In this document: in pieces, positions 1 to 64,000 of the stretch
Position numbering within the stretch: the first letter of the stretch is position 1
Layout of the letters: the number at the start of each line of letters is the position of its first letter
Assembly: GCF_000759025.1 (NCBI RefSeq)
Contig: NZ_JPOS01000012.1
Coordinates: 62,001-126,000, forward strand
Length of the DNA stretch: 64,000 nt
Source: Phaeodactylibacter xiamenensis
GTDB taxonomy: Bacteria; Bacteroidota; Bacteroidia; Chitinophagales; Saprospiraceae
Direction: 5' to 3'
The notes under the pieces: generated by a model
What the model saw: only the letters and a program-made list of their open reading frames with translations
What the model was told of the DNA's origin: nothing
Databases searched by the model: none
Program-made: the position numbers and the translations under genes

Positions 1-1002
1 CAAGCTGATACCAGCCTGCATCCAAACTGCTCGTACTGGTACCCCACTTAGGTTATCCTTTGCAAAAAAGCGCCAGATGGTGAAATCATCAGCCATGGCT
101 CGCACTACTCTTGGGCCTACCCAAATATTCGCACTGATGCTCGAAATCAAAAACATGGATATGAACAAAGATATCAATTGCCCGCCTGTAGAACCGAAAA
201 GAATGTGCGCAACGATTTTCCCCACCTCAATTTGCCCATCGAGCTGCTGCACGGAGGCCTGGTACAGGAAGCCGGCCTGCAGCAGTACATAAAGCAGACT
301 TACTACCAACGTACCGAGGATAAGCGCTTTGGGAAGATTGACGGCAGGCGTCCTGATTTCTTCTACAATATAGGCAGCCGCATTCCAGCCAGAGAACGAA
401 TAGGTCACATAGACCAACCCAACCATAAAGGCAGAGGTGCCAATTTCCAGCTCTAAGGAAGCCTCCGAAAGGGCAGTACCTTCCGGCGCAGGCAACACGA
501 AACAAGCCACAATAAAAACCAACATCAACAGCAACTTCACTGCTGTAGCTCCATTCTGAAAATTGCTGCTCTGCCGGATACTAAAGGAGTGCGCCAGGGA
601 AATCAGCACAATCACGCCTACCGCCAGGAATTCTGGGCTGACCGGCAGAAAATCCTGAGCATACTGCCCCATAGCCATCGCTGCCAGTGCCACCGAAGCA
701 GCAAAACCAACCGTAAGCGATACCCATCCGGCAAGGTAGCCTAAAAATGGGTGATAAATATGGTAAAGGAAATTATACTCCCCGCCCGACTTGGGCAGCC
801 GGGTCCCTAATTCTGCATAACTGAAAGCGCCCATCAGGGCGATTAGCCCTCCCAATACCCACAGCAAAAGAACAGACCACACACTATCGATCTTTTCGAT
901 TTGCAACCCAAGGCTGGTGAATACCCCAGTCCCAATCATATTGGCCACGACGATAGCCGCAGCACTTACCCATCCTATTTTCCGACCCTTGGAGGCGTGC
1001 AT
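1..1002 (-). CDS. APC-family amino acid permease, C-terminus beyond the window edge
   Basis: An open frame runs from an ATG at 1000-1002 to the left edge without a stop, giving 334 residues of a polytopic membrane protein. Residues 10-40 contain ANMIGTGVF, the unwound first-helix motif that binds substrate in amino acid-polyamine-organocation (APC) transporters, and later SGGEYNFLYHIYHPFLGYLAGW matches the family's TM3 region in broken form (SGGEY, FLGYLAGW). At least eight hydrophobic segments are visible. By family, it would carry an amino acid or polyamine across the inner membrane by proton symport or exchange; the substrate cannot be read from sequence. Family members are 430-500 residues, so roughly the last quarter is missing. 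It is divergent from the hydrolase/OsmC gene across a 300-bp gap. Confidence 0.88.
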   Translation of the reverse strand, partial: MHASKGRKIGWVSAAAIVVANMIGTGVFTSLGLQIEKIDSVWSVLLLWVLGGLIALMGAFSYAELGTRLPKSGGEYNFLYHIYHPFLGYLAGWVSLTVGFAASVALAAMAMGQYAQDFLPVSPEFLAVGVIVLISLAHSFSIRQSSNFQNGATAVKLLLMLVFIVACFVLPAPEGTALSEASLELEIGTSAFMVGLVYVTYSFSGWNAAAYIVEEIRTPAVNLPKALILGTLVVSLLYVLLQAGFLYQASVQQLDGQIEVGKIVAHILFGSTGGQLISLFISMFLISSISANIWVGPRVVRAMADDFTIWRFFAKDNLSGVPVRAVWMQAGISL

Positions 1003-1302
1003 TTTTATTGCGTTCGATATTGAACAATGATCATAGTCCGGTTGCTGTAAACAAATAAAGGTATCAATATTAGCACCAGCAGACTTACTTGTATTTCATC
1101 CATAACGAAATGATAACATATTACCAACCGATGCAATGGTTAACACCCAAAACATCCTCCCTGCTGCACTATCCGGAAGCAGAACACCTTACCTTTAGCT
1201 GTCAGCCCCGATTGGCTGCTCGCCATTGGTGCGAATGCAGGGAGGCGCAGGTTTCTCTGTCCCGGACTACTTACTGACCAACGATCTTAAAAACAGTTCA
1301 CG
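1003..1302. other. Intergenic region between divergent genes
   Basis: This 300-bp gap must hold the promoters of the permease (leftward) and the hydrolase/OsmC gene (rightward). A 62-codon frame at 1089-1277 has no recognisable domain and no coding character, so it is not called. No clear TAnnTTTG box or strong hairpin stood out. Confidence 0.4.
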
Positions 1303-2517
1303 ATGTCTCCACAAAATCTGACTTTTGAAAATGCAGAAGGAGTTTCCCTTTCGGCACGGCTGGAGCTGCCGGCCCATCAGCATCCGCATACCTATGCCCT
1401 GTTTGCCCATTGCTTTACCTGCAGCAAGCAATTCACGGCTGTTCGTAATATCGCCCGGGCATTAACCCTTGAAGGCGTTGGAGTGCTTTCCTTTGACTTC
1501 ACAGGGCTGGGAGAAAGCGAGGGAGACTTTGCAGATACCAATTTCTCTTCAAATATTGAGGATTTAGTGCAGGCAGCTGCTTTTTTAGCCGATGAATACG
1601 AGGCCCCTGCCCTACTGATCGGGCATTCTCTCGGGGGCGCAGCTGTACTACGTGCAGCCCATGAAATCCCCTCCGTAAAAGCCGTGGTAACCATTGGTGC
1701 GCCGGATGCCCCCGACCACGTGCAGCACTTATTCAGTGAACAAACAGACGCCATAGAAGCTGATGGCCTGGCTGTAATCAGGATCGCTGATCGCCCGTTT
1801 ACAGTAAAAAAACAGTTTCTGGAAGATATCCGGACGCATAACCTGGAGCCCTACATCAAGCGGTTAGACCGGGCGCTGCTAGTGCTCCATTCTCCTCAGG
1901 ATACGATCGTGGGCATCGAAAATGCCAGAAAGATATACGAGGCAGCTATGCACCCTAAAAGCTATATCTCACTGGATGGTGCTGACCATCTGCTCACGGA
2001 GAAAAAGGACAGCCGGTATGTTGGAAATGTCATCGCTTCCTGGGCAGAACGCTACCTTGACTTTGAAGAACGCCGCGCACTCCGTTCAGATAAAGATGTG
2101 GCAGCCCGGCTGGGGCAGGCGGATGCATTTACTACAGAGATTACCGTACGTAAGCACGGACTGACCGCAGATGAGCCCCCGGAGGTTGGGGGGAATGATT
2201 TTGGCCCCTCACCTTACGAGTTTTTGTCGGCTGGTTTGGGTGCCTGTACGGCAATGACGTTGCGCATGTATGCCAAGCGAAAAAAATGGCCTCTGGAAGA
2301 GGTGATTGTTCACCTGGAGCATAGTAAGAATCATGCCGAAGACTGCCAGAACCCTGACCAACCGGACAGCAAGATCGACCATTTTGAGCTCATCCTGGAA
2401 CTCAACGGCCCGATTTCTGAAGATCAAAAAGCACGGATGCTTGAAATTGCTAAAAAATGCCCCGTTCACCGTACGCTACATGACCCCGTCAAAATAGCCG
2501 CAAAGCTAAAAAAATAG
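1303..2517 (+). CDS. Bifunctional alpha/beta hydrolase - OsmC family fusion protein
   Basis: A 404-residue two-domain protein. Residues 1-255 form an alpha/beta hydrolase: the nucleophile elbow is GHSLGG with Ser109, an acid candidate lies in HSPQD, and the catalytic His is in DGADHLL. Residues 270-404 form an OsmC/Ohr-type domain, whose family reduces organic hydroperoxides using two cysteines; both are present, Cys315 in GLGACTAM and Cys386 in KKCPVHRTL. No signal peptide is seen, so it is cytoplasmic. The fusion is a known architecture in Bacteroidota and Proteobacteria. Known of the family: the OsmC part is a thiol peroxidase. Inferred: the hydrolase may release the acyl or peroxide substrate for it. 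A weak hairpin follows at 2534-2566. Confidence 0.9.
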   Translation: MSPQNLTFENAEGVSLSARLELPAHQHPHTYALFAHCFTCSKQFTAVRNIARALTLEGVGVLSFDFTGLGESEGDFADTNFSSNIEDLVQAAAFLADEYEAPALLIGHSLGGAAVLRAAHEIPSVKAVVTIGAPDAPDHVQHLFSEQTDAIEADGLAVIRIADRPFTVKKQFLEDIRTHNLEPYIKRLDRALLVLHSPQDTIVGIENARKIYEAAMHPKSYISLDGADHLLTEKKDSRYVGNVIASWAERYLDFEERRALRSDKDVAARLGQADAFTTEITVRKHGLTADEPPEVGGNDFGPSPYEFLSAGLGACTAMTLRMYAKRKKWPLEEVIVHLEHSKNHAEDCQNPDQPDSKIDHFELILELNGPISEDQKARMLEIAKKCPVHRTLHDPVKIAAKLKK

Positions 2518-2533
2518 CGATCTACAAAAGTGC

Positions 2534-2566
2534 AGGGCCCCGGTACCAAATGGCTACCGGGGCTCT
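2534..2566. terminator. Candidate bidirectional terminator hairpin
   Basis: A 12-bp stem (2534-2545 with 2555-2566, one G-T mismatch) with a GC-rich core CCCCGGTA/TACCGGGG and a 9-nt loop sits between two convergent genes. There is no T-tract on either side, so it may act with Rho or only as an RNA 3' end stabiliser. Confidence 0.5.
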
Positions 2567-2598
2567 GACATCCAGTTACTGGCTTTTAATGACTGGAA

Positions 2599-5500
2599 TT
2601 ACCGGAGCAGCGTGATATTGCCCTGACGAGTAAAAACCTGATCGGGCTCGCCTTCCTCTCCGGGACAAACTATTCTCATATAGTACCCGTAAACGTCAGG
2701 TGGCAGGTCTTCTCCCCCAAAGAATCCGTCCCAGCACAGATTCTGCATATCATTGCTGCGGAAAACCTCTTGCCCCCAGCGGTTGTAAATCATAAGTTCT
2801 ATTTCGGAGAACTGATCCATCACTTCGCTTTGTACGCATACCTGATCATTGTTCTGATCACCGTTCGGTGTGAAGGCATCTGCGATAAAGACCTTGTCCA
2901 CTTCACAGCGCTCACAGGTCCCTACGTCCACTGTGGTCGTTAGGGTATCCCGGCAGACTTCACCGGTCACAATCACCTGAAAAGTCGATGGGCGCAGTGG
3001 TTCTGCATCGGTTATTGCTGCATCAGGATTGGTCAACCGGTCTTCCGGTGTCCATTCATAGGTACAGTTGTCACATCCAACGACCTCAAGCGTGGCAAAG
3101 TCCCCTGTACAAATTGAGGTGTCACCACCAACAATCGCGAGGTCGAGGGCTTCCACTTCAATTTCTATACTGGCCGTATCCATAGCACAGGCATTTTCCG
3201 CTATAGCAAAATAAGATACCAGCCCTGCACGGGTCGGTGTTACCCCAATCACCTCTCCCTCTCCTATGAATACAAAGGCTTCGTCATACCAGGAAATGGT
3301 AGCAGCCACATCCTCAGGGTCCAGGGCTGCTTCGAGGCTGGCTTCATCGCCCAGACAAATCAGCAGGGAAGGCGTATTGATTTCCAACATCAAATCTTCA
3401 GGTACATATTCCACGACAATCGTATCGCTGCTTACGCAACCCAATTCAACTAGGTTGGCGATGTAAATGCTGGAGCCGGGCTGAGGCATAATTTCTATAG
3501 AAATGGCCGTATCAATCACATTCCCCTCCCCATCGGTCCACACTACAGCTTGCCCAAGCGGTGCCAGGGCATTCAGCTGAATGGCAAAGGAATCGCAGAC
3601 CACCAGGGTGTCCACGGAAGGAATGATTTCAATAGCAGCACTATCGATCGTCACCTGAACCAGTGTGTCAGCAACTACGCCACAACCATTAGTTGCCTCA
3701 AAAATGAATGATGCGGTGCCTGCTTCTGCCCCAACGAGCACAAGACCTTCGTTAATGGCTACCGTATCTCCATTTTCATTCTCCCAAACGAAGGGATAAT
3801 CGTAGTCGCCCACCGTCACACTAAGCGTGTCATTCAGGCACATGAGTACCGTATCAGGCAGGCTCGGTGGCAGTACCGGTGGAATCGTATCCACCATTAC
3901 AGTTACGGTATCTGAAATAGTGCAGTCCAGACCGGGAACACTTGCTATGTATTGGCTGATACCTACAGGTGGGGTCACACAAAGCTCACCGCCCGTACCC
4001 AACAGCGTACCTTCAAGGTCGGTCCATTCTATGCATTCATCCGGCAAACCGGTAACCGTAGCCGTCAGGCAGGTATCCATTTCTACCGGAGTACATAACA
4101 AGACATTTACATCTGGCTGCACATCAACCGTCTGCTCCGGCACCACGTACACAATCACCTCGGCCGAGGTCATGCCGCAAGCATTGGACGCGCCGAACTC
4201 GTAGCAGAACTCGCCGGCCTGGTCGCCCAGGATGATTATCTCGTCATTGGCGACCGGGATCTCCGCGCCGCCGCACGCTGACCACGTGTACGGGAAGCCG
4301 TAGCCGCTCAGGTCGATCACCGCTTCGTCGCCTACGCACAGCTTTAGTGTGTCCGGCAAAGCGACCGGTGGGGGCGGCGGAAGCGTCTCCACCACAATCG
4401 TTACCGTATCGGACGTGATGCAGCCCAGCCCGGGAACGCCTGCGATGTAGTAGCTCGTGCCTTCCGGCGGCGTCACGCATAGCTCGTTGCCCGTGCCCAA
4501 AACGTTGCCGTCAAAGTCCGTCCATTCTATGCAATCGCCCGGCAGGGCCGTTACTGTTGCCGTCAGGCAGGTGTCGGTAGCCACTGGCGCGCATAGCTCG
4601 ATTTCTAAGTCTGGCTGGGCATCAACCGTCTGCTCCGGCACCACGTACACAATCACCTCGGCCGAGGTCATGCCGCAAGCGTTGGACGCGCCGAACTCGT
4701 AGCAGAACTCGCCGGCCTGGTCGCCCAAAATGATTATCTCGTCATTGGCGACCGGGATCTCCGCGCCGCCGCATGCTGACCACGTGTATGGGTAGCCGTA
4801 GCCGCTCAGGTCGATCACCGCTTCGTCGCCTACGCACAGCTTCAGTGTGTCCGGCAAAGCGACCGGTGGGGGCGGCGGGAGCGTCTCCACCACAATCGTT
4901 ACCGTATCACTCGCGCTACCACATGTCAACTGTGGCGTACTCGCAATATATTGGTTTACGCCCTCCACTGGCAGTACAGACAAGGTAGTCCCTGTACCCA
5001 AAATAGCCCCATCTTCACTTGTCCAGGTAATATCGCTATCTGCGAATCCATCCGCAGTGGCAAAGATGTCAATGGCAGTGTTGACCGGTCCGCATAAAGC
5101 AATGGTAGAGTCTGGTTGTGCATCTATTACTGGTTCCGGAACAACGTACACAATCACGTCCACTTCCACCGTATCACAGGCATTAGAAGCGTTAAAACTA
5201 TAACATGCTTCGCCTAAGGCAGTGGCATTAATTTCAATTTCGTTGCTATTTTCCTGAATCAACTGACCATCACAAGCAGACCAGCTGTAAGGGAAACCGT
5301 AGCCGCTCAGATCAAATACGGTATCCTGCCCAATACACAGGGTAAGGGTATCCGGCAGTGCAGGAGGCGTCATCGGCAGATTATCCACGATAACCGTTAT
5401 GGTATCGGGTGTCACGCAAGTAAGGCCCGAAACACTGGCAATGTAATGGTTTAAGCCCACGCCCGGTGTTACACAAAGCTCGCCTCCGGTCCCCAGTATA

Positions 5501-8500
5501 TTCCCATCCAAGTCTGACCATTCTATGCAGTCATCAGGCAAATCGATGACCGTAGCCGTCAGGCAGGTATCCGGAGCCGGCGCACAAAAGCGCAAGGTAT
5601 CATTAGGTTGTGCATCAACCTGTTGTTCCGGAACCACATAGACGGTGATTTGCTCTTCAATCGCCCCGCAAGCGTTGGATGCGCTGAACCGGAAGCACTG
5701 TTCTCCTGCTTCGTTGCCGCTGATTTCAATAGTATTATTATTCACCGGGATTTCCTGCCCCTGGCAGTCCGACCATACATAAGGGTAACCATAGGTACTG
5801 AGATCTATGAGGATGTCATTACCCACACAAATCTTCAGCGTATCCGGAAGCCCAGGAGGCAGCGGTGGCACGAAGTCATCCACTACAATAGTCACGGTAT
5901 CTGTGGCGGTACCACAAGCTGCACTAATACTGGCGATGTAGTGGCTGGTCCCTGTGGCAGGCAAAACGCTAAGCGTACCTCCTGTACCCAATGCGTCCCC
6001 ATCTTCGCTAAACCATGCGATGGCATTCTGAGCAAAACCTGGTGCGGTAGCCGTCAAAATTAAACTGTCCGTTACAGGGGCGCATAACTCGATCGTAGTA
6101 TCCGGCTGGGCGCTGATTTCAGGGGCTGCAATTATAAAAACGATTACCTGCTCTTCTACCTCACCGCAAATATTAGAAGCAGAGAAGGTATAGCAATCTT
6201 CTCCTGGTTGGGTACCGGAGATTTGGATTTCGCCATTATTGGTAGCTATAACCTGACCATCACAGCTGGCCCAGGTGTAAGGGTGACTGTAGCTACTCAA
6301 ATCCAATAGAGTATCCTGGTTGATACAAATGGTCAGTGTATCAGGCAAATCAGGTGGCGGCGGCGGCATCGCTTCCACAACTATGGTAACGGTGTCAGCC
6401 GTGATACAATCCAGACCGGGTACATTTGCGATATATTGGCTCGTTCCCTGCGGAGGCGTCACACACAATTCGCTACCGGTCCCTAAAAGGTTTCCACTAA
6501 GATCCGTCCATTCTATACAGTCGTTTGGCAGACCAATTACCGTTGCGGCCAGGCAGGTATCCGGTGCGGGTATGCAAAATTGAATAGTATCGTTAGGCTG
6601 TGCATCTGCAACTTGTTCAGGTACAACGTATACGGTCACTTCGGCTTCTACCGTGCCGCACTCATTAGAAGCGCTAAACCGGAAACAAGTCTCTCCAACA
6701 ACATCGCCTGAAACGATAATGCTGTCTCCTGATACCGGAATGGACTGACCGTCACAATCGGACCAGGTGTAAGGGAATGCATAATCGCTTAGTTCAATAA
6801 CAGCTTCATCGCCTATACAAAGCTTGAGCGTGTCTGGTAATGCCGGAAGTGCAGGCTCAGTATCCACCTCGATAGTTACGGTATCACTTACCTCACCACA
6901 GACAGCAGACAACGTAGCTACATATTGGCTCGTTCCTGCTTCGGCTTGCACCATCACCATTCCACCATTGCCTAAGACAGCGCCATCGGAGGCTGTCCAT
7001 ACAATCATGCTATCAGGATATCCTGTGGCGGTGGCTGTCAGTTCCACCAGATTACCCTGATCCGTAATACACAAGGAAAGTACACCATCAGGCTGTGCAT
7101 CAATACCCGGAAGCGGGAGTACCGTTACCAGAGCGTTGGTTTGCGTGATGCCCACCGGGCTAAATGCAGTAGCCGTGTAGGTGTAGCTGCCGGGGGATAA
7201 GCCACTAATTAGAAGCCCGGAGCCCTGACCCGCTGTTTGGCCCTGCGCATCATTCCACACGATACTGTCAATTAGAATAGTATCCGGGATAATAGTAGCC
7301 ATTAGTGTTCCCTCTTCCCCCTCGCAAATTTCAACATCTGGCACGCTGATGGTGTAGTCCGCCTCAGGTGGTGGCAATACCGGGAAGGTGAGGGTATCCG
7401 GGCAACCGTTGACTTCGCCTACAACCGTATAAGGAGATGCGAGGTCATCAGCAGCCAATATAAAGGTGTCATTCCCATCGTCATCAACGACAGTGCCATC
7501 ATTTTGGAACCAGGTGTAAATCGCCTCATCGCTATCGGAAGAAACGGTGATGGTGATTTCATCCTGTCCAAACTGGAAAGCATTCCCATCCACAGACAGA
7601 TTCAACCCCGGGACGAAATCGATCACCAAGGTATCTGAAAACGATCCACAGTTGGGATCGGTAATATTTAAGACGTAGGTAATATCTTCTGTAGGTGTAA
7701 TCACAGGATTGCCAATCGTGGAGTCGCTAAGCCCCGTAGTGGGAGACCAGCTAAATATCAGGTTAGGGTTAGTTGCATTCTCAAAAGAAGGCTGGAAAGT
7801 ATCCCCTTCACAAACGACTACTTCCTGCTCCTCTATACCTCCGGACAAAGCGCCGCCTTCCACTGCAACAGTATCAGAAAGTGGGCAATTGTTGGCATCC
7901 CGTACTGTGGCAATGTAGCTGCCCTCGTTCAGGTTCGATGCGTCAACAGGATTGCCGTCCAGATCGGTCACTTCCAGGGTGTAGGGAGGCGTTCCACCTG
8001 TGGCTGCGTTCAGGGTAATGCTCCCGGGGATGATGTTCCCAGGCTCGCAGCTTCCGTTAAGGACAGTCAATTGTGCTTCCAGTGTTACCGGTTCCACAGA
8101 CAACATAAATTCACAAAAGCAATTATCCGCCGAACTGATGCGTCTTATTTCGTAGTCTCCATATTGTACTTCGATGAATACGGCCTCATTTCCGGGTACC
8201 GAAGCCAGCAGGAATCCGGCATTGACCTGCCGGACCTGATAAGTCTCATTTGCTGTGCCGCTGCCATCAAAGTACAGATATGCCGGATCACCCGGGCAAA
8301 CCGGGTCAAAGACTGACCAGCCTTCGTTGCACTCAAAGCCGGGCGTATTCAGCTCGATCGAGGCTTCGGCCTCACATACAAACCCATACTCCACTTTTAC
8401 GGTATACAAGCCAACAGGAAGCCCCTCAAAAGTGTAAGGGTTATTATTGGTAGTAATTTCCAGTCCATCATTCAAGATAATGGTGTACGGAGGGAAACCT

Positions 8501-9315
8501 TCTTCCATCGTCACCGTGATTGTTCCATCATCGCTACTGCAAAGGGAAGGTGGCGTAGCTGTGAGGGAGATGGGCTCCTGCGCCTGCGGAATGGTAACCG
8601 GCAGGGAGGTAAGGCAGCCTGCTGCATCTCTGACTATAAAGGTGTAATCGCCAGGGGCGAGGCCTGAAATACTGACCGTACCATCTGCGCTCAATGTGTT
8701 GCTGCCGCCATCGCCCCAGGAAATTTGGTAGGGCGGTGTGCCTCCGCTTATATCCAGCTTGACGCCGCCCGAAAGCGTGGCACAATTGCCTGCCGTTATG
8801 CTTCCGACCTCTACAGCTGGGCCTTCTTTGGTGTCAATGACTACTTCTGTCTCGATGAGGCAATCCCGTAGCGCCTGATCTTCCAGCAATTCACTAATCC
8901 CAATGGTCACTTTGTAAACACCAGGTGCCAGGTTTTCAGCAGTGGGGCCAGTGCTGACGCCTCCTTCCCAGTTGTAAACAAACTCCGTTCCCGCAGGCAG
9001 GCCTACCGGTGTTACGGTAGCTGACCCATTGCTTTGTCCGCAATCTGCATCAATGGAAATCCAGGTGACCTGAAAATCCGGGCAAACGGCATCGCAAACA
9101 AAATCAGGAAGGGCGGGAGAAATGGTATCTTCCTCTATACCATAAAACGGCAACTGCAGGCTATGCGAACCTGATGTTGCCTGCCATTCACAAAGTGCAC
9201 TGGCATCATTCCAGGGGTACAAAGACTTACTCCACCCGGAGGTACTGCACCCTATGGCAAGGAGCAGCACCAAAAGCCAGCTTCGGTTAAGGTTTACTAA
9301 TCCGATATGTATCAT
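2599..9315 (-). CDS. Giant T9SS type B repeat protein (SprB-like surface adhesin candidate)
   Basis: A 2238-residue secreted protein. It opens with a hydrophobic signal segment (about residues 10-25). Residues 170-340 hold SprB-type modules with GGTPPYQISW and GLAPGDYTFIVRD signatures. Residues about 825-1900 hold seven copies of a roughly 166-residue unit that starts with LPDTLKLCxGxxxxxDLSxYxxPYxWxxC and continues with a QPDxxIxLC...ATVTGLPxxCIEWTD half. The last 90 residues (about 2145-2238) carry FTPNGDQNNDQ, YNRWGQEVF and CWDGFFGGE, the type B T9SS sorting tail called the gliding motility-associated C-terminal domain. The protein is therefore predicted to cross the outer membrane by T9SS and be held at the surface. 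The start ATG overlaps the stop of the OmpA/PD40 gene in an ATGA, implying translational coupling. Cysteine-rich repeats suggest disulfides. Ligand unknown. Confidence 0.93.
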   Translation of the reverse strand: MIHIGLVNLNRSWLLVLLLAIGCSTSGWSKSLYPWNDASALCEWQATSGSHSLQLPFYGIEEDTISPALPDFVCDAVCPDFQVTWISIDADCGQSNGSATVTPVGLPAGTEFVYNWEGGVSTGPTAENLAPGVYKVTIGISELLEDQALRDCLIETEVVIDTKEGPAVEVGSITAGNCATLSGGVKLDISGGTPPYQISWGDGGSNTLSADGTVSISGLAPGDYTFIVRDAAGCLTSLPVTIPQAQEPISLTATPPSLCSSDDGTITVTMEEGFPPYTIILNDGLEITTNNNPYTFEGLPVGLYTVKVEYGFVCEAEASIELNTPGFECNEGWSVFDPVCPGDPAYLYFDGSGTANETYQVRQVNAGFLLASVPGNEAVFIEVQYGDYEIRRISSADNCFCEFMLSVEPVTLEAQLTVLNGSCEPGNIIPGSITLNAATGGTPPYTLEVTDLDGNPVDASNLNEGSYIATVRDANNCPLSDTVAVEGGALSGGIEEQEVVVCEGDTFQPSFENATNPNLIFSWSPTTGLSDSTIGNPVITPTEDITYVLNITDPNCGSFSDTLVIDFVPGLNLSVDGNAFQFGQDEITITVSSDSDEAIYTWFQNDGTVVDDDGNDTFILAADDLASPYTVVGEVNGCPDTLTFPVLPPPEADYTISVPDVEICEGEEGTLMATIIPDTILIDSIVWNDAQGQTAGQGSGLLISGLSPGSYTYTATAFSPVGITQTNALVTVLPLPGIDAQPDGVLSLCITDQGNLVELTATATGYPDSMIVWTASDGAVLGNGGMVMVQAEAGTSQYVATLSAVCGEVSDTVTIEVDTEPALPALPDTLKLCIGDEAVIELSDYAFPYTWSDCDGQSIPVSGDSIIVSGDVVGETCFRFSASNECGTVEAEVTVYVVPEQVADAQPNDTIQFCIPAPDTCLAATVIGLPNDCIEWTDLSGNLLGTGSELCVTPPQGTSQYIANVPGLDCITADTVTIVVEAMPPPPPDLPDTLTICINQDTLLDLSSYSHPYTWASCDGQVIATNNGEIQISGTQPGEDCYTFSASNICGEVEEQVIVFIIAAPEISAQPDTTIELCAPVTDSLILTATAPGFAQNAIAWFSEDGDALGTGGTLSVLPATGTSHYIASISAACGTATDTVTIVVDDFVPPLPPGLPDTLKICVGNDILIDLSTYGYPYVWSDCQGQEIPVNNNTIEISGNEAGEQCFRFSASNACGAIEEQITVYVVPEQQVDAQPNDTLRFCAPAPDTCLTATVIDLPDDCIEWSDLDGNILGTGGELCVTPGVGLNHYIASVSGLTCVTPDTITVIVDNLPMTPPALPDTLTLCIGQDTVFDLSGYGFPYSWSACDGQLIQENSNEIEINATALGEACYSFNASNACDTVEVDVIVYVVPEPVIDAQPDSTIALCGPVNTAIDIFATADGFADSDITWTSEDGAILGTGTTLSVLPVEGVNQYIASTPQLTCGSASDTVTIVVETLPPPPPVALPDTLKLCVGDEAVIDLSGYGYPYTWSACGGAEIPVANDEIIILGDQAGEFCYEFGASNACGMTSAEVIVYVVPEQTVDAQPDLEIELCAPVATDTCLTATVTALPGDCIEWTDFDGNVLGTGNELCVTPPEGTSYYIAGVPGLGCITSDTVTIVVETLPPPPPVALPDTLKLCVGDEAVIDLSGYGFPYTWSACGGAEIPVANDEIIILGDQAGEFCYEFGASNACGMTSAEVIVYVVPEQTVDVQPDVNVLLCTPVEMDTCLTATVTGLPDECIEWTDLEGTLLGTGGELCVTPPVGISQYIASVPGLDCTISDTVTVMVDTIPPVLPPSLPDTVLMCLNDTLSVTVGDYDYPFVWENENGDTVAINEGLVLVGAEAGTASFIFEATNGCGVVADTLVQVTIDSAAIEIIPSVDTLVVCDSFAIQLNALAPLGQAVVWTDGEGNVIDTAISIEIMPQPGSSIYIANLVELGCVSSDTIVVEYVPEDLMLEINTPSLLICLGDEASLEAALDPEDVAATISWYDEAFVFIGEGEVIGVTPTRAGLVSYFAIAENACAMDTASIEIEVEALDLAIVGGDTSICTGDFATLEVVGCDNCTYEWTPEDRLTNPDAAITDAEPLRPSTFQVIVTGEVCRDTLTTTVDVGTCERCEVDKVFIADAFTPNGDQNNDQVCVQSEVMDQFSEIELMIYNRWGQEVFRSNDMQNLCWDGFFGGEDLPPDVYGYYMRIVCPGEEGEPDQVFTRQGNITLLR
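4122..4908 (-). repeat. Near-identical 289-bp direct repeat inside the giant adhesin
   Basis: The blocks 4122-4410 and 4620-4908 are 498 bp apart (exactly 166 codons) and differ at about eight positions by eye, while other copies of the same protein unit in the gene are far more diverged at DNA level. The blocks also look more GC-rich than their flanks. This indicates a recent unit duplication or gene conversion within the repeat array. Confidence 0.9.
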
Positions 9316-11990
9316 TGTTCGGGATTTTTTCGCGTTTCGTTATTGGTTTGGGTACAGTCTTCGTCAAGGTCAAAAAGGGAAAGTTTTGGGGCATTTTGCT
9401 CAGGCAGTACCACCTTGAGCTCTACCCGACGGTCAGTTGCCGCCGCGATATTATACTTTCCGTCTTCATCTCCTCCCGGTACATTTCCACTGGCTTTGGA
9501 CTCGCCCAGGGGCTGCGGGAGGATCCGCACTTTAGCATCTGAGCCTTGAGGTCCCATCAGGTCACCAAGTATTACACCATTAAACTCTTGTTTCTCCATG
9601 TATTCCTGAATGCACTGTATCCGCCGTAGCGCAAGGCTGTCATTGTAAATTTTGTTGCCCCGGGCACTACAGAGACCTTGTATTTCAACCTGAATATGCT
9701 GGTCTGCCTCAAGTTCAGCAGCTGCCACAATCAATGTTTTGGACAGCTCAATCAGTGCATCCCTGCCTTCTTCAATATCTCTTTCAAAGAAGAGGCGGAT
9801 CCGGCTTTGTACTGTATCCCTGTCGGGGTTGTTCTCAAAGTAGGTGGTGGCTAAAGCCAGATATTCATCGATGGCGTCATCAAAGGACTGATCTGTAACG
9901 CTTGTATATCCCCTGAAGCCGCCTTCAACACGGCCGGCGCGGTCTGGTTTGTCGTTATGGAAATACACCCGGACCTCCCGGCGCTGATCGGCAGGCAGGG
10001 GTATGTCAATTTCCTGATAGCAAACTTTCTGGCACTGCGTTTTGGGGAAGTAAATGCCTTCAAGCGTATCTGGGTATAAAGTGACAACTCCGGGAAGCAC
10101 CCCCGGAATGGTGCGCTCAGCAGAATCCACTGAAATACCAATATTATAAGCCCGATCAAAAGCCAGCCGGTAAAGGCCAGACTGCCCTTCGACTGTACTG
10201 AGGAGATTGCCGCTCTGGTCTTCAACGGTAACATCGCCAATTTCAATTAACTCTCCATCCAGAAAGAAACCCGTGGAAACCGCCAACTCCACATAATCAG
10301 GCAGCAGATTTATAATGACACTAGCGGTCTGAGCCGTATCGAAGTGGGCAAGCCTCAGGTCAATAACAGTATCCATCATGGCTCCAATAGATGGGTTGGA
10401 AGCAATCACCCGGTACTGCCGGTATTGCCTGACAGCCAGCGTTTCCGCTATATCATCCATCGTGGCCGTATTGAGCAGGGTATCCAACTGCCGACAATCT
10501 GAAATATCAATTACTTTCAGCTGTGTCTCCTTGTACCCTCTGGGTTTTTGGTCGCACTGTATGACTTCTACGTACAGTTCCCGGTCCAGCTTTCTCTGCC
10601 CGGTAAATATATCCTGGCAGCAGGCATCAATAGCTTCATCAAAGCGCCTTGACCGCGGCCGGTCAGAAGACAAATATACAGTGCTACCTTCCCCGGAAGC
10701 AAAGAAGTACATATCATTGAAGCCAGAGTTGTAAGGTGCGCCCAGGTTGTCCGGCTGCGACCAGCCCTCCTCCGTTTTCAGCGATTTAAACAAATCATAC
10801 AACCCATAGCCCGGAGGGGCATCAGAGCTAAAGTACAGTGTACTGGACAACTGATGATAAAAGGGCGTGGATTCATTCCATTGAGAGTTTACTGGTTCAC
10901 CAAGGTTGGTGATAGTACCTGCAACCCCTGAGGACTCATCGAAGCCTGCCTGCCAGATATCCAGCCCACCCAGCGTACCGGTACGGTCAGAAACGAAGTA
11001 AAGCACTACGGCATCTGTAGCACAGTCATAACCAAAGGCAGGCTGTGTGGTCGTAAAACCACCGCCCTGATTAATGTCCATCAGCTGTGGGTCTCCCCAA
11101 ATGCCGGGACCTTGTGACTGCCGCTTGTAGAGCTTACAAAGAATCGAGTCTTCGACTGATTCGCAAACAGAGAAGACCATCCATTTACCGGAAGGGCTTA
11201 TGGCCCGGTGAAGGGTGAACTGGTCTTCTTTGTTGAATGGTTCGGTAGTTGGGAGAATCGTCAGCAGGGTATCTGTCCCGCCTGTGTCCAACGGAGCAAA
11301 AACGGCCCGTAAATTCTTGGCATAAGTAGTGGACTGCCGCTTTCGCCTTAAGGGGTTACTGTCAAAACGCAGGGAGGAAAAATAAAGGGTATCTCCCTCC
11401 AGGACAGGAGCAAGGTCGGAGTAGCCGGAGTTGATTCTATCGCTTGTCAGCCGGTGCAACGTATCTCTTTCCAGCCAGCCATTACGCTCAATACTATATT
11501 CGACTTTTTCAATGCCAGCGGCGGCAGCTACGCGGTACCGGTTCTGTAAAACCGGGTCTGCGCTTACTATTGAGCTCAATTCGGTTTCCACTTTCTCAAA
11601 GAGTTCTTTGGCAAGTTGGTAATCCGCTTTACGCTCTCCCTTGGACAAGAGCAACTGCGCACGGTAAAAAACGGTACGGGCATAGATGGAATCTATACGG
11701 TTGTTATCCTCAGAGGAAACCATCAGGTTAGCGAAAACCGAATCTGCTTTGGAGAAGTAGTTGAAGCGCTGAGCCGAGAGTCCGTACTGAAAAGCAAGAA
11801 GCCGCTGCGGGCGGCTGTACTTCTCATCATCGTATTCCAATACGACCTCATAGCATTTGAAGGCCGTAAAGTAGTCGCGGTTTTGGTAGGCCTCGTCCCC
11901 GGCTTCAAGCACCTTTTCCAATGACTGGGCCGCTCCCCAAAGAGGCGGGAGCAGAAGCGTCAACAGCAGGGACAACATTTTGATATTCAT
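9312..11990 (-). CDS. OmpA-family protein with TPR-like N-terminus and PD40 beta-propeller
   Basis: An 892-residue envelope protein with a signal peptide (MNIKMLSLLLTLLLPPLWGAAQ region, cleavage after AAQ). Residues 25-150 look like TPR helices (AYQNRDYFTAFKCYE). Residues 185-470 hold PD40 propeller blades (LYFSSLRFDSN, WMVFSVCES, LYFVSDRTGTLGGLDIW, YLSSDRP). Residues about 740-875 form an OmpA-type peptidoglycan-binding domain with VEIQGLCSARGNKIYNDSLALRR and the DRRVELKV end. By family the C-terminus anchors the protein to the cell wall while the propeller acts as a scaffold. It lies between a PorP/SprF gene and the giant adhesin and is coupled to the latter by a 4-bp overlap, so it probably supports export or attachment of that adhesin. 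Confidence 0.9.
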   Translation of the reverse strand: MNIKMLSLLLTLLLPPLWGAAQSLEKVLEAGDEAYQNRDYFTAFKCYEVVLEYDDEKYSRPQRLLAFQYGLSAQRFNYFSKADSVFANLMVSSEDNNRIDSIYARTVFYRAQLLLSKGERKADYQLAKELFEKVETELSSIVSADPVLQNRYRVAAAAGIEKVEYSIERNGWLERDTLHRLTSDRINSGYSDLAPVLEGDTLYFSSLRFDSNPLRRKRQSTTYAKNLRAVFAPLDTGGTDTLLTILPTTEPFNKEDQFTLHRAISPSGKWMVFSVCESVEDSILCKLYKRQSQGPGIWGDPQLMDINQGGGFTTTQPAFGYDCATDAVVLYFVSDRTGTLGGLDIWQAGFDESSGVAGTITNLGEPVNSQWNESTPFYHQLSSTLYFSSDAPPGYGLYDLFKSLKTEEGWSQPDNLGAPYNSGFNDMYFFASGEGSTVYLSSDRPRSRRFDEAIDACCQDIFTGQRKLDRELYVEVIQCDQKPRGYKETQLKVIDISDCRQLDTLLNTATMDDIAETLAVRQYRQYRVIASNPSIGAMMDTVIDLRLAHFDTAQTASVIINLLPDYVELAVSTGFFLDGELIEIGDVTVEDQSGNLLSTVEGQSGLYRLAFDRAYNIGISVDSAERTIPGVLPGVVTLYPDTLEGIYFPKTQCQKVCYQEIDIPLPADQRREVRVYFHNDKPDRAGRVEGGFRGYTSVTDQSFDDAIDEYLALATTYFENNPDRDTVQSRIRLFFERDIEEGRDALIELSKTLIVAAAELEADQHIQVEIQGLCSARGNKIYNDSLALRRIQCIQEYMEKQEFNGVILGDLMGPQGSDAKVRILPQPLGESKASGNVPGGDEDGKYNIAAATDRRVELKVVLPEQNAPKLSLFDLDEDCTQTNNETRKNPEQ

Positions 11991-12312
11991 AAGTCAATAA
12001 TTGTCTTCATCTTTTAAGTAATCAAAGCCAGCCAACCACCTCAATATACAGCAACCGGCTTCTCATAAAATGCAAGCCAGCGTGATGCTTGATGCTGATC
12101 TGGCACACTTGGAGCCTGTAAGCAGATCGCACCACGATTAGGTTCTTTGCAGGTACAATGATGAAACGCCTTAACCATCGTAGTTGGGGGGATGACAGGG
12201 CGCCGGTTGCATTTTGGTCGTTCTTATTATTCCGGCACCGCCGCCTTGCTGAAGACAAGTGCGGCCGGGTTTACTCATAGTACCTGTACAGGCGCAATGC
12301 GCCGTTTTTAGT
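11991..12312. other. Intergenic region between PorP/SprF and OmpA/PD40 genes
   Basis: This 322-bp gap between two minus-strand genes contains no convincing coding sequence; a 78-codon frame at 12022-12258 is rich in Arg and lacks any recognisable pattern. A 5-bp hairpin at 12291-12303 precedes a T-run only in the plus direction, where nothing is transcribed. A separate promoter for the downstream two genes may lie here but no clear -7 box was seen. Confidence 0.35.
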
Positions 12313-13371
12313 TTATAATAATGGACAGAAATAATTGTCCAGGCAAATCTGGCTCAGGGTATAACGCACGGTCAGCTCCCAGCCACCCCGGTTGCGGGTA
12401 GCCACGTCAAAAGCCGAAATATTGATATCATACGAAAACCCTGCAAAGATATCGCCATACTGCATACCAATTGTTGGGTATACCACATCCCCCAGCTCAT
12501 TATTGAAGCGATAGCCACAGCTCAGCTCAAGGGCAGTGACACTCCCGGGGGTCTTATCAAAAAATACCCGCCCGCCAAAATTGGTCAGCCATTCCTTATA
12601 GACACCCTGAAACTGAAAATTCAGGTTAGCGAATACATCAACAATAGGGTCAACCTGCTTATTAGCCAGAATATACGGGCTAATCCGCATGGGCAGCTCT
12701 GCTCTGGGCCCTCTTACCTCATCGAATGCCTGATCCGGCCGGTTGAGGTGAAAAACACCTACACCTATGTCTATGGAAGACCGGTTTTTGAGGGTATTTA
12801 CGATCTCACAATTGCTGAAGTCCTGAATGCGCAGATTGATACCCGCGCTAAAATCTGCGAAGTCGTTTTGAAGATTTTGAAAAATTTCGTTGCTGGGCAG
12901 ATTAGAGTTACCGCCACTTATGGTGGGGTCGTATTGATTATCAAACAGCAAAGGGTTGATATCAAAATCTCTGCGGGCAATTCCTGACTGGGCGCCGGCA
13001 GTGATGAACACCTTTTCGGCCAGCCGGTGCGTGTAGGAAAGATTAAAATTAAGATTGGTATTTTGCAGCCGGGCCAGTCCTGCACGATCGTAATTGAAGG
13101 AAGCACCAACGGCCCAGAATCCATTTCTCATCTGGTTACGGTTAGGCAACTTCACATCCGCGCTGGCAGAAAACGTCAGGTAATTCACAGGTACTGTCCG
13201 CCACTGCTGCCTCGAGTTACTGATTGCTCGAAACTTCCCCCTGAATATACCGGTGAGCCCCGGATTGGTCGTGGCCGGCGCATATCCGAACTGAGAATAG
13301 TGGATATCCTGAGCGTTGACCCCGGGAATAGCCCAAAGGGCTAAAAACGCAACGTATAGTAACTTTCTCAA
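12313..13371 (-). CDS. PorP/SprF family type IX secretion outer-membrane protein
   Basis: A 352-residue protein with signal peptide (cleavage after GVNAQ) followed at once by DIHYSQFGYAPATTNPGLTG in near-family form: the DIHFSQF...P...NPA.TG opening is diagnostic of PorP/SprF. The rest alternates short beta strands typical of a 14-stranded outer-membrane barrel and ends in an aromatic-rich C-terminus (DNYFCPLL). Family knowledge: PorP of Porphyromonas and SprF of Flavobacterium are barrels; SprF is needed to export its neighbour adhesin SprB, and type B tails tend to be encoded next to such partners. Here the two genes downstream are an OmpA/PD40 protein and a type B-tailed giant, so this is probably their dedicated export or attachment partner. 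Confidence 0.92.
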   Translation of the reverse strand: MRKLLYVAFLALWAIPGVNAQDIHYSQFGYAPATTNPGLTGIFRGKFRAISNSRQQWRTVPVNYLTFSASADVKLPNRNQMRNGFWAVGASFNYDRAGLARLQNTNLNFNLSYTHRLAEKVFITAGAQSGIARRDFDINPLLFDNQYDPTISGGNSNLPSNEIFQNLQNDFADFSAGINLRIQDFSNCEIVNTLKNRSSIDIGVGVFHLNRPDQAFDEVRGPRAELPMRISPYILANKQVDPIVDVFANLNFQFQGVYKEWLTNFGGRVFFDKTPGSVTALELSCGYRFNNELGDVVYPTIGMQYGDIFAGFSYDINISAFDVATRNRGGWELTVRYTLSQICLDNYFCPLL

Positions 13372-14463
13372 AATGGACCGTTTTTAACTTAGTTTAATTC
13401 TTTTTCATCACGCTTGGGGGGCTGAGCATTCCACTATGAGTGCCGTATGTAAGCTAGTCAGCACATAAACACTCATAAATATGTACCGGCAACAGGAAGG
13501 CAGGAAGCTCCAAACCACCCAATCATCCGTAAAAAAGCTGCTATTATTCCGGGTCCGTGCCCAATATACAGAAAAGAATCCGCTAGTGCTTTGTTAATGC
13601 TAAAACAACGGGCAATCTGTGATATCTTTTTGACAGAAACCGCGGCAGGCAGCTATTCAGAAGTATCGGTGCGCGGAAAGCTCGTACCCGAGCAGCTCAA
13701 CGGAGAAAACCAACGGCCTTTTCCGAAGAATCCAGTTTTCCGGCAGTTTATGCTGTACAGCAAACGGACAGGCACCCGCCCATTCACTTAGAGGAGCCAT
13801 GCGCTCAACAGCACAAAACCTGCTTAAGCCATAATCCACTTCGCCTGCCTGCTTTGCAGATCGTAACAGGACCACTTAACTTGTATATCATGAGGGGGGA
13901 ATTCTTTTGGCAGGAACTTTAGCCTGCCAATACAAAATAGAAATACGAGCAGAGGGCTATTTCGTTACATAAAACCCTAATATAATTAAAAATATTTCAG
14001 TTTGTCACTTGTTTTTTTGGCAGTATTGCTTTGGTTTTACTAACTTTATCCTATAACTGCAAAGATACCTTATCTCATTTTTTCAATCACTATGTAACAT
14101 TTTGGGCCTCGTGCCCGTTAGCCACTAAGTTTTTCCAAAGGAAACGGCGGTGCACTTCTGTACCTAAGAATCCTGGTAAAAACCTTAGATATATTTTTTT
14201 CTAAATTGAACTTGTTTTTATTAGAAAAAAAGTTATATCTTGTGACTAAATTCGAATATAGAGAATCCCAATCTCTAGATTCGAGAAAGTAAAGGGGTGA
14301 CGCCCTTTATTCCCAATATCCTAAATTTTGTTCTTCGTTTGACGCCTTTTAGGATGGGGTTTCTTCAATTAGTTTCCCAGCTTTTGAAAGTAACTCCAGC
14401 CTTACGTAACCTAAGGTATTTCCCATACCCCGGTTATTTACCAACTTCAAAACTTCATTAGGC
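13372..14463. other. 1.1-kb intergenic region without a recognised gene
   Basis: Divergent promoters for the PorP/SprF gene (leftward) and the beta-helix gene (rightward) must lie here. Two short frames (13591-13791 plus, 13657-13875 minus) have no recognisable pattern and overlap each other, so neither is called. The part from about 13960 to 14260 is clearly AT-rich, and 14251-14355 contains three consecutive inverted repeats, listed separately. No tRNA or known riboswitch pattern was recognised. Confidence 0.4.
14251..14355 (+). promoter_or_regulatory. Three consecutive stem-loops in the leader of the beta-helix gene
   Basis: Stem 1 pairs 14253-14265 with 14271-14283 (one mismatch, CGAATaTAGAGA core). 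Stem 2 pairs AAAGGG 14291-14296 with CCCTTT 14303-14308. Stem 3 pairs ATCCTAAA 14318-14325 with TTTAGGAT 14348-14355 around a 22-nt loop. They lie 110-210 nt upstream of the GTG start at 14464. They could be a structured 5' UTR, a small RNA or the remnant of a mobile element end; no known riboswitch class was recognised. Confidence 0.4.
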
Positions 14464-15459
14464 GTGAAACAAGTAACATTTTTACTCATCATGGTCATGG
14501 CTATGGGCCAGCTACATGCGGGGAATATTTTCTTCGTAAAGCAAAATAGCCAAGGAAATGGTACGTCCTGGACGGACGCATTCGGCTCCCTTCAACAAGC
14601 ATTGGAAGTTGCCAGGGCAGGTGATGCCATTTGGGTAGCTAAAGGCGAGTACTTCACAACTTCAGGTAACAACCGTAACCTGTATTTCAAAATTAAGGAT
14701 GGTGTGAAGCTGTACGGAGGTTTCGCAGGTACCGAGTCTTCTCTTGCACAGCGCAATATTGGCGCAAACCGTACGATCCTCAGCGGTGAGATTGGCACCT
14801 CTTCACTTGAGGATAATGCCTACACCGTTGTCTTCACGGAGAATGTCAGCTCAAACACGGTTGTGGATGGCTTCATTATTACAGGCGGAACCGCAAATGT
14901 CGAGCAGGATGGTTCGAGCCGGGTTAAGGAATCTTGTGGTGCCGGCTGGTATAACCTGGCAAACGGTGCTCACTCTTCTCCGGTCATCCGTAACTGCAAA
15001 TTCGTCGACAACAAAGCCCGCGAAGGCGCTGGCATGTACAATCTTGCTATCAATGGCGGAGAATGCAGCCCAACCATCGAAAAATCTCAATTCATTCAAA
15101 ATACTGCAGCCCTTGATGGCGGTGCAATTTACAACGGCACACTGGGCGCAAAAAGTAAAGCCGCTCCAAAGCTGACCAATGTTCAATTTGAATACAACAT
15201 CGCCACCTATGGAGGCGGAATGATGAATCATGCCCATGACGGGCAGGTAGCTCCGCTTGTAAAGCAATGCCGTTTTATCTCCAACAAGGCGCACTTTCAG
15301 GGTGCAGGTGTTTACAACGACTATAAAGGAGAGGGTTCTTCCAAAGCAGTCATGATTGCCTGCGTATTGCAGAAAAATCTTTCTTCCATTGGTGAGCCTG
15401 TTAGCAGCCGTACCGGCTCTTTCAAAGGTGGCTCCATCAGCAGCAACGGACTTCGTTAA
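14464..15459 (+). CDS. Secreted parallel beta-helix protein (pectate-lyase-like fold)
   Basis: A 331-residue protein starting at GTG, with a signal peptide (LLIMVMAMGQLHAG). The segment GTSWTDAFGSLQQALEVARAGDAIWVAKGEY is the standard opening of choice-of-anchor/DUF1565-type beta-helix proteins (seen as GTSWTDAF and AGDAIWVAKGEY). It is followed by LYGGFAGTE, DGFIITGG and at least four rungs of the form PxIxNCxFxxNxAxxGxGxYN (residues about 175-290), typical of right-handed beta helices also found in polymorphic outer-membrane proteins. Such proteins bind or cleave polysaccharides or act as adhesins, but no catalytic residues are recognised. It has no visible T9SS tail, so it may stay periplasmic or be surface-exposed another way. 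It is monocistronic, closed by a very strong terminator. Confidence 0.8.
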   Translation: MKQVTFLLIMVMAMGQLHAGNIFFVKQNSQGNGTSWTDAFGSLQQALEVARAGDAIWVAKGEYFTTSGNNRNLYFKIKDGVKLYGGFAGTESSLAQRNIGANRTILSGEIGTSSLEDNAYTVVFTENVSSNTVVDGFIITGGTANVEQDGSSRVKESCGAGWYNLANGAHSSPVIRNCKFVDNKAREGAGMYNLAINGGECSPTIEKSQFIQNTAALDGGAIYNGTLGAKSKAAPKLTNVQFEYNIATYGGGMMNHAHDGQVAPLVKQCRFISNKAHFQGAGVYNDYKGEGSSKAVMIACVLQKNLSSIGEPVSSRTGSFKGGSISSNGLR

Positions 15460-15541
15460 ACAAATAAGTATAACGTATTTTGGTCCTTTACTCTGCTAAA
15501 TACTATACAAAGCAGATAAATGACTTCGAAGCCTAATGATA

Positions 15542-15578
15542 GAAACAGGGGGTTTGCGCTTTGCAAACCCCCTGTTTC
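15542..15578 (+). terminator. Strong Rho-independent terminator
   Basis: A perfect 16-bp stem, 15542-15557 with 15563-15578, with loop GCTTT and core ACAGGGGGTTTGC, followed by ATTTTA. It lies 82 bp after the beta-helix gene. Confidence 0.9.
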
Positions 15579-16248
15579 ATTTTATACCTGACCTTTCGTT
15601 CGGCGCCTCACTTTTGCACTTCCTCTATCCGTACTCTTCCTTTGACTTCAGGCAGGTTTCAATGTCACAAATCACTCCATCTATTCATTTTATAATCTTT
15701 TTAATATAAGATATTGTCATTTGAATAAAATGGATGCGAACGGAACTGAGCGTTAAAAATGAAAAAGCAGGATTCCGATCGCAACCTAAACCAAGGCGGC
15801 GTCGTACATATAAAAAAACGTTCGATATAAAATTTTTAAATAACTGTTGCCGTTACTGTAACAGTTATTCCAAAAACCGACACGATGAAGCCTGCTAAGC
15901 ATGCTGTCACAACTGGCAGAAACATATCTTTCCTGATACCTTTCCTGAATCTTGCTTCCTTTTGGAAGAGTAAGCTTCTTTTGTATGCCATATCGCCCCC
16001 TCCTGATAAGTAAAATGGGGCTGACCTGGCTTAACGGGCGTGTTGATAAAAATACAGAACACATACGTATCAAGGTGGCGCATGCTGCCGGTATGGCTCT
16101 GATTTGAAGTACGCCCGGCTGCTGCAAACCCGTGGAGGGATTGATAGCCTACAGGGTAGCCTGTCCCACTACCTTTAGCAGCCCCTACTTACAGCAAATT
16201 CAGTATCGGAAAAAAGCATTCATCATAACCCAAAGCAAGTAACAAATC
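15579..16248. other. 670-bp intergenic region before the MORN-caspase gene
   Basis: No recognisable gene; a 113-codon minus-strand frame at 15786-16127 matches nothing known to me and begins in low-complexity sequence. A perfect 8-bp inverted repeat, TAACTGTT 15841-15848 with AACAGTTA 15860-15867, sits in an AT-rich stretch and could be an operator or a small hairpin. The promoter of the MORN-caspase gene should be here. Confidence 0.35.
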
Positions 16249-18207
16249 ATGAGACGAAACACATTTACAATTATTGTCTTGGCAGTCTTCTGGAGCGTGC
16301 ATTCGCTCTATGCCCAAACCTGTATAGAAGGAGACTGCGAGAATGGAGAAGGGACGTTGATTCTTGAAAATGGCATCAAGTACGTTGGCCAATTTCAAAA
16401 CGGAGCCTATAATGGTGTTGGTATATGCTACTGGCCCAATGGTGGTGGCCGGTACGAAGGCGAATGGAAAGATAACCTGCCTCATGGCAAAGGCTCCCGC
16501 CTCTTGAGTACGGGCAAAAGACAGGTAGGCTGGTTTGAGAAGGGTATCTTTCAGGGGCATTCCAAACCCGGTGAAGGTATACAAGCCAAGGGCAGTGATT
16601 ACCACATCGACCGGTATTCGGTGGGGTGCATTTCCGGCACCTGCGAAAACGGACGGGGCGTCTACGTTTACAGCAACAAAGCTATGTATACGGGGTGGTT
16701 CCGGAATGGCAACCGGGACGGGCAGGGCATTTGCCACTACCCCAATGGAAACACCTACGAAGGCGACTGGAAAAACGGTCATCCACATGGTTATGGCACT
16801 ATGACTTATGCCAACGGACAAGAGTGTTATGGACAATGGGAGAATGGCCGATCTGTTGAAGGGTGCCAAAACACCATGAAAGCAGGCAATGAGGTACAGT
16901 CCGGTTGTGTTTCAGGCAACTGTGTTAATGGAAAAGGGCGTATCGTTTACCTTGACCGCTCCGAATACGAAGGGTGGTTTAATAAAGGCAAGCCTAACGG
17001 CCGGGGCGTCATGTACCGGGCCAATGGCAACCGTTATGTTGGAGAATTCAAAAACGGATTCTACCATGGGGAAGGCGTGCTTTACCGCCCCAATCAACCT
17101 GCACTGGAAGGCCAGTGGATGGATGGTGAATTCATTGGTCATCAGAACCCAGTTTCAAAAGGATGTATTTCGGGAGACTGCCGCAACGGCACAGGCACCT
17201 ATATCTTTAAAAACGACAATAAATACACTGGCACTTTTAGAGATGGGTATCCTCATGGAAAAGGTACCATTATCTACGCCAATGGGGAGCGCTACGAAGG
17301 TGAACTTAAAATGGGCTACCTCAGCGGGCACGGTGTGCTGTTTACCAACACAGGCGAACAGAGGTCCGGTATCTGGCATAACGGCGAGCTGGTGCGGGAA
17401 AAGGTAGAGGCACAAACGCCCTCTCCTGAGGCATTACCATCGCCCCGCATACCTGCATCCGGGAATAAAAACCCGGAGCTCGAGGTGTTCGCTGTTGTGA
17501 TTGGCATTTCCACCTACACCCATATGCCTCCACTCAATTATACGGATGACGATGCTTACCAAATGTATGCATTTTTGAAAAGTCCGGAAGGGGGAGCCTT
17601 AGACGATGACCACATCAGTATTCTTATTGATGAAGCAGCCACACTCAACCGCATAAAGTACACCATGGAAGAGGTCTACAGCCGGGCCGGGCCTGAAGAC
17701 CTGATCATGCTTTATTATTCCGGCCATGGTTATGACGATGCTTTCCTGCCCATAGACTTCAATGGCTTCCGCAATAAATTATTCCACAAGGAAATTATTG
17801 GCATCCTGGAGCGCAGCCCGGCCAAGTACAAGCTTTGTATTGCCGACGCCTGTTACAGTGGTGGACTGATGGCAGCCAAAGGCGGAGCCCCCAGTCAGCT
17901 TACTCAGGATTTCTACGACCGGCTCGCAGAAGCGGCCCCCGGTACTGCGCTGATCATGTCTTCCAAGTCCAATGAGACCTCTCTGGAGGCCAAAGGCTTG
18001 CGGCAGGGTGTATTTAGCCACTATCTGATTCGCGGGCTAAAGGGAGAAGCTGATCAGAACGGAGACCGCTATGTGGATATTTCTGAGCTTTTCCGCTTCG
18101 TAAGCCAAAATGTGCAAAATTACACCGGCTCCAAACAATCACCGATGATAGAAGGAGACTACGACCGGGAGATGCCGGTTTCCATCCGCCGGACTAACGG
18201 AAATTAA
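16249..18207 (+). CDS. Secreted MORN-repeat protein with C-terminal caspase-like (C14) peptidase
   Basis: A 652-residue protein with a signal peptide (cleavage after LYAQ). Residues 24-385 contain four modules of about 90 residues, each opening with a cysteine pair: CIEGDC (about 24), CISGTC (127), CVSGNC (219), CISGDC (305), followed by NGxG and MORN repeats of the type YxGxFxNGxxxGxGxxxYxNGxxYEGxW. After a Pro-rich linker, residues 410-645 form a caspase-fold domain: FAVVIGIS is strand 1, YYSGHG carries the catalytic His493 and IADACYSGG the catalytic Cys535. Bacterial metacaspases (orthocaspases) of this type cut after basic residues. MORN repeats are usually membrane-binding or scaffold elements. 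Export with paired cysteines suggests disulfide-stabilised modules outside the cytoplasm. No T9SS tail is visible. Substrate unknown. Confidence 0.9.
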   Translation: MRRNTFTIIVLAVFWSVHSLYAQTCIEGDCENGEGTLILENGIKYVGQFQNGAYNGVGICYWPNGGGRYEGEWKDNLPHGKGSRLLSTGKRQVGWFEKGIFQGHSKPGEGIQAKGSDYHIDRYSVGCISGTCENGRGVYVYSNKAMYTGWFRNGNRDGQGICHYPNGNTYEGDWKNGHPHGYGTMTYANGQECYGQWENGRSVEGCQNTMKAGNEVQSGCVSGNCVNGKGRIVYLDRSEYEGWFNKGKPNGRGVMYRANGNRYVGEFKNGFYHGEGVLYRPNQPALEGQWMDGEFIGHQNPVSKGCISGDCRNGTGTYIFKNDNKYTGTFRDGYPHGKGTIIYANGERYEGELKMGYLSGHGVLFTNTGEQRSGIWHNGELVREKVEAQTPSPEALPSPRIPASGNKNPELEVFAVVIGISTYTHMPPLNYTDDDAYQMYAFLKSPEGGALDDDHISILIDEAATLNRIKYTMEEVYSRAGPEDLIMLYYSGHGYDDAFLPIDFNGFRNKLFHKEIIGILERSPAKYKLCIADACYSGGLMAAKGGAPSQLTQDFYDRLAEAAPGTALIMSSKSNETSLEAKGLRQGVFSHYLIRGLKGEADQNGDRYVDISELFRFVSQNVQNYTGSKQSPMIEGDYDREMPVSIRRTNGN

Positions 18208-18234
18208 GCTTAAATCAGACGATATAAATACTTT

Positions 18235-18264
18235 CTGCCGGGGGGGATATAAACCGCCCGGCAG
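18235..18264 (+). terminator. Rho-independent terminator after the MORN-caspase gene
   Basis: Stem CTGCCGGG (18235-18242) with CCCGGCAG (18257-18264), then ATTTTTTATTTT. It ends 17 bp before the next gene, so that gene needs its own initiation or read-through. Confidence 0.85.
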
Positions 18265-18281
18265 ATTTTTTATTTTGGGGC

Positions 18282-19247
18282 ATGCCAGCAATTTTCACAC
18301 TTTTTCAGCACTCCCCGTCTCCTATAGAACGCCTTACGTTGCCCGAATTCGAATCAGCGGGTTTATCCATATGGATAAAAAGAGATGACTTGCTCCGAAT
18401 GGGCCCCGGCCTGGCGCTTTGTGGCAACAAATGGCGCAAGCTTAAGTATAACCTTGCTGCAGCCAGGTCTGCCGGGCATGCTCAGCTACTTACCTTCGGT
18501 GGGGCTTTCTCCAATCATATTGCAGCCGTTGCCGGAGCAGGGGCTTCCTTTGGCTTTAAGACTATTGGGGTCATCCGCGGGGAAGCCCCCGCTGGTTTAA
18601 ATCCCACGCTCAGGTTTGCACGGGAGTGCGGTATGCATCTGCACTTTGTGGACAGATCTGCCTTCCGGCAAAAAGAGGAGGATGGGTTTATCCGTAAATT
18701 AGAAGAGCGGTTTGGAGCCTTTTACCATTTACCGGAGGGCGGCACCAATAGCAAGGCCCTCATCGGAGCCCGGGAGATCATCCGGGAAAGCCAGGAACAA
18801 CAACCTGGCCTAAATGCGGATTACTGGTGCGTGAGTGCAGGCACAGGTGGCACCGCTGCAGGCCTAATCATGGAAGCCAGCCCTGAAAGCAAAGTGCTTG
18901 CCTTTTCAGCCCTGAAAGGTGACTTCCTGAAAGCAGATATCAATAGCCTCCTTTCCCCCTCCTGCACTGACGGCCCAAAACCATGGGAACTCATTACAGA
19001 CTTTCACTTTGGTGGCTATGCCAGGTACCGTCCGGAACTGATTCAGTTCCTTAATCATTTTTACCAACAGCACGGCATTGCATTAGATCCCATCTATACC
19101 GGCAAACTCTTTTTCGGACTTACAGCAATGGCTAGCGCGGGCTTCTTCCCGGGCGGGAGCACCATAGTAGCCGTACATACCGGAGGGCTGCAGGGCATAG
19201 AGGGGTTCAATGAGCGGTATGGCTCCCCGCTTCACTACACTGCGTAA
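18282..19247 (+). CDS. PLP-dependent ACC deaminase / D-cysteine desulfhydrase family enzyme
   Basis: A 321-residue fold-type II PLP enzyme. WIKRDDLL (31-38), GNKWRKLKYN with the PLP-binding Lys50, and the substrate loop TFGGAFSNHIAA match the family of 1-aminocyclopropane-1-carboxylate deaminase and D-cysteine desulfhydrase; SAGTGGTAAGL is the phosphate-binding loop. Reactions in the family are deamination of ACC to 2-oxobutyrate and ammonia, or of D-cysteine to pyruvate, sulfide and ammonia. D-cysteine desulfhydrase activity is more common in non-plant-associated bacteria, but the residues that separate the two cannot be judged safely here. The protein is cytoplasmic. It is close behind the terminator of the MORN-caspase gene and convergent with a PD40/SPOR gene. 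Confidence 0.85.
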   Translation: MPAIFTLFQHSPSPIERLTLPEFESAGLSIWIKRDDLLRMGPGLALCGNKWRKLKYNLAAARSAGHAQLLTFGGAFSNHIAAVAGAGASFGFKTIGVIRGEAPAGLNPTLRFARECGMHLHFVDRSAFRQKEEDGFIRKLEERFGAFYHLPEGGTNSKALIGAREIIRESQEQQPGLNADYWCVSAGTGGTAAGLIMEASPESKVLAFSALKGDFLKADINSLLSPSCTDGPKPWELITDFHFGGYARYRPELIQFLNHFYQQHGIALDPIYTGKLFFGLTAMASAGFFPGGSTIVAVHTGGLQGIEGFNERYGSPLHYTA

Positions 19248-19253
19248 ATCAAA

Positions 19254-19291
19254 AGGGTCATCAGGCTGATCTTACTTTGCCTGATGACCCT
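19254..19291. terminator. Terminator hairpin between convergent genes
   Basis: A perfect 13-bp stem, AGGGTCATCAGGC (19254-19266) with 19279-19291. In the minus direction it is followed by TTTTGATTT, so it mainly terminates the PD40/SPOR operon; it may also serve the PLP-enzyme gene. Confidence 0.85.
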
Positions 19292-19331
19292 CAGTAGTCA
19301 GGATGTGCTCTGTAAAGAATCGGTTCTGACC

Positions 19332-21380
19332 TTAACGCACCCGTCCGTAACGCTCCCCATTGATATACTCAATGAGGTAGGCGCCGCTGTACCCTCTCGC
19401 TTTTACTTTACTCAACACTGCCCGGGCATCCGGCAGAGAGAAAAAGTCAGCAAGCATCACCCGGTTGAGGTTCCGTTCAATAATAAACTCCGTCTGAATG
19501 GTACCGAGGTCGGCAATATTGCCAAACCGTGCCGAATCAAAATTACCTACTGCGGCAATCTGCACCTTATAATAAGTCCCGTTGTGACGCGGAGCGGTAG
19601 TTTCGTACTCGTAATTGTCATTAGGGTTCTGGCTTCTCGTACGGTAAGGTGCGACGGGGGCCATGCTATTGGATGTCGCCGGCCCTGTAGGCGGATAAGA
19701 CGACACAGGTTCATCCGGTTCAAGCGGTTGGGTGCGCCCGGGGTTAATATTGCCCGGATACGGGTCATTGCCGTTGTCCACAACGGGTGGCTCCGGGATA
19801 TCCGATGCCTGTCCCTCTTTTTCCAGAAAAATAGGCTGGCCGTAGGAGTAAGTGTTTTCGTCATTGGCATTTACCCTGTAGGAACCCGGCTGATAACCAT
19901 AAGCACTAATCTCTACCCGGAACTGGCGATTAGGCAGGATATCAAAAGAATAGCGCCCATCATTAAAGCTTTGGCTGCGCAATTCTGATTCCCCACCCGG
20001 GCCAACTTCAAAAAGCCGTACGGTAATGGCCCCAATGGGGTCTCCGGTCGTCCGGTCGTATACATTCCCTTTCAGAACGACACGGCGCCCACCTTCTGAG
20101 AATTCAAAAATGTCTTCGTGTGAGGTTGTAATCTTGCTGCCCGCATCAACCCGGTTAGAAGTAAAAAAACCTCCATTGCGGGAAGGATTGAGGATATAGA
20201 AATAGTCGTCCGCACTAGAATTAAGGGGCATGCCCAAATTAGCAGGTTGCGACCAGCTCACCTCATCCCCTATAGATTGAAAGATGTCAAAACCTCCCAT
20301 AGACACATGCCCGTTAGAGCCGAAATACAGCGCCTGATTTTCACGGTCATAAAAAGGCGTAATTTCGTCTCCCAGAGTGTTCACTACCGGGCCCAGGTTA
20401 ACCGGGAAGCTAAAATCATTATTATCGATGCCAAGGTCACGGGAAGCGTACCAGAGATCCATACCGCCCAGGCCCCCTTCGCGGTTAGAGGCAAAATACA
20501 GGATTTCGCGCCCCCTCTGATGAGTAACAAATGGATGGGTAGCGGTCACTCCCTGCGTGTTGATGTAATCCGGCAGTCGTTCCGGCTGTGACCATTGGGA
20601 GCCTACTCTTTTGCTGACAAATATTTCACAGCGGTTTTTAACGTCGCTCCAGTTCTTATCATCATCGTTGCAAACTGTAAAATAGATGCGGTTCCCATCC
20701 GGAGACATAGCGCTGTTGCAAAAATGCCCCTGCTGAATCACCGGGAAATTGCGTGGAGCCTCGCCTTCTGTCCACTTATTATTTTCCCGTTCTGATACAA
20801 AAATGCGTGCACGCCCTCCCTGATTAGAAGAGAAGTAAAGCTCATTATCAGATATAGGGAAAGGCGCAAAATCTTCCTTTTCAGAATTGACACCGTCACC
20901 AGGCAGTGCAATATTGAGTTCACGGTTTGCATTAGCCGGCGCTTCCATACCAAACCGGCAGCCCGCAATTTCGACCCGGATTATCTCTTCCAGTATTTCT
21001 TTGCCATCCCCGGTATAACCTTCCAGAAACTCTTCAAAAGCAGTGATTGCACGATCGTACTGACCATCCTGCTTGAGGCAACGGGCGAACTTCAACCCGA
21101 CCAATGGGAAGTCATCGTTTTTATCCTTCACCGGGCGATAAGCCTCCACGGCTTTGCGATAGTCCCGCATTGTAAAGTAGATCTCGCCTGCTTTATAGGT
21201 AAGTTCTTCTTTTTTGCGCTTTTTGCTGTAAGCTTCGCTGTATTTTTCAGCAGCAGTTTTCAGGTCTCCCTCTTCGAAAGCCTGCTCGGCATCTTTGCGC
21301 AGGCTCCTCCAGCTCTGCGCCTCTAAGGCTGGCGCCAGACCGGTCAGAAAAAGAAGAAGTAATAAGTAATTGCGGATCAT
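19332..21380 (-). CDS. Envelope protein with TPR, PD40 propeller, carboxypeptidase-regulatory-like and SPOR domains
   Basis: A 682-residue protein with a signal peptide (LLLLLFLTGLAPALEAQS). Residues 22-125 are TPR-like helices (AFEEGDLKTAAEKYSEAY, DYRKAVEAY). Residues 155-420 hold PD40 blades (ELYFSSNQGG, RIYFTVCNDD, ILYFASNREGGLGGMDLWYA, ALYFGSNGHVSMGGFDIFQ). Residues 435-520 are a carboxypeptidase-regulatory-like domain (LKGNVYDRTTGDPIGAITV in part). A Pro-rich linker leads to a SPOR domain at 605-682 (YYKVQIAAVGNF, RVMLADFFSLPDARAVLSKVK). SPOR domains bind glycan strands stripped of stem peptides at division sites. It resembles OmpA/PD40 T9SS-associated proteins with SPOR in place of OmpA. 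purN lies 10 bp upstream in the same direction. Confidence 0.87.
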   Translation of the reverse strand: MIRNYLLLLLFLTGLAPALEAQSWRSLRKDAEQAFEEGDLKTAAEKYSEAYSKKRKKEELTYKAGEIYFTMRDYRKAVEAYRPVKDKNDDFPLVGLKFARCLKQDGQYDRAITAFEEFLEGYTGDGKEILEEIIRVEIAGCRFGMEAPANANRELNIALPGDGVNSEKEDFAPFPISDNELYFSSNQGGRARIFVSERENNKWTEGEAPRNFPVIQQGHFCNSAMSPDGNRIYFTVCNDDDKNWSDVKNRCEIFVSKRVGSQWSQPERLPDYINTQGVTATHPFVTHQRGREILYFASNREGGLGGMDLWYASRDLGIDNNDFSFPVNLGPVVNTLGDEITPFYDRENQALYFGSNGHVSMGGFDIFQSIGDEVSWSQPANLGMPLNSSADDYFYILNPSRNGGFFTSNRVDAGSKITTSHEDIFEFSEGGRRVVLKGNVYDRTTGDPIGAITVRLFEVGPGGESELRSQSFNDGRYSFDILPNRQFRVEISAYGYQPGSYRVNANDENTYSYGQPIFLEKEGQASDIPEPPVVDNGNDPYPGNINPGRTQPLEPDEPVSSYPPTGPATSNSMAPVAPYRTRSQNPNDNYEYETTAPRHNGTYYKVQIAAVGNFDSARFGNIADLGTIQTEFIIERNLNRVMLADFFSLPDARAVLSKVKARGYSGAYLIEYINGERYGRVR

Positions 21381-21390
21381 GACTTCGGTA

Positions 21391-21966
21391 TTATGAATTT
21401 AATGCTTTAATGTATTTCTCAATAACAGGTGCAAAATGCTCATGTTCCAGCTGATGCACCTTGCCTGCAATCTGCTCAGGGGTATCTGAGGGCTCCACAG
21501 AACATTTAGCCTGATAAAGGGCATCGCCCTCATCGTAGGCTTCATTTACCAAATGTATGGTAATCCCGGTTTCCGGTTCACCGGCATTCCTCACAGCCCT
21601 GTGCACATGCATACCATACATACCTTTGCCCCCGAATTTTGGTAATAAAGCCGGATGTATATTGACCATGCGCCCGCGGTAGGCATTGACCAGATAGGCA
21701 GGGACCAACCACAAGAAACCGGCTAATACAATGAAGGTAATACCGGCACCTGTCAGTTGTGCCAACAAGCCCTCTGATTGGTAAAACCCTGACCGGTTGA
21801 TACGAAGGGTTTCTATGCCCAACTCCTCAGCCATTGCCAGAACAGGGGCATCTGGCTTATTAGCAACGACGAGCCCGACTTCAATATTAGGATGTGCCCG
21901 GAAATATTCAATAATTTTTTTTGCATTGCTGCCTGTACCGGAAGCAAAAATGGCGATTCTTTCCAT
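21391..21966 (-). CDS. purN: Phosphoribosylglycinamide formyltransferase
   Basis: A 191-residue enzyme of de novo purine synthesis that formylates GAR using 10-formyl-tetrahydrofolate. FASGTGSNA is the GAR phosphate-binding loop; VNIHPALLPKFGGKG holds the catalytic Asn and His; ETGITIHLVNEAYDEG holds the catalytic Asp. Length fits the family (190-215). It is cytoplasmic. It lies just upstream of the PD40/SPOR gene with a 10-bp gap, so the two are probably cotranscribed although functionally unrelated. Confidence 0.95.
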   Translation of the reverse strand: MERIAIFASGTGSNAKKIIEYFRAHPNIEVGLVVANKPDAPVLAMAEELGIETLRINRSGFYQSEGLLAQLTGAGITFIVLAGFLWLVPAYLVNAYRGRMVNIHPALLPKFGGKGMYGMHVHRAVRNAGEPETGITIHLVNEAYDEGDALYQAKCSVEPSDTPEQIAGKVHQLEHEHFAPVIEKYIKALNS

Positions 21967-22199
21967 GGTTTTTCGGTCGAGAATAATACGATGTATGGAT
22001 TTGTATTACCACATTGCCCAAATTACGCTTTTTTGTGATATCCTAACGATTTGGCAACAGTGCTTCAGAACATCAAACAACAGGGAGGAGCACGAATACC
22101 GACTTGTATTCCACTTTAGCCAATCAAATCCTGCATTCATTTAGCTCAGGTGCCTGGAACCTGCTCAAAGCAGACCACTATACGGCGTGAGCTTAGGGG

Positions 22200-23789
22200 T
22201 CACTGAAACTGAAGCTCCCCGAGACGGTAGGAACGGCCGCGTTCTCCGTAAACGATCATTTTCCGGCTTCCGGTTTGTTTGCAAATTTTTGGGCGGGTGA
22301 TTACTCCTGCATCCCGGTTATTGAAAAGCGGGTACATCTCAAGTTCGCCGCCTTTACGAATTTCAGCCAGCGTAATGATAGAGTTTCTGCCGTTGAAATT
22401 ATACAGGAAGTTGTCGTTATCCGAGGTATAATTGCGGCTGTTATCGTTAAAAATGAAGTAAAGCCGGTCCCGCACAACCGCCATTGCATAAGAGGAGTAA
22501 TAGCCGCCATCGTTCACGGTTTCCTGCCGTTTAGGGATGCGCACGGACCACTCCATGGAGCCGTCCGGCCTGATGTTCACGACAATAATATCGTTGTAGT
22601 TGTAAAACTCATCAAACTGAAGGGTGCCATCCCACATGCGGTAGGTACGCTGGTATACAAAGTACTGTTCAGCCACAATAACGGCACCACCGTCACTGCG
22701 CAGGATCAGGTCATTGAGGGCAAAGCGGTCGAGCTCTGCCTGCTGATTCGTATTTCCGGATTCCTCAGCACGCTCAGCCCGTCGCTGCTGACCTGCGCGC
22801 ATAAAAGCAGTCCGAAAGTCAAGGTCAAACTCCTGGAGGCTGATATTGAAGGCTTCCTCGGTCTCCGGGTCTACCCGGAAAAAGCAAGTCCCTTTGATAC
22901 TTGTGGTGCCCCTGTCGGAGAAGAAGCCCGCGCAGATCAGATCTCCCTCATTGCCAATACGGAAAGTCATGTCTGTAATAAACTTATCCTTTACGGCGAT
23001 GCGGTACTCCTGCTTATTTTCTCCATTATTGGTGTAAGCCAGGATAACGTATTGGTAATTGGCCAGCCCACGCCGAACCGCCTGCGCTGAGCCATCCAGG
23101 AACTGAATACAAAGCAGGTAGACATTACCGTTCTCATCGATTCGGTAGTCCTCCACTGCAAATTGCTGTTCGCTGTAGGGCAGCCGGATATTCTTAGACC
23201 AAAGCTCCTGCATTTGATTGTCAAATACACGTATGGCAAAGCGCTCCGGCTCTTTGCGTTTGCTGTCCAGCTGACTGTAGAGCAGCACCTTGGAGCTATC
23301 CTGAGACAAAAGCAGATTGAATGCACCGGTACGAGCCCGGTTGGCAGCTGGAATTTCTGCGATTTTTTTCAGGCTGCGCTCGGGTTGCAGGCGGCTGTTC
23401 AGTTTTTGATAAAAGAGGTAGTTGGTCTTTTGAGCTTCGTTGTTGAAGCTGGTAAAAAAGTAGAACTCCCCGCCAATTTTCACCAGATCCTCAAACTCGC
23501 GCCACTTCCGCTTGTACTTGAGGGGCAGCTCCACGGAACGCTTCAGCCGCTGCTGATTATCGTATTGTTCGATAAAGACCTCGCCACGTGCGATCGCACT
23601 GGGCCGGCGTTCCCGCAGAACATAGTAGGCCTCGGGAGCAACCTCTACAACTTTGGTGATCCCCGACCTTGAAGGCTCTGTAATATCCGGCCCCCAGGAT
23701 ATTTCACCCGGGACACGGTCCTGCTGTGCAAGCAAATCTGCATTAAAGGCCAGCAAAAAAATAAGCGAAAGAAGAGTCTTGAATGGCAT
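22200..23789 (-). CDS. Secreted protein of unknown function, probable beta-propeller
   Basis: A 529-residue protein with a clear signal peptide (TLLSLIFLLAFNADLLAQQ). I do not recognise the family. The sequence alternates strands with repeated motifs such as VEIKVGGEFYFFTSFNNE-like and NVYLLCIQFLDGS-like blades (segments GGEFYFFTSFNNE, GNVYLLCIQFL, GDLICAGFFSD, GGAVIVAEQYFV, DRLYFIFNDN), which suggests a six- or seven-bladed propeller. No lipobox, catalytic motif or T9SS tail is visible. It follows porD by 23 bp on the same strand, so it probably belongs to the bamD-rpoZ-coaBC-porD transcription unit; in relatives recN often takes this place. Confidence 0.75.
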   Translation of the reverse strand: MPFKTLLSLIFLLAFNADLLAQQDRVPGEISWGPDITEPSRSGITKVVEVAPEAYYVLRERRPSAIARGEVFIEQYDNQQRLKRSVELPLKYKRKWREFEDLVKIGGEFYFFTSFNNEAQKTNYLFYQKLNSRLQPERSLKKIAEIPAANRARTGAFNLLLSQDSSKVLLYSQLDSKRKEPERFAIRVFDNQMQELWSKNIRLPYSEQQFAVEDYRIDENGNVYLLCIQFLDGSAQAVRRGLANYQYVILAYTNNGENKQEYRIAVKDKFITDMTFRIGNEGDLICAGFFSDRGTTSIKGTCFFRVDPETEEAFNISLQEFDLDFRTAFMRAGQQRRAERAEESGNTNQQAELDRFALNDLILRSDGGAVIVAEQYFVYQRTYRMWDGTLQFDEFYNYNDIIVVNIRPDGSMEWSVRIPKRQETVNDGGYYSSYAMAVVRDRLYFIFNDNSRNYTSDNDNFLYNFNGRNSIITLAEIRKGGELEMYPLFNNRDAGVITRPKICKQTGSRKMIVYGERGRSYRLGELQFQ

Positions 23790-23812
23790 AGTCCGGATTG
23801 AATTTGGGACGT

Positions 23813-24712
23813 CTATTTCAACGATCTGAACTTGGTAGTATTAGAGGCATCGAGGCGGGTCATGGTCTGCACCACTTTGTTCTTTTCCTGAGGCGTTCCT
23901 TTCTTGAAAATCTCCATAATTTCATCGGCTTTGGTATCCGAGAAGGTCTGTATGATCATAGAGTTTGGATAGGCCTGGTCTACATCGCGGAATTGTTCCA
24001 TAGAAGCGGCAATAATAGCCCGGCAGGTTGCTACATCATTGGCAGCCACATCCAGCCCCTGCCGGTGGTACTCATACCAGGCCTGACGGAAAGGACGCAC
24101 CCTTGGTGAAAGGAGGTTCTCAATCAGGAAAAACCGGCTGGGGTCCCCATCGATGGCACGCCAGCCCGGGCTTGCCGCCGCTGCTCCATCGGGCACCATA
24201 TTGACGATCTCCTGAGCCGCCTGGAAGTAAGGTTCTCCTCCGTAGGCAGCGAAGCTGTCATAATCGAGCCCCAAAATAATATAAGCGTAGAAAGCCAGGC
24301 AGGAAGACAGGTTGTCGTTAAATCGGTTCTGGCTAAACTGGATAGGCTGAAAAGGCTCATAACTGAATACGACGCCTTTGTCGATGTAGTTCAGCAGTGG
24401 CGTATCGTAGTTGCTGTTGTAAACGGGCCGTGAAGCCTGAACGGCAATATCTGCCTTAAAGGCAACCTGAGAAAGTTCTTCCTGAATCGTAATCAGAATA
24501 TTGGCTTTGATCCGCTCTTCGGGCTCGAAGACGTCATTCGTCCACTTTTGATTGTTCATAAACTCTGCAATGGAGTTGACCAGCGTCTCAAAGATTTGCG
24601 GATCTGCCTGTTGCAGTTTCTGAGTATTAGTACGGACAATGACTTCCAGCTCCTGCGCCTGCATAGCGAACAGGCTGCACAGCAATATTCCGGATAGGAT
24701 CAATTTTCTCAT
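23813..24712 (-). CDS. porD: PorD-like DUF4835 protein, type IX secretion component
   Basis: A protein of 299 residues from the ATG at 24710-24712, chosen because it gives a proper signal peptide (MRKLILSGILLCSLFAMQAQ) and avoids overlap with coaBC; an in-frame upstream ATG at 24769 would add 19 residues. The mature start QELEVIVRTNTQKLQQADPQIF in part (ELEV.V..N......ADPQIF) and YILGLDYDSFAAYGGEPYFQAAQEIV in part (GLDYDSF, GGEPYFQ) match DUF4835, the family of PorD. It is periplasmic. PorD was linked to T9SS by genetics in Porphyromonas; its mechanism is unresolved. The position after coaBC in a bamD cluster is conserved in the phylum. Confidence 0.88.
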   Translation of the reverse strand: MRKLILSGILLCSLFAMQAQELEVIVRTNTQKLQQADPQIFETLVNSIAEFMNNQKWTNDVFEPEERIKANILITIQEELSQVAFKADIAVQASRPVYNSNYDTPLLNYIDKGVVFSYEPFQPIQFSQNRFNDNLSSCLAFYAYIILGLDYDSFAAYGGEPYFQAAQEIVNMVPDGAAAASPGWRAIDGDPSRFFLIENLLSPRVRPFRQAWYEYHRQGLDVAANDVATCRAIIAASMEQFRDVDQAYPNSMIIQTFSDTKADEIMEIFKKGTPQEKNKVVQTMTRLDASNTTKFRSLK

Positions 24713-24731
24713 GGTACTTATGCTTTTCGGG

Positions 24732-25931
24732 TCAGCCCCATAGTTCCTGAAGGGCATCGACGATGTCAACAGCTACAGCTGCCTTGGTTTTTAACTCAAA
24801 TTCGCGCTTCTTATTGCCCCGATCCAGGATAGTGATTTTGTTCGTATCATGGTTAAAGCCTGCGCCACTATCCGTCAGGCTGTTCAGGACGATGAGGTCC
24901 AGGTTCTTATGCTCCAGCTTGGACTGTGCGTTTTCCAGTCCGTTTTGGGTTTCCAGAGCGAAGCCGACCAGCTTTTGATGGATCGTTTTGCTTTGACCGA
25001 GCGATGCAGCGATGTCCGGGTTTTTGACCATAGACACCTGCATTTCATCCCCTGATTTCTTTATTTTTTGTTCGGCAACTTTGGCTGGCCGGTAGTCTGC
25101 TACAGCGGCTGCCAGTACAGCAGCATCGCAGCGGCCAAACAACGTTGTAGCGGCTTCGTGCATTTCTCTGGCAGTGCCTACCCGGATCACCTCAACACCT
25201 GCCTTTCCGGGCGATAGCGCCGAAGGCCCAAGGATCAGATGAACGGCCGCACCGCGCGCGCATAGTTCGTCTGCAATAGCAATACCCATTTTCCCACTTG
25301 AGCGGTTACCGATAAAGCGGACCGGATCGATGGGTTCATACGTTGGTCCAGCTGTGACAAGTATGCGTTTGCCGCTCAGGCTTTGCGCTCTGCTGAAGTG
25401 CCGGTCCAGAACGGCTAAAATGGTTTCCGGCTCTGCCATACGCCCCTCTCCTACCAGTCCGCTTGCCAGCTCGCCGGTTCCTACAGGAATCAGCTGATTG
25501 CCAAAGCGCTGCAACCGGCTGACGTTCTCCTGCGTTGCCGGGTGTTTCCACATATCCAGGTCCATAGCCGGAGCAAAGAATACGGGGCAGCGTGCAGAAA
25601 GATAAGTAGCGGCGATGATATTATCACAGATGCCCTGCGACAGCTTAGCCAGTGTGGTGGCAGTCAGGGGAGCGAGCACCATAGCATCAGCCCAGAGTCC
25701 CATCTCAACGTGGTTATTCCAGCTATCACCGGATGCCACATCGGTATGCACTTTGTTCCGCGAAAGAGTAGCCAGGGTAAGGGGGGTAATAAAATCGGCA
25801 GCCGCAGCAGTCATGAGCACCTGTACTTCAGCACCTGCCTTGATCAGCAGCCGCACCAGCGAAGCAGCCTTGTAGGCGGCTATGCTACCAGTAATGCCCA
25901 GTATTATTTTTTTGCCGTGGAGTGCGGACAT
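24732..25931 (-). CDS. coaBC: Bifunctional phosphopantothenoylcysteine decarboxylase / phosphopantothenate-cysteine ligase
   Basis: A 399-residue coenzyme A biosynthesis enzyme. Residues 1-180 are the FMN-dependent CoaC half: GITGSIAAYKA, the active-site His in SWNNHVEMG, APLTATTLAKLSQGICDN and PAMDLDMW with the substrate clamp. Residues 185-399 are the CoaB ligase: VTAGPTYEPIDPVRFIGNRSSGKMG and AAVADYRP, with KKSGDEMQVSMVKNPDI (KK, L/VxxNPDI). It joins cysteine to 4'-phosphopantothenate and decarboxylates the product. It is flanked by rpoZ upstream (105-bp gap) and porD downstream (19-bp gap from the chosen start). Confidence 0.95.
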   Translation of the reverse strand: MSALHGKKIILGITGSIAAYKAASLVRLLIKAGAEVQVLMTAAAADFITPLTLATLSRNKVHTDVASGDSWNNHVEMGLWADAMVLAPLTATTLAKLSQGICDNIIAATYLSARCPVFFAPAMDLDMWKHPATQENVSRLQRFGNQLIPVGTGELASGLVGEGRMAEPETILAVLDRHFSRAQSLSGKRILVTAGPTYEPIDPVRFIGNRSSGKMGIAIADELCARGAAVHLILGPSALSPGKAGVEVIRVGTAREMHEAATTLFGRCDAAVLAAAVADYRPAKVAEQKIKKSGDEMQVSMVKNPDIAASLGQSKTIHQKLVGFALETQNGLENAQSKLEHKNLDLIVLNSLTDSGAGFNHDTNKITILDRGNKKREFELKTKAAVAVDIVDALQELWG

Positions 25932-26036
25932 GCTCAGGACGGTTGATTGACCATGGATACTATAAGAATAACGAAGAGCAGGGGAAAGGGCGCGCCTATC
26001 CTCTGCTCTCCGGAAAATCAGTGTGCACAGACAACG

Positions 26037-26378
26037 CTAGAGGTCGTCTTCCTGCTTTTTGTTGTAACGGCTGTAAAGCTCGCCATTGATGTACTCTTCA
26101 GAAGCGATAACCACAGGGTTAGGCAAGCGCTCATAGAACTTGGAGATTTCAATCTGCTCCTTGTTCTCGCTAACCTCCTCGATGGCATCAGAAGACACTG
26201 CAAATTCTTCAAGCTTTTGGTGCAGCTCGTGCTTGAGTTCTATTGCCAGCTGACGAGACCGCTTCGTGATGATCGCGAGTGCTTCATACACATTGCCCGT
26301 ATTGGCAGCCAGGCCGTGCACATCACGCGCCTTAACATTAGGATCTAGCCCCTGTACTTTGGTCTTGATATCTGACAT
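26037..26378 (-). CDS. rpoZ: DNA-directed RNA polymerase omega subunit, Rpb6-like
   Basis: A 113-residue protein of the Bacteroidota omega family. NTGNVYEALAIITKRSRQL (19 residues) is the conserved Rpb6/omega core, in which omega clamps the beta-prime C-terminus; the C-terminal NPVVIASEEYINGELYSRY part is typical of the phylum version. The gene starts 41 bp inside the end of bamD in another frame; the N-terminal MSDIKTK is conserved enough in relatives to keep this start. Translation is probably coupled to bamD. Confidence 0.9.
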   Translation of the reverse strand: MSDIKTKVQGLDPNVKARDVHGLAANTGNVYEALAIITKRSRQLAIELKHELHQKLEEFAVSSDAIEEVSENKEQIEISKFYERLPNPVVIASEEYINGELYSRYNKKQEDDL

Positions 26379-27171
26379 TCTCTAATTCTTTTAATTGATC
26401 GGTTGACTGTTCATACATCTTCTGAACTTCATCGGCATAACGGCTGTCGCTGTACCTTTCCAGAAACTCAGAAGCACGCTCTACCGCATCAGTAAAGCGT
26501 TCTTTTTGTTTTTCGACAAAGCTGTTCTTTGCCAGCAGGTAAGACGACCGAATGATCATGTAACCGATTTCAACACGGTTTTTAGTATCCGGAAAGTCTT
26601 TTAGTACATTTTCGAACGACTGAATAGCCGCCTGATAATCCTCCAGGTCATAATAGAGCTCCGCCGCATTATAAGCTTTGAGCTCCAGTTTGGCCCGCAT
26701 GGCATCAATCAGTTTATTGCATTGTTCTACCCGGTCGCTATTGGGGTAGGTATTGACAAATAACTGAAAGCCTTCGATCGCTTCAATCGTATACTGCTGG
26801 TCCAGACGGAACGTGGGAGACAGCTGATAGTTGGCATAAGCCGACATAAAATCTGCTTCTTCTCTGAGTTCGCTGGTACCGTAAGTGGTCGAGAAGTTCT
26901 TAAAGTAGTAGGCAGCAAGGATGAACTGCTCCAGATGGTAGTAGGTATAGGCATACTTGAAGTAGATATCCTCCGCCTCTCGTTTACCCCGGTAGCTGCT
27001 GATGATGATCTCAAACAGAGCCTGCGCCTTTTGGTACTCCTCTGCCTCGTAATACGCCATCGCTTTGGTGTATATACGGTCCACATCGCCGCTCGTACGT
27101 ATTTTTTCAAACTCGCTTTTACAGGAAGCCAGGCTTATACTGATGATCGCGAGTAACAGTAGTCGTTTCAT
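26338..27171 (-). CDS. bamD: Outer membrane protein assembly lipoprotein BamD
   Basis: A 277-residue lipoprotein: the signal ends in the lipobox LASC (Cys17). Five TPR-like helix pairs follow, for example MAYYEAEEYQKAQALFEIII, YFKYAYTYYHLEQFILAAYY and YYDLEDYQAAIQSFENVLK (each read in segments). BamD is the essential partner of the BamA barrel in inserting outer-membrane proteins. Gene order bamD-rpoZ-coaBC-porD is conserved in Bacteroidota. The 3' end overlaps rpoZ by 41 bp. Confidence 0.93.
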   Translation of the reverse strand: MKRLLLLAIISISLASCKSEFEKIRTSGDVDRIYTKAMAYYEAEEYQKAQALFEIIISSYRGKREAEDIYFKYAYTYYHLEQFILAAYYFKNFSTTYGTSELREEADFMSAYANYQLSPTFRLDQQYTIEAIEGFQLFVNTYPNSDRVEQCNKLIDAMRAKLELKAYNAAELYYDLEDYQAAIQSFENVLKDFPDTKNRVEIGYMIIRSSYLLAKNSFVEKQKERFTDAVERASEFLERYSDSRYADEVQKMYEQSTDQLKELENVRYQDQSTGARS

Positions 27172-27295
27172 AAGTTTGCAAAATTACAGCATTTTAGACA
27201 ATAGTTCAAACTTTGTGCTGCTCAAGGAGGATAAAAAGCGTGTTAAGGTTGGCTGAGCAGCCCGGGAGAATGATTTTTGACCTATTTTAGCCTGT

Positions 27296-28231
27296 ATGAA
27301 ACGGATTGAAGAGTTCCGAATGTACTACAACCATACCATTCATCCGGAATTACTGCGGATGGAACGGCGGCGGCTTCGCCTGATCCGGTTGTTTGTGCTG
27401 TCCGGTCTCATTCTTGCGGGCATCTTCCTGCTCGAATTCTACCTTGATATCTGGGTGCTTACCCTTGCGCTTGCCATTCCCATCGGGCTTTTCCTGTTTT
27501 ACCTGGCCTACAGAATTCAGCGGTTCCGGAACACCTTCAAGCCGAATGTCATCAACCTGGTCCTTGATTTTATTGATGATGGTGTCAATTATGATGTCAA
27601 CTACCCGTTGGAATATGATCCCAAAGGTTTTATTGACCGCCAGCGCTTTCTGGCCAGCCAAATCTTTGCCACCCCTGCTGAGAGCTATCACGGGGAGGAT
27701 TTCATCACCGGAAAGGTAGGCAACCTGGAGTTTGAAATGTGTGAGTTGTTTGTTTCAGAAACCTCTCCGGTAAAGAACGGGCTACAGCAGTTGTTCAAGG
27801 GCGTGTTCATGCACGCTACTTTTCCGGAGGAAGCAAAAGGCAGGATCATCATCTGGCCAAAAAGGTACCGCCACCGGCACTTCCGGGCCATCCGGGACTT
27901 CACCTGGATGGGCGGCGTTGATGTAAGTGAAGAAATCCTGAACCCTGAATTCCAGGAAGCATACCTTGTTTATGCAACCAACAGGACGCACGTTATCGGC
28001 ATCCTTTCCGAACCCATGCAGCAAGCCATCGTGGATTTCAGAAAAGCAACAGGCAAGGAAATTTATATGTCGTTCATCAACCGGGAAATCTATGCTGCCG
28101 TGACGGAAGACAAAGATTTGCTGGAGCCCCATATTCTGCGGTCCAATCTTAGCTTTGAGCTGATCCGGGAGTTTTTTAGCGATATCCACATGCTGCTCGA
28201 AATTGCCGAAGACTTTGACCGGACCCATTAG
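27296..28231 (+). CDS. DUF3137 family membrane protein
   Basis: A 311-residue protein with a basic N-terminus and two hydrophobic helices (about residues 28-48 and 52-68: LFVLSGLILAGIFLLEFYL and LTLALAIPIGLFLFYLAYR). The soluble part contains SYHGEDFITGKVGNLEFEMCE (in pieces YHGEDFITGKVG and FEMCEL), followed by VFMHATFP, GRIIIWP and a late YMSFINREIYAAV segment, which match DUF3137. The function of this family is unknown. It faces bamD divergently and is convergent with the stress-protein gene, only 12 bp apart. Confidence 0.85.
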   Translation: MKRIEEFRMYYNHTIHPELLRMERRRLRLIRLFVLSGLILAGIFLLEFYLDIWVLTLALAIPIGLFLFYLAYRIQRFRNTFKPNVINLVLDFIDDGVNYDVNYPLEYDPKGFIDRQRFLASQIFATPAESYHGEDFITGKVGNLEFEMCELFVSETSPVKNGLQQLFKGVFMHATFPEEAKGRIIIWPKRYRHRHFRAIRDFTWMGGVDVSEEILNPEFQEAYLVYATNRTHVIGILSEPMQQAIVDFRKATGKEIYMSFINREIYAAVTEDKDLLEPHILRSNLSFELIREFFSDIHMLLEIAEDFDRTH

Positions 28232-28243
28232 TAGGGCACCGTT

Positions 28244-29053
28244 TTACCCCTCTTTCAGAACCAGCAGGGGTACAGGCGTATTGAACACCTTCCTGGTCGT
28301 GGCACTTACGTGGAAAACTTCCTCCAGAAAGCCCCGCTGCCGCCGTACCATCACCAGCAGTTGCGCACCGCAGTCTATTACAAAGTTATTGATGCTCTCA
28401 TTGACGTTTTCTTCTTCGAGCTCGTAGTGGAAGGAATGGTCAATGCCGCTAAGCGCCTCATCCACGCTGGGGTCAATGCCATCCTCTTCGAAGGCAGCCG
28501 ATTGGTGAAAAACACAGACCGGTGCATCAAATGCTTTGGAAATCACCGACAGCGGCTTTACCATTTCGCGATCTTCCAGCCCTTCTTCATCGATGGCCAG
28601 CACAATCTTTTCCACCGGAGTATACCTGTAGCCGGCAGGGACCGCAAGTACCGGTACGTCAGCCTGCTTTAGCACGGCATTTGTGGTGCTGCCAAAAAAT
28701 ATCTCCTGCAAACCTGAGGCACCCTGCGTGCCCATCAGTATGAGATCGTAACGGTTGCGGCGGGCAAAGTCGGTGATCAGGTCTACAGTAGGCCCCCGAA
28801 GGATTTGGCTATCAATCGTGACACCGTTTTGCAGCCTGGGCTCTACAGCTTTTATAGCCTCAAGGGACTGGTCTACGGCATCCTTTTTCATGAAGTCGCT
28901 GACCGAGACGAACATGCCTGCGTTGCTATGCACTTCGTAGGTGTGCAGCAAAGTCAGCTCCACATTGCCTATGGCATTGGCCAGCCCAACCCCGTACTGA
29001 AGGGCGCCCATGGCATTGGAAGAGAAATCAGTTGGAATGAGGATTTTTCTCAT
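28244..29053 (-). CDS. Tandem-domain universal stress protein
   Basis: A protein of 269 residues from the ATG at 29051-29053, chosen because MRKILIPTDFS is the canonical Usp start; an upstream ATG at 29086 would add 11 residues without pattern. Domain 1 (1-145) keeps the ATP-binding signature G-2X-G-9X-G-S in MGTQGASGLQEIFFGST. Domain 2 (150-269) has lost it (VRRQRGFLEEVFHVSATT). Family knowledge: one ATP-binding plus one degenerate domain is common in tandem Usps, which help survival in hypoxia, stasis or oxidative stress. It is divergent from the FixL-like kinase; palindromes in the shared intergenic region suggest common regulation. Confidence 0.9.
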   Translation of the reverse strand: MRKILIPTDFSSNAMGALQYGVGLANAIGNVELTLLHTYEVHSNAGMFVSVSDFMKKDAVDQSLEAIKAVEPRLQNGVTIDSQILRGPTVDLITDFARRNRYDLILMGTQGASGLQEIFFGSTTNAVLKQADVPVLAVPAGYRYTPVEKIVLAIDEEGLEDREMVKPLSVISKAFDAPVCVFHQSAAFEEDGIDPSVDEALSGIDHSFHYELEEENVNESINNFVIDCGAQLLVMVRRQRGFLEEVFHVSATTRKVFNTPVPLLVLKEG

Positions 29054-29114
29054 AAGTATTGGCGTTTTGGAAGGATTCAACATCAATTTAACAGGGTCTC
29101 ATCAAATCAGGACA

Positions 29115-29149
29115 TGACATCAATCACGTCAGAGGGGTGACATTTGTCA
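29115..29149. promoter_or_regulatory. Two TGAC/GTCA-type inverted repeats between usp and the sensor kinase
   Basis: TGAC at 29115-29118 pairs with GTCA at 29128-29131 (9-bp spacer), and TGACATTTGTCA at 29138-29149 has 5-bp arms around a TT centre. Both are between divergent promoters, 60-100 bp from either start. The symmetric half-sites fit a dimeric Crp/Fnr-type regulator, a candidate being the receiver-Crp protein encoded next door. Confidence 0.4.
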
Positions 29150-29177
29150 TCCTTTACCACCGGGCTTACCTGTTAAC

Positions 29178-30908
29178 TTGCCTGCTGATTTTGCCCTGAC
29201 TAAGCCATTATCGCAAATACCAATTTCACGTACAAGCATTTTGAGCCAATTATTCAAATCTTTAGTGCCCGAAGAAGCAGCCCTTCAGTTGGAGGCCATT
29301 ATTCAGTCTGCAACAGATGGCATCATTTCTATTGATACCAGGGGGCGTATGGTTTTAGTCAATCAGGCCGCTGCTCAACTTTTTGGATATTCAAAAGTGG
29401 AAATGCTCGGGCAAAGCATCAATATGCTCATGCCCGCGTACCATGCCCAACAGCACGACAACTACATTGCGCGCTACATGAAAACCGGGGAGGCCCAAAT
29501 CATTGGGATCGGCCGTGAAGTAATGGCACAACGCAAAGACGGTTCCCAATTTCCGATCAGGCTAAGCATTAGCGAAGTGGAAATGGGGGAACGCCGCTTA
29601 TTCACCGGCATCGTCCACGACCTCACCCAGCAAAAGACGGCAGAATCGGCACTCCAAAGGGAAAAAGAGCGTGCCCAACGGTACCTGAATATCGCTAATA
29701 CGATCATTGTTATTCTGGACCGCGATGGCAAAATAAAACTGCTCAACGAAAAGGGCCGGAGAATCCTCGAGGTGGAACCCGGCGAAGCTATCGGCAAAGA
29801 ATGGGTGGACCATTTCATACCCGACAGCTACCGGAGTGAGGTCAAAGTGGTCTTCCGGGCCCTCATGGATGGCAGGGACATTGAGTACTATGAGAATTAT
29901 GTGCAGTCTGCTTCCGGAAAACAACACCTGGTGGCCTGGCACAACACTCTACTAAGAGATGACAACGGAGAGATCACCGGCACTCTAAGCTCCGGTATTG
30001 ATATCAGCGCGCAACGGGAAGCAGAAGACCGGATCATCCGGCTCAATCAGGAGCTTGAGAAGCGGGTCGCTGCCCGTACGGAAGAGCTTGCCGAAGTGGT
30101 CAATCAGCTGCTTGGCATCAACAAACAGCTAAAGCATGAGATCAAAGAGCGGGAAACCGCCGAGGCTGCACTGAAAACCAAAGAGAAACAGCTGACCACC
30201 GCCCTGGAAAAGGAAAAGGAGCTCAACGAGCTCAAATCCCGGTTTGTCTCCATGGCTTCTCATGAGTTCCGGACTCCGCTGAGTACGATCCTGTCCTCTG
30301 CTGACCTTATCGAAGCTTACCAAAAAGAAGAACAGCAAAAGAAACGGCTTCGGCATACCCAAAGGATCAAGACCTCGGTAGCCAACCTGACCAGTATTCT
30401 CAACGATTTTCTGTCGCTGAGCCGGCTCGAAGAGGGCAAGCTAAGCTTCAACCCTTCCGAATTTGAACTTACAGCAGTCTGGAAGGAAGTGGAAGAGGGC
30501 GTACAGGGCATGCTTAAGAAAGGGCAACAGCTAAATATCAAAGGTCTTGATCAAATTCCCGACCTGAATACAGACCGGAGAATACTCCAGAACATTTTCT
30601 ACAACCTGCTTTCCAATGCCATCAAGTACAGCGGTGAGGGGCAGCCCATAGATTGCAGGGTACATTGTAAAAACGGAGATTTGAAAATCGCCATACAGGA
30701 CTATGGCATAGGCATTCCTGAATCCGAGCAACAGCATTTATTTACTCGCTTTTTTAGGGCTCACAATGTAGAAAACATACAGGGCACGGGGCTCGGGCTC
30801 AATATCGTCAAAGGCTATGTGGATCTCCTGGGCGGGCATATCACTTTTGAAAGCGTACCCGAACAAGGCTCAACATTCAGGGTAACGATCCCCTTAGAGC
30901 ACCACTAA
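29178..30908 (+). CDS. FixL-like haem-PAS sensor histidine kinase
   Basis: A 576-residue soluble kinase; no membrane segment. PAS1 (38-155) closely follows rhizobial FixL: HDNYIARYMKTGEAQIIGIGR aligned by eye places His93 at the haem-ligand position (His200 in Bradyrhizobium FixL), Arg99 at Arg206, Gln107 at His214 and Arg113 at the O2-contacting Arg220. PAS2 covers 165-280, then a coiled coil 280-355. The kinase core has SHEFRTPLS with phospho-acceptor His362, the N box NLLSNAIKYS, DYGIGIP and GTGLGLNIVKG. Oxygen binding to haem should inhibit the kinase, as in FixL. The start is uncertain: 29178 and an alternative at 29241 are both TTG. The response regulator follows after 100 bp. Confidence 0.9.
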   Translation: MPADFALTKPLSQIPISRTSILSQLFKSLVPEEAALQLEAIIQSATDGIISIDTRGRMVLVNQAAAQLFGYSKVEMLGQSINMLMPAYHAQQHDNYIARYMKTGEAQIIGIGREVMAQRKDGSQFPIRLSISEVEMGERRLFTGIVHDLTQQKTAESALQREKERAQRYLNIANTIIVILDRDGKIKLLNEKGRRILEVEPGEAIGKEWVDHFIPDSYRSEVKVVFRALMDGRDIEYYENYVQSASGKQHLVAWHNTLLRDDNGEITGTLSSGIDISAQREAEDRIIRLNQELEKRVAARTEELAEVVNQLLGINKQLKHEIKERETAEAALKTKEKQLTTALEKEKELNELKSRFVSMASHEFRTPLSTILSSADLIEAYQKEEQQKKRLRHTQRIKTSVANLTSILNDFLSLSRLEEGKLSFNPSEFELTAVWKEVEEGVQGMLKKGQQLNIKGLDQIPDLNTDRRILQNIFYNLLSNAIKYSGEGQPIDCRVHCKNGDLKIAIQDYGIGIPESEQQHLFTRFFRAHNVENIQGTGLGLNIVKGYVDLLGGHITFESVPEQGSTFRVTIPLEHH

Positions 30909-30976
30909 AAAACACTCAGCTAGCTGTATGCCATGATTACTGGTACCCGCTCCATTTAAAGAACGGGTATTCTAAC

Positions 30977-30984
30977 TATATTTG
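30977..30984 (+). promoter_or_regulatory. Candidate Bacteroidota -7 promoter box before the receiver-Crp gene
   Basis: TATATTTG matches the TAnnTTTG -7 consensus and lies 27 bp before the ATG at 31012, leaving a short leader. No clear TTG -33 box is present. A short inverted repeat TACCCG/CGGGTA (30944-30949, 30964-30969) precedes it. The regulator may therefore be transcribed on its own as well as with the kinase. Confidence 0.45.
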
Positions 30985-31011
30985 AGGACTGTAACCAGAT
31001 AAAAAACAGCG

Positions 31012-32055
31012 ATGAAAAAGATCCTAGTCATTGAAGATAATGAGGAAGTACGTGAAAACCTGGAAGAAATCCTCGAGCTTTCCGGCTATCAGGTGACAAC
31101 CGCCGAAGATGGCAAAGTAGGGGTGGAAAAAGCCCTGACCAATCCGCCTGACCTCATCCTGTGCGATGTGATGATGCCCCACCTCGATGGGTTTGGCGTG
31201 CTCAATATCCTTAGCAAGAAGAGCGCGACTTCCAATGTGCCCTTTATTTTCCTCACGGCAAAAACAGAGAAAGCAGATTTCCGCCGGGGCATGAATCTTG
31301 GAGCAGACGACTACGTCACTAAGCCTTTTTACAAGGACGAGCTGCTTGATGTCATCGAAACCCGCCTGGAAAAAAGCGAACGGCTCAAAAAGCAGTTTGA
31401 CAAAACCGAGCAGGGCCTCACGGCTTTCATCAATGAGGCGAAAGGGTACGAAGAACTCCGCAAACTGTCGGATGAGCGGAAAATCAAACACTACAAGCGG
31501 CGAGACCTCATTTTTGAGGAGGGCGACTATCCACGCTATCTCTACTTTGTCAAATCAGGGAAAGCCAAAGTCTTTAAGACCAACGAGGACGGGAAGGAAT
31601 ACATCATTGAAATCTGCAAGGAAGGGGACTTCTTCGGCTACCTGGACCTGCTGAAAGAAGAAAAATACACAGAGTCAGCAGCTGCCATGGAGGAGACAGA
31701 GATCAGCCTGATCCCCAAGGAGGATTTCTCAAAGCTGTTGAATGCCAACCGGGATGTAGCTTCCCAGATGATTAAAATGCTGGCCAGCAACGTCACTGCC
31801 AAGGAGGAACAACTGCTCAACCTGGCGTACAATTCCGTGCGGCGGCGAGTAGCGGATGCCATCCTGCTCCTTCATGAAAAACAGGGCGAAGGCAACATCA
31901 GTATTCTGCGGGACGACCTGGCGCGGATCGTAGGAACCGCCAAGGAGAGTGTTATCCGTATGCTCACAGAGTTCAAGGAAGATGGCTACATAGAAGTGAT
32001 TGACGGTGCGATCAAGATCGTTGATCCGGAGGGGCTTCGCAATATGCATGCTTAA
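31012..32055 (+). CDS. Response regulator with receiver domain fused to a Crp/Fnr-type DNA-binding module
   Basis: A 347-residue regulator. Residues 1-122 form a receiver: acidic pocket EDN (8-10), phospho-acceptor Asp52 in LCDVMMP, Thr82 and Lys104 in TKPF. Residues 150-260 form a cyclic-nucleotide-binding-type barrel (RDLIFEEGDYPRYLYFVKSG in part, EGDFFGYLDLL). Residues 265-330 are a winged helix-turn-helix of the Crp type (SILRDDLARIVGTAKESVIR in part). It lacks the N-terminal cysteine cluster of Fnr, so it should not be a [4Fe-4S] sensor; phosphorylation by the neighbouring haem-PAS kinase is the likely input. In rhizobia these roles are split between FixJ and FixK. A strong terminator follows. 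Confidence 0.92.
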   Translation: MKKILVIEDNEEVRENLEEILELSGYQVTTAEDGKVGVEKALTNPPDLILCDVMMPHLDGFGVLNILSKKSATSNVPFIFLTAKTEKADFRRGMNLGADDYVTKPFYKDELLDVIETRLEKSERLKKQFDKTEQGLTAFINEAKGYEELRKLSDERKIKHYKRRDLIFEEGDYPRYLYFVKSGKAKVFKTNEDGKEYIIEICKEGDFFGYLDLLKEEKYTESAAAMEETEISLIPKEDFSKLLNANRDVASQMIKMLASNVTAKEEQLLNLAYNSVRRRVADAILLLHEKQGEGNISILRDDLARIVGTAKESVIRMLTEFKEDGYIEVIDGAIKIVDPEGLRNMHA

Positions 32056-32090
32056 AAAACTCCGGCAGGCCACGGTGGCCCACCTAACAG

Positions 32091-32124
32091 AAGAAGCAGC
32101 TGAACGTACGCTCAGCTGCTTCTT
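32091..32124 (+). terminator. Rho-independent terminator after the receiver-Crp gene
   Basis: A 13-bp perfect stem, AAGAAGCAGCTGA (32091-32103) with 32112-32124, loop ACGTACGC, followed by TTAGTTTG. It also closes the convergent barrel gene, whose stop is at 32149. Confidence 0.85.
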
Positions 32125-32148
32125 TTAGTTTGGTCTGAAATGTTGGAA

Positions 32149-32655
32149 CTATTGCCCCAGGATGTAGCGTATGCCTACATTTCCATAGCCAGCACCGAAG
32201 CCACTCCCGTAGCCGTTGATGAAAACCGTTGGCACCCAGTCTACGCTTATGTTAACCGGAGTGCCCCTAAATGCATAGTCCAGCCCCAGGTAGCCTTGTA
32301 TACCGAAGGACGCGGCCGAATTGTTGTCATCAAGAAAGGGATCATTGAAGTTCCAAAAGAAGACACTAGCTCCGCCACCATAGTACCAGTACAGTCCTTC
32401 AAGCCCTTCAATGTCTAACAGGTTGTGGACCTGATAACTCGCGCTGAGGTTTACCCAACGTCCATACCCCCCTCCACGTGTCCCAACGTAGGCTTCTACG
32501 GCGTGTCCGTTATCATTCAGAAAATGCTTGATAGAAAGGGAAAGTGGATAACCAAGCCGGGCACCCACAGCAGTACGGTATTCTTGTGCAGTAGCAGAAT
32601 TAGTAATCAGCATAAAGCTGAATAGCAATGGCAGGAAAAACAATAGTCTTTTCAT
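32149..32655 (-). CDS. Small outer-membrane beta-barrel protein
   Basis: A protein of 168 residues from the ATG at 32653-32655, chosen because it starts a clean signal peptide (MKRLLFFLPLLFSFMLITNS, cleavage after TAQ); an upstream ATG at 32703 adds 16 residues. The mature part has alternating strands rich in Gly and aromatic residues (VGARLGYPLSLSIKHFL, LGLDYAFRGTPVNISVDWVP) and ends GYGNVGIRYILGQ, as in eight-stranded OmpX/OmpW-like barrels. No more precise family is recognised. Confidence 0.75.
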   Translation of the reverse strand: MKRLLFFLPLLFSFMLITNSATAQEYRTAVGARLGYPLSLSIKHFLNDNGHAVEAYVGTRGGGYGRWVNLSASYQVHNLLDIEGLEGLYWYYGGGASVFFWNFNDPFLDDNNSAASFGIQGYLGLDYAFRGTPVNISVDWVPTVFINGYGSGFGAGYGNVGIRYILGQ

Positions 32656-32793
32656 AGTAAAAAGTTTATGGTTAATTAGGAGTAAACTTTTTATCCGATT
32701 CACATAATACGTTGTAAGACTATCCCTTTATTCAAACATCAAATATAGACGTTTCATTGGAATAACGATAAATCAGGTACTTTTTTCTCCCTA

Positions 32794-35049
32794 TCATTGC
32801 ATAAAACTGACGAGCTGCTCAATCTCATACAGGTCGGGAATACTCTCCAGAAAGTTAGCATCCTTGCAGGATAACTCCAGGTGAATGACCGTCCGTCCAT
32901 CCTCCGACAAGCAGTAAATATGCTTCCTGAAAAAATCATAATAGCGTACCCGCTCCCGCTCCGTATAGGTTAGTGCAGGTTGCCCGCCCAGAGTGGTTGC
33001 AGCAGTGGCTTTTTCCAAATTAGCGCCCGCCCAGTCTTCCAGCGATAGCCCATCGGAAGGCAGGAATTCGTACACCACCCGGGACTGCCCGTAGTCGCCT
33101 TGCTTGTACAACTTTTGAATGCTTCTTTCCAGTTGCCAGCCCTTTGGATAGATCAGAATGAGTCCATGCTCCACCGTATCTGCCTTGTAATCCGCTTCAA
33201 GTTCCGCAGGCGAAGGCAATACCGGTGGATGCGCCTGCCCCCGGGCATCGAGGTACCCGAAGCGGTCATCGGATACGAATTGCGCCACGGCATTATTTTC
33301 CGCCAGTATCTGACAAAGTTCCTGCGTGGTGGTGTAATCCCCGCAACCTTTAAGCATCCGGTACCTGATGGGTGTCAGCAGCTCCCCTGTCGTCTTTAGC
33401 AGGCCAAAGCGCCCCTCCTGCTGCCCTACGAGCACACCCTTTGCCAGTGCCCGCAAATGCCCATAGACGGGCTCAATAATCAATTGCCCCTCCCGGTTGA
33501 TAAAGCCCCAGCTATTGTCCTGCGTTTGTACCAGGTAGCCGTCCAGGTTCACCGGAATGAGACCGGCGTATTTGCCCGGGCTAATGACCCACTGCCCTTG
33601 GGTATCAATAACGCCGGTTTGCCCGTTTTCCAACGCTACGGCCTGATGGCCATGAAAGGGGTGTATGCGGTCAAACTGTGGCGACAGGAGCATGGCGGCG
33701 CGATCGTTGATCAGGCCCATTTCCCCACCTGCAAAAGCCCAGTAGGTGGTGTCATCACGTGGGATCAGGCGTTCATACACGAAAGGCACCAGCGTATCGC
33801 CTGAAAGATGCAGTATCCCCTGCCCTCCATTGCGTTGAGCCAGCAGCAGGCTGTCGCCTAAATATTCCAGCTTTTCAAAGTAGATGGGGAACAACGTTCT
33901 GCCGTCCGTTTGTACCAAACCATACCGCTCTTCCAGTTTGACCAGGGCAAGGCGGGGGTGCACCGGCTCAATCGCATCGTATTGGGCGGGGAGCGTCGCA
34001 CGGTTCTCCCCATCACGCAGCCCGGTCCGGCCTTTTTCTGTGAAGGTTTGAAAGTGTGAGGCATTAGCTGCGTCACGCCAACGCCTAAGTTTGCGGGGTA
34101 CTTCCTGTATGGCATTTAGCCAGACCCAGTCTTCCTGAGCACCGTCCGCTGTAGCGACCTGCCAGCCCCAGGATTGCCTGGACTTAATCTGGTACACCAA
34201 AGCTTCCCGCTGATCGGCACGCTGAATACTTAGCGCCTCTCCTTTTACCTGCCACCTTGCCGTTGTTGATTGTGCGCTACGCCCGTCCCAGTAACGGGCA
34301 TGCCCATTATCTGCCAGCAGCCAGTATGCGGCTCCGCCCTGCACGGCCATCCAGCCAGAAGCATCTTCCGTTGCCTGCACCATCCGCCGCTCTACAAGCT
34401 GCTGCTGTCCGGATAGCCGGTTGTGTACCAACTGCCGGTCCCAATGACCAGACTTATCCCAACGGTATTCATAGGTCCGCCAGGCGGCCAGTTGCCCCTT
34501 ATCGAGCAAGGCTTCTGCCACAGGCCAGCCTTCCGCGTTGAGCAAATAAGCAAACGCCCGCTGCCCATCTATGCTGACCAACGAAAGGCGACTAGCTTCA
34601 GGCGTACCGGAAAGCTCAGGCATTACGGCGAGCAGCGTATCCATAGCTGCGGTCGGGGTCGCTGCGGGTCTCAGGGCGGTGGTGTCATAAAACAACCCGG
34701 CCGTGCCTGGAGCTCTGTACCACTGCTGACCGGTGTGAAGCCGGGCATGCATTGCACCCTCTTCGCCCAATTCCAATGTCCACTTTTGGGCGGCCCCGTA
34801 AACGGGCATACGGGTTACCTGTAGCTGATCCACGCCATCGGGCCGGCTGCATTCGACCTCAGACAAGGTAGCCTGCTCAAAATCCCATGCCCCGGTCTGC
34901 TCACTGACGGTGTAAGTCAACAGATAGGCACGCGTACCGGGCGCATCAGCCGGAAAGAGCCATTGAGGAGCAGTCTGCGCTAAGACACCTGTGACAGACA
35001 GGTAAAAAACGGTGGCGATAAAAAGGCCCGCCCGAAGCGAATTAATCAT
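32794..35049 (-). CDS. WG-repeat secreted protein
   Basis: A protein of 751 residues if started at the ATG at 35049, which gives the signal peptide MINSLRAGLFIATVFYLSV... and leaves an 17-bp gap to hemW; an upstream ATG at 35073 would overlap hemW by 7 bp. Residues about 330-560 hold WG-type repeats of the form GLxDxxGxxxxPxxYDxIxxF (for example GLRDGENRATLPAQYDAIEPV in part, YGLVQTDGRTLFPIYFEKL in part, WGFINREGQLIIEPVYGHL in part). WG repeats form beta-sheet scaffolds of unknown binding partner. No catalytic motif is seen. It is the last gene of a hydrolase-hemW-WG operon. Confidence 0.8.
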   Translation of the reverse strand: MINSLRAGLFIATVFYLSVTGVLAQTAPQWLFPADAPGTRAYLLTYTVSEQTGAWDFEQATLSEVECSRPDGVDQLQVTRMPVYGAAQKWTLELGEEGAMHARLHTGQQWYRAPGTAGLFYDTTALRPAATPTAAMDTLLAVMPELSGTPEASRLSLVSIDGQRAFAYLLNAEGWPVAEALLDKGQLAAWRTYEYRWDKSGHWDRQLVHNRLSGQQQLVERRMVQATEDASGWMAVQGGAAYWLLADNGHARYWDGRSAQSTTARWQVKGEALSIQRADQREALVYQIKSRQSWGWQVATADGAQEDWVWLNAIQEVPRKLRRWRDAANASHFQTFTEKGRTGLRDGENRATLPAQYDAIEPVHPRLALVKLEERYGLVQTDGRTLFPIYFEKLEYLGDSLLLAQRNGGQGILHLSGDTLVPFVYERLIPRDDTTYWAFAGGEMGLINDRAAMLLSPQFDRIHPFHGHQAVALENGQTGVIDTQGQWVISPGKYAGLIPVNLDGYLVQTQDNSWGFINREGQLIIEPVYGHLRALAKGVLVGQQEGRFGLLKTTGELLTPIRYRMLKGCGDYTTTQELCQILAENNAVAQFVSDDRFGYLDARGQAHPPVLPSPAELEADYKADTVEHGLILIYPKGWQLERSIQKLYKQGDYGQSRVVYEFLPSDGLSLEDWAGANLEKATAATTLGGQPALTYTERERVRYYDFFRKHIYCLSEDGRTVIHLELSCKDANFLESIPDLYEIEQLVSFMQ

Positions 35050-35066
35050 ATGCTCAAAATTTTCTC

Positions 35067-36212
35067 TTACCAAAATAAATCGGCAGCAATGCCGTCTGCC
35101 ATAAAACGGTGGGTACCGGGCAGCCAGTATTTGCCATGCGCAGAAACCACCTGCCCCGCCGCCTCAAAACGGGCAACTTCCCGCTCAAAGTGTGCCGCAT
35201 ATTCCACTCCAAACCGGCTCCGGATAGTGTGCAGGCTAACCCCCCAGATGGTCCGAAGACCGGTCATCACATATTCATTGTACTGATCGGCGGTGCTGAG
35301 GCCCTCTTTTTCAAACAGCCCTAAGCCGATAGCCTGGCCCAGATCAGAGGTTGCCATCGCTTTGAGGTACTTCGCGTTATTGGCCACGTTCCACTGCCGG
35401 CTATGCCCGTTGAAGCTGTGGGCAGAGGGGCCAATGCCGAGGTAGGGCTCCCCTTTCCAGTAGCTGCTGTTGTGCAGGGCGTAGCGCCCGGGCAGGGCAA
35501 AGTTGGACACCTCGTACTGCTCATACCCTGCGGCGCTTGTCATTTCTACCAGCATCTCAAAGTGGCGGGCAGCGGCGGCTTCCTCCACCGGGGGGACTTT
35601 GCCTTTTCTGACAAAATAGTCGAGGGCGGTCTGCGGCTCTACCGTCAGAGCATAGGCGGAAAAGTGGGGTACTTCGGCCTCCAGGACAGCCTTCAGATTG
35701 GCTGCCCAATGCGCATCAGGCATGGTGGGCGCGCCGTAGATGAGGTCGACGGTAAGGTCGCGGAAACCAGCGGCGCGGGCGCGTTCCACACACTGACGGG
35801 CTTCAGCCGCATTATGTGCCCGGTTGAAAAAGGTGAGGTCTTCTTCGTAAAAAGACTGAATGCCAATGCTCAGCCGGTTGACCGGCGATGCGCGGAGGGC
35901 TTGCAGCTTTTCCGGTGTGAGGTCATCGGGGTTGGCCTCAAGGGTGATTTCGGCATCCGGCGCAAGTTCGAAGTGCCGGGCAACGGCGTCGAAAAACGCA
36001 GCCAGTTCCTCCGCTTCCAGCAGGCTGGGTGTCCCCCCGCCAAAGTAAAGGCTTTGCAAAGGCTCCTGTGGCAGGTAGCCCGCGCGCCAGTGCAGCTCCT
36101 TCAGCATGGCTTCCACTACCTGCGACTTGTACTTTAGCGAGGTGGAGAAGTGGAAATTGCAGTAGTGGCAGGCTTGCTTGCAAAATGGAATATGAAAATA
36201 AATACCTGGCAT
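35067..36212 (-). CDS. hemW: Radical SAM family haem chaperone HemW
   Basis: A 381-residue radical SAM protein. FHIPFCKQACHYCNFH contains the CxxxCxxC [4Fe-4S] cluster motif plus the extra Cys/His typical of HemN-like proteins, and LYFGGGTPSLL is the SAM-binding GGTP motif. Length near 380 with no N-terminal HemN extension points to HemW, which inserts haem into respiratory enzymes, rather than to HemN, which oxidises coproporphyrinogen III. The C-terminal HemN_C region (NEYVMTGLRTIWGVSL) is complete. It lies 10 bp after the hydrolase gene. Confidence 0.92.
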   Translation of the reverse strand: MPGIYFHIPFCKQACHYCNFHFSTSLKYKSQVVEAMLKELHWRAGYLPQEPLQSLYFGGGTPSLLEAEELAAFFDAVARHFELAPDAEITLEANPDDLTPEKLQALRASPVNRLSIGIQSFYEEDLTFFNRAHNAAEARQCVERARAAGFRDLTVDLIYGAPTMPDAHWAANLKAVLEAEVPHFSAYALTVEPQTALDYFVRKGKVPPVEEAAAARHFEMLVEMTSAAGYEQYEVSNFALPGRYALHNSSYWKGEPYLGIGPSAHSFNGHSRQWNVANNAKYLKAMATSDLGQAIGLGLFEKEGLSTADQYNEYVMTGLRTIWGVSLHTIRSRFGVEYAAHFEREVARFEAAGQVVSAHGKYWLPGTHRFMADGIAADLFW

Positions 36213-36222
36213 GTACCGTAGT

Positions 36223-36993
36223 TTAAGCCTCTAAAAACGATTCTAAGGCTTCCAATAGTGCCTTCGGTGCCTCGGCGTGCACCCAGTGCCCGGCTTTCTC
36301 AATAGTCTTAAGCTGATAGTTAGGGAAGTGGGCTTCCAGGTCAGGCAGGTCGCTGTCCTGAATGTAATCGGAGCGCCCGCCGCGCACAAACAGCGTGGGC
36401 CCTTCGAAGGGCGCGTGCTGCCCGGGCAAAGCATCCAGGATATCAGCATAGTGGTTCCACAGGGCATCCAGGTTCATTTTCCAACGGTAAGCACCGGATT
36501 TGCTGCGGGTCAGGTTTTTTAACAAAAACTGCCGGATGCCAAGGCTTTTGATCTGCGCTTCCAGCATATCCTCGGCTGCTCCCCGGCTGTCGATCGCGGA
36601 CAGGTCCAGGCTTTGCAGGGCTTTGAATATCTCCTCATGCCCGCCGGTATAGGCTTTGGGGGCAATGTCCACCACAATCAATTTGTCCACCATGTCCGGG
36701 TAATGTTGGGCGAAGGCCATGGCTGTTTTGCCGCCCATGGAGTGCCCCAGGATGTGGGCTTTGAAAATCCAGTGAGACTCCATAAAGTGGTGCAGGTCCT
36801 CGGCCATGGCGGTATAGGTATGTGCCTCATCGTGGGGCGAACGTCCGTGGTTGCGCTGGTCTACCAGATAAACGGTGAAGTGCTCCGCCAGTTTTTTGCC
36901 AAGGGTCTGCCAATTATCGAGGGTGCCGAACAGCCCGTGCAGTATGATGAGCGGTTCGCCTTGTCCGAAGCTTTTATAGTTGAGTTCGAGCAT
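36223..36993 (-). CDS. Alpha/beta fold hydrolase, YbfF-like esterase
   Basis: A protein of 256 residues from the ATG at 36991-36993 (MLELNYKSFGQGEPLIILHG is the usual family start); an in-frame ATG at 37071 adds 26 unrelated residues. LHGLFGTLDNW is the oxyanion-hole loop, GHSMGG the nucleophile elbow, and GHWVHAEAP holds the catalytic His. The pattern resembles YbfF/ABHD11-type thioesterases. Cytoplasmic. It starts the operon with hemW and the WG-repeat gene. Confidence 0.88.
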   Translation of the reverse strand: MLELNYKSFGQGEPLIILHGLFGTLDNWQTLGKKLAEHFTVYLVDQRNHGRSPHDEAHTYTAMAEDLHHFMESHWIFKAHILGHSMGGKTAMAFAQHYPDMVDKLIVVDIAPKAYTGGHEEIFKALQSLDLSAIDSRGAAEDMLEAQIKSLGIRQFLLKNLTRSKSGAYRWKMNLDALWNHYADILDALPGQHAPFEGPTLFVRGGRSDYIQDSDLPDLEAHFPNYQLKTIEKAGHWVHAEAPKALLEALESFLEA

Positions 36994-37132
36994 GGGTGAA
37001 TTTTGGTTTGTGCTAAGGTAGCACAAACAATCAGAAGGTATGCAGCTGCAAAAATTAGCATTTTTAGACAAACCAACTCACATAACGAACACAGAGGTAT
37101 ATGGTTTATTCCGTTCCCCCTGAAGTCTACTC

Positions 37133-38518
37133 TTATCTCACCAGATGTACTTCCCCCGACTCAGTCTGCTGAAACGCAGCCAATCCATCCCGAAAAGTAA
37201 TCGAAAGAAAATAAGTATATACACCACCTACACAAGGCTCGCCTCTACAAACCCCATCCCAGCTATTGTTAATATTATTACTGATAAAGACTTGACTACC
37301 CCAGCGATCAAAAATTTCCAAATGAAAGGACTGCACCTGACATTGCCCTTGCACCAGAAAACGGTCATTCGCCCCGTCCCCGTTGGGTGAAAAGGCATTG
37401 GGGACATAATAGCACGAACCCTGCTCTACCTGACTACAATCTAAACCGTTGTAAACAGCACTATCCAAAATACCACAGTAGGTATGTACGGCATAAACAT
37501 AGCTCTCTCCAAGCGTATCCAATGTAAGCGTGCCAGCAACCAACTGTTGCCCAATGTAATATTCAACCTCTTCTGCAACAGGCAAAACAACGGACAGTCT
37601 ATCCCCTGCGCAATAGTCTGTCGATACCAAAGCGCTGTCGTCAAATCGGCTGACCACCCCCGAGCAATCCTGCACCTCTATCGTAAAAGTGCCAATCTGC
37701 CCGCATTCATCCAGAAAAACAACAGCCTCATAAAAACCTGGGACTTCAAAGACCCGTGAGCCACCTGAAACCAGACTTCCTTCCAATTCATACGAACGGT
37801 AGGCAGTGGTATCAAAAAAGTACGATTGCCCGGCTAGCAGGATCGTATCTGCCGGGACTAACGATGCCACCCGGTAAAGGCTTACATCATCAATAAAGTG
37901 AAAATCCGTAAAGCCAATAACTGTATCAAGATAAACGGTAGCTTCGTCCGGGGTAAAATTGCCCAGCACCAGCATATCTTCGTCTCCATCTGCCTCAAAA
38001 CACCCCCCTATTTTCACCCACTGCCCTGTAGGAAGGAACTCGGTATTACTCAGGTCAGGCACTGCCAGAAGGATATCGTCATCAAAGACAAGACCGGCAC
38101 TGTTGGTCAGAAGAAGCTGATAATTTTGGGTAATGACCTGAAAAGGCAAGGTGTAAATCCAGAAAGCTCCATAGTAACGCTCAGGGCGAAGTGGCGCTTC
38201 AAGCGGATAAGCCAAATACTCCCGCGTAACATTAGGCGGTGTAGGATCACTGTCAAACCATACACAAGAAGATAAACCTGTACCGCTGTGAGGAGCAGGT
38301 AGGATCGCAGGGTTCTGACCAAAATAATCACAATTCATATAGTTTGGCGTGCCAAAAAAAGTCACCCAGTCCGTAGCATACCCTTCGAAGTGCCCTTCGT
38401 CTGTAGGGCACTGCTCGAACGATTCGAAGTCACCATTAGGAATCAGGTTCTGCCCGGGTAATTGGCCCGGGCAGAACGATGCTATCAGAAAAACATATAG
38501 GATTTTAGTGCTTGACAA
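37133..38518 (-). CDS. T9SS type B cargo protein (gliding motility-associated C-terminal domain)
   Basis: A 461-residue secreted protein. It has a signal peptide (ILYVFLIASFCPGQLPGQ) followed by NLIPNGDFESFEQCP, the start of a carbohydrate-binding-like jelly-roll seen in many Bacteroidota cargo proteins, with the closing strand DFHFIDDVSLYRV near residue 205. Residues 375-461 form the type B tail: CYYVPNAFSPNGDGANDRF, IFDRWGSQVF, WDGVCRGEPC, GVYTYFLSITFRDG (in pieces). It is thus exported by T9SS. No enzymatic motif. It overlaps the upstream type A cargo gene by 14 bp, so the two are coupled. Confidence 0.9.
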   Translation of the reverse strand: MSSTKILYVFLIASFCPGQLPGQNLIPNGDFESFEQCPTDEGHFEGYATDWVTFFGTPNYMNCDYFGQNPAILPAPHSGTGLSSCVWFDSDPTPPNVTREYLAYPLEAPLRPERYYGAFWIYTLPFQVITQNYQLLLTNSAGLVFDDDILLAVPDLSNTEFLPTGQWVKIGGCFEADGDEDMLVLGNFTPDEATVYLDTVIGFTDFHFIDDVSLYRVASLVPADTILLAGQSYFFDTTAYRSYELEGSLVSGGSRVFEVPGFYEAVVFLDECGQIGTFTIEVQDCSGVVSRFDDSALVSTDYCAGDRLSVVLPVAEEVEYYIGQQLVAGTLTLDTLGESYVYAVHTYCGILDSAVYNGLDCSQVEQGSCYYVPNAFSPNGDGANDRFLVQGQCQVQSFHLEIFDRWGSQVFISNNINNSWDGVCRGEPCVGGVYTYFLSITFRDGLAAFQQTESGEVHLVR

Positions 38519-40007
38519 ATCTCAGCGGTTTGATTTGGGGATGGTTGACCCGAATAAGATAAACCCCGCCGGGTAACTTAGATACATCTAACCGGGTTTG
38601 AACATCATTCAGCTGAAAGGATGTGATCGCACGGCCATTTACGTCCAGCACCTCAGCCGATAAGCCCGGCTGCAGACCACTTATATTGACATACAGCTCT
38701 GATTGTACAGGGTTGGGGTAAACCCAAGCCCCATTCGAACCATTGGTGCCTACCGGAACAAATTGCCTCGTCTCTCCTCCTCCTCCTTGAAAATTTTCAT
38801 TGGGATCTATTGTGAAATAGCTGTAGGCAGACACTTCCCCACAATTATTAGCAGCTACGCATTCTACTTTGAAACATTTCCCGAGATGATTATTGTCATC
38901 CAGGAAATACTCGTCCCCGTTCGCATCCTCAAAGTTTGCAAAACTATAGGCGGCAGGCTGGGTTAAACCGTTTAATGATTCCGTATTTGAAAGCACCAAA
39001 AGCTCATCTGAACCTGTAGTACATTCTACTTCATAAATATTATAAGTGATTTCATCAAGTGGCTCACTGGAGGAGATTACAGGCAAAATTGAGGTGGTGA
39101 TTTTTCCAAGAGCAGGCCCATTGGGTGTTAGGGCAATCGCCTCTGACCCATCGTTTGGGGGATCAGTTCCGTTATTACTGTCCACATCAAAAGGGACACC
39201 GAATTGAAAATCAACACTGGCGTTTGAAATCCCATTAATGTAGAGGTAGTGGCTCCAGGTATTGGTTAATCCCCTATTTTGGATACACCCAACTTCTTTT
39301 TTATTACAGCAGCCCTGTGTAATTTCAAGTTCTACCAAATCACCAACTACACCTTGAACAAAGGGGTCAATATCAAAATGGTAACGCTCACAACCTTCCG
39401 AAAGACCAACACTTGGCCGACCTCCAATCCGCAGACAATTAGGCGAACCAAGGAGGCTAACCCGATTCCCAAAACGGTCCAGTCCAAACAATTTTGCGCT
39501 GAAACACACCTCTTCTGTTGTCCCCCAATAATATGTTGACGCAAAGGGTTCACTGATGTTTATACAATTCCCACTGTTCACACAATATTCCTGAGGACTG
39601 AAATCAATATCAAAGGGAGCACTATTGGGATCTAAAACTACATTATTGTTTTGTGGCCCATAAAAAACCTCAGGCTGAACCAGCAATTCGAAATCAACCG
39701 AAGACTGATTGCCCTGGCTTGGAAAATAAATGTAAGAAGTTGGATCGGTTATCCCCATCGGAGAAATAACTTTTATATTCCAGAAACTATCCGTACCTGA
39801 AACATTAAATGAATAGTCTCCATTAATATCGGTAGTTGTTTGGTATGTCAGGAACATAGCGCCTACACTACCTCTAACCTGAACCGTTACCCCCTCAAGA
39901 GGAGTATCTGAACAAGCTAAATAAACTGTTCCAGAATATTGAACCCCATAAAGGAATACCAAATTTGTGAATAAAAAAGCGAAGGTAATAATTGTTCTCA
40001 TTGTCAA
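38505..40007 (-). CDS. T9SS type A cargo protein with carboxypeptidase-regulatory-like N-terminus
   Basis: A 500-residue protein with a signal peptide (TIITFAFLFTNLVFLYG; ATGs at 40007 and 40001 are both possible). Residues 24-110 look like a carboxypeptidase regulatory-like beta sandwich (LEGVTVQVRGSVG, TTDINGDYSFNVSG). The middle part has many Cys and Asn residues and no recognised domain. The last 80 residues carry the type A sorting tail: VYPNPVQSELYVN, AEVLDVNGRAITSF, LPGGVYLIRV, RFVKH. It should be exported and usually cleaved or anchored at the surface. Codon use looks more AT-rich than the housekeeping genes. It is followed closely by the type B cargo gene. Confidence 0.88.
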   Translation of the reverse strand: MTMRTIITFAFLFTNLVFLYGVQYSGTVYLACSDTPLEGVTVQVRGSVGAMFLTYQTTTDINGDYSFNVSGTDSFWNIKVISPMGITDPTSYIYFPSQGNQSSVDFELLVQPEVFYGPQNNNVVLDPNSAPFDIDFSPQEYCVNSGNCINISEPFASTYYWGTTEEVCFSAKLFGLDRFGNRVSLLGSPNCLRIGGRPSVGLSEGCERYHFDIDPFVQGVVGDLVELEITQGCCNKKEVGCIQNRGLTNTWSHYLYINGISNASVDFQFGVPFDVDSNNGTDPPNDGSEAIALTPNGPALGKITTSILPVISSSEPLDEITYNIYEVECTTGSDELLVLSNTESLNGLTQPAAYSFANFEDANGDEYFLDDNNHLGKCFKVECVAANNCGEVSAYSYFTIDPNENFQGGGGETRQFVPVGTNGSNGAWVYPNPVQSELYVNISGLQPGLSAEVLDVNGRAITSFQLNDVQTRLDVSKLPGGVYLIRVNHPQIKPLRFVKH

Positions 40008-40365
40008 AGGAGCGTTTATAGTTTACAGGAGTATTCAAACTTGGCCTTACTATTGTCTACTACGCCACAAATGTCGTGTAGGATTGCACCCGTTTATATA
40101 TTCCCTGTTTTTGAATTAATGCCTACTCTTTCAGAGGTTTTCAGCAACCCCCTCTGTAGCTACTTTGCGAAAATAAACTCCTTCACTGCAATTTTTTTGC
40201 AGTGAATCAAAATCCCCCCCGCAGGACCAGACATTCCTTTGGAGTCAGGTTTTAAGAACCCAAAATGCAACTGATGGTTTGTAGTGCTGTAGAAATAACT
40301 GCCGCGTATGGAACAATATTCAATTTCCGCACCCAACTCCTTAAGCACTGCAAGATAATTATATA

Positions 40366-40374
40366 TAGTACGTT
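40366..40374. repeat. Target site duplication, left copy
   Basis: TAGTACGTT directly abuts the left inverted repeat of the IS and is repeated exactly at 41749-41757. Confidence 0.93.
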
Positions 40375-41748
40375 CAGCGATTCTCGGTTTAGAATATTAT
40401 TCTAGCAAAGGGAAATCTAAAGAAGGTCCTTTTGCGATAAATTTATAAATAGCGTTCATTGACAAAGCAGGCATAAGATCAAAGACTTGTCGGACTTTTT
40501 GCCACAGGTTCTTTTTGGAACCACTTTTTTGCCAGGCTTTTCGAAAAACAAAATCCAAAGCCTGACTAATTTGGTCGACCAAAAACGCCAGTAGCATGAG
40601 TAGGGCAAAATTGGTAGCCAGATATTTTTTACCATGCCCATAGTTATGTTCCAGATGGTACCCTTGATTTTTCAAGGTGTTGAAAGTTTCATTTTCAATT
40701 TTCCACCGCGAACGACCTACGGCTACGACCTCTTTGACATTGGCTTTAGTAATTGGAATATCTGTAATCCAGCTATTGGCATAAACGGTTTTACCCGTTT
40801 TGATGTCTACTTGCTGGTATTCCACATAGTTGACCAATTGTTCCTGATGCTGGCCATTGAGAATCAAGCCATTGACAAATCGAACGGTGCTCTTCGTTTT
40901 TCCGTTTGACCAGGAATGTTGCTCCAGCTTATTTTGCTCAGCCAGGCGCTGAGCCTGGGCCAAGACATAGCCCTCTTTGATGGCAATAACAAAGCTGGCC
41001 TGATGTTCTTTGATCAGTTTAACCATGGGGCCAGTAGCATAAAGCCCATCCAGCACAAAGAGCAATTTATCTTGCTTTAGCTCTTTGCATATTCTTGGAA
41101 TAAGGCGTTTTGCTGCATTTTGCTCGCAATCATTTTTAGTGGCTCCATCTTGACGGACAATGGCTTCGCCGCCTACAGGAAAAACGGTCTTTACATCTGG
41201 ATGCATTTGTACGGCACCCAACATCTGGTGATAATAACGTTTTTCTCCGTTGCGTAGGGTTTTAACCAAACAATGAGGACAGGACTTTTTACCAGAGCAA
41301 AAATAGCCGGTGCCGTCGATGCTAATAGAGGTATAACCATCAAGAACCTGACGAGATTCCCAAAGGCCCTCGCTGCGTAACTCATCAATGAGTACAGGGA
41401 AGGCCGGATGCAATTGCGTCGGATTAACCCCGTCAATAGTTTCGCGAAGAGCCGTGTCTTCTGGTATTTGCTCAACACCATAGACCGTGCGCAGGTTATG
41501 CTTACGAACTTCACACTGGAAATTCTGCCGAAACATCAGCAACGAAGGCGATTTGAGCGAAAACATGGCAAATGCACCTTTTAAAACGTCGGCCAGCATA
41601 TAGCTCGCATTTGAACGCCTGTGGTCTTTAATCTGGCCAAAAAATTGGCCCAATTGTTTTGTCAAGTAATCAAACATCCAACTTTTTGGATGCAGCTTAA
41701 TATTTTTTGACTTTTTAACCAAATTTTATTTCAAACCGAGAATCGCTG
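40375..41748 (-). mobile_element. Complete 1374-bp insertion sequence with terminal inverted repeats
   Basis: The ends are CAGCGATTCTCGGTTT at 40375-40390 and its exact reverse complement at 41733-41748, with partial matching inward for about six more bases. The flanks carry a perfect 9-bp target duplication TAGTACGTT (40366-40374 and 41749-41757). One transposase gene fills the element. Intact ends, duplications and gene indicate a recent insertion. The IS4-like DDE superfamily fits; the exact ISfinder family was not determined. Confidence 0.95.
40397..41722 (-). CDS. DDE transposase, IS4-like superfamily
   Basis: A 441-residue transposase. Candidate catalytic residues: an Asp in SIDGTGYF (about residue 135), a second Asp in FVLDGLYA (about 225), and a Glu in RWKIENETFNTLKNQGY (about 335-350), the last resembling the YREK signature of IS4-type enzymes. 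A CPHC pair beside KK-S (about 148) suggests a small zinc knuckle, a feature of some ISNCY-type members. Full length with no frameshift, so probably active. Confidence 0.93.
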   Translation of the reverse strand: MVKKSKNIKLHPKSWMFDYLTKQLGQFFGQIKDHRRSNASYMLADVLKGAFAMFSLKSPSLLMFRQNFQCEVRKHNLRTVYGVEQIPEDTALRETIDGVNPTQLHPAFPVLIDELRSEGLWESRQVLDGYTSISIDGTGYFCSGKKSCPHCLVKTLRNGEKRYYHQMLGAVQMHPDVKTVFPVGGEAIVRQDGATKNDCEQNAAKRLIPRICKELKQDKLLFVLDGLYATGPMVKLIKEHQASFVIAIKEGYVLAQAQRLAEQNKLEQHSWSNGKTKSTVRFVNGLILNGQHQEQLVNYVEYQQVDIKTGKTVYANSWITDIPITKANVKEVVAVGRSRWKIENETFNTLKNQGYHLEHNYGHGKKYLATNFALLMLLAFLVDQISQALDFVFRKAWQKSGSKKNLWQKVRQVFDLMPALSMNAIYKFIAKGPSLDFPLLE

Positions 41749-41757
41749 TAGTACGTT
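41749..41757. repeat. Target site duplication, right copy
   Basis: TAGTACGTT directly abuts the right inverted repeat of the IS and equals 40366-40374. Confidence 0.93.
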
Positions 41758-42131
41758 CACTTACATCAAACTTTCGTGCCAAGTCTATCGGACGACCAGT
41801 ACCTTTACGGCGGATGAGTGCATCAAGTCGTTTTAATTGGTTTAATTGTTCGATGAGTTTCATAGAAAGCTTGGCTGTAAGAATACTAAAAATACAAGAA
41901 AAAATATAATTATTCAAGCAGACAATGACTTTTAAGTCTTAATATCTTTTGACAACCTTCAACATGCGCTATGTTAAAATTAGGCAGTAAGATTCGGAGC
42001 AACACGAACAAATCTTTTTGAGATTGTTTTAGCGGTCTATCTAACCAACATAAAATCAATAAGAACAGGAACAAACTTTCAAAGCACAGAATTACTTCTT
42101 TACCAAAAATCCTAATTTCCATAAAAATGCT

Positions 42132-42851
42132 TTAGTACACATAAGCCGATGCCGGCGTACGCCCCTCCTCCCAGTCTCCCTCCGTACGGTAAGGGTGGAA
42201 ACGGCAGAACAGCTCCTCTTTGTACCAGCCCAATTCACGGGTACGGCGCACCACCTCTTTGTGGTATTTGCTGCGGTAGGCGTAGGCGGTCATGAGTTCA
42301 CTGTTTTGCCAGAGGCTGAAGGTGGCCTGCTGTACAAGGGGTAGCTCACCAATGCCTACAGAAAAGAGTAGCCCTTCCTTATCCTCCACCGAGCGGCTTA
42401 CCGGGGGCACAAAACGCCAGAAGCGCCAAAGGTGGTGGGGGTAGATAGTCGCCCGGGTGATCACCGCCACCGGACGGGCGGGGTCGTAGTCTGTAGTGAT
42501 GGGGAAAGGCATTTCACCTTCCCATTCACCATGTGCCTTAGCGGCCTCCATGTAGACCGTCCACCAACCGGCGCAACGCTCCCGGAATTCCGCAAACAGC
42601 GCATGTTTTTGAAAGAAGCGCGCGGCCGCACCTTCGTTTTCCCATACTCCAAGCAGACCATAAACGCCGAAGTTGGGCCAGATGCTAAAGCCATTGCCCG
42701 CCCCGCTGCCCAGCATTTTGTGGAAACGCAGCCCCTCTACCTGAGCCAGCGCCTCGCCGGCCAGCCCCATTTGCTTGAAGCCCCACCACCGGTCGGGCAG
42801 AGACTGATACCGGAAAAAAGAAATGGTGGTAATGGATTGAGATGCAGCCAT
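42132..42851 (-). CDS. CrtA-like (spheroidene monooxygenase family) protein
   Basis: A 239-residue protein. ISFFRYQSLPDRWWGF, LRFHKMLGSGAGNGFSIWPN, RATIYPHHLWRFWRFVPPVS and GIGELPLVQQATFSLW all match the CrtA family by eye. CrtA of purple bacteria is a haem enzyme that hydroxylates C-2 of acyclic carotenoids to make spheroidenone. Many non-phototrophic bacteria carry relatives with unknown substrates. No other carotenoid gene is in this window, so the carotenoid role is uncertain. No signal peptide. It stands alone between the IS and a divergent Skp-like gene. Confidence 0.8.
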   Translation of the reverse strand: MAASQSITTISFFRYQSLPDRWWGFKQMGLAGEALAQVEGLRFHKMLGSGAGNGFSIWPNFGVYGLLGVWENEGAAARFFQKHALFAEFRERCAGWWTVYMEAAKAHGEWEGEMPFPITTDYDPARPVAVITRATIYPHHLWRFWRFVPPVSRSVEDKEGLLFSVGIGELPLVQQATFSLWQNSELMTAYAYRSKYHKEVVRRTRELGWYKEELFCRFHPYRTEGDWEEGRTPASAYVY

Positions 42852-43033
42852 AGTTGTGTTGTATTGATGAGTACAACAGCAGCAACCGGGGCAATTGTTG
42901 CGCCCACGTTAAAAAAGCCTTTGTGCGTTAAATCGAGGTTAAACAACGGGCTATTGAGGCACCCAAACATAAGGATGTTGCGTTATGGTGTTGTGTTCCG
43001 TACATTCGTCAAAAAATCAAAAACAACGAAAAT

Positions 43034-43555
43034 ATGAACCAGTTATCACTAAAGAAGGCGCTGCTGACCCTGACCATCGTGGCGGCCGGCACCTTCACCA
43101 CCTTCGCCCAGCGCATTGCCTATGTGAATGTCAATACCATTCTGGAAAGCATTGACGAATACCAGGCAGCGCAGCGTGACTTGGACAAAACTGCGCAGGT
43201 ATGGCGGCAGGAAATCGCTCAGGAATACGATAAAATCAAGGGGATGTACAACCGCTATCAGGCGGAGCAGGTCCTTTTGAGCGAAGACGAGCGTCAGCGC
43301 CGTGAGGAAGAAATCATGGGCAAGGAGCAGGAAGTGCGCGACCTGCAGAAGTCCCGCTTCGGCCCGGAAGGCGATTTATTCAAGCTGCGGCAGGACCTGG
43401 TGCGCCCCATTCAGGAACGCGTCTACGCTGCGATTGAAGAATATGCTCAGGAGCGCGGCTATGACTTCATTTTTGATAAATCCAGCGGTGCCGGCATGAT
43501 CTTTTCCAACCCGTCTTACGACAAAACGGAAGACGTCATGAAGAAGCTGAAGTAA
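43034..43555 (+). CDS. OmpH/Skp-family periplasmic chaperone (copy 1)
   Basis: A 173-residue protein with a signal peptide (ending TFAQ), the Skp start RIAYVNVNTILESIDEY, a long charged coiled coil (residues 45-140) and the C-terminal strand YDFIFDKSSGAGMIF. Skp trimers hold unfolded outer-membrane proteins in the periplasm on the way to BamA. A second copy lies 104 bp downstream; tandem OmpH genes are common in Bacteroidota, often after bamA, but bamA is not in this window. Confidence 0.92.
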   Translation: MNQLSLKKALLTLTIVAAGTFTTFAQRIAYVNVNTILESIDEYQAAQRDLDKTAQVWRQEIAQEYDKIKGMYNRYQAEQVLLSEDERQRREEEIMGKEQEVRDLQKSRFGPEGDLFKLRQDLVRPIQERVYAAIEEYAQERGYDFIFDKSSGAGMIFSNPSYDKTEDVMKKLK

Positions 43556-43659
43556 TAAGGTGCAGGATTTCAGGCAAAAAAGCGCGAAATTCTTATTTTT
43601 GCACCCGCAAAAAACAAAGATCAACCATTTGATCCAATACAAATTCAAACCGCATACGA

Positions 43660-44166
43660 ATGAAAAGTTTGTTGAAAATCACTTGTCTTGTAGCCCTCTT
43701 TGCAGCGACCGCTGGTACGCTACAGGCCCAAAAGTTTGGCTATGTCAACTCTGCAGCTATCCTGGCTGAAATGCCGGAGGTAAAGCAAGCGGATGCCAAC
43801 CTTGAAGCCCTGCAAAAGCAGTTGCAGAAAAAAGGCCAGAGCATGCTGGAGCAGTTGCAGCAGGACTATGGTGCCTTGCAGCAGAAAGTTCAGAGCGGCG
43901 ACTTGTCTCCTAAGCAACAGGAGGAAGAAGCACAAAAGCTTCAAAAGCGCGAGCAGGAAATTGCTGCTTTTGAGCAGGACATGCGCAAGCAGGTTTCCGA
44001 TAAGCGTGAAGAACTACTGGGCCCGATCTACGAGAAGGTCAATCAGGCCATCAAGGATGTGGCAGAAGAAAATGGCTTCCAATTCATTTTCGACCAGAAC
44101 GTGCTGCTTTACGCTGAAGACTCTCAGAATGTGAATGATTTGGTAAAGGCGAAGCTGGCCAACTAA
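43660..44166 (+). CDS. OmpH/Skp-family periplasmic chaperone (copy 2)
   Basis: A 168-residue protein with a signal peptide (TCLVALFAATAGTLQAQ), KFGYVNSAAILAEMPEV, a Gln/Lys/Glu-rich coiled coil (residues 45-135) and ends with GFQFIFDQNVLLYAEDSQNV. It is a paralogue of the preceding gene with a more Gln-rich coil. murI starts 11 bp after its stop, so the three genes form one operon. Confidence 0.92.
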   Translation: MKSLLKITCLVALFAATAGTLQAQKFGYVNSAAILAEMPEVKQADANLEALQKQLQKKGQSMLEQLQQDYGALQQKVQSGDLSPKQQEEEAQKLQKREQEIAAFEQDMRKQVSDKREELLGPIYEKVNQAIKDVAEENGFQFIFDQNVLLYAEDSQNVNDLVKAKLAN

Positions 44167-44177
44167 GCCTGCCGGCA

Positions 44178-44972
44178 ATGCCCAACCTACCCATCGGTAT
44201 ATTTGATTCTGGCATAGGCGGCCTATCGGTCGCCCGTGCCATTATCGATTTACTCCCTTCTGAGCCCCTCCTCTATTTCGGCGATACCGCCCGTATTCCC
44301 TACGGCACTAAGCCTGCCAATACCATCCGTCAGTACAGCCTGGATATTACCCGTTACCTGATCGAGTCAGGTGCTAAAGCTATTGTGGTGGCTTGCAATA
44401 CCGCCTCTGCTGCTGCATTGGGCACCTTGCGGTCTGCCTGGCCAGACATACCCATTGTAGGTATGGAGCCGGCCGTCAAGCCTGGTGCCAACGCCACACA
44501 GACCGGTGTGGTGGGCGTACTCGCTACCGCCGGCACGTTTAAAAGTCAGCGCTATGCGGACCTCATGCAACGCTACGCCAGTGGCATCACGCTGCTGGAA
44601 GACCCTTGCATTGGCCTGGTGGAACAAATCGAAGCCGGCGAGCTCAACACCCCCGCTACCCGGCAACTCCTGGAGGCGATCCTGTTGCCTATGATCCGGC
44701 AGCAGGCCGATACCTTTGTGCTGGGCTGTACCCACTACCCTTTCGTGGCACCGCTACTGCAGGACATCATCGGCCCGGAACGAACTATCATCAACCCGGC
44801 TCCCGCCGTAGCCCGCCAACTACAGCGAGTCCTTACCGAGCATCGCTTGCTCGCCTCCCCTTCTGCGGGAACCAACCACCAACTCTTCTTTTCCGGCCCT
44901 CTGCAGGGCACCGAAGCCCTCGCCCGGCATATGATCGGACCTGATTTCACCGTAGAGCGCCTTTCAATATAA
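44178..44972 (+). CDS. murI: Glutamate racemase
   Basis: A 264-residue enzyme making D-glutamate for peptidoglycan. IGIFDSGIGGLSVAR holds the first Asp-Ser, ACNTASAAAL the first catalytic Cys and GCTHYPFVAPLL the second catalytic Cys and His. Length and motifs are complete. It is the last gene of the skp-skp-murI operon. Confidence 0.96.
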   Translation: MPNLPIGIFDSGIGGLSVARAIIDLLPSEPLLYFGDTARIPYGTKPANTIRQYSLDITRYLIESGAKAIVVACNTASAAALGTLRSAWPDIPIVGMEPAVKPGANATQTGVVGVLATAGTFKSQRYADLMQRYASGITLLEDPCIGLVEQIEAGELNTPATRQLLEAILLPMIRQQADTFVLGCTHYPFVAPLLQDIIGPERTIINPAPAVARQLQRVLTEHRLLASPSAGTNHQLFFSGPLQGTEALARHMIGPDFTVERLSI

Positions 44973-44976
44973 AAAA

Positions 44977-45003
44977 AGCCGGCAGTGACGTGCACTACCG
45001 GCT
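44977..45003. terminator. Terminator hairpin between murI and the CHRD gene
   Basis: Stem AGCCGG/CCGGCT plus AGTG/CACT with one mismatch (44977-44987 with 44993-45003). The A7 run before it becomes a T-run in the minus direction, so it terminates the CHRD gene and may also stop murI transcripts. Confidence 0.8.
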
Positions 45004-45036
45004 CTGATCAATTCTCCATTAACTAATTAAGCGCCT

Positions 45037-48000
45037 TTATTCGACGATGAACCGACGGGTTGCGACTTGCTGCCCTTCTACGATGAGGCGCAGGAAGTAG
45101 GTGCCCGCAGGCATCTGCCGGACGTCAAGCTGCTCAGTTGTAGTACCGGAAGACAGCTCTACAGGCACAATGCTTACCGCCTGCCCGTTGCCGTTATGCA
45201 CCATCAGCTGACCTTTCCGGGTTTGCTGACTGCTCATTTCTACGGTCAGATTATTGCGGGTAACCGTTGGGAAAGCTTTCAAGCCCAAACCGGCTGCGGC
45301 CACATCCAATGTGGAAGTAATCATCCCACGGGTCACTTCTACAGTTGAGAAGCCGCCCGGGGTGGCTACACTACCATCTGAGGCTACTGCACGGTGGTAC
45401 AGCGTTACGGTTTGGTTAATGGCAATGCCGCCATCTTCCAGTATTTGGTCCACCACGCCAAAGGTGGTCTCAAAGGTTTGCTCCGCGCCCACGTTTTGCT
45501 GTACGAGCACTTCGGTAAAGTCCTCCTCTGAAGCGAGCTGCCAAATATACACCAGGTCATCGCGGTCGCTTGCTTCAGACCAGGTGGCTGCAAAGGGCGT
45601 TTCCGGATCGCCCTCAATGGTCAGTGCGGCACCGTCCATGGGAGCTGTAATCTCTGCTTCATCCGATGGGAAGCGGTTGATTTCCGGAAGTACCTGCCCG
45701 CGGAGTTCTCCGGCGGGTTGCTCCTCAGTGTGGATATTCACATAGTAGCTGCCACTGCGGATTGCTTCCACCTGTTCTGCTGTGAGGGCGTAGGTGTTAT
45801 CGGCAGCAGTAAATGCTCCACTTGTTTGATCGGCATCTATCGTAGGCATCAGCCCAAGGTCAACATCTCCATTCATACCCGGGCCACCGAGGTGGAGGTG
45901 TGCACCACCGGCTACATTCTCATCGAATGGGCTTTCCAGTCCGGAAAAGGCACCGGTTAGCGTCAGGATCTCGCCGGTCAGTTCGGCCTTAATGCCGCCC
46001 ACTGCTTCTGATCCGATCGGCTGTACTTCATTGAAGCCACTCAGGCTGCTGGTGAAGTAGGTGGTAGACAAGGGTAGCAGCTGGCCACGCACTTCGCCCG
46101 ATGGGAAATCCATCGAGTGTACGTTCACGTAGTACTGGCGCATGCGCAAAGTGTCTATCCAGCCTTCGCTTGCCGCAATGGTGTTGTCGGCGGCGGGGAA
46201 GATGCCGTTGGTGCCATTGGCGTCAGCCAGTACATCCAGTACATTTTGAACACCACCATTTTCACCGGCGTAACCCAAATGGATGTGCGCGCCACCGGCA
46301 ATATCGGTTTCCAGCATGCTCGACAGGGCGTTGAAGCTACCCGTTGCGGTAATCCGTCCGGGGTTGACTTCCAGTGCAAGCGCACCTACTGCTTCTGTAT
46401 TGACAGCCGGCACCTCACTGGCACCACTCAGGGGCGCATAGAAGTAAGTCCGGGCTTCGGGCAGCACCTGGGCGCGCAATTCACCCGACTGAATATCGGT
46501 ACTGTGAATATTGACATACAGACCGCGGTCTTTCATCAGTTCGATCTGATCTTCTTCCAGCTGATAGGTATTGGGCATAGCTGCAAAAGTGCCTCCAAGG
46601 TTATCACTATCCAGATCAACAGCCAATGGAATCACGACATCACCCGTCTGTCCGGCATAACCGGCATGGATATGTGCACCGCCGGCAATATCGGTAGCTA
46701 CAGGGCTGCTCAGCCCGGCGAAGGTACCTGCAAGGGTCATCCGGTTACCGGACAATTCTGCCTGTACTGCACCAAGGGCTTCAGTAGCCGCTTCCGGTAC
46801 TTCAAAAATACCTGACAAATAGCCGGTAAATACCGTTTGGCTTTCCAGCATCAATTGTCCGCGGATTTCACCCGCTGGCTGATCTACAGAATGGATGTTG
46901 ACATACAAGCCACGACTTATCATAGCTTCCAACTGATCAGCGTTAATGGTAAAGGTATTTTCGGATGGCAGGAAACGGCCTGCATTTCCGCCCTCATCAG
47001 TAACGTTGAGCGGGAAAATGACATCGCCATTCTCACCCGGCAAGCCCATGTGGATATGAGCGCCACCGGCAATATCCGTATTCAATGCGCTTTCCAGTCC
47101 GGAGAAGGTACCGGATACCACAATGGTCGTATCGTTCATCAATTCCGCGACTACGGCACCACCTGCCATACTCGTAACGGCAGGAGCTTCATTGGCACCA
47201 GACAGGTGCGCACGGAAGACCGCTCTTGGCGTACCTGCAAGTTGACCGCGCAGCTCACCTGCCGGAAAGTCTGCCGTATGGATATTGGCATACAGGGACC
47301 GGTTATTCAGCAGTTCCCGCTGATCATCAGTTAGGGTAAAGGTATTGTCCTCCGCGCGGAAGACGCCACTTCTTAGTTCAGGGTCCGTATCGGCATTGAG
47401 TATAATTTCAATCCCTCCATTTTCACCCGCTTGTCCAATATGCAAGTGAGCACCGCCGGCTACATCTGCGTCAAAATCACTCTCCAAACCAGAGAAGGCA
47501 CCACTGACCGTCAGTTCGCCATTTGCTACTTCCAGCACCAGTGCGCCCTGACCAGATGTCACGGCTGATGGTACTTCATTGCTACCCAGGAGGGACATGG
47601 TATAAATGGCTTCAGATACCGGCGTGAGCTGACCACGAAGTTCACCGCCACCGAAGTTATCAGAGTGGATATTGACGTACATTTCTCTGTTACGCAACAT
47701 GGCTACTTCTTCATCACTCAAGGTGAAGACGTTGTCGTCAGAAAGGAATGCTCCACTGAGTGAATCCGTGCTGACTTCAATATTTAGCGGATAAAGTACC
47801 GGTCCATTCTCACCGGCAAAACCGGCATGCAGGTGGGCACCACCTGCAATTTCTTCTGCAATCTTACTGCTCAGGCCTTCGAAACCACCGGAGACGGTCA
47901 GTTCGTTGCCAGACAGGGAGGCAGAGACAAAGCCTGTTGCTGTGCTTAGAATGGGCAGTGCCTCATTATGCCCTGAAAGCGTGGCTTCAAAGAGGTCTTC

Positions 48001-50751
48001 CATTACTTCTCCACGCGTAATGTTGACAGCAGAAGCCGCACCCGCTGTAGCTACGGCACCGTCCGTGGCTACCGCCCGGTGGTAGACCGTGACCTCTGTG
48101 CCTACGTCTACGCCAAGGCTGCCTAAAAGACCATCCACCGTTTCAAAATCTGTTACGAATTCGGTGTTATTGCCTACATTTTCCTGGAAGACAATATCTT
48201 CAAAGTCTGCATCCGTAGACAACTGCCACACATAGGCGAGCGGACTATCATCAGTAGCCGCACTCCAGGTGGCCGAGAAATCCGTCGTTGCACCACCTTC
48301 CAGCAGGAAGTCAAGCCCATCGGGTGGGAAGTTGATCATAGGGGCGGAGACCGGGAAAAAGTTGCTCTGTTGGAGGATCTGCCCGCGCAGTTCGCCACCG
48401 GGGTATGCCATCGTGTGGATATTGGCGTAGTAATTTCCGGCGATAAGGTCTACGGTTTGCTCTTCTGTAAGCGTGAAGGTGTTGTTATCGGCGGTAAAGG
48501 TACCAGACAAGTTGTCGGAAGCCGGAGTTGCGTTGATCACAATATCAACCCCTCCGTTTTCGCCCGGAGCGCCAAGGTGCAGGTGCGCGCCTCCGCCAAT
48601 GTTCGGATCAAATTCATCAGTAAGGCCACTAAACGCGCCGGTTACAGTCAGTTGGTCACCGTTGAGCTCCAGTTTAAGGCCACCAACGGCAGGGCTTATA
48701 GCTACCGGCACTTCATTGAAAGCGTCCAGTGATGTGGTGAAATAAGCCGTGGCGAAAGGTAAGGTCTGTCCGCGCAACTCACCGCTTTGAAAGTCCTCTG
48801 TGTGTATATTCACATATAGCCCGCGGTTGCGCAGGCTTGACCGCAGTGCCTCCGTGGAAGGCACGACGTTATCAGCAGCCGGGAAAGTGCCACTCAGCCC
48901 ATCTCCGGCAATATCTGAAGACAGGTTTTCTTCTATGCCTCCATTGCTTCCGGCTAGTGCGCTGTGCAAGTGTGCGCCACCCGCTACAGCAGCATCAAAG
49001 GGAGAGGAAAGCCCGGAAAAAGAGCCGACACTGATAATATCATCAGATCGAACCTCCATCAGTACCTGACCGGTGGCGGGCGTATTTACAGCAGGCACCT
49101 CACTTGTTCCTGACAAAGCTGCATTCATATAATAGCGCGCTTCGCCAAGTAGCTGCCCGCGCAGTTCTCCGCCACCATTAGTTAAAGTATGGATATTGAC
49201 GTAATAAGACCGGTTCATGACAGCCATGACCTGTTCTTCTGTCAGTTCAAAGGTATTATCAACGGGGTCGAATGTACCACCGTTGAGGTCATCGTTGAGG
49301 TCAATGGCAAGTGGGAATTCCACCGGACCGTTTTCGCCCGGCAGCCCCACATGCAGGTGGGCACCACCGACGATACTTACATCGACGGCACTGCTCAGCT
49401 CACTAAAGGAACCTGATACGGTAAGCATATTGCCCCGGAGTTCGGCTTTCACTGCACCGAAGGCGCGGGTCGTGACCGGAGGGGCTTCAAACCCACCGCC
49501 GAGGACAGCAGTGAGGTATACCGGCGCTTCAGGCAACAGTTGCCCGCGGATTTCGCCGGCTTGCTGATCAACGGAGTGAATATTGACGTAAAAGCCGCGG
49601 TCGTAAATGGCGGTCAGGTCATCTGGTGTAAGGGCAAACCGGTTGCTTGCCGCCTCAAATGTACCCTCGGTCATGTTGCTTTCCAGGTCACTTGTCAGCG
49701 CAAAGGTGACGGGCCCATTTTCACCAGCCAGACCGGTATGAATATGGGCACCACCAGCGATATCGGTGGCCACTTCACTTTCCAGGCCAGTAAAACTACC
49801 GTAGACAATCAGGCTGTCTTCAATGACTTCTGCCTGCACCACGCCCGTTGCATAGCTCGTTACCCCCGGCTGCTCATTGCTGCCGGAAAGGTGTGCCCTC
49901 AGGACGGTTGAAGCCGCTGTGGAGGCGACCTGCCCCCGAAGTTCGCCTGCACCGTAGGCTGTCGTATGGATGTTGGCATAATAAAGGCGGTTTTCCAGCG
50001 CTTCGATCTGGCTCTGCTCCAGCCCGAACGTATTATCTGCAGCGGTGAAAACGCCTCCTTTCAAATCAGGATTAGTCGTGGCATTCAGCTGAATGTCTAC
50101 ATCTCCGTTTTGCCCTGGCAGGGCAAGATGCAGATGTGCGCCTCCCAGTACTGAGGCATCAAAATCGCCTTCCAGATCCGCAAAACTACCGGTAACGGTT
50201 AGTTGATCGTTCACTACATCAAGGGCGAGGGCACCGTGACCATCGGTAGAGACAGAAGGCACCTCATTGCTACCGGAAAGGTTGATCAAGTAATTGTTAC
50301 CTTCTGGTAAAAGCTGTCCACGGATTTCTCCACCGGGATAAAGAGTCGTATGGATATTCACATACATCCGGCGTTCCATCAGGGCATCCATTTCTTCGGC
50401 AGACAGCGTAAAGGTATTGGAGGTGGCTTCAAACGTACCGCTCTTAAGCAGGATACCAAGATTGGGGCTTAGCTCGAAGGTAATCCCTCCATTCTCTCCG
50501 GCATAACCGGTGTGAATGTGAGAACCGCCCGCCACCGTGACGTCGAAGTTGCCTTCCAGCCCGGTAAAGCTGCCTGATACAGACAGCTCATTGCCGTCCA
50601 ATATGGCAGTTATTTCGCCAAAAGCGCGACTTACTACCGGAGTGGCTTCGTTGCGCCCACTGAGTTCGGCGGTAAATGTCATCTGCGCACTACCTGCAAA
50701 TGGCAGGCTGCAAAAGATGAGCAATAGAATTAAGTAATCTCTGATCTTCAT
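45037..50751 (-). CDS. T9SS type A protein with twelve CHRD domains in two duplicated halves
   Basis: A protein of 1904 residues from the ATG at 50749-50751, chosen for its signal peptide (MKIRDYLILLLIFCSLPFAG); an upstream in-frame ATG at 50889 adds 46 residues. Residues 24-797 hold six CHRD domains, each about 129 residues with LSGxNEVP, VSGxFSGL, GGAHxHxGxxGENGxV and YVNIHTxxxxxGELRGQ. Residues 797-915 are an Ig-like domain (WQLSTDADFEDIVFQENVG). Residues 917-1690 repeat six CHRD domains, 1694-1812 repeat the Ig-like domain, and 1815-1904 form a type A sorting tail (FPTVTRNNLTVEM, VHNGNGQAV, MPAGTYFLRLI). CHRD domains, known from chordin, are of unclear function in bacteria; conserved His residues may bind metal. 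It should be a surface-exposed or released fibre. Confidence 0.93.
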   Translation of the reverse strand: MKIRDYLILLLIFCSLPFAGSAQMTFTAELSGRNEATPVVSRAFGEITAILDGNELSVSGSFTGLEGNFDVTVAGGSHIHTGYAGENGGITFELSPNLGILLKSGTFEATSNTFTLSAEEMDALMERRMYVNIHTTLYPGGEIRGQLLPEGNNYLINLSGSNEVPSVSTDGHGALALDVVNDQLTVTGSFADLEGDFDASVLGGAHLHLALPGQNGDVDIQLNATTNPDLKGGVFTAADNTFGLEQSQIEALENRLYYANIHTTAYGAGELRGQVASTAASTVLRAHLSGSNEQPGVTSYATGVVQAEVIEDSLIVYGSFTGLESEVATDIAGGAHIHTGLAGENGPVTFALTSDLESNMTEGTFEAASNRFALTPDDLTAIYDRGFYVNIHSVDQQAGEIRGQLLPEAPVYLTAVLGGGFEAPPVTTRAFGAVKAELRGNMLTVSGSFSELSSAVDVSIVGGAHLHVGLPGENGPVEFPLAIDLNDDLNGGTFDPVDNTFELTEEQVMAVMNRSYYVNIHTLTNGGGELRGQLLGEARYYMNAALSGTSEVPAVNTPATGQVLMEVRSDDIISVGSFSGLSSPFDAAVAGGAHLHSALAGSNGGIEENLSSDIAGDGLSGTFPAADNVVPSTEALRSSLRNRGLYVNIHTEDFQSGELRGQTLPFATAYFTTSLDAFNEVPVAISPAVGGLKLELNGDQLTVTGAFSGLTDEFDPNIGGGAHLHLGAPGENGGVDIVINATPASDNLSGTFTADNNTFTLTEEQTVDLIAGNYYANIHTMAYPGGELRGQILQQSNFFPVSAPMINFPPDGLDFLLEGGATTDFSATWSAATDDSPLAYVWQLSTDADFEDIVFQENVGNNTEFVTDFETVDGLLGSLGVDVGTEVTVYHRAVATDGAVATAGAASAVNITRGEVMEDLFEATLSGHNEALPILSTATGFVSASLSGNELTVSGGFEGLSSKIAEEIAGGAHLHAGFAGENGPVLYPLNIEVSTDSLSGAFLSDDNVFTLSDEEVAMLRNREMYVNIHSDNFGGGELRGQLTPVSEAIYTMSLLGSNEVPSAVTSGQGALVLEVANGELTVSGAFSGLESDFDADVAGGAHLHIGQAGENGGIEIILNADTDPELRSGVFRAEDNTFTLTDDQRELLNNRSLYANIHTADFPAGELRGQLAGTPRAVFRAHLSGANEAPAVTSMAGGAVVAELMNDTTIVVSGTFSGLESALNTDIAGGAHIHMGLPGENGDVIFPLNVTDEGGNAGRFLPSENTFTINADQLEAMISRGLYVNIHSVDQPAGEIRGQLMLESQTVFTGYLSGIFEVPEAATEALGAVQAELSGNRMTLAGTFAGLSSPVATDIAGGAHIHAGYAGQTGDVVIPLAVDLDSDNLGGTFAAMPNTYQLEEDQIELMKDRGLYVNIHSTDIQSGELRAQVLPEARTYFYAPLSGASEVPAVNTEAVGALALEVNPGRITATGSFNALSSMLETDIAGGAHIHLGYAGENGGVQNVLDVLADANGTNGIFPAADNTIAASEGWIDTLRMRQYYVNVHSMDFPSGEVRGQLLPLSTTYFTSSLSGFNEVQPIGSEAVGGIKAELTGEILTLTGAFSGLESPFDENVAGGAHLHLGGPGMNGDVDLGLMPTIDADQTSGAFTAADNTYALTAEQVEAIRSGSYYVNIHTEEQPAGELRGQVLPEINRFPSDEAEITAPMDGAALTIEGDPETPFAATWSEASDRDDLVYIWQLASEEDFTEVLVQQNVGAEQTFETTFGVVDQILEDGGIAINQTVTLYHRAVASDGSVATPGGFSTVEVTRGMITSTLDVAAAGLGLKAFPTVTRNNLTVEMSSQQTRKGQLMVHNGNGQAVSIVPVELSSGTTTEQLDVRQMPAGTYFLRLIVEGQQVATRRFIVE

Positions 50752-51191
50752 AAATGAATGTCGTTGAATTTTAATAATTGATGATTGGCTGAGCGAGACA
50801 TAGCATTGAAAGGCTTCGGAAGGACCGAAAGCAGCGCTAATTCCCAAAACCAGCCTTGTTTTTTGTTTCTTGCTTGTAAGACTACGCATCAGTTGCGTAC
50901 GAGCCTGAGTTTGTTTAGTGACTGATCAGGCTTTCCTGGAATGCTAATGTTTCCGTTTTGCTTTTACTTACGGAAGTACATCGGGAAGCGGATTAAAACA
51001 GATCCATCTTTTTTCTTTATCTTTCAAAAACTTTCAGAAACCGAAATGGAACTACGAAGCTTTCGTTGTCAGAAAACTGTTATTTCGAAGATCAATTTCC
51101 ATAGATTTTGATTGCTTTGCGGTGCAACGAAAAGCACTCCTCATTGTTCGAATTTGGAAAGCACAACATTTATTAGTCCATTCGACGCATT
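50752..51191. other. Intergenic region between CHRD giant and ECF sigma gene
   Basis: This 440-bp divergent region must hold both promoters. No TAnnTTTG box with correct spacing was found before the CHRD gene, which fits an alternative sigma factor but does not prove it. A short palindrome CGAAGCTTTCG lies near 51055. No coding sequence is supported apart from the optional N-terminal extension of the CHRD frame. Confidence 0.4.
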
Positions 51192-51806
51192 ATGCCAAAA
51201 CCAAAACCCAGAACTGCACTGGAAACGGAAATCATCGATTTGCTTTCCAAAAAACAACAGCGGGGAATTACATTATTGTACGAGCATTACTCACCTGCCC
51301 TGTACAATATCATTCTCCGCATTGTACAGTCAGAAGAAGTGGCTGAAGAAACGCTTCAGGATAGTTTTTTAAAAATATGGGACAACTTTTCAAAATACGA
51401 TGCCGACAAGGGGCGGCTCTTTACCTGGATGGTGCGTATTTGCCGCAATTTGGCAATCGACAAAATCCGCTCCAGTCAATTTAAGAAAGGAAATCGAACT
51501 GAAACGATCCCCGACTCCGTATATAATAGTGATTCACTCAGCGAAGAGCTGAACACCTCCGACCCGGGCTTACGGAAAGTCGTTAGCAAAATGGATGACA
51601 AGACCCGGGTTCTTATCGAACTCCTATATTTTAAGGACTATACCCAACGGGAAGTGAGCGATGCGCTCGACATTCCCCTGGGCACAGTCAAGTCACGGTC
51701 GAGAAAAGCGATTCAGGTCCTACGGCAAGTCCTGGGCAATGAGGGCTTTTTGTCGGCTATTTTCATCACCATGTTCGAAACGATAAAGCGATATTTTGGA
51801 TCCTAA
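51192..51806 (+). CDS. ECF-type RNA polymerase sigma factor
   Basis: A 204-residue sigma-70 family protein. Region 2 (about 25-95) shows LYEHYSPALYNIILRIV, AEETLQDSFLKIW and FTWMVRICRNLAIDKIRS; region 4 (about 130-185) shows TRVLIELLYFKDYTQREVSDALDIPLGTVKSRSRKAI (in pieces), with a helix-turn-helix for the -35 element. The pattern is closest to the SigK-type ECF group that pairs with RskA-like anti-sigma factors. Its 3' end overlaps the anti-sigma gene by 11 bp. It is divergent from the CHRD giant, a plausible target. Confidence 0.93.
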   Translation: MPKPKPRTALETEIIDLLSKKQQRGITLLYEHYSPALYNIILRIVQSEEVAEETLQDSFLKIWDNFSKYDADKGRLFTWMVRICRNLAIDKIRSSQFKKGNRTETIPDSVYNSDSLSEELNTSDPGLRKVVSKMDDKTRVLIELLYFKDYTQREVSDALDIPLGTVKSRSRKAIQVLRQVLGNEGFLSAIFITMFETIKRYFGS

Positions 51807-52575
51807 AGCATACATAGCGTCTGGTATTCTTGAGCAATATGTGCTCGGCAAGCTCACGCCGGAAGAAATGGCGGAGGTGGAGCAGAATGCAGCGCAATAC
51901 CCGGAAATCAAGGAAGAAATTGAAGCCATCGAACTGGCATTAGAGGAGTATGCCCTGCTGCACGGGCAAACGCCACCGCCCGGTGTGCTGTCCACTATTC
52001 TCCAAACCCTCGATGAGCGGGGCACGCAGGCTCAGCTGAAAGGCCCGCGCAGCAGCCGTACCCTTTTGGCGATAGCCTGGGTATTGTTTTTTGCAGCGGC
52101 CCTGGGCTGGCTTTACGCCTATCAGCAAAACCAGGAAAGCACAGCAACGATTGCAGCACTGTCGGAGGAAATCAATACTATTGAAAGCAGCTGCGACAGC
52201 GTGCAGGCTACTAACGACCGCCTGCAGGCAGAACTGGAGTTCCTGCGCAACCCCGATACCCGCAATACCCGTATGAACGGTACCGACCTTTCACCGGAAG
52301 CTATTGCCTCGGTTTTTTACAATCCGGCATCCGGGGCTTCCCTAATTGATGTGGGCAGCCTGCCTGTGCCGCCTTCTGATCAGCAATACCAGCTTTGGGC
52401 TATTGTAGACGGGGCGCCGGTCAGCATGGGCGTTTTTGAAGTCAATACTGATACCTCAGGGCTTCAGCCGGTAGCCTACGTGGAAAATGCCCAGGCTTAT
52501 GCGGTCACCCTTGAGCCCCGCGGCGGCAGCGAAACGCCTACCCTGGAGCAGATGTACGTAATTGGAGAGATTTAA
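51796..52575 (+). CDS. RskA-like membrane anti-sigma factor
   Basis: A 259-residue protein starting at TTG (51796-51798), inside the last codons of the sigma gene, so translation is coupled. Residues 1-80 form a helical anti-sigma domain (YIASGILEQYVLGKLTPEEMAEVEQ in part) without the HxxxCxxC zinc motif. One membrane helix lies at about 92-110 (LLAIAWVLFFAAALGWLY). The periplasmic part has a short coiled coil and the RskA domain (QYQLWAIVDGAPVSMGVF in part). In mycobacteria RskA releases SigK after regulated proteolysis. Here it should tie the sigma factor to an envelope signal. Confidence 0.9.
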   Translation: MDPKAYIASGILEQYVLGKLTPEEMAEVEQNAAQYPEIKEEIEAIELALEEYALLHGQTPPPGVLSTILQTLDERGTQAQLKGPRSSRTLLAIAWVLFFAAALGWLYAYQQNQESTATIAALSEEINTIESSCDSVQATNDRLQAELEFLRNPDTRNTRMNGTDLSPEAIASVFYNPASGASLIDVGSLPVPPSDQQYQLWAIVDGAPVSMGVFEVNTDTSGLQPVAYVENAQAYAVTLEPRGGSETPTLEQMYVIGEI

Positions 52576-52598
52576 AGGGACGAACCTGCCTAAACAAA

Positions 52599-52636
52599 GA
52601 AGGGGAATAAATCCAATGCCGGACTTATTCCCCTTC
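52599..52636 (+). terminator. Rho-independent terminator after the anti-sigma gene
   Basis: A 12-bp perfect stem GAAGGGGAATAA (52599-52610) with 52625-52636, followed by AGTTTTAT. It also lies 63 bp beyond the end of the convergent atpC. Confidence 0.85.
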
Positions 52637-52699
52637 AGTTTTATGGCAAACATGGTATTAGCTCAGGCGGCTAATAGAATAGTCATCCTTGACCGTGCC

Positions 52700-53002
52700 T
52701 TAGCTAAGCCCGGTGACGAGCAGAGACACTTCATTATTCAGTACTTCCACGAAGCCGCCTTTGATGGCGTAACGGATCTTGCGCCCGGCTTCGCTTGCCG
52801 TTTCCAGTGCGCCGGTCTCTTCATTGAAGAAACGGTATTCCCCACTTTCTGTAGTGATGGTAATGTAGCCCGCATCCAGAGAAGATACAATTGGCGCGTG
52901 GTTTTTCAGCACCTGAAATTCACCATCCGTGCCAGGCACTTTAACTGAAGAGATCGCACCTGAAAAAATCTTCCGGTCCGGAGTCAGTACCGTAATATTC
53001 AT
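52700..53002 (-). CDS. atpC: F0F1 ATP synthase epsilon subunit
   Basis: A 100-residue protein, VLTPDRKIFSGAISSVKVPGTDGEFQVLKNHAPIV (in pieces DGEFQVLKNHAP and FSGAISSVKVPG), the N-terminal beta-sandwich of epsilon. The C-terminal helical hairpin found in E. coli is missing, as usual in Bacteroidota. It lies 83 bp after atpD; the rest of the atp genes are elsewhere, a common split in this phylum. Confidence 0.93.
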   Translation of the reverse strand: MNITVLTPDRKIFSGAISSVKVPGTDGEFQVLKNHAPIVSSLDAGYITITTESGEYRFFNEETGALETASEAGRKIRYAIKGGFVEVLNNEVSLLVTGLS

Positions 53003-53085
53003 AATGACTTAGTTTATAAGGCGGTACCGGAAGGCAGGCTTCCGGCACCTAATACAATCGTTTCAGGATGTGGGAGGTAAAGAGA

Positions 53086-54684
<1,599 letters not shown>

Positions 54685-54907
54685 GCAATTCCCTGCCCTT
54701 ATCTTACCTAAAGCCTAATAAATCAGCCCCTTGACTTAAACCCCGGCACCGGGCTTCCGGAGAGACCGGGAAATATTGCACCCCCTTCTGCTCCTGTTCC
54801 GGTATTTTATTTCCCCGAACAACGCTGCTATACACCACGATTAGGCAAATCGCTAAGGAGACAATGGCTTCAGGCCGCGGGGAGGCTGTGATATTTTTCT
54901 GTTCATT

Positions 54908-56494
54908 ATGTCCAACAATTCTCCCGGATTGCTTATTCTTGATACTATGATCTGGGAAGCCCTTTCAAAATTAGCCCTTTTGGGCACAGAACGCGGACAG
55001 CTGCCACCGGAAGTCTTAAAAGCCTTGGAGCAGGTCGGGATACAGGCCACGCAGGCACCGGAAGCGGTGGTGCTTGAAGGTGCTGCCCTGTACCATCAAC
55101 TTCGCCGGGCAGGCTTCCCGCTGCAGCACTTGGAAGCACCTACTGCTCCTCTGCTACAAGGCAAACAGGCTGCTGCGCCACCGCAGGCAGCACGACAGAT
55201 GGAACATATCGTCCGCGGCAACTTCCGGGAAGCCCTGCCTGAAGCGTTGCAGCTCCTGCATCAGGCCAATCTGCCCCTGCCCCCTGAGCACCTGCCTGCC
55301 TTGCTTTACAAAGCCGCTAAGAAACCAGACTTCTGGTATGCCCTCCGCCCAGTCCTCCAACCGGCAGACTTTGAGCTCCTCCGGCTTAACCCGGACTGGA
55401 GCTCGATCGCGGAGCGCCCCCCCGTAGCAGACTGGCAAAAGGAAACGCAGGCCGATCGGGTGCAGATGCTGCGGCGACTGCGCTTTGAACAACCGGAGCA
55501 GGCGACATCCTGGTTAACCACTTGCTGGGAAGGGTTGACTCCGACTGAAAAAAAGGAACTGATTAGCATCCTGGACACCGGATTGAACGCATCAGACCAA
55601 CCGTTTCTGGAAGCCCAATTGTCCGACAGCCGGAAGGAAGTGCGGCAATCGGCAGCACAGTTGCTGCTCAAAATCCCGGATACTCCTTTACAAGACACCT
55701 TATATAAGGAAGCTGCCACCTGGCTTACCCTGCATAAAGATGGCCGCCTGGATCTGCATGCGCCCCCGAAGCCCATATCCGCTTTTAAAAAGCTGGGGCT
55801 GTACAGCAGCAAAAAGCACAAATACACCGGTGGCGAAAGGGCCGGCTATGCTTACGACATCCTGTCAAAGGTGCCGCCCAAGCGCTGGGAAGCATATTTT
55901 AGAAAATCCACCCTCGATGCCCTGCGCCTTTTCGCCCGGGCCAATCAGCATCAGCTCCTTACCGATGCTATTGCGAATGCCGCTCTCCTGCATCAGGACC
56001 ACCGCTGGATAGAAGCGCTGCTCCGGCATTGGTGGCGCACGGATAACGAAGTGCGTTGGAACAGCGCCCTGGGCAAGCAGCTTATGGCCGCTTTGCCGGA
56101 CCCCCTTTTTAACGAAATCATGAGCCAACACCTAAAGCAGCATCAAGGCTATATCGAGGAGCGCAGTTTTGCCGGACAATTGCTATGTTTGGGCGTGCAT
56201 AAGTGGGAAAGCCGCGTGGCCCGGCAGGTACTCCAAAACTTCAGGGACTGGCTCAACGCTGCGCAGTCGGTCTACTGGAATATGTGGCACTACAAGCGCA
56301 TCCTCCGGGTAGCGGCCTATCTGGCACCGGTGGATATCCTGCCTGCCTTCCGGGCCGGCTGGAACCAACGAACTCCCATCTGGGGCAACTGGGAAGGCGA
56401 TATTGACCGATTGCTGAAAACGCTGGCTTTCCGCAAAGACCTGAACGAAGTGTTGAACCCACCCGGCAAAAATCACAACAAGAAAACACCATAA
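54908..56494 (+). CDS. DUF5691 family protein
   Basis: A 528-residue, mainly helical protein with HEAT-like repeats (VRQSAAQLLLKIPDTPLQDTL in part) and no signal peptide. IWEALSKLALLGTERG near the start is typical of DUF5691; an ATG at 54947 just before this motif is an alternative start. Function unknown. In other genomes DUF5691 occurs with a MoxR-type AAA ATPase, a SWIM zinc-finger protein, DUF5682 and a VWA protein. Only the ATPase, 3 bp downstream, is present here. Confidence 0.82.
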   Translation: MSNNSPGLLILDTMIWEALSKLALLGTERGQLPPEVLKALEQVGIQATQAPEAVVLEGAALYHQLRRAGFPLQHLEAPTAPLLQGKQAAAPPQAARQMEHIVRGNFREALPEALQLLHQANLPLPPEHLPALLYKAAKKPDFWYALRPVLQPADFELLRLNPDWSSIAERPPVADWQKETQADRVQMLRRLRFEQPEQATSWLTTCWEGLTPTEKKELISILDTGLNASDQPFLEAQLSDSRKEVRQSAAQLLLKIPDTPLQDTLYKEAATWLTLHKDGRLDLHAPPKPISAFKKLGLYSSKKHKYTGGERAGYAYDILSKVPPKRWEAYFRKSTLDALRLFARANQHQLLTDAIANAALLHQDHRWIEALLRHWWRTDNEVRWNSALGKQLMAALPDPLFNEIMSQHLKQHQGYIEERSFAGQLLCLGVHKWESRVARQVLQNFRDWLNAAQSVYWNMWHYKRILRVAAYLAPVDILPAFRAGWNQRTPIWGNWEGDIDRLLKTLAFRKDLNEVLNPPGKNHNKKTP

Positions 56495-56497
56495 TAT

Positions 56498-57589
56498 ATG
56501 TCTGCCAACGCTGCTATCCGACTACAAGCTGAAGACGCCTACGCTGAGGAGCTCAAAGCCCTGCAAGCTGCCGACGACCGCCCCCGCCCTACCAACTGGA
56601 ACCTTTCGCCCTGGGCGGTGATGATCTACCTCATGGGTGGAGAGCTGGAAGATGGCACCAGAATTTCGCCGAAGTATTTTGGCAACCGCCGCCTGATCGA
56701 AGTTGCGGTAGCTACCCTGGCCACCGACCGGGCGCTGCTGCTCACGGGCATCCCGGGTACTGCTAAAACCTGGGTATCCGAGCACCTGGCCGCAGCGATC
56801 AGTGGCAACTCCAAACGCCTGGTACAGGGCACCGCCGGCATGGCAGAGGAATCCCTGCGCTATGGCTGGAATTACGCCCGCCTGCTGTCTGAGGGCCCTT
56901 CAGAAAAAGCCATGGTACCCAGCCCGGTTATGGTAGCTATGCAGGAAGGCCGTATTGCCCGGGTGGAGGAACTGACCCGCATCCCCAGCGATGTGCAGGA
57001 TGCGCTTATTACTATCTTATCCGAAAAGGCGCTGCCCATTCCGGAACTCAACTCAGAGGTACGGGCACAGCGGGGCTTCAACCTGATTGCCACAGCCAAC
57101 GACCGCGACCGGGGCGTTAACGAGCTATCCAGTGCCTTGCGCCGCCGTTTTAATACAGTAAGCATGCCCCTGCCGGCCACCCTGGAAGAGGAAGTAGAAA
57201 TCGTCCGGCAACGGGTAGCGCAAATCGGCAGCACCCTCGAATTACCGCCACAAGCGGCCCCGGTAGAGGAAATCAGGCGCCTGGTCACCATCTTCCGGGA
57301 GCTGCGCAATGGCAAAACCGAAGACAGCCGGCGCAAGCTCAAAGTCCCCTCCAGCACACTGAGCACAGCGGAAGCTATATCGGTCATCAATAGCGGGCAG
57401 GCGCTGGCTGTGCATTTTGGCGAAGGGGAAATCCGGGCGGAGGACATTGCCGGCAGTTTGCTGGGTGCAATTGTTAAAGACCCGGTGCAGGACCTGGCCG
57501 CATGGGAAGAGTACCTGGAGACGGTCGTAAAGGAACGCAAGGGCTGGGGAAACTTGTACGAGGCAAGCAGAGGGCTGTTGGGAAAATAG
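56498..57589 (+). CDS. MoxR-type AAA ATPase
   Basis: A 363-residue ATPase. GIPGTAKTW (about residues 84-92) is Walker A; the Walker B and following helix lie in RIARVEELTRIPSDVQDALITILSEK (pieces), where the usual GHVLFLDEV is replaced by a less acidic VEEL; ATANDRDRGVNELSSALRRRF (pieces) carries sensor 1 and the arginine finger. MoxR ATPases usually remodel a partner bearing a VWA domain. No VWA protein is adjacent. Coupled to the DUF5691 gene by a 3-bp gap. Confidence 0.87.
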   Translation: MSANAAIRLQAEDAYAEELKALQAADDRPRPTNWNLSPWAVMIYLMGGELEDGTRISPKYFGNRRLIEVAVATLATDRALLLTGIPGTAKTWVSEHLAAAISGNSKRLVQGTAGMAEESLRYGWNYARLLSEGPSEKAMVPSPVMVAMQEGRIARVEELTRIPSDVQDALITILSEKALPIPELNSEVRAQRGFNLIATANDRDRGVNELSSALRRRFNTVSMPLPATLEEEVEIVRQRVAQIGSTLELPPQAAPVEEIRRLVTIFRELRNGKTEDSRRKLKVPSSTLSTAEAISVINSGQALAVHFGEGEIRAEDIAGSLLGAIVKDPVQDLAAWEEYLETVVKERKGWGNLYEASRGLLGK

Positions 57590-57725
57590 AAAATGATACC
57601 TAAAGTGCCCGATTTTCGGATATTCAATATGCTCTTTCAATATCCCCTTTGAAATTTCCGTGCGATATTTAGACTGTTTTTCAGGCACTTACAAAAGCAC
57701 CTTTGCGATTTTTTTATCAAAAGCC

Positions 57726-57816
57726 TTGTTTATTGGATTAAAGAGCGCTACCTTTGCACCTGCCTTTTCAGAGGCAGCCCGATCAAGGCGAAACAATTAA
57801 GAAAAACAGGTGCAAA
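57726..57816 (+). promoter_or_regulatory. Candidate promoter and inverted repeats upstream of rplM
   Basis: TTG (57726-57728), a 20-nt gap and TACCTTTG (57749-57756) match the Bacteroidota promoter consensus. A perfect 10-bp inverted repeat TTTGCACCTG (57753-57762) / CAGGTGCAAA (57807-57816) has its left arm over the -7 box, and a hairpin CTGCCT/AGGCAG lies at 57760-57765/57772-57777. The leader to the GTG start of rplM is about 130 nt, long enough for autogenous control. Confidence 0.55.
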
Positions 57817-57894
57817 AAGAAGGTGCATAACTTCGCTCGCATCGCTCCATTTCCTCCTGATTTTCTATTGATCAACAATTAAATTATTTGAAAA

Positions 57895-58338
57895 GTGGAT
57901 ACGCTAAGTTATAAAACGCAATCTGCAAAAAAAGAGACAGTAGAACGCAAGTGGCACATCATCGACGCTGAAGGCGAAGTGGTTGGCCGTATGTGTACCA
58001 AAATTGCTTCTGTTCTCCGTGGGAAGCATAAGCCTTCCTACACGCCACACGTAGATACGGGCGATTACGTCATTGTTGTCAACGCAGGCAAAGTCCGGTT
58101 TACCGGCAATAAGCTGGACCAAAAGGAATACCAGCGCTACTCCGGTTACCCCGGCGGCCAGAAGTCCCGCACAGCTAAGGAAATGCTGGACAAGAAGCCA
58201 ATTGGTATAGTGGAAGCTGCCGTACGTGGCATGCTGCCCAAGAACCGCCTGGGCCGTGCGATGTTCAAGAAGCTTTTCGTTTATGAAGGCGCTGAGCACC
58301 CACACGAGGCACAGAAGCCGGAAAAACTGGAACTTTAA
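57895..58338 (+). CDS. rplM: 50S ribosomal protein L13
   Basis: A 147-residue protein starting at [48 protein letters not shown] (pieces) and the [29 protein letters not shown] end (pieces) are canonical L13. First gene of the rplM-rpsI-rpsB-tsf operon. Confidence 0.97.
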
Positions 58339-58368
58339 TTTTAAAAAAGCAGGACAATCTCGATAAAT

Positions 58369-58755
58369 ATGGAAATGATCAATGCCATTGGGAGAAGAAA
58401 AGCGTCTGTAGCCCGTGTTTACCTCAAGAAAGGTGAAGGCAAAATCGTTATCAACGGTAAGGACTACAAAGAGTACTTCCCTCAAAATCACATCCAATAT
58501 AACCTTACGGATCCTTTTCAGACCGTAGAAGTGGAGAACATCTACGACCTGAAGATCAACGTAAATGGCGGTGGCTACAAAGGTCAGGCCGAAGCGATTC
58601 GTATGGGCATCGCCCGTGCGCTCGTCAAACTGAACGAAGACTTCCGCAAGCCGCTGAAGGACAAAAAGTATCTTACCCGTGACTCCCGCGTTGTTGAACG
58701 TAAGAAGTACGGTAAGCCTAAGGCACGTAAGAGCTTCCAGTTCAGCAAGCGTTAA
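58369..58755 (+). CDS. rpsI: 30S ribosomal protein S9
   Basis: A 128-residue protein; NAIGRRKASVARVYLKKGEG at the start and the basic C-terminal tail KKYGKPKARKSFQFSKR, which reaches the P site tRNA, are diagnostic. It follows rplM by 30 bp. Confidence 0.97.
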   Translation: MEMINAIGRRKASVARVYLKKGEGKIVINGKDYKEYFPQNHIQYNLTDPFQTVEVENIYDLKINVNGGGYKGQAEAIRMGIARALVKLNEDFRKPLKDKKYLTRDSRVVERKKYGKPKARKSFQFSKR

Positions 58756-58830
58756 TTTTCGTTATTCAGTATTCGTGGCGGGCTGTCTGCGTACGGCTCG
58801 CTTCCAAATTCAAACTTTAGCAAAAAGAAA

Positions 58831-59556
58831 ATGGAAAAGCCCACCTATAAAGATTTGTTGGATGCAGGTGTGCACTTTGGCCACCTCAAGAGAAAGTGGA
58901 ACCCCAAGATGGCACCTAATATCTTCATGGAGCGCAAAGGGATTCACATCATTGACCTGAACCGCACCCTGGATAGCCTGGAGCGCGCTGGTAATGCCGC
59001 CCGCCAAATGGCGAAGTCTGGTAAGAAGATCATGTTCGTTGCGACCAAGAAGCAGGCCCGCGAAATCGTTGCCAATGCAGCGCGCGAAGTCGGCATGCCT
59101 TTCGTGACTGACCGCTGGCTTGGTGGTATGATGACCAACTTCTCCACGATCCGCCGTTCGATCAAGAAGATGAACAACATCGACCGCATGTTCCAGGATG
59201 GTACACTGGATAATGTAACCAAGAAGGAGCGCCTTACCCTGACCCGCGAGCGCAACAAGCTGGAGCGCGTACTCGGTGGTATCGCAAACCTGAACCGCCT
59301 GCCTTCTGCGGTATTCATCGTGGATATCCACCACGAGCATATCGCTGTAGCAGAGTCGCACAAGCTGGGACTGAAAACTTTCGGTATGGTGGACACCAAC
59401 TCTGATCCTTCTCAGGTTGATTATGCTATCCCTGCCAATGATGATGCATCCAAGTCGATTGCCATCATCACCAACTACATGGCGGAGTGCATCCGTCAGG
59501 GCCTGAAAGACAGAGAGTCTGTCAAATCAGAAAAGGAAGCAACTGCGAAAGGCTAA
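58831..59556 (+). CDS. rpsB: 30S ribosomal protein S2
   Basis: A 241-residue protein; LLDAGVHFGHLKRKWNPKM, RWLGGMMTNFSTI and NSDPSQVDYAIPANDDASKSI (pieces) are S2 signatures. It is in the translation operon between rpsI and tsf. Confidence 0.97.
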   Translation: MEKPTYKDLLDAGVHFGHLKRKWNPKMAPNIFMERKGIHIIDLNRTLDSLERAGNAARQMAKSGKKIMFVATKKQAREIVANAAREVGMPFVTDRWLGGMMTNFSTIRRSIKKMNNIDRMFQDGTLDNVTKKERLTLTRERNKLERVLGGIANLNRLPSAVFIVDIHHEHIAVAESHKLGLKTFGMVDTNSDPSQVDYAIPANDDASKSIAIITNYMAECIRQGLKDRESVKSEKEATAKG

Positions 59557-59607
59557 GCTGCCGCGGTTCCTGGATTTTATTACCACACCATTACAATACA
59601 AGATATA

Positions 59608-60441
59608 ATGAGTGCAAACATTTCTGCTGCCGATGTCAAAAAACTGCGCGAAATGACCGGCGCAGGTATGATGGACTGCAAAAAAGCGCTTAAAGAGGCT
59701 GAAGGCGATTTCGAAAAAGCCGTCGAGGTACTTCGTAAGAAAGGCCAAAAGGTATCTGCCAAGCGTGCAGACCGTGATGCCAACGAAGGCGTTGTTGTTG
59801 CCCTGGTTTCTGATGATAAGACCAAAGGTGTTATCGTTAAGCTGAGCTGTGAAACTGACTTCGTAGCTAAAGGCGACGAGTTCATCGGCTTCACCAACAA
59901 AGCTGCCGAACTGGCACTGCAGCATTTCCCTGATACACTGGAAGACCTGCTCAAGGTTGACATGAATGGTCTTTCTCTGGGCGATCGCGTTACCGAGCTG
60001 GTTGGTAAGATCAATGAGAAGATTGAACTTGATACCTACGAAAAACTGGAAGCAACTATGATTAGCCCGTACATCCACATGGGCAACAAAGCTGCTGTTC
60101 TTGTAGGCATGAACAAAGCAAGCGATGACATCTACGATGGTGGCCGCGACGTAGCTATGCAGGTAGCTGCCATGAAGCCGGTTGCAGTAGATAAGGATGG
60201 CGTCGACCAGTCTATCATCGACAAGGAGATCGAAATTGGTAAGGAGCAGGCGCGCCAGGAAGGCAAGCCTGAGCAAATTATCGAGAAGATCGCTATGGGT
60301 AAGCTCAACAAATTCTTCAAGGAAAACACCCTGCTGAATCAGCAGTTTGTTAAGGACAGCAACGAAACTGTGGCTTCCTTCCTGAAGAAGTTTGATAAGG
60401 AACTGACGGTTACAGACTTTAAGCATGTAACCCTCGGATAA
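59608..60441 (+). CDS. tsf: Elongation factor Ts
   Basis: A 277-residue guanine-nucleotide exchange factor for EF-Tu. The N-terminal UBA-like part has KKLREMTGAGMMDCKKALKE and VEVLRKKG; the core has VKLSCETDFVAKGDEF and HMGNKAAVLVGM. The C-terminal QQFVKDSNETVASFL is complete. It is followed by a strong terminator. Confidence 0.97.
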   Translation: MSANISAADVKKLREMTGAGMMDCKKALKEAEGDFEKAVEVLRKKGQKVSAKRADRDANEGVVVALVSDDKTKGVIVKLSCETDFVAKGDEFIGFTNKAAELALQHFPDTLEDLLKVDMNGLSLGDRVTELVGKINEKIELDTYEKLEATMISPYIHMGNKAAVLVGMNKASDDIYDGGRDVAMQVAAMKPVAVDKDGVDQSIIDKEIEIGKEQARQEGKPEQIIEKIAMGKLNKFFKENTLLNQQFVKDSNETVASFLKKFDKELTVTDFKHVTLG

Positions 60442-60449
60442 AATTTTCG

Positions 60450-60479
60450 AAAGGCGGATTAGTTATCTAATCCGCCTTT
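60450..60479 (+). terminator. Rho-independent terminator of the translation operon
   Basis: A 12-bp perfect stem AAAGGCGGATTA (60450-60461) with 60468-60479, loop GTTATC, followed by TTTTA. It separates tsf from pyrH, which are often cotranscribed in other phyla. Confidence 0.92.
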
Positions 60480-60590
60480 TTTTATATCATTGGCCCGCAA
60501 AGGTCTGCTATGCACCATGCGTATCAGGCCTTCGTAGGATTACAGCAGTTTGCTGCGACTTTAAGCTTCAACCTCAAACAACTGGGAAAT

Positions 60591-61307
60591 ATGGCACAGC
60601 TCAAGTATAACAGAATTCTGCTCAAATTGAGCGGGGAGTCCCTGATGGGCGATCAGGGCTTCGGTATTGATTCCAAAATGCTTTCGCACTACGCTGAGCA
60701 GGTAAAAGAACTCCTTGAGCTGGGCGTGCAGGTTGCGATCGTTATCGGTGGCGGCAACATCTACCGTGGGCTACAGGCCAATGAGTCAGGCATTGAGCGG
60801 GTGCAAGGGGACTACATGGGCATGATGGCGACTGTAATTAATGGCATGGCGCTCCAAAGCGCCCTGGAAACGGTGGGTGTTTACACCCGGTTGATTTCTG
60901 CTATTGAAATGAAGCAGATTGCTGAGCCCTACATCCGCCGCCGGGCTATCCGCCACCTCGAAAAAGGCAGGGTCGTGATCTTTTCTGCCGGTACAGGCAG
61001 TCCTTATTTTACCACGGATTCTGCAGCCGCACTGCGCGCCAATGAAATCAATGCAGACGTCATTCTGAAAGGCACACGTGTGGATGGTATCTATAACGCC
61101 GACCCGGAAAAGGACGCCACCGCCACCAAATTTGACAACCTCACTTTCGCCAAGGTAATCAGCATGGGGCTGAGTGTGATGGATATGACTGCCTTTACCC
61201 TTTGCCGGGAGAACAACCTGCCGATCATCGTATTCGACATCAATACCAAAAGCAACCTCAAGGATATCGTAGAGGGCAAGCCTATTGGCACTCTTGTTGA
61301 GGGGTAG
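60591..61307 (+). CDS. pyrH: UMP kinase
   Basis: A protein of 238 residues from the ATG at 60591 ([20 protein letters not shown]); an in-frame ATG at 60510 would add 27 residues. [11 protein letters not shown] is the nucleotide-binding loop, and [18 protein letters not shown] and [16 protein letters not shown] (pieces) are family blocks. It phosphorylates UMP to UDP and is a hexamer. The usual neighbour frr is absent; a convergent metalloprotease gene begins 4 bp after the stop. Confidence 0.95.
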
Positions 61308-61311
61308 GCCG

Positions 61312-63732
61312 CTACTGCCCGCACCCTATAGGCGAGCCATCCGGCAATCGTGGTGCCTTGGGCAATTGATATGCCGATGGCGCCTCCCGAAATTTCTGTA
61401 TCTCACCCAACATATAGCTTAGGTGAGCCCGTTCTTCCCGTTCGGGCCGGTCAGACAGCTGCTTTTCAAAGCCCCGCTCGAAAGCATCAACCTGATAGCG
61501 GGCGGCACCTGCCACCTGCGGCGCAACTTGGTCATCCCCTGCTAATCTCAATAAGTGCAACATGAGCCGCTTTTGACCTACCCTTGAAATAGCGCGTTCT
61601 GACGAGGTGTAAGCGTCGTCCATCGTTTTCCACAAGGCTTCAACGAAACGGTCAAGGTGAATGCTCTGCAAGTCACCCTGTGCCTCCTGATTGACCATCC
61701 GGGCAAGCCGCTGTGGGTGCAGCATCAGGCCAAGGGTATAATCAATTGCGGATGCTGCGGCTGCCATAGGATCAAAAACAGTACCGGTATAAGGCTCAAA
61801 ATATTCTCTTCCCCGGCTGTACCCCATCGGCTGTGGAGGTATCAGACCGAGAATCTCAGCCGGTATAATCAGCTCACTTGGCTTTACCGTTCTTAATAGT
61901 GCGGTCATGGCGGCACTTTGTTCCGGCTCCGGCACAGGGCGGATAACCGGCTGACCGTCTCCCCGAAGTGCATAGGTGTAGTAATATCCGCCCAAAAGCT
62001 TACTACAGGCTGCTACCTGATACCGATGCGACAAATAAAGTGGCGTCAGTACCCGTTCCAGCGTGGACATAGGCTGCCCCTCCGGAATGTTTGCCTCCCC
62101 AAAGCGGCTCAGGGCCTCCCGCCGTAAATCCATAATGCGGTTGAGCTCCTGTGGTGCGGAAGTACCATTATCCCACAAATGAGCCAGTGGATGAGCTGTG
62201 CCGTCCGACCGCGCGCCATCGTCTGAAATGTAGTGCAGCCCTGCTTCAACACCCTCCATCAGAATGGTATTAAGGGCCTCCTTAACATTTGTTTCTTTTG
62301 AGAACTCCGTATACCCGTACCGGATCGCCAGTTTGTCCCAGTCACCGATGCCCGTATCGTAGGCTTTTGAGAAATCAACAGCCCCATCTTGCCCCAATTG
62401 TAAGAGCGGGTGCGGATAATCCATCACTGAGGCACGGTTCTTCATACTCGCAGCAAAATTATGCGCCAGCCCAAGCGTATGCCCTACTTCGTGGGCAGAA
62501 AGCTGCCTGAGCCGGGCCAGGGCCATTTCCTTTAGCCTTGGGTCAGCTACTTCTCCGGCCTCGTAGGCTTCTACCAGCCCCTGCGCGATCAGGAAGTCCT
62601 GCCGTACCCGGAGAGACCCCAAAAGTACATGCCCTTTTAGGATTTCTCCGGTGCGTGGGTCGGCTACAGTAGTGCCATAGGACCAGCCCCGGGTGCTACG
62701 GTGTACCCAGTTGATGATGTTGTAGCGTACATCCATAGGGTCTGCCCCTTCCGGCAAAACTTTGACCTGGAAGGCATCAATAAAACCTGCCGCCTCGAAT
62801 GCTTCGTTCCACCAGCCGGCCCCTTCCAGCAGTGCAGACCGGATAGGCTCAGGTACTCCTGGATCAAGGTAGTAAATGACAGGCTCTACCGGCCGGCTGC
62901 GCTTGGCTTCCGGATTGGCTTTCTCTAAGCGGTGCCGGTAGATCAGCCGCTGCGTCAGAGGCGCATCAATAGGAGCAGCGTAGTCCTGAAAAGTCAGGGG
63001 AAAATAGCCCGAGCGCGGATCATAGGAACGTGGCTCGAATTCATCGTCCGGCAATTGGACAAGAGAATGGTGCATGCGTACCGAAAAGGAAGCAGGCGTA
63101 GGAGCAACCGATTTGAGCTCCTGCCCGTGAGGTGTACCTGTGAAAGTAAGCAAGGCTTCGAACTCCGTATTCTCTGGGAAGCTTCTGGTCCGGTCCAGCC
63201 AGAGAATGCTGCGCTCCTCATCGAGTTTAAAGTCTCCTTGCTTGTGTTCCTTTAAACGCTCTGCAACACCATGGGCATCGCGTATCAGAAAGGGCGTCCA
63301 GTCAATCAGCACTTTCCCATTTTCCTCCGCCTCGACTTTAAAGCCCCACAGCACAGACTGGGCAAATGCTTCTTCCACAGATTGGCGCTCCGGGAGGTTT
63401 TGAGTACGGGCACGAAACTTCAGGTTGGGCTCCTGCAGCAAGACCTTCCGCCCTTCCCGGATAAACCGGACCACTCTTGTATCCCCGAGTTGGTTGCGGT
63501 CAAGACCAATGTCATTAGAACCCAACCCGGCGGTCAGGCTGTTGATATAAAGTACCTCTTCGCCCAGTTGCTCCACTTCCAGCCAGATTTTGCCGGTCTC
63601 TTTATCGTAGTAATAGGTAAAAAAACCACTCCCGGGCTGAAGCCCTTTTGTCTTTTCCGTAATTGTGGGTAGTTGAGCATGCAGCAACATAGTCCAGCCC
63701 ATCAGGACAACGGGCAGCAGGTATTTTCTCAT
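61312..63732 (-). CDS. Secreted zinc-dependent metalloprotease (DUF5117/DUF4953 type)
   Basis: A protein of 806 residues from the ATG at 63730-63732 with signal peptide (YLLPVVLMGWTMLLHAQ); an upstream ATG at 63783 adds 17 residues. The N-terminal part (GFFTYYYDKETGKIWLEV, LYINSLTAGLGSNDIGLDRNQLG in pieces) is the DUF5117 domain. The metzincin motif HEVGHTLGLAHNF (about residues 413-425) binds zinc through three His, with the Met-turn in NRASVMDYPHP. It should degrade proteins outside the cytoplasm. No T9SS tail. It is divergent from the TMEM220 gene. Confidence 0.9.
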   Translation of the reverse strand: MRKYLLPVVLMGWTMLLHAQLPTITEKTKGLQPGSGFFTYYYDKETGKIWLEVEQLGEEVLYINSLTAGLGSNDIGLDRNQLGDTRVVRFIREGRKVLLQEPNLKFRARTQNLPERQSVEEAFAQSVLWGFKVEAEENGKVLIDWTPFLIRDAHGVAERLKEHKQGDFKLDEERSILWLDRTRSFPENTEFEALLTFTGTPHGQELKSVAPTPASFSVRMHHSLVQLPDDEFEPRSYDPRSGYFPLTFQDYAAPIDAPLTQRLIYRHRLEKANPEAKRSRPVEPVIYYLDPGVPEPIRSALLEGAGWWNEAFEAAGFIDAFQVKVLPEGADPMDVRYNIINWVHRSTRGWSYGTTVADPRTGEILKGHVLLGSLRVRQDFLIAQGLVEAYEAGEVADPRLKEMALARLRQLSAHEVGHTLGLAHNFAASMKNRASVMDYPHPLLQLGQDGAVDFSKAYDTGIGDWDKLAIRYGYTEFSKETNVKEALNTILMEGVEAGLHYISDDGARSDGTAHPLAHLWDNGTSAPQELNRIMDLRREALSRFGEANIPEGQPMSTLERVLTPLYLSHRYQVAACSKLLGGYYYTYALRGDGQPVIRPVPEPEQSAAMTALLRTVKPSELIIPAEILGLIPPQPMGYSRGREYFEPYTGTVFDPMAAAASAIDYTLGLMLHPQRLARMVNQEAQGDLQSIHLDRFVEALWKTMDDAYTSSERAISRVGQKRLMLHLLRLAGDDQVAPQVAGAARYQVDAFERGFEKQLSDRPEREERAHLSYMLGEIQKFREAPSAYQLPKAPRLPDGSPIGCGQ

Positions 63733-63794
63733 CGCCTTTTTTCTTAAAAGTAGAGAAAAATTCAGAACTTGACGGAGAACCAAAGTCCTCTGAC

Positions 63795-64000
63795 ATGAAA
63801 TATGGCCATTTGATCGCAGCGGCTTTATTTGCGCTATTTGCCTATTTCCAGCTTAATGATCCGGATCCCTGGAGCTGGGTTGCCCTTTACCTGAGTGTCA
63901 GTGCCGTAGCCCTGCTTGCCTTTTTCCGGCAATCCTTCCGGTGGCTCGCTATTGCGGGGCTCGTAGTCATTACCATTTGGGGCATACAATTGTTCCCCGC
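63795..64000 (+). CDS. TMEM220-family membrane protein, 3' end beyond the window
   Basis: An open frame from the ATG at 63795 runs to the right edge (68 codons). FAYFQLNDPDPWSWVALY matches the TMEM220 family opening (FQLNDPD.W.WV), and three hydrophobic segments are visible. Function of this small membrane family is unknown. Its promoter shares a 62-bp divergent gap with the metalloprotease gene. Confidence 0.8.
   Translation, partial: MKYGHLIAAALFALFAYFQLNDPDPWSWVALYLSVSAVALLAFFRQSFRWLAIAGLVVITIWGIQLFP

Follow-up and report, generated by a model that had tools for sequence, protein, structure and literature searches.

Gene organization of the locus

The window, which is the whole 64,000-nucleotide stretch of DNA analysed here, comes from a genome assembly of 7.87 Mb (completeness 99.91, contamination 1.74). 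Its open reading frame (ORF) listing confirmed three ORFs at the coordinates given below, encoding a universal stress protein (USP), a sensor histidine kinase, and a regulator that joins a receiver to a Crp-type module (receiver-Crp protein). The USP had been described as tandem and divergent, and this holds, with the USP on the minus strand, the kinase on the plus strand, and two Usp stretches recognized by Pfam. The nearest named relatives of the receiver-Crp protein belong to Saprospiraceae assemblies, so this family is the probable home of the genome as well. The features are as follows.

28244..29086, minus strand: tandem USP (Pfam Usp, two stretches)
29084..29091, minus strand: -7-like box TTAAATTG of the usp promoter, an imperfect TAnnTTTG, lying 29 nt away from the centre of the palindrome nearer to usp
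29115..29126, unstranded: half 1 of the candidate operator, TGACATCAATCA, the inner half for usp (palindrome pair search)
29138..29149, unstranded: half 2 of the candidate operator, TGACATTTGTCA, the inner half for the kinase, 23 bp from half 1 (palindrome pair search)
29173..29180, plus strand: -7-like box TTAACTTG of the kinase promoter, imperfect, holding the listed TTG start (offset from the palindrome)
29178..30908, plus strand: sensor histidine kinase PAS1-PAS2-HisKA-HATPase, 576 aa from TTG (Pfam domains)
29286..29657, plus strand: PAS1, aa 37-160, predicted FixL-type haem PAS domain (alignment, model, Foldseek)
29454..29456, plus strand: codon of His93, predicted proximal haem ligand (alignment to FixL and relatives)
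29514..29516, plus strand: codon of Arg113, the equivalent of FixL Arg220 (alignment, relatives)
30261..30263, plus strand: codon of His362, predicted phospho-acceptor in SHEFRTP (HisKA 353-420, motif position)
31012..32055, plus strand: receiver-Crp response regulator, 347 aa (Pfam, alignment, model)
31165..31167, plus strand: codon of Asp52, predicted phosphorylation site (residue check, alignment of relatives)
31846..32043, plus strand: HTH_Crp domain with recognition helix GTAKESVIRML (Pfam, alignment)

Both listed TTG starts (29178 and 29086) fall within the imperfect -7-like boxes that the operator geometry predicts. Translation therefore probably begins downstream of them, near 29241 for the kinase and at Met12, with its ATG at 29053, for the USP.

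The first PAS domain of the kinase

Pfam matches in the kinase comprised PAS in two stretches, HisKA (353-420), and HATPase. PAS1 aligned without gaps to the Bradyrhizobium FixL (BjFixL) chain, with 54 of 124 residues identical (44%). With BjFixL residue numbers anchored on His200, His200 corresponds to His93, Arg206 to Arg99, His214 to Gln107, Arg220 to Arg113, Leu236 to Leu129, and Ile238 to Ile131. The residues and this alignment thus bear out the original prediction that His93, Arg99, and Arg113 keep the spacing of the FixL residues and that Gln107 replaces His214. The best PDB sequence matches of PAS1 were FixL chains, with E. coli DosP far lower. A PAS1 model built on 35 relatives (pLDDT 88.7) places His93 within a long helix (residues 87-103), consistent with its expected position in the F-alpha helix, and the best 20 PDB matches of this model in Foldseek were all FixL (top TM 0.93, rmsd 1.1).

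Conservation was examined across 35 FixL-type PAS relatives that had been picked for the FixL-type motif, so that part of the constancy at the selecting residues follows from the choice itself; His93, Tyr100, Gly110, Arg113, and Gly144 were invariant (35/35), Leu129 was Leu in 34, and position 131 was Val or Ile in all. Arg99 was not constant in this family (R 17, N 14, others 4), and the equivalent of His214 was mostly basic (K 21, R 10, Q 3, H 1). Arg206 of BjFixL is presumably the residue numbered R200 in S. meliloti FixL. R200 variants of the latter are reported to retain their oxy, deoxy, and CO spectra and to undergo autoxidation (PMC10765370), so haem could survive a change at Arg99. 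Most of the other PAS domains encoded next to receiver-Crp genes likewise have a His at the position of His93, and the case for haem therefore rests on the whole PAS1 domain rather than on His93. Taken together, PAS1 looks like a FixL-type haem domain and is predicted to bind haem. Further along the protein, His362 was invariant in 25 of 25 chosen kinases.

The kinase was also considered as a FixL equivalog and rejected as such, with 162.7 bits against the NCBIfam FixL model NF041777 (cut-off 850); it is for this reason called FixL-like and not FixL.

A receiver joined to an FNR-like Crp module

The regulator matched Response_reg, cNMP_binding, and HTH_Crp in Pfam, and its only cysteines are Cys51 and Cys202. 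A full receiver (Asp52, Thr82, Lys104) followed by a Crp-type module without FNR cysteines had been proposed, and both the residues and the Pfam matches confirm it. Across 30 aligned receiver-Crp relatives, Asp52 and Lys104 were invariant and Thr82 nearly so, while Gly308, Glu312, Arg316, and Leu318 of the recognition helix were constant in 30/30, their counterparts being constant in 13/13 FNR proteins. The AF2 model of the whole regulator reached a pLDDT of 83.9 but a pTM of 0.49, so the domain arrangement is not fixed by the model.

A tree of the Crp parts placed all 30 receiver-Crp rows in one group (support 97/91) and, being unrooted, grouped receiver-Crp, FNR, and two other Crp rows against four other Crp proteins of the same genome (98/94). 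The FNR rows alone were weakly supported (36/1), in a tree with several long branches, a bootstrap that had not settled, and no root.

These observations modify the view that FixJ and FixK are merged here. In Bradyrhizobium, the LuxR-type domain sits in FixJ, a protein of its own, and FixK2 lacks a receiver. The part of the claim that puts a receiver and a Crp module in one protein stands; the LuxR/GerE-type DNA-binding domain that characterizes FixJ is absent, with HTH_Crp instead. The regulator shares with FixK a Crp/FNR fold without Fe-S cysteines and departs from it in having a complete receiver. A literal FixJ-FixK fusion was rejected because a LuxR-type domain is missing and FNR is the nearest relative of the Crp part. 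Bacteroidota FNR proteins, the nearest relatives of the Crp part that were found, share the G, E, R, and L of the recognition helix; unlike the regulator, all 13 of 13 carry a C-x2-C near the N-terminus and two later Cys, which presumably hold an Fe-S cluster. The regulator lacks this N-terminal cysteine cluster and, on sequence grounds, is better described as FNR-like with an N-terminal receiver, the receiver occupying the place of the Fe-S end of FNR.

The cNMP_binding match raises the question of whether a cyclic nucleotide governs the Crp part, with phosphorylation secondary. A protein with a Guanylate_cyc domain adjoins one of the paired sites described below, and a 65% identical match lies beside a site in a relative (G025). 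Against this, the place of CAP Glu72 was Tyr in 20/30 and Glu in 0/30 of the receiver-Crp family, and in the stretch of Arg82-Ser83 no position had Arg in more than two of 30 among the letters listed. The cyclic nucleotide contact residues of the cAMP receptor protein were thus not kept in the 30 aligned proteins; control by cAMP was rejected on this basis, and governance by any cyclic nucleotide appears highly improbable.

Distribution and kinase partners

Full-length receiver-Crp matches (E <1e-70) numbered 43 in 38 of the 59 genomes searched nearby, own genome included. Across 395 Bacteroidota genomes, for each of which the best five candidates were scored so that misses are possible among those counted as without, the gene was found in 56, all of them among the 98 genomes of the own class; three further matches cover the receiver alone.

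A search for kinase and receiver-Crp neighbours in relatives had been suggested, and it did recover such pairs. A kinase lay within 300 bp of the receiver-Crp gene at 110 of 119 loci, FixL-type at 37 and of another type at 73, with none called at nine. Left out of the 119 are L039 (a near copy of the window), L081 (no receiver), and L045, L047, and L164, where the receiver-Crp gene was not recovered as an ORF; L091 was counted as FixL-type from aligned residues. The 29 loci of the own family divided into 21 FixL-type, five other, and three without a called kinase, two of the five being damaged: the kinase of L040 ends at the contig end, and that of L048 is split into two ORFs and includes a FixL-type PAS piece, although it was counted as non-FixL. 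FixL-type haem PAS domains thus occur at most own-family loci examined and other PAS types elsewhere, as if the kinase were exchangeable.

A USP gene lay within 3 kb at 25 of the 37 FixL-type loci versus 20 of the 73 others. Mapped on the regulator tree, the FixL-type label changed eight times, compared with at least 26 in 200 label shuffles; kinship makes such clustering expected, so this result shows joint inheritance rather than function.

A rule that a FixL-type kinase is present if and only if FNR is absent was considered and rejected. It is contradicted by G020, G023, G054, G043, and G057, which have other kinases and no receiver-less match of FNR strength among the matches listed. A receiver-less match of FNR size was also seen in G007, G017, and G027 (FixL-type kinases) and in G029 (another kinase); the G027 protein, the one of these four that was read, has zero cysteines.

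A candidate paired operator with a fixed promoter distance

A candidate operator, new here, was found as two TGA-N6-TCA palindromes 22-23 bp apart. The single palindrome occurred in 49 of 93 stretches (≤390 bp) upstream of nearby USP genes, where shuffles expect 8.6. In 1.64 Mb of loci, a set that includes near copies and overlaps, 97 pairs were spaced at 22 bp and 20 at 23 bp (shuffles, 0.2 and 0), and any other distance up to 60 gave at most four. Removing repeats and adding the further sites of the own genome left 131 distinct pairs.

The Bacteroidota -7 box is TAnnTTTG according to an earlier study (PMC7366714). Around the 131 distinct pairs, 40 of 61 matches to this box start 29 nt downstream of the inner palindrome centre, three lie at offset 30, and the others are singly scattered; the other-strand box in the same stretches gave 16 matches and no peak. 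In other loci, TAnnTT[TG] starts at 29 in 19 and at 30 in four of 45 matches. Most pairs have no exact -7 box; in the own genome, an exact TAnnTTTG stands at 29-30 for just 4 of 19 pairs, and there are others with imperfect boxes. In the window, the two divergent genes each have one half of the pair as their inner palindrome, with imperfect boxes at the expected place on both sides.

An inner site centred at about -41.5 is the geometry of a class II activator. Assuming 4-5 nt from the box to the start, the inner palindrome centre would fall at about -41.5 to -42.5. Where a -7 box can be recognized, its distance would put the inner palindrome about 40-42 bp, and the outer one about 63 bp, ahead of the transcription start.

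Genes marked by the candidate operator

The own genome contains 19 exact pairs, compared with one for the control pattern, and 18 of the 19 are not contained in a called ORF of at least 70 aa; the exception lies in an 81-aa ORF. A few pairs overlap an ORF end. The paired sites adjoin or lie between the following genes.

usp and kinase of the window
PEPCK and a usp
A usp and a Gly_transporter protein
ZIP
Cytochrome b558 and flavoprotein of fumarate reductase/succinate dehydrogenase
HemN (TIGR00538 over cut-off)
CBS protein and a nucleotide cyclase (Guanylate_cyc domain)
Further usp genes
HipA-like kinase
Second FixL-like kinase and a lone receiver
Rrf2 and NosZ
YceI and an S9 peptidase
NiFe hydrogenase
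MBL-rhodanese proteins
A 330-aa protein without a family assignment and, at 243 bp on the opposite side, the ccoNO fusion of cbb3 oxidase
Some unnamed ORFs

A single palindrome with a -7 box at the fixed distance occurred 12 times in the own genome (control, 0). Three of these belong to pairs; of the other nine, two have no ORF within 350 bp, and the rest precede two unnamed ORFs and genes for HemA, PdxH, an MBL-rhodanese protein, a CcmE-domain protein, and a QueD-type protein.

Eight relatives contained 170 pairs (control, 3). From four of them, 40 site stretches were examined (G025, 26; G028, 8; G035, 5; G006, 1), carrying 50 sites, three of which lie inside an ORF of at least 130 aa. Close matches of hemN, a hydrogenase subunit, and the CBS, cyclase, second FixL-like kinase, MBL-rhodanese, and usp genes again stood beside sites. 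The ccoNO gene adjoins a site in G025, G035, and G006 and was not met beside one among the eight G028 stretches examined. Some sites adjoin genes without an obvious low-oxygen role, such as those for methionyl-tRNA synthetase, AsnA, and a glycosyl hydrolase. The lone receiver next to the second FixL-like kinase was considered for a role like that of FixT, and this was rejected because its sequence has a single Cys; FixT bears a 4-Cys motif (PMC7078487).

The operator was found without the use of gene names and marks ccoNO, hemN, nosZ, and NiFe hydrogenase, in line with the proposed control of a microaerobic regulon; the same operator also marks frd/sdh, PEPCK, and usp genes. With the FixL-type structures nearest to PAS1 and the operator beside low-oxygen genes, the microaerobic reading is well supported in silico.

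The same regulator and regulon could also be driven by a PAS1 domain that senses NO, CO, or redox or that holds no haem. Gases other than O2 can be bound by haem PAS domains, the marked genes include nosZ, and 73 of 119 receiver-Crp genes adjoin kinases without a FixL-type PAS domain. We regard this alternative as unlikely, since the examined FixL residues are kept in PAS1 except His214, the nearest structures are those of FixL, and the marked genes include those for cbb3 oxidase and hemN.

Which protein fits the paired site

Within the own class, exact 22-bp pairs per genome averaged 4.07 with the receiver-Crp gene (n = 56) and 0.67 without it (n = 42; Mann-Whitney P-value 4e-8, kinship ignored), and three or more pairs were present in 30/56 versus 4/42. 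Zero exact pairs were found in 12 of the 56 genomes with the gene. The 297 genomes outside the class had a mean of 0.49 pairs, 11 of them having three or more.

Ten genomes with at least three pairs and no receiver-Crp protein found (four of the own class and six of the 11 outside it) were tested for a receiver-less relative. G074, G206, G438, G328, G326, and G361 (3 to 9 pairs) have a receiver-less homologue that is 36-41% identical and carries FNR-type cysteines, as does G192 (3 pairs; 33% identical), while no such match at 1e-25 was found in G087, G358, and G373 (3 pairs each). A paired site was also present in 6 of 14 fnr loci, in four of them directly past the fnr stop codon. The paired site therefore belongs to the FNR-like group and not to receiver-Crp proteins alone, and being common to FNR proteins it is no proof of binding by the receiver-Crp protein. 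Similarly, receiver-Crp genes with non-FixL kinases also have sites, so the sites are no proof of an oxygen signal.

Another Crp-family protein of the genome might bind the paired sites, the receiver-Crp protein doing something else. The genome has six further HTH_Crp matches, one under the cut-off and two on contig C3 in frames of 507 and 683 aa; a 217-aa protein on contig C92, whose recognition helix (SREAISR) is of the E/R kind, is encoded some 14 kb away from a paired site. In genomes without the receiver-Crp gene, moreover, it is an FNR with Fe-S-type cysteines that accompanies the sites. No such FNR occurs among the Crp-family matches of the own genome, where an FNR profile gave 6e-61 for the receiver-Crp protein and 1e-26 or weaker for three others. 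The four other Crp proteins tested split off in the tree (98/94), site numbers track the receiver-Crp gene within the class, and one pair lies in its own locus. A different Crp protein at these sites is accordingly quite unlikely, and assignment to the receiver-Crp protein, a link that rests on co-occurrence and family resemblance, is preferred.

Proposed mechanism and relation to known systems

The locus is likely to encode an oxygen-responsive two-component system in which a FixL-type haem kinase and a receiver-Crp regulator would control a putative low-oxygen regulon. In the proposed mechanism, O2 would bind the haem in PAS1, with His93 as proximal ligand and Arg113 on the ligand side, and keep the kinase off. 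At low O2, the kinase would phosphorylate His362 and hand the phosphate on to Asp52 in the regulator; the Crp part of the regulator may then bind DNA as dimers and activate transcription. The likely operators are the paired TGA-N6-TCA palindromes, with a -7 box, where recognisable, at one fixed distance. The putative targets are cbb3 oxidase, hemN, nosZ, NiFe hydrogenase, fumarate reductase/succinate dehydrogenase, PEPCK, and stress proteins, and, through a single palindrome and box, hemA and ccmE. Feedback is suggested by the marking of the kinase's own gene and of usp, and the second FixL-like kinase could feed the same regulator. We infer each of the haem, the O2 signal, the direction of kinase control, the phosphotransfer, DNA binding by the regulator, and activation. 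One protein would thereby do the job of FixJ and FixK and would stand where FNR does in other Bacteroidota.

Several known systems offer comparisons. FixL-FixJ-FixK2 of Bradyrhizobium has the haem-PAS kinase predicted here and a common TGA-N6-TCA core, whereas here the receiver and Crp module are in one protein and the site is doubled. In mycobacteria, DosS/DosT-DosR likewise uses haem kinases to control stress proteins when oxygen is low, through GAF haem and a LuxR-type regulator, unlike the PAS1 domain and receiver-Crp protein of this locus. A further FixL-type sensor, hFixL, acts with FxkR, which is not Crp-type. The FixK2 box is TTGA/C-N6-T/GCAA, and putative boxes are carried by ccoN/fixN, hemN1, hemN2, and the nos operon of Bradyrhizobium (PMC6710368), much as TGA-N6-TCA pairs stand here beside ccoNO, hemN, and nosZ. 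In hFixL-FxkR-FixK of Rhizobium leguminosarum, a FixL-type sensor leads to FixK as activator of fixNOQP (PMC7888657). The sensor is similar, and the system differs in having two regulators in series. Since the domain of FixJ and the cysteines of FNR were both absent on testing, the present system would resemble FixL-FixJ-FixK and FNR in its working and, by its domains and residues, belong to neither.

We lean, with some reserve, towards a broader reading for Bacteroidia, namely a second version of FNR in which a phospho-receiver replaces the Fe-S end, the kinase is exchangeable, and the FNR operator, promoter geometry, and targets are kept, the dimers being paired in a 22-bp phase at about -41 and about -63. 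For Bacteroidota without an Fe-S-type FNR, this yields a testable prediction of how the switch to cbb3 oxidase, hydrogenase, and N2O reduction may be made, one that specifies the regulator, the site, and a promoter geometry that is fixed. It would also be an example from nature of different sensors serving a single type of regulator.

Surveys of response regulators reportedly mention Crp-type outputs. In a literature search that covered few subscription papers, no description was found of a FixL-type kinase with a receiver-Crp regulator in Bacteroidota or of a paired 22-bp Crp site in this phylum. One study, in whose accessible part neither this pairing nor the paired site was found, assigns a Crp/FNR protein from a Saprospiraceae assembly a position close to MalR (PMC8510549).

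Genes at candidate paired operators

The genome carrying the window encodes a second kinase with a FixL-type PAS domain.

L223 (contig C75, 140000-149000), 2352-5205: second FixL-like kinase (655 aa) and its divergent neighbours

Divergent from this kinase are an 87-aa open reading frame and a lone receiver (118 aa) with 47% identity to the receiver of the window's receiver-Crp regulator, and a candidate paired operator (two TGA-N6-TCA palindromes) lies between the kinase and this divergent pair. A kinase 57% identical to it in the related genome G025 (L272) likewise adjoins a candidate paired site. Another arrangement, in which two genes have one candidate paired operator in common, is present in two genera.

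L219, 4360-6000, and L270, 3725-5371: nucleotide-cyclase-domain protein (about 546 aa) and two-CBS protein

A search of the genome for exact pairs found no exact paired operator adjoining the following window gene.

35067-36212 (-): open reading frame resembling, by eye, a HemW/HemN-like radical SAM protein, cysteine triad near its start

Partner kinases and start codons

In other Bacteroidia, the kinase partnering receiver-Crp often carries the PAS motif HxxHRxxYxxxPxxRxM or similar in place of the FixL motif (L098, L099, L110, L112, L113, L130 and other loci), with a histidine at the same place as in FixL-type PAS domains.

The TTG starts listed for the window's kinase (29178) and universal stress protein gene (29086) are probably too far upstream, since each falls inside a predicted -7-like box (imperfect TAnnTTTG).

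Just outside the window, several PAS matches occur in a 1450-aa open frame (contig C12, 126754-129456).
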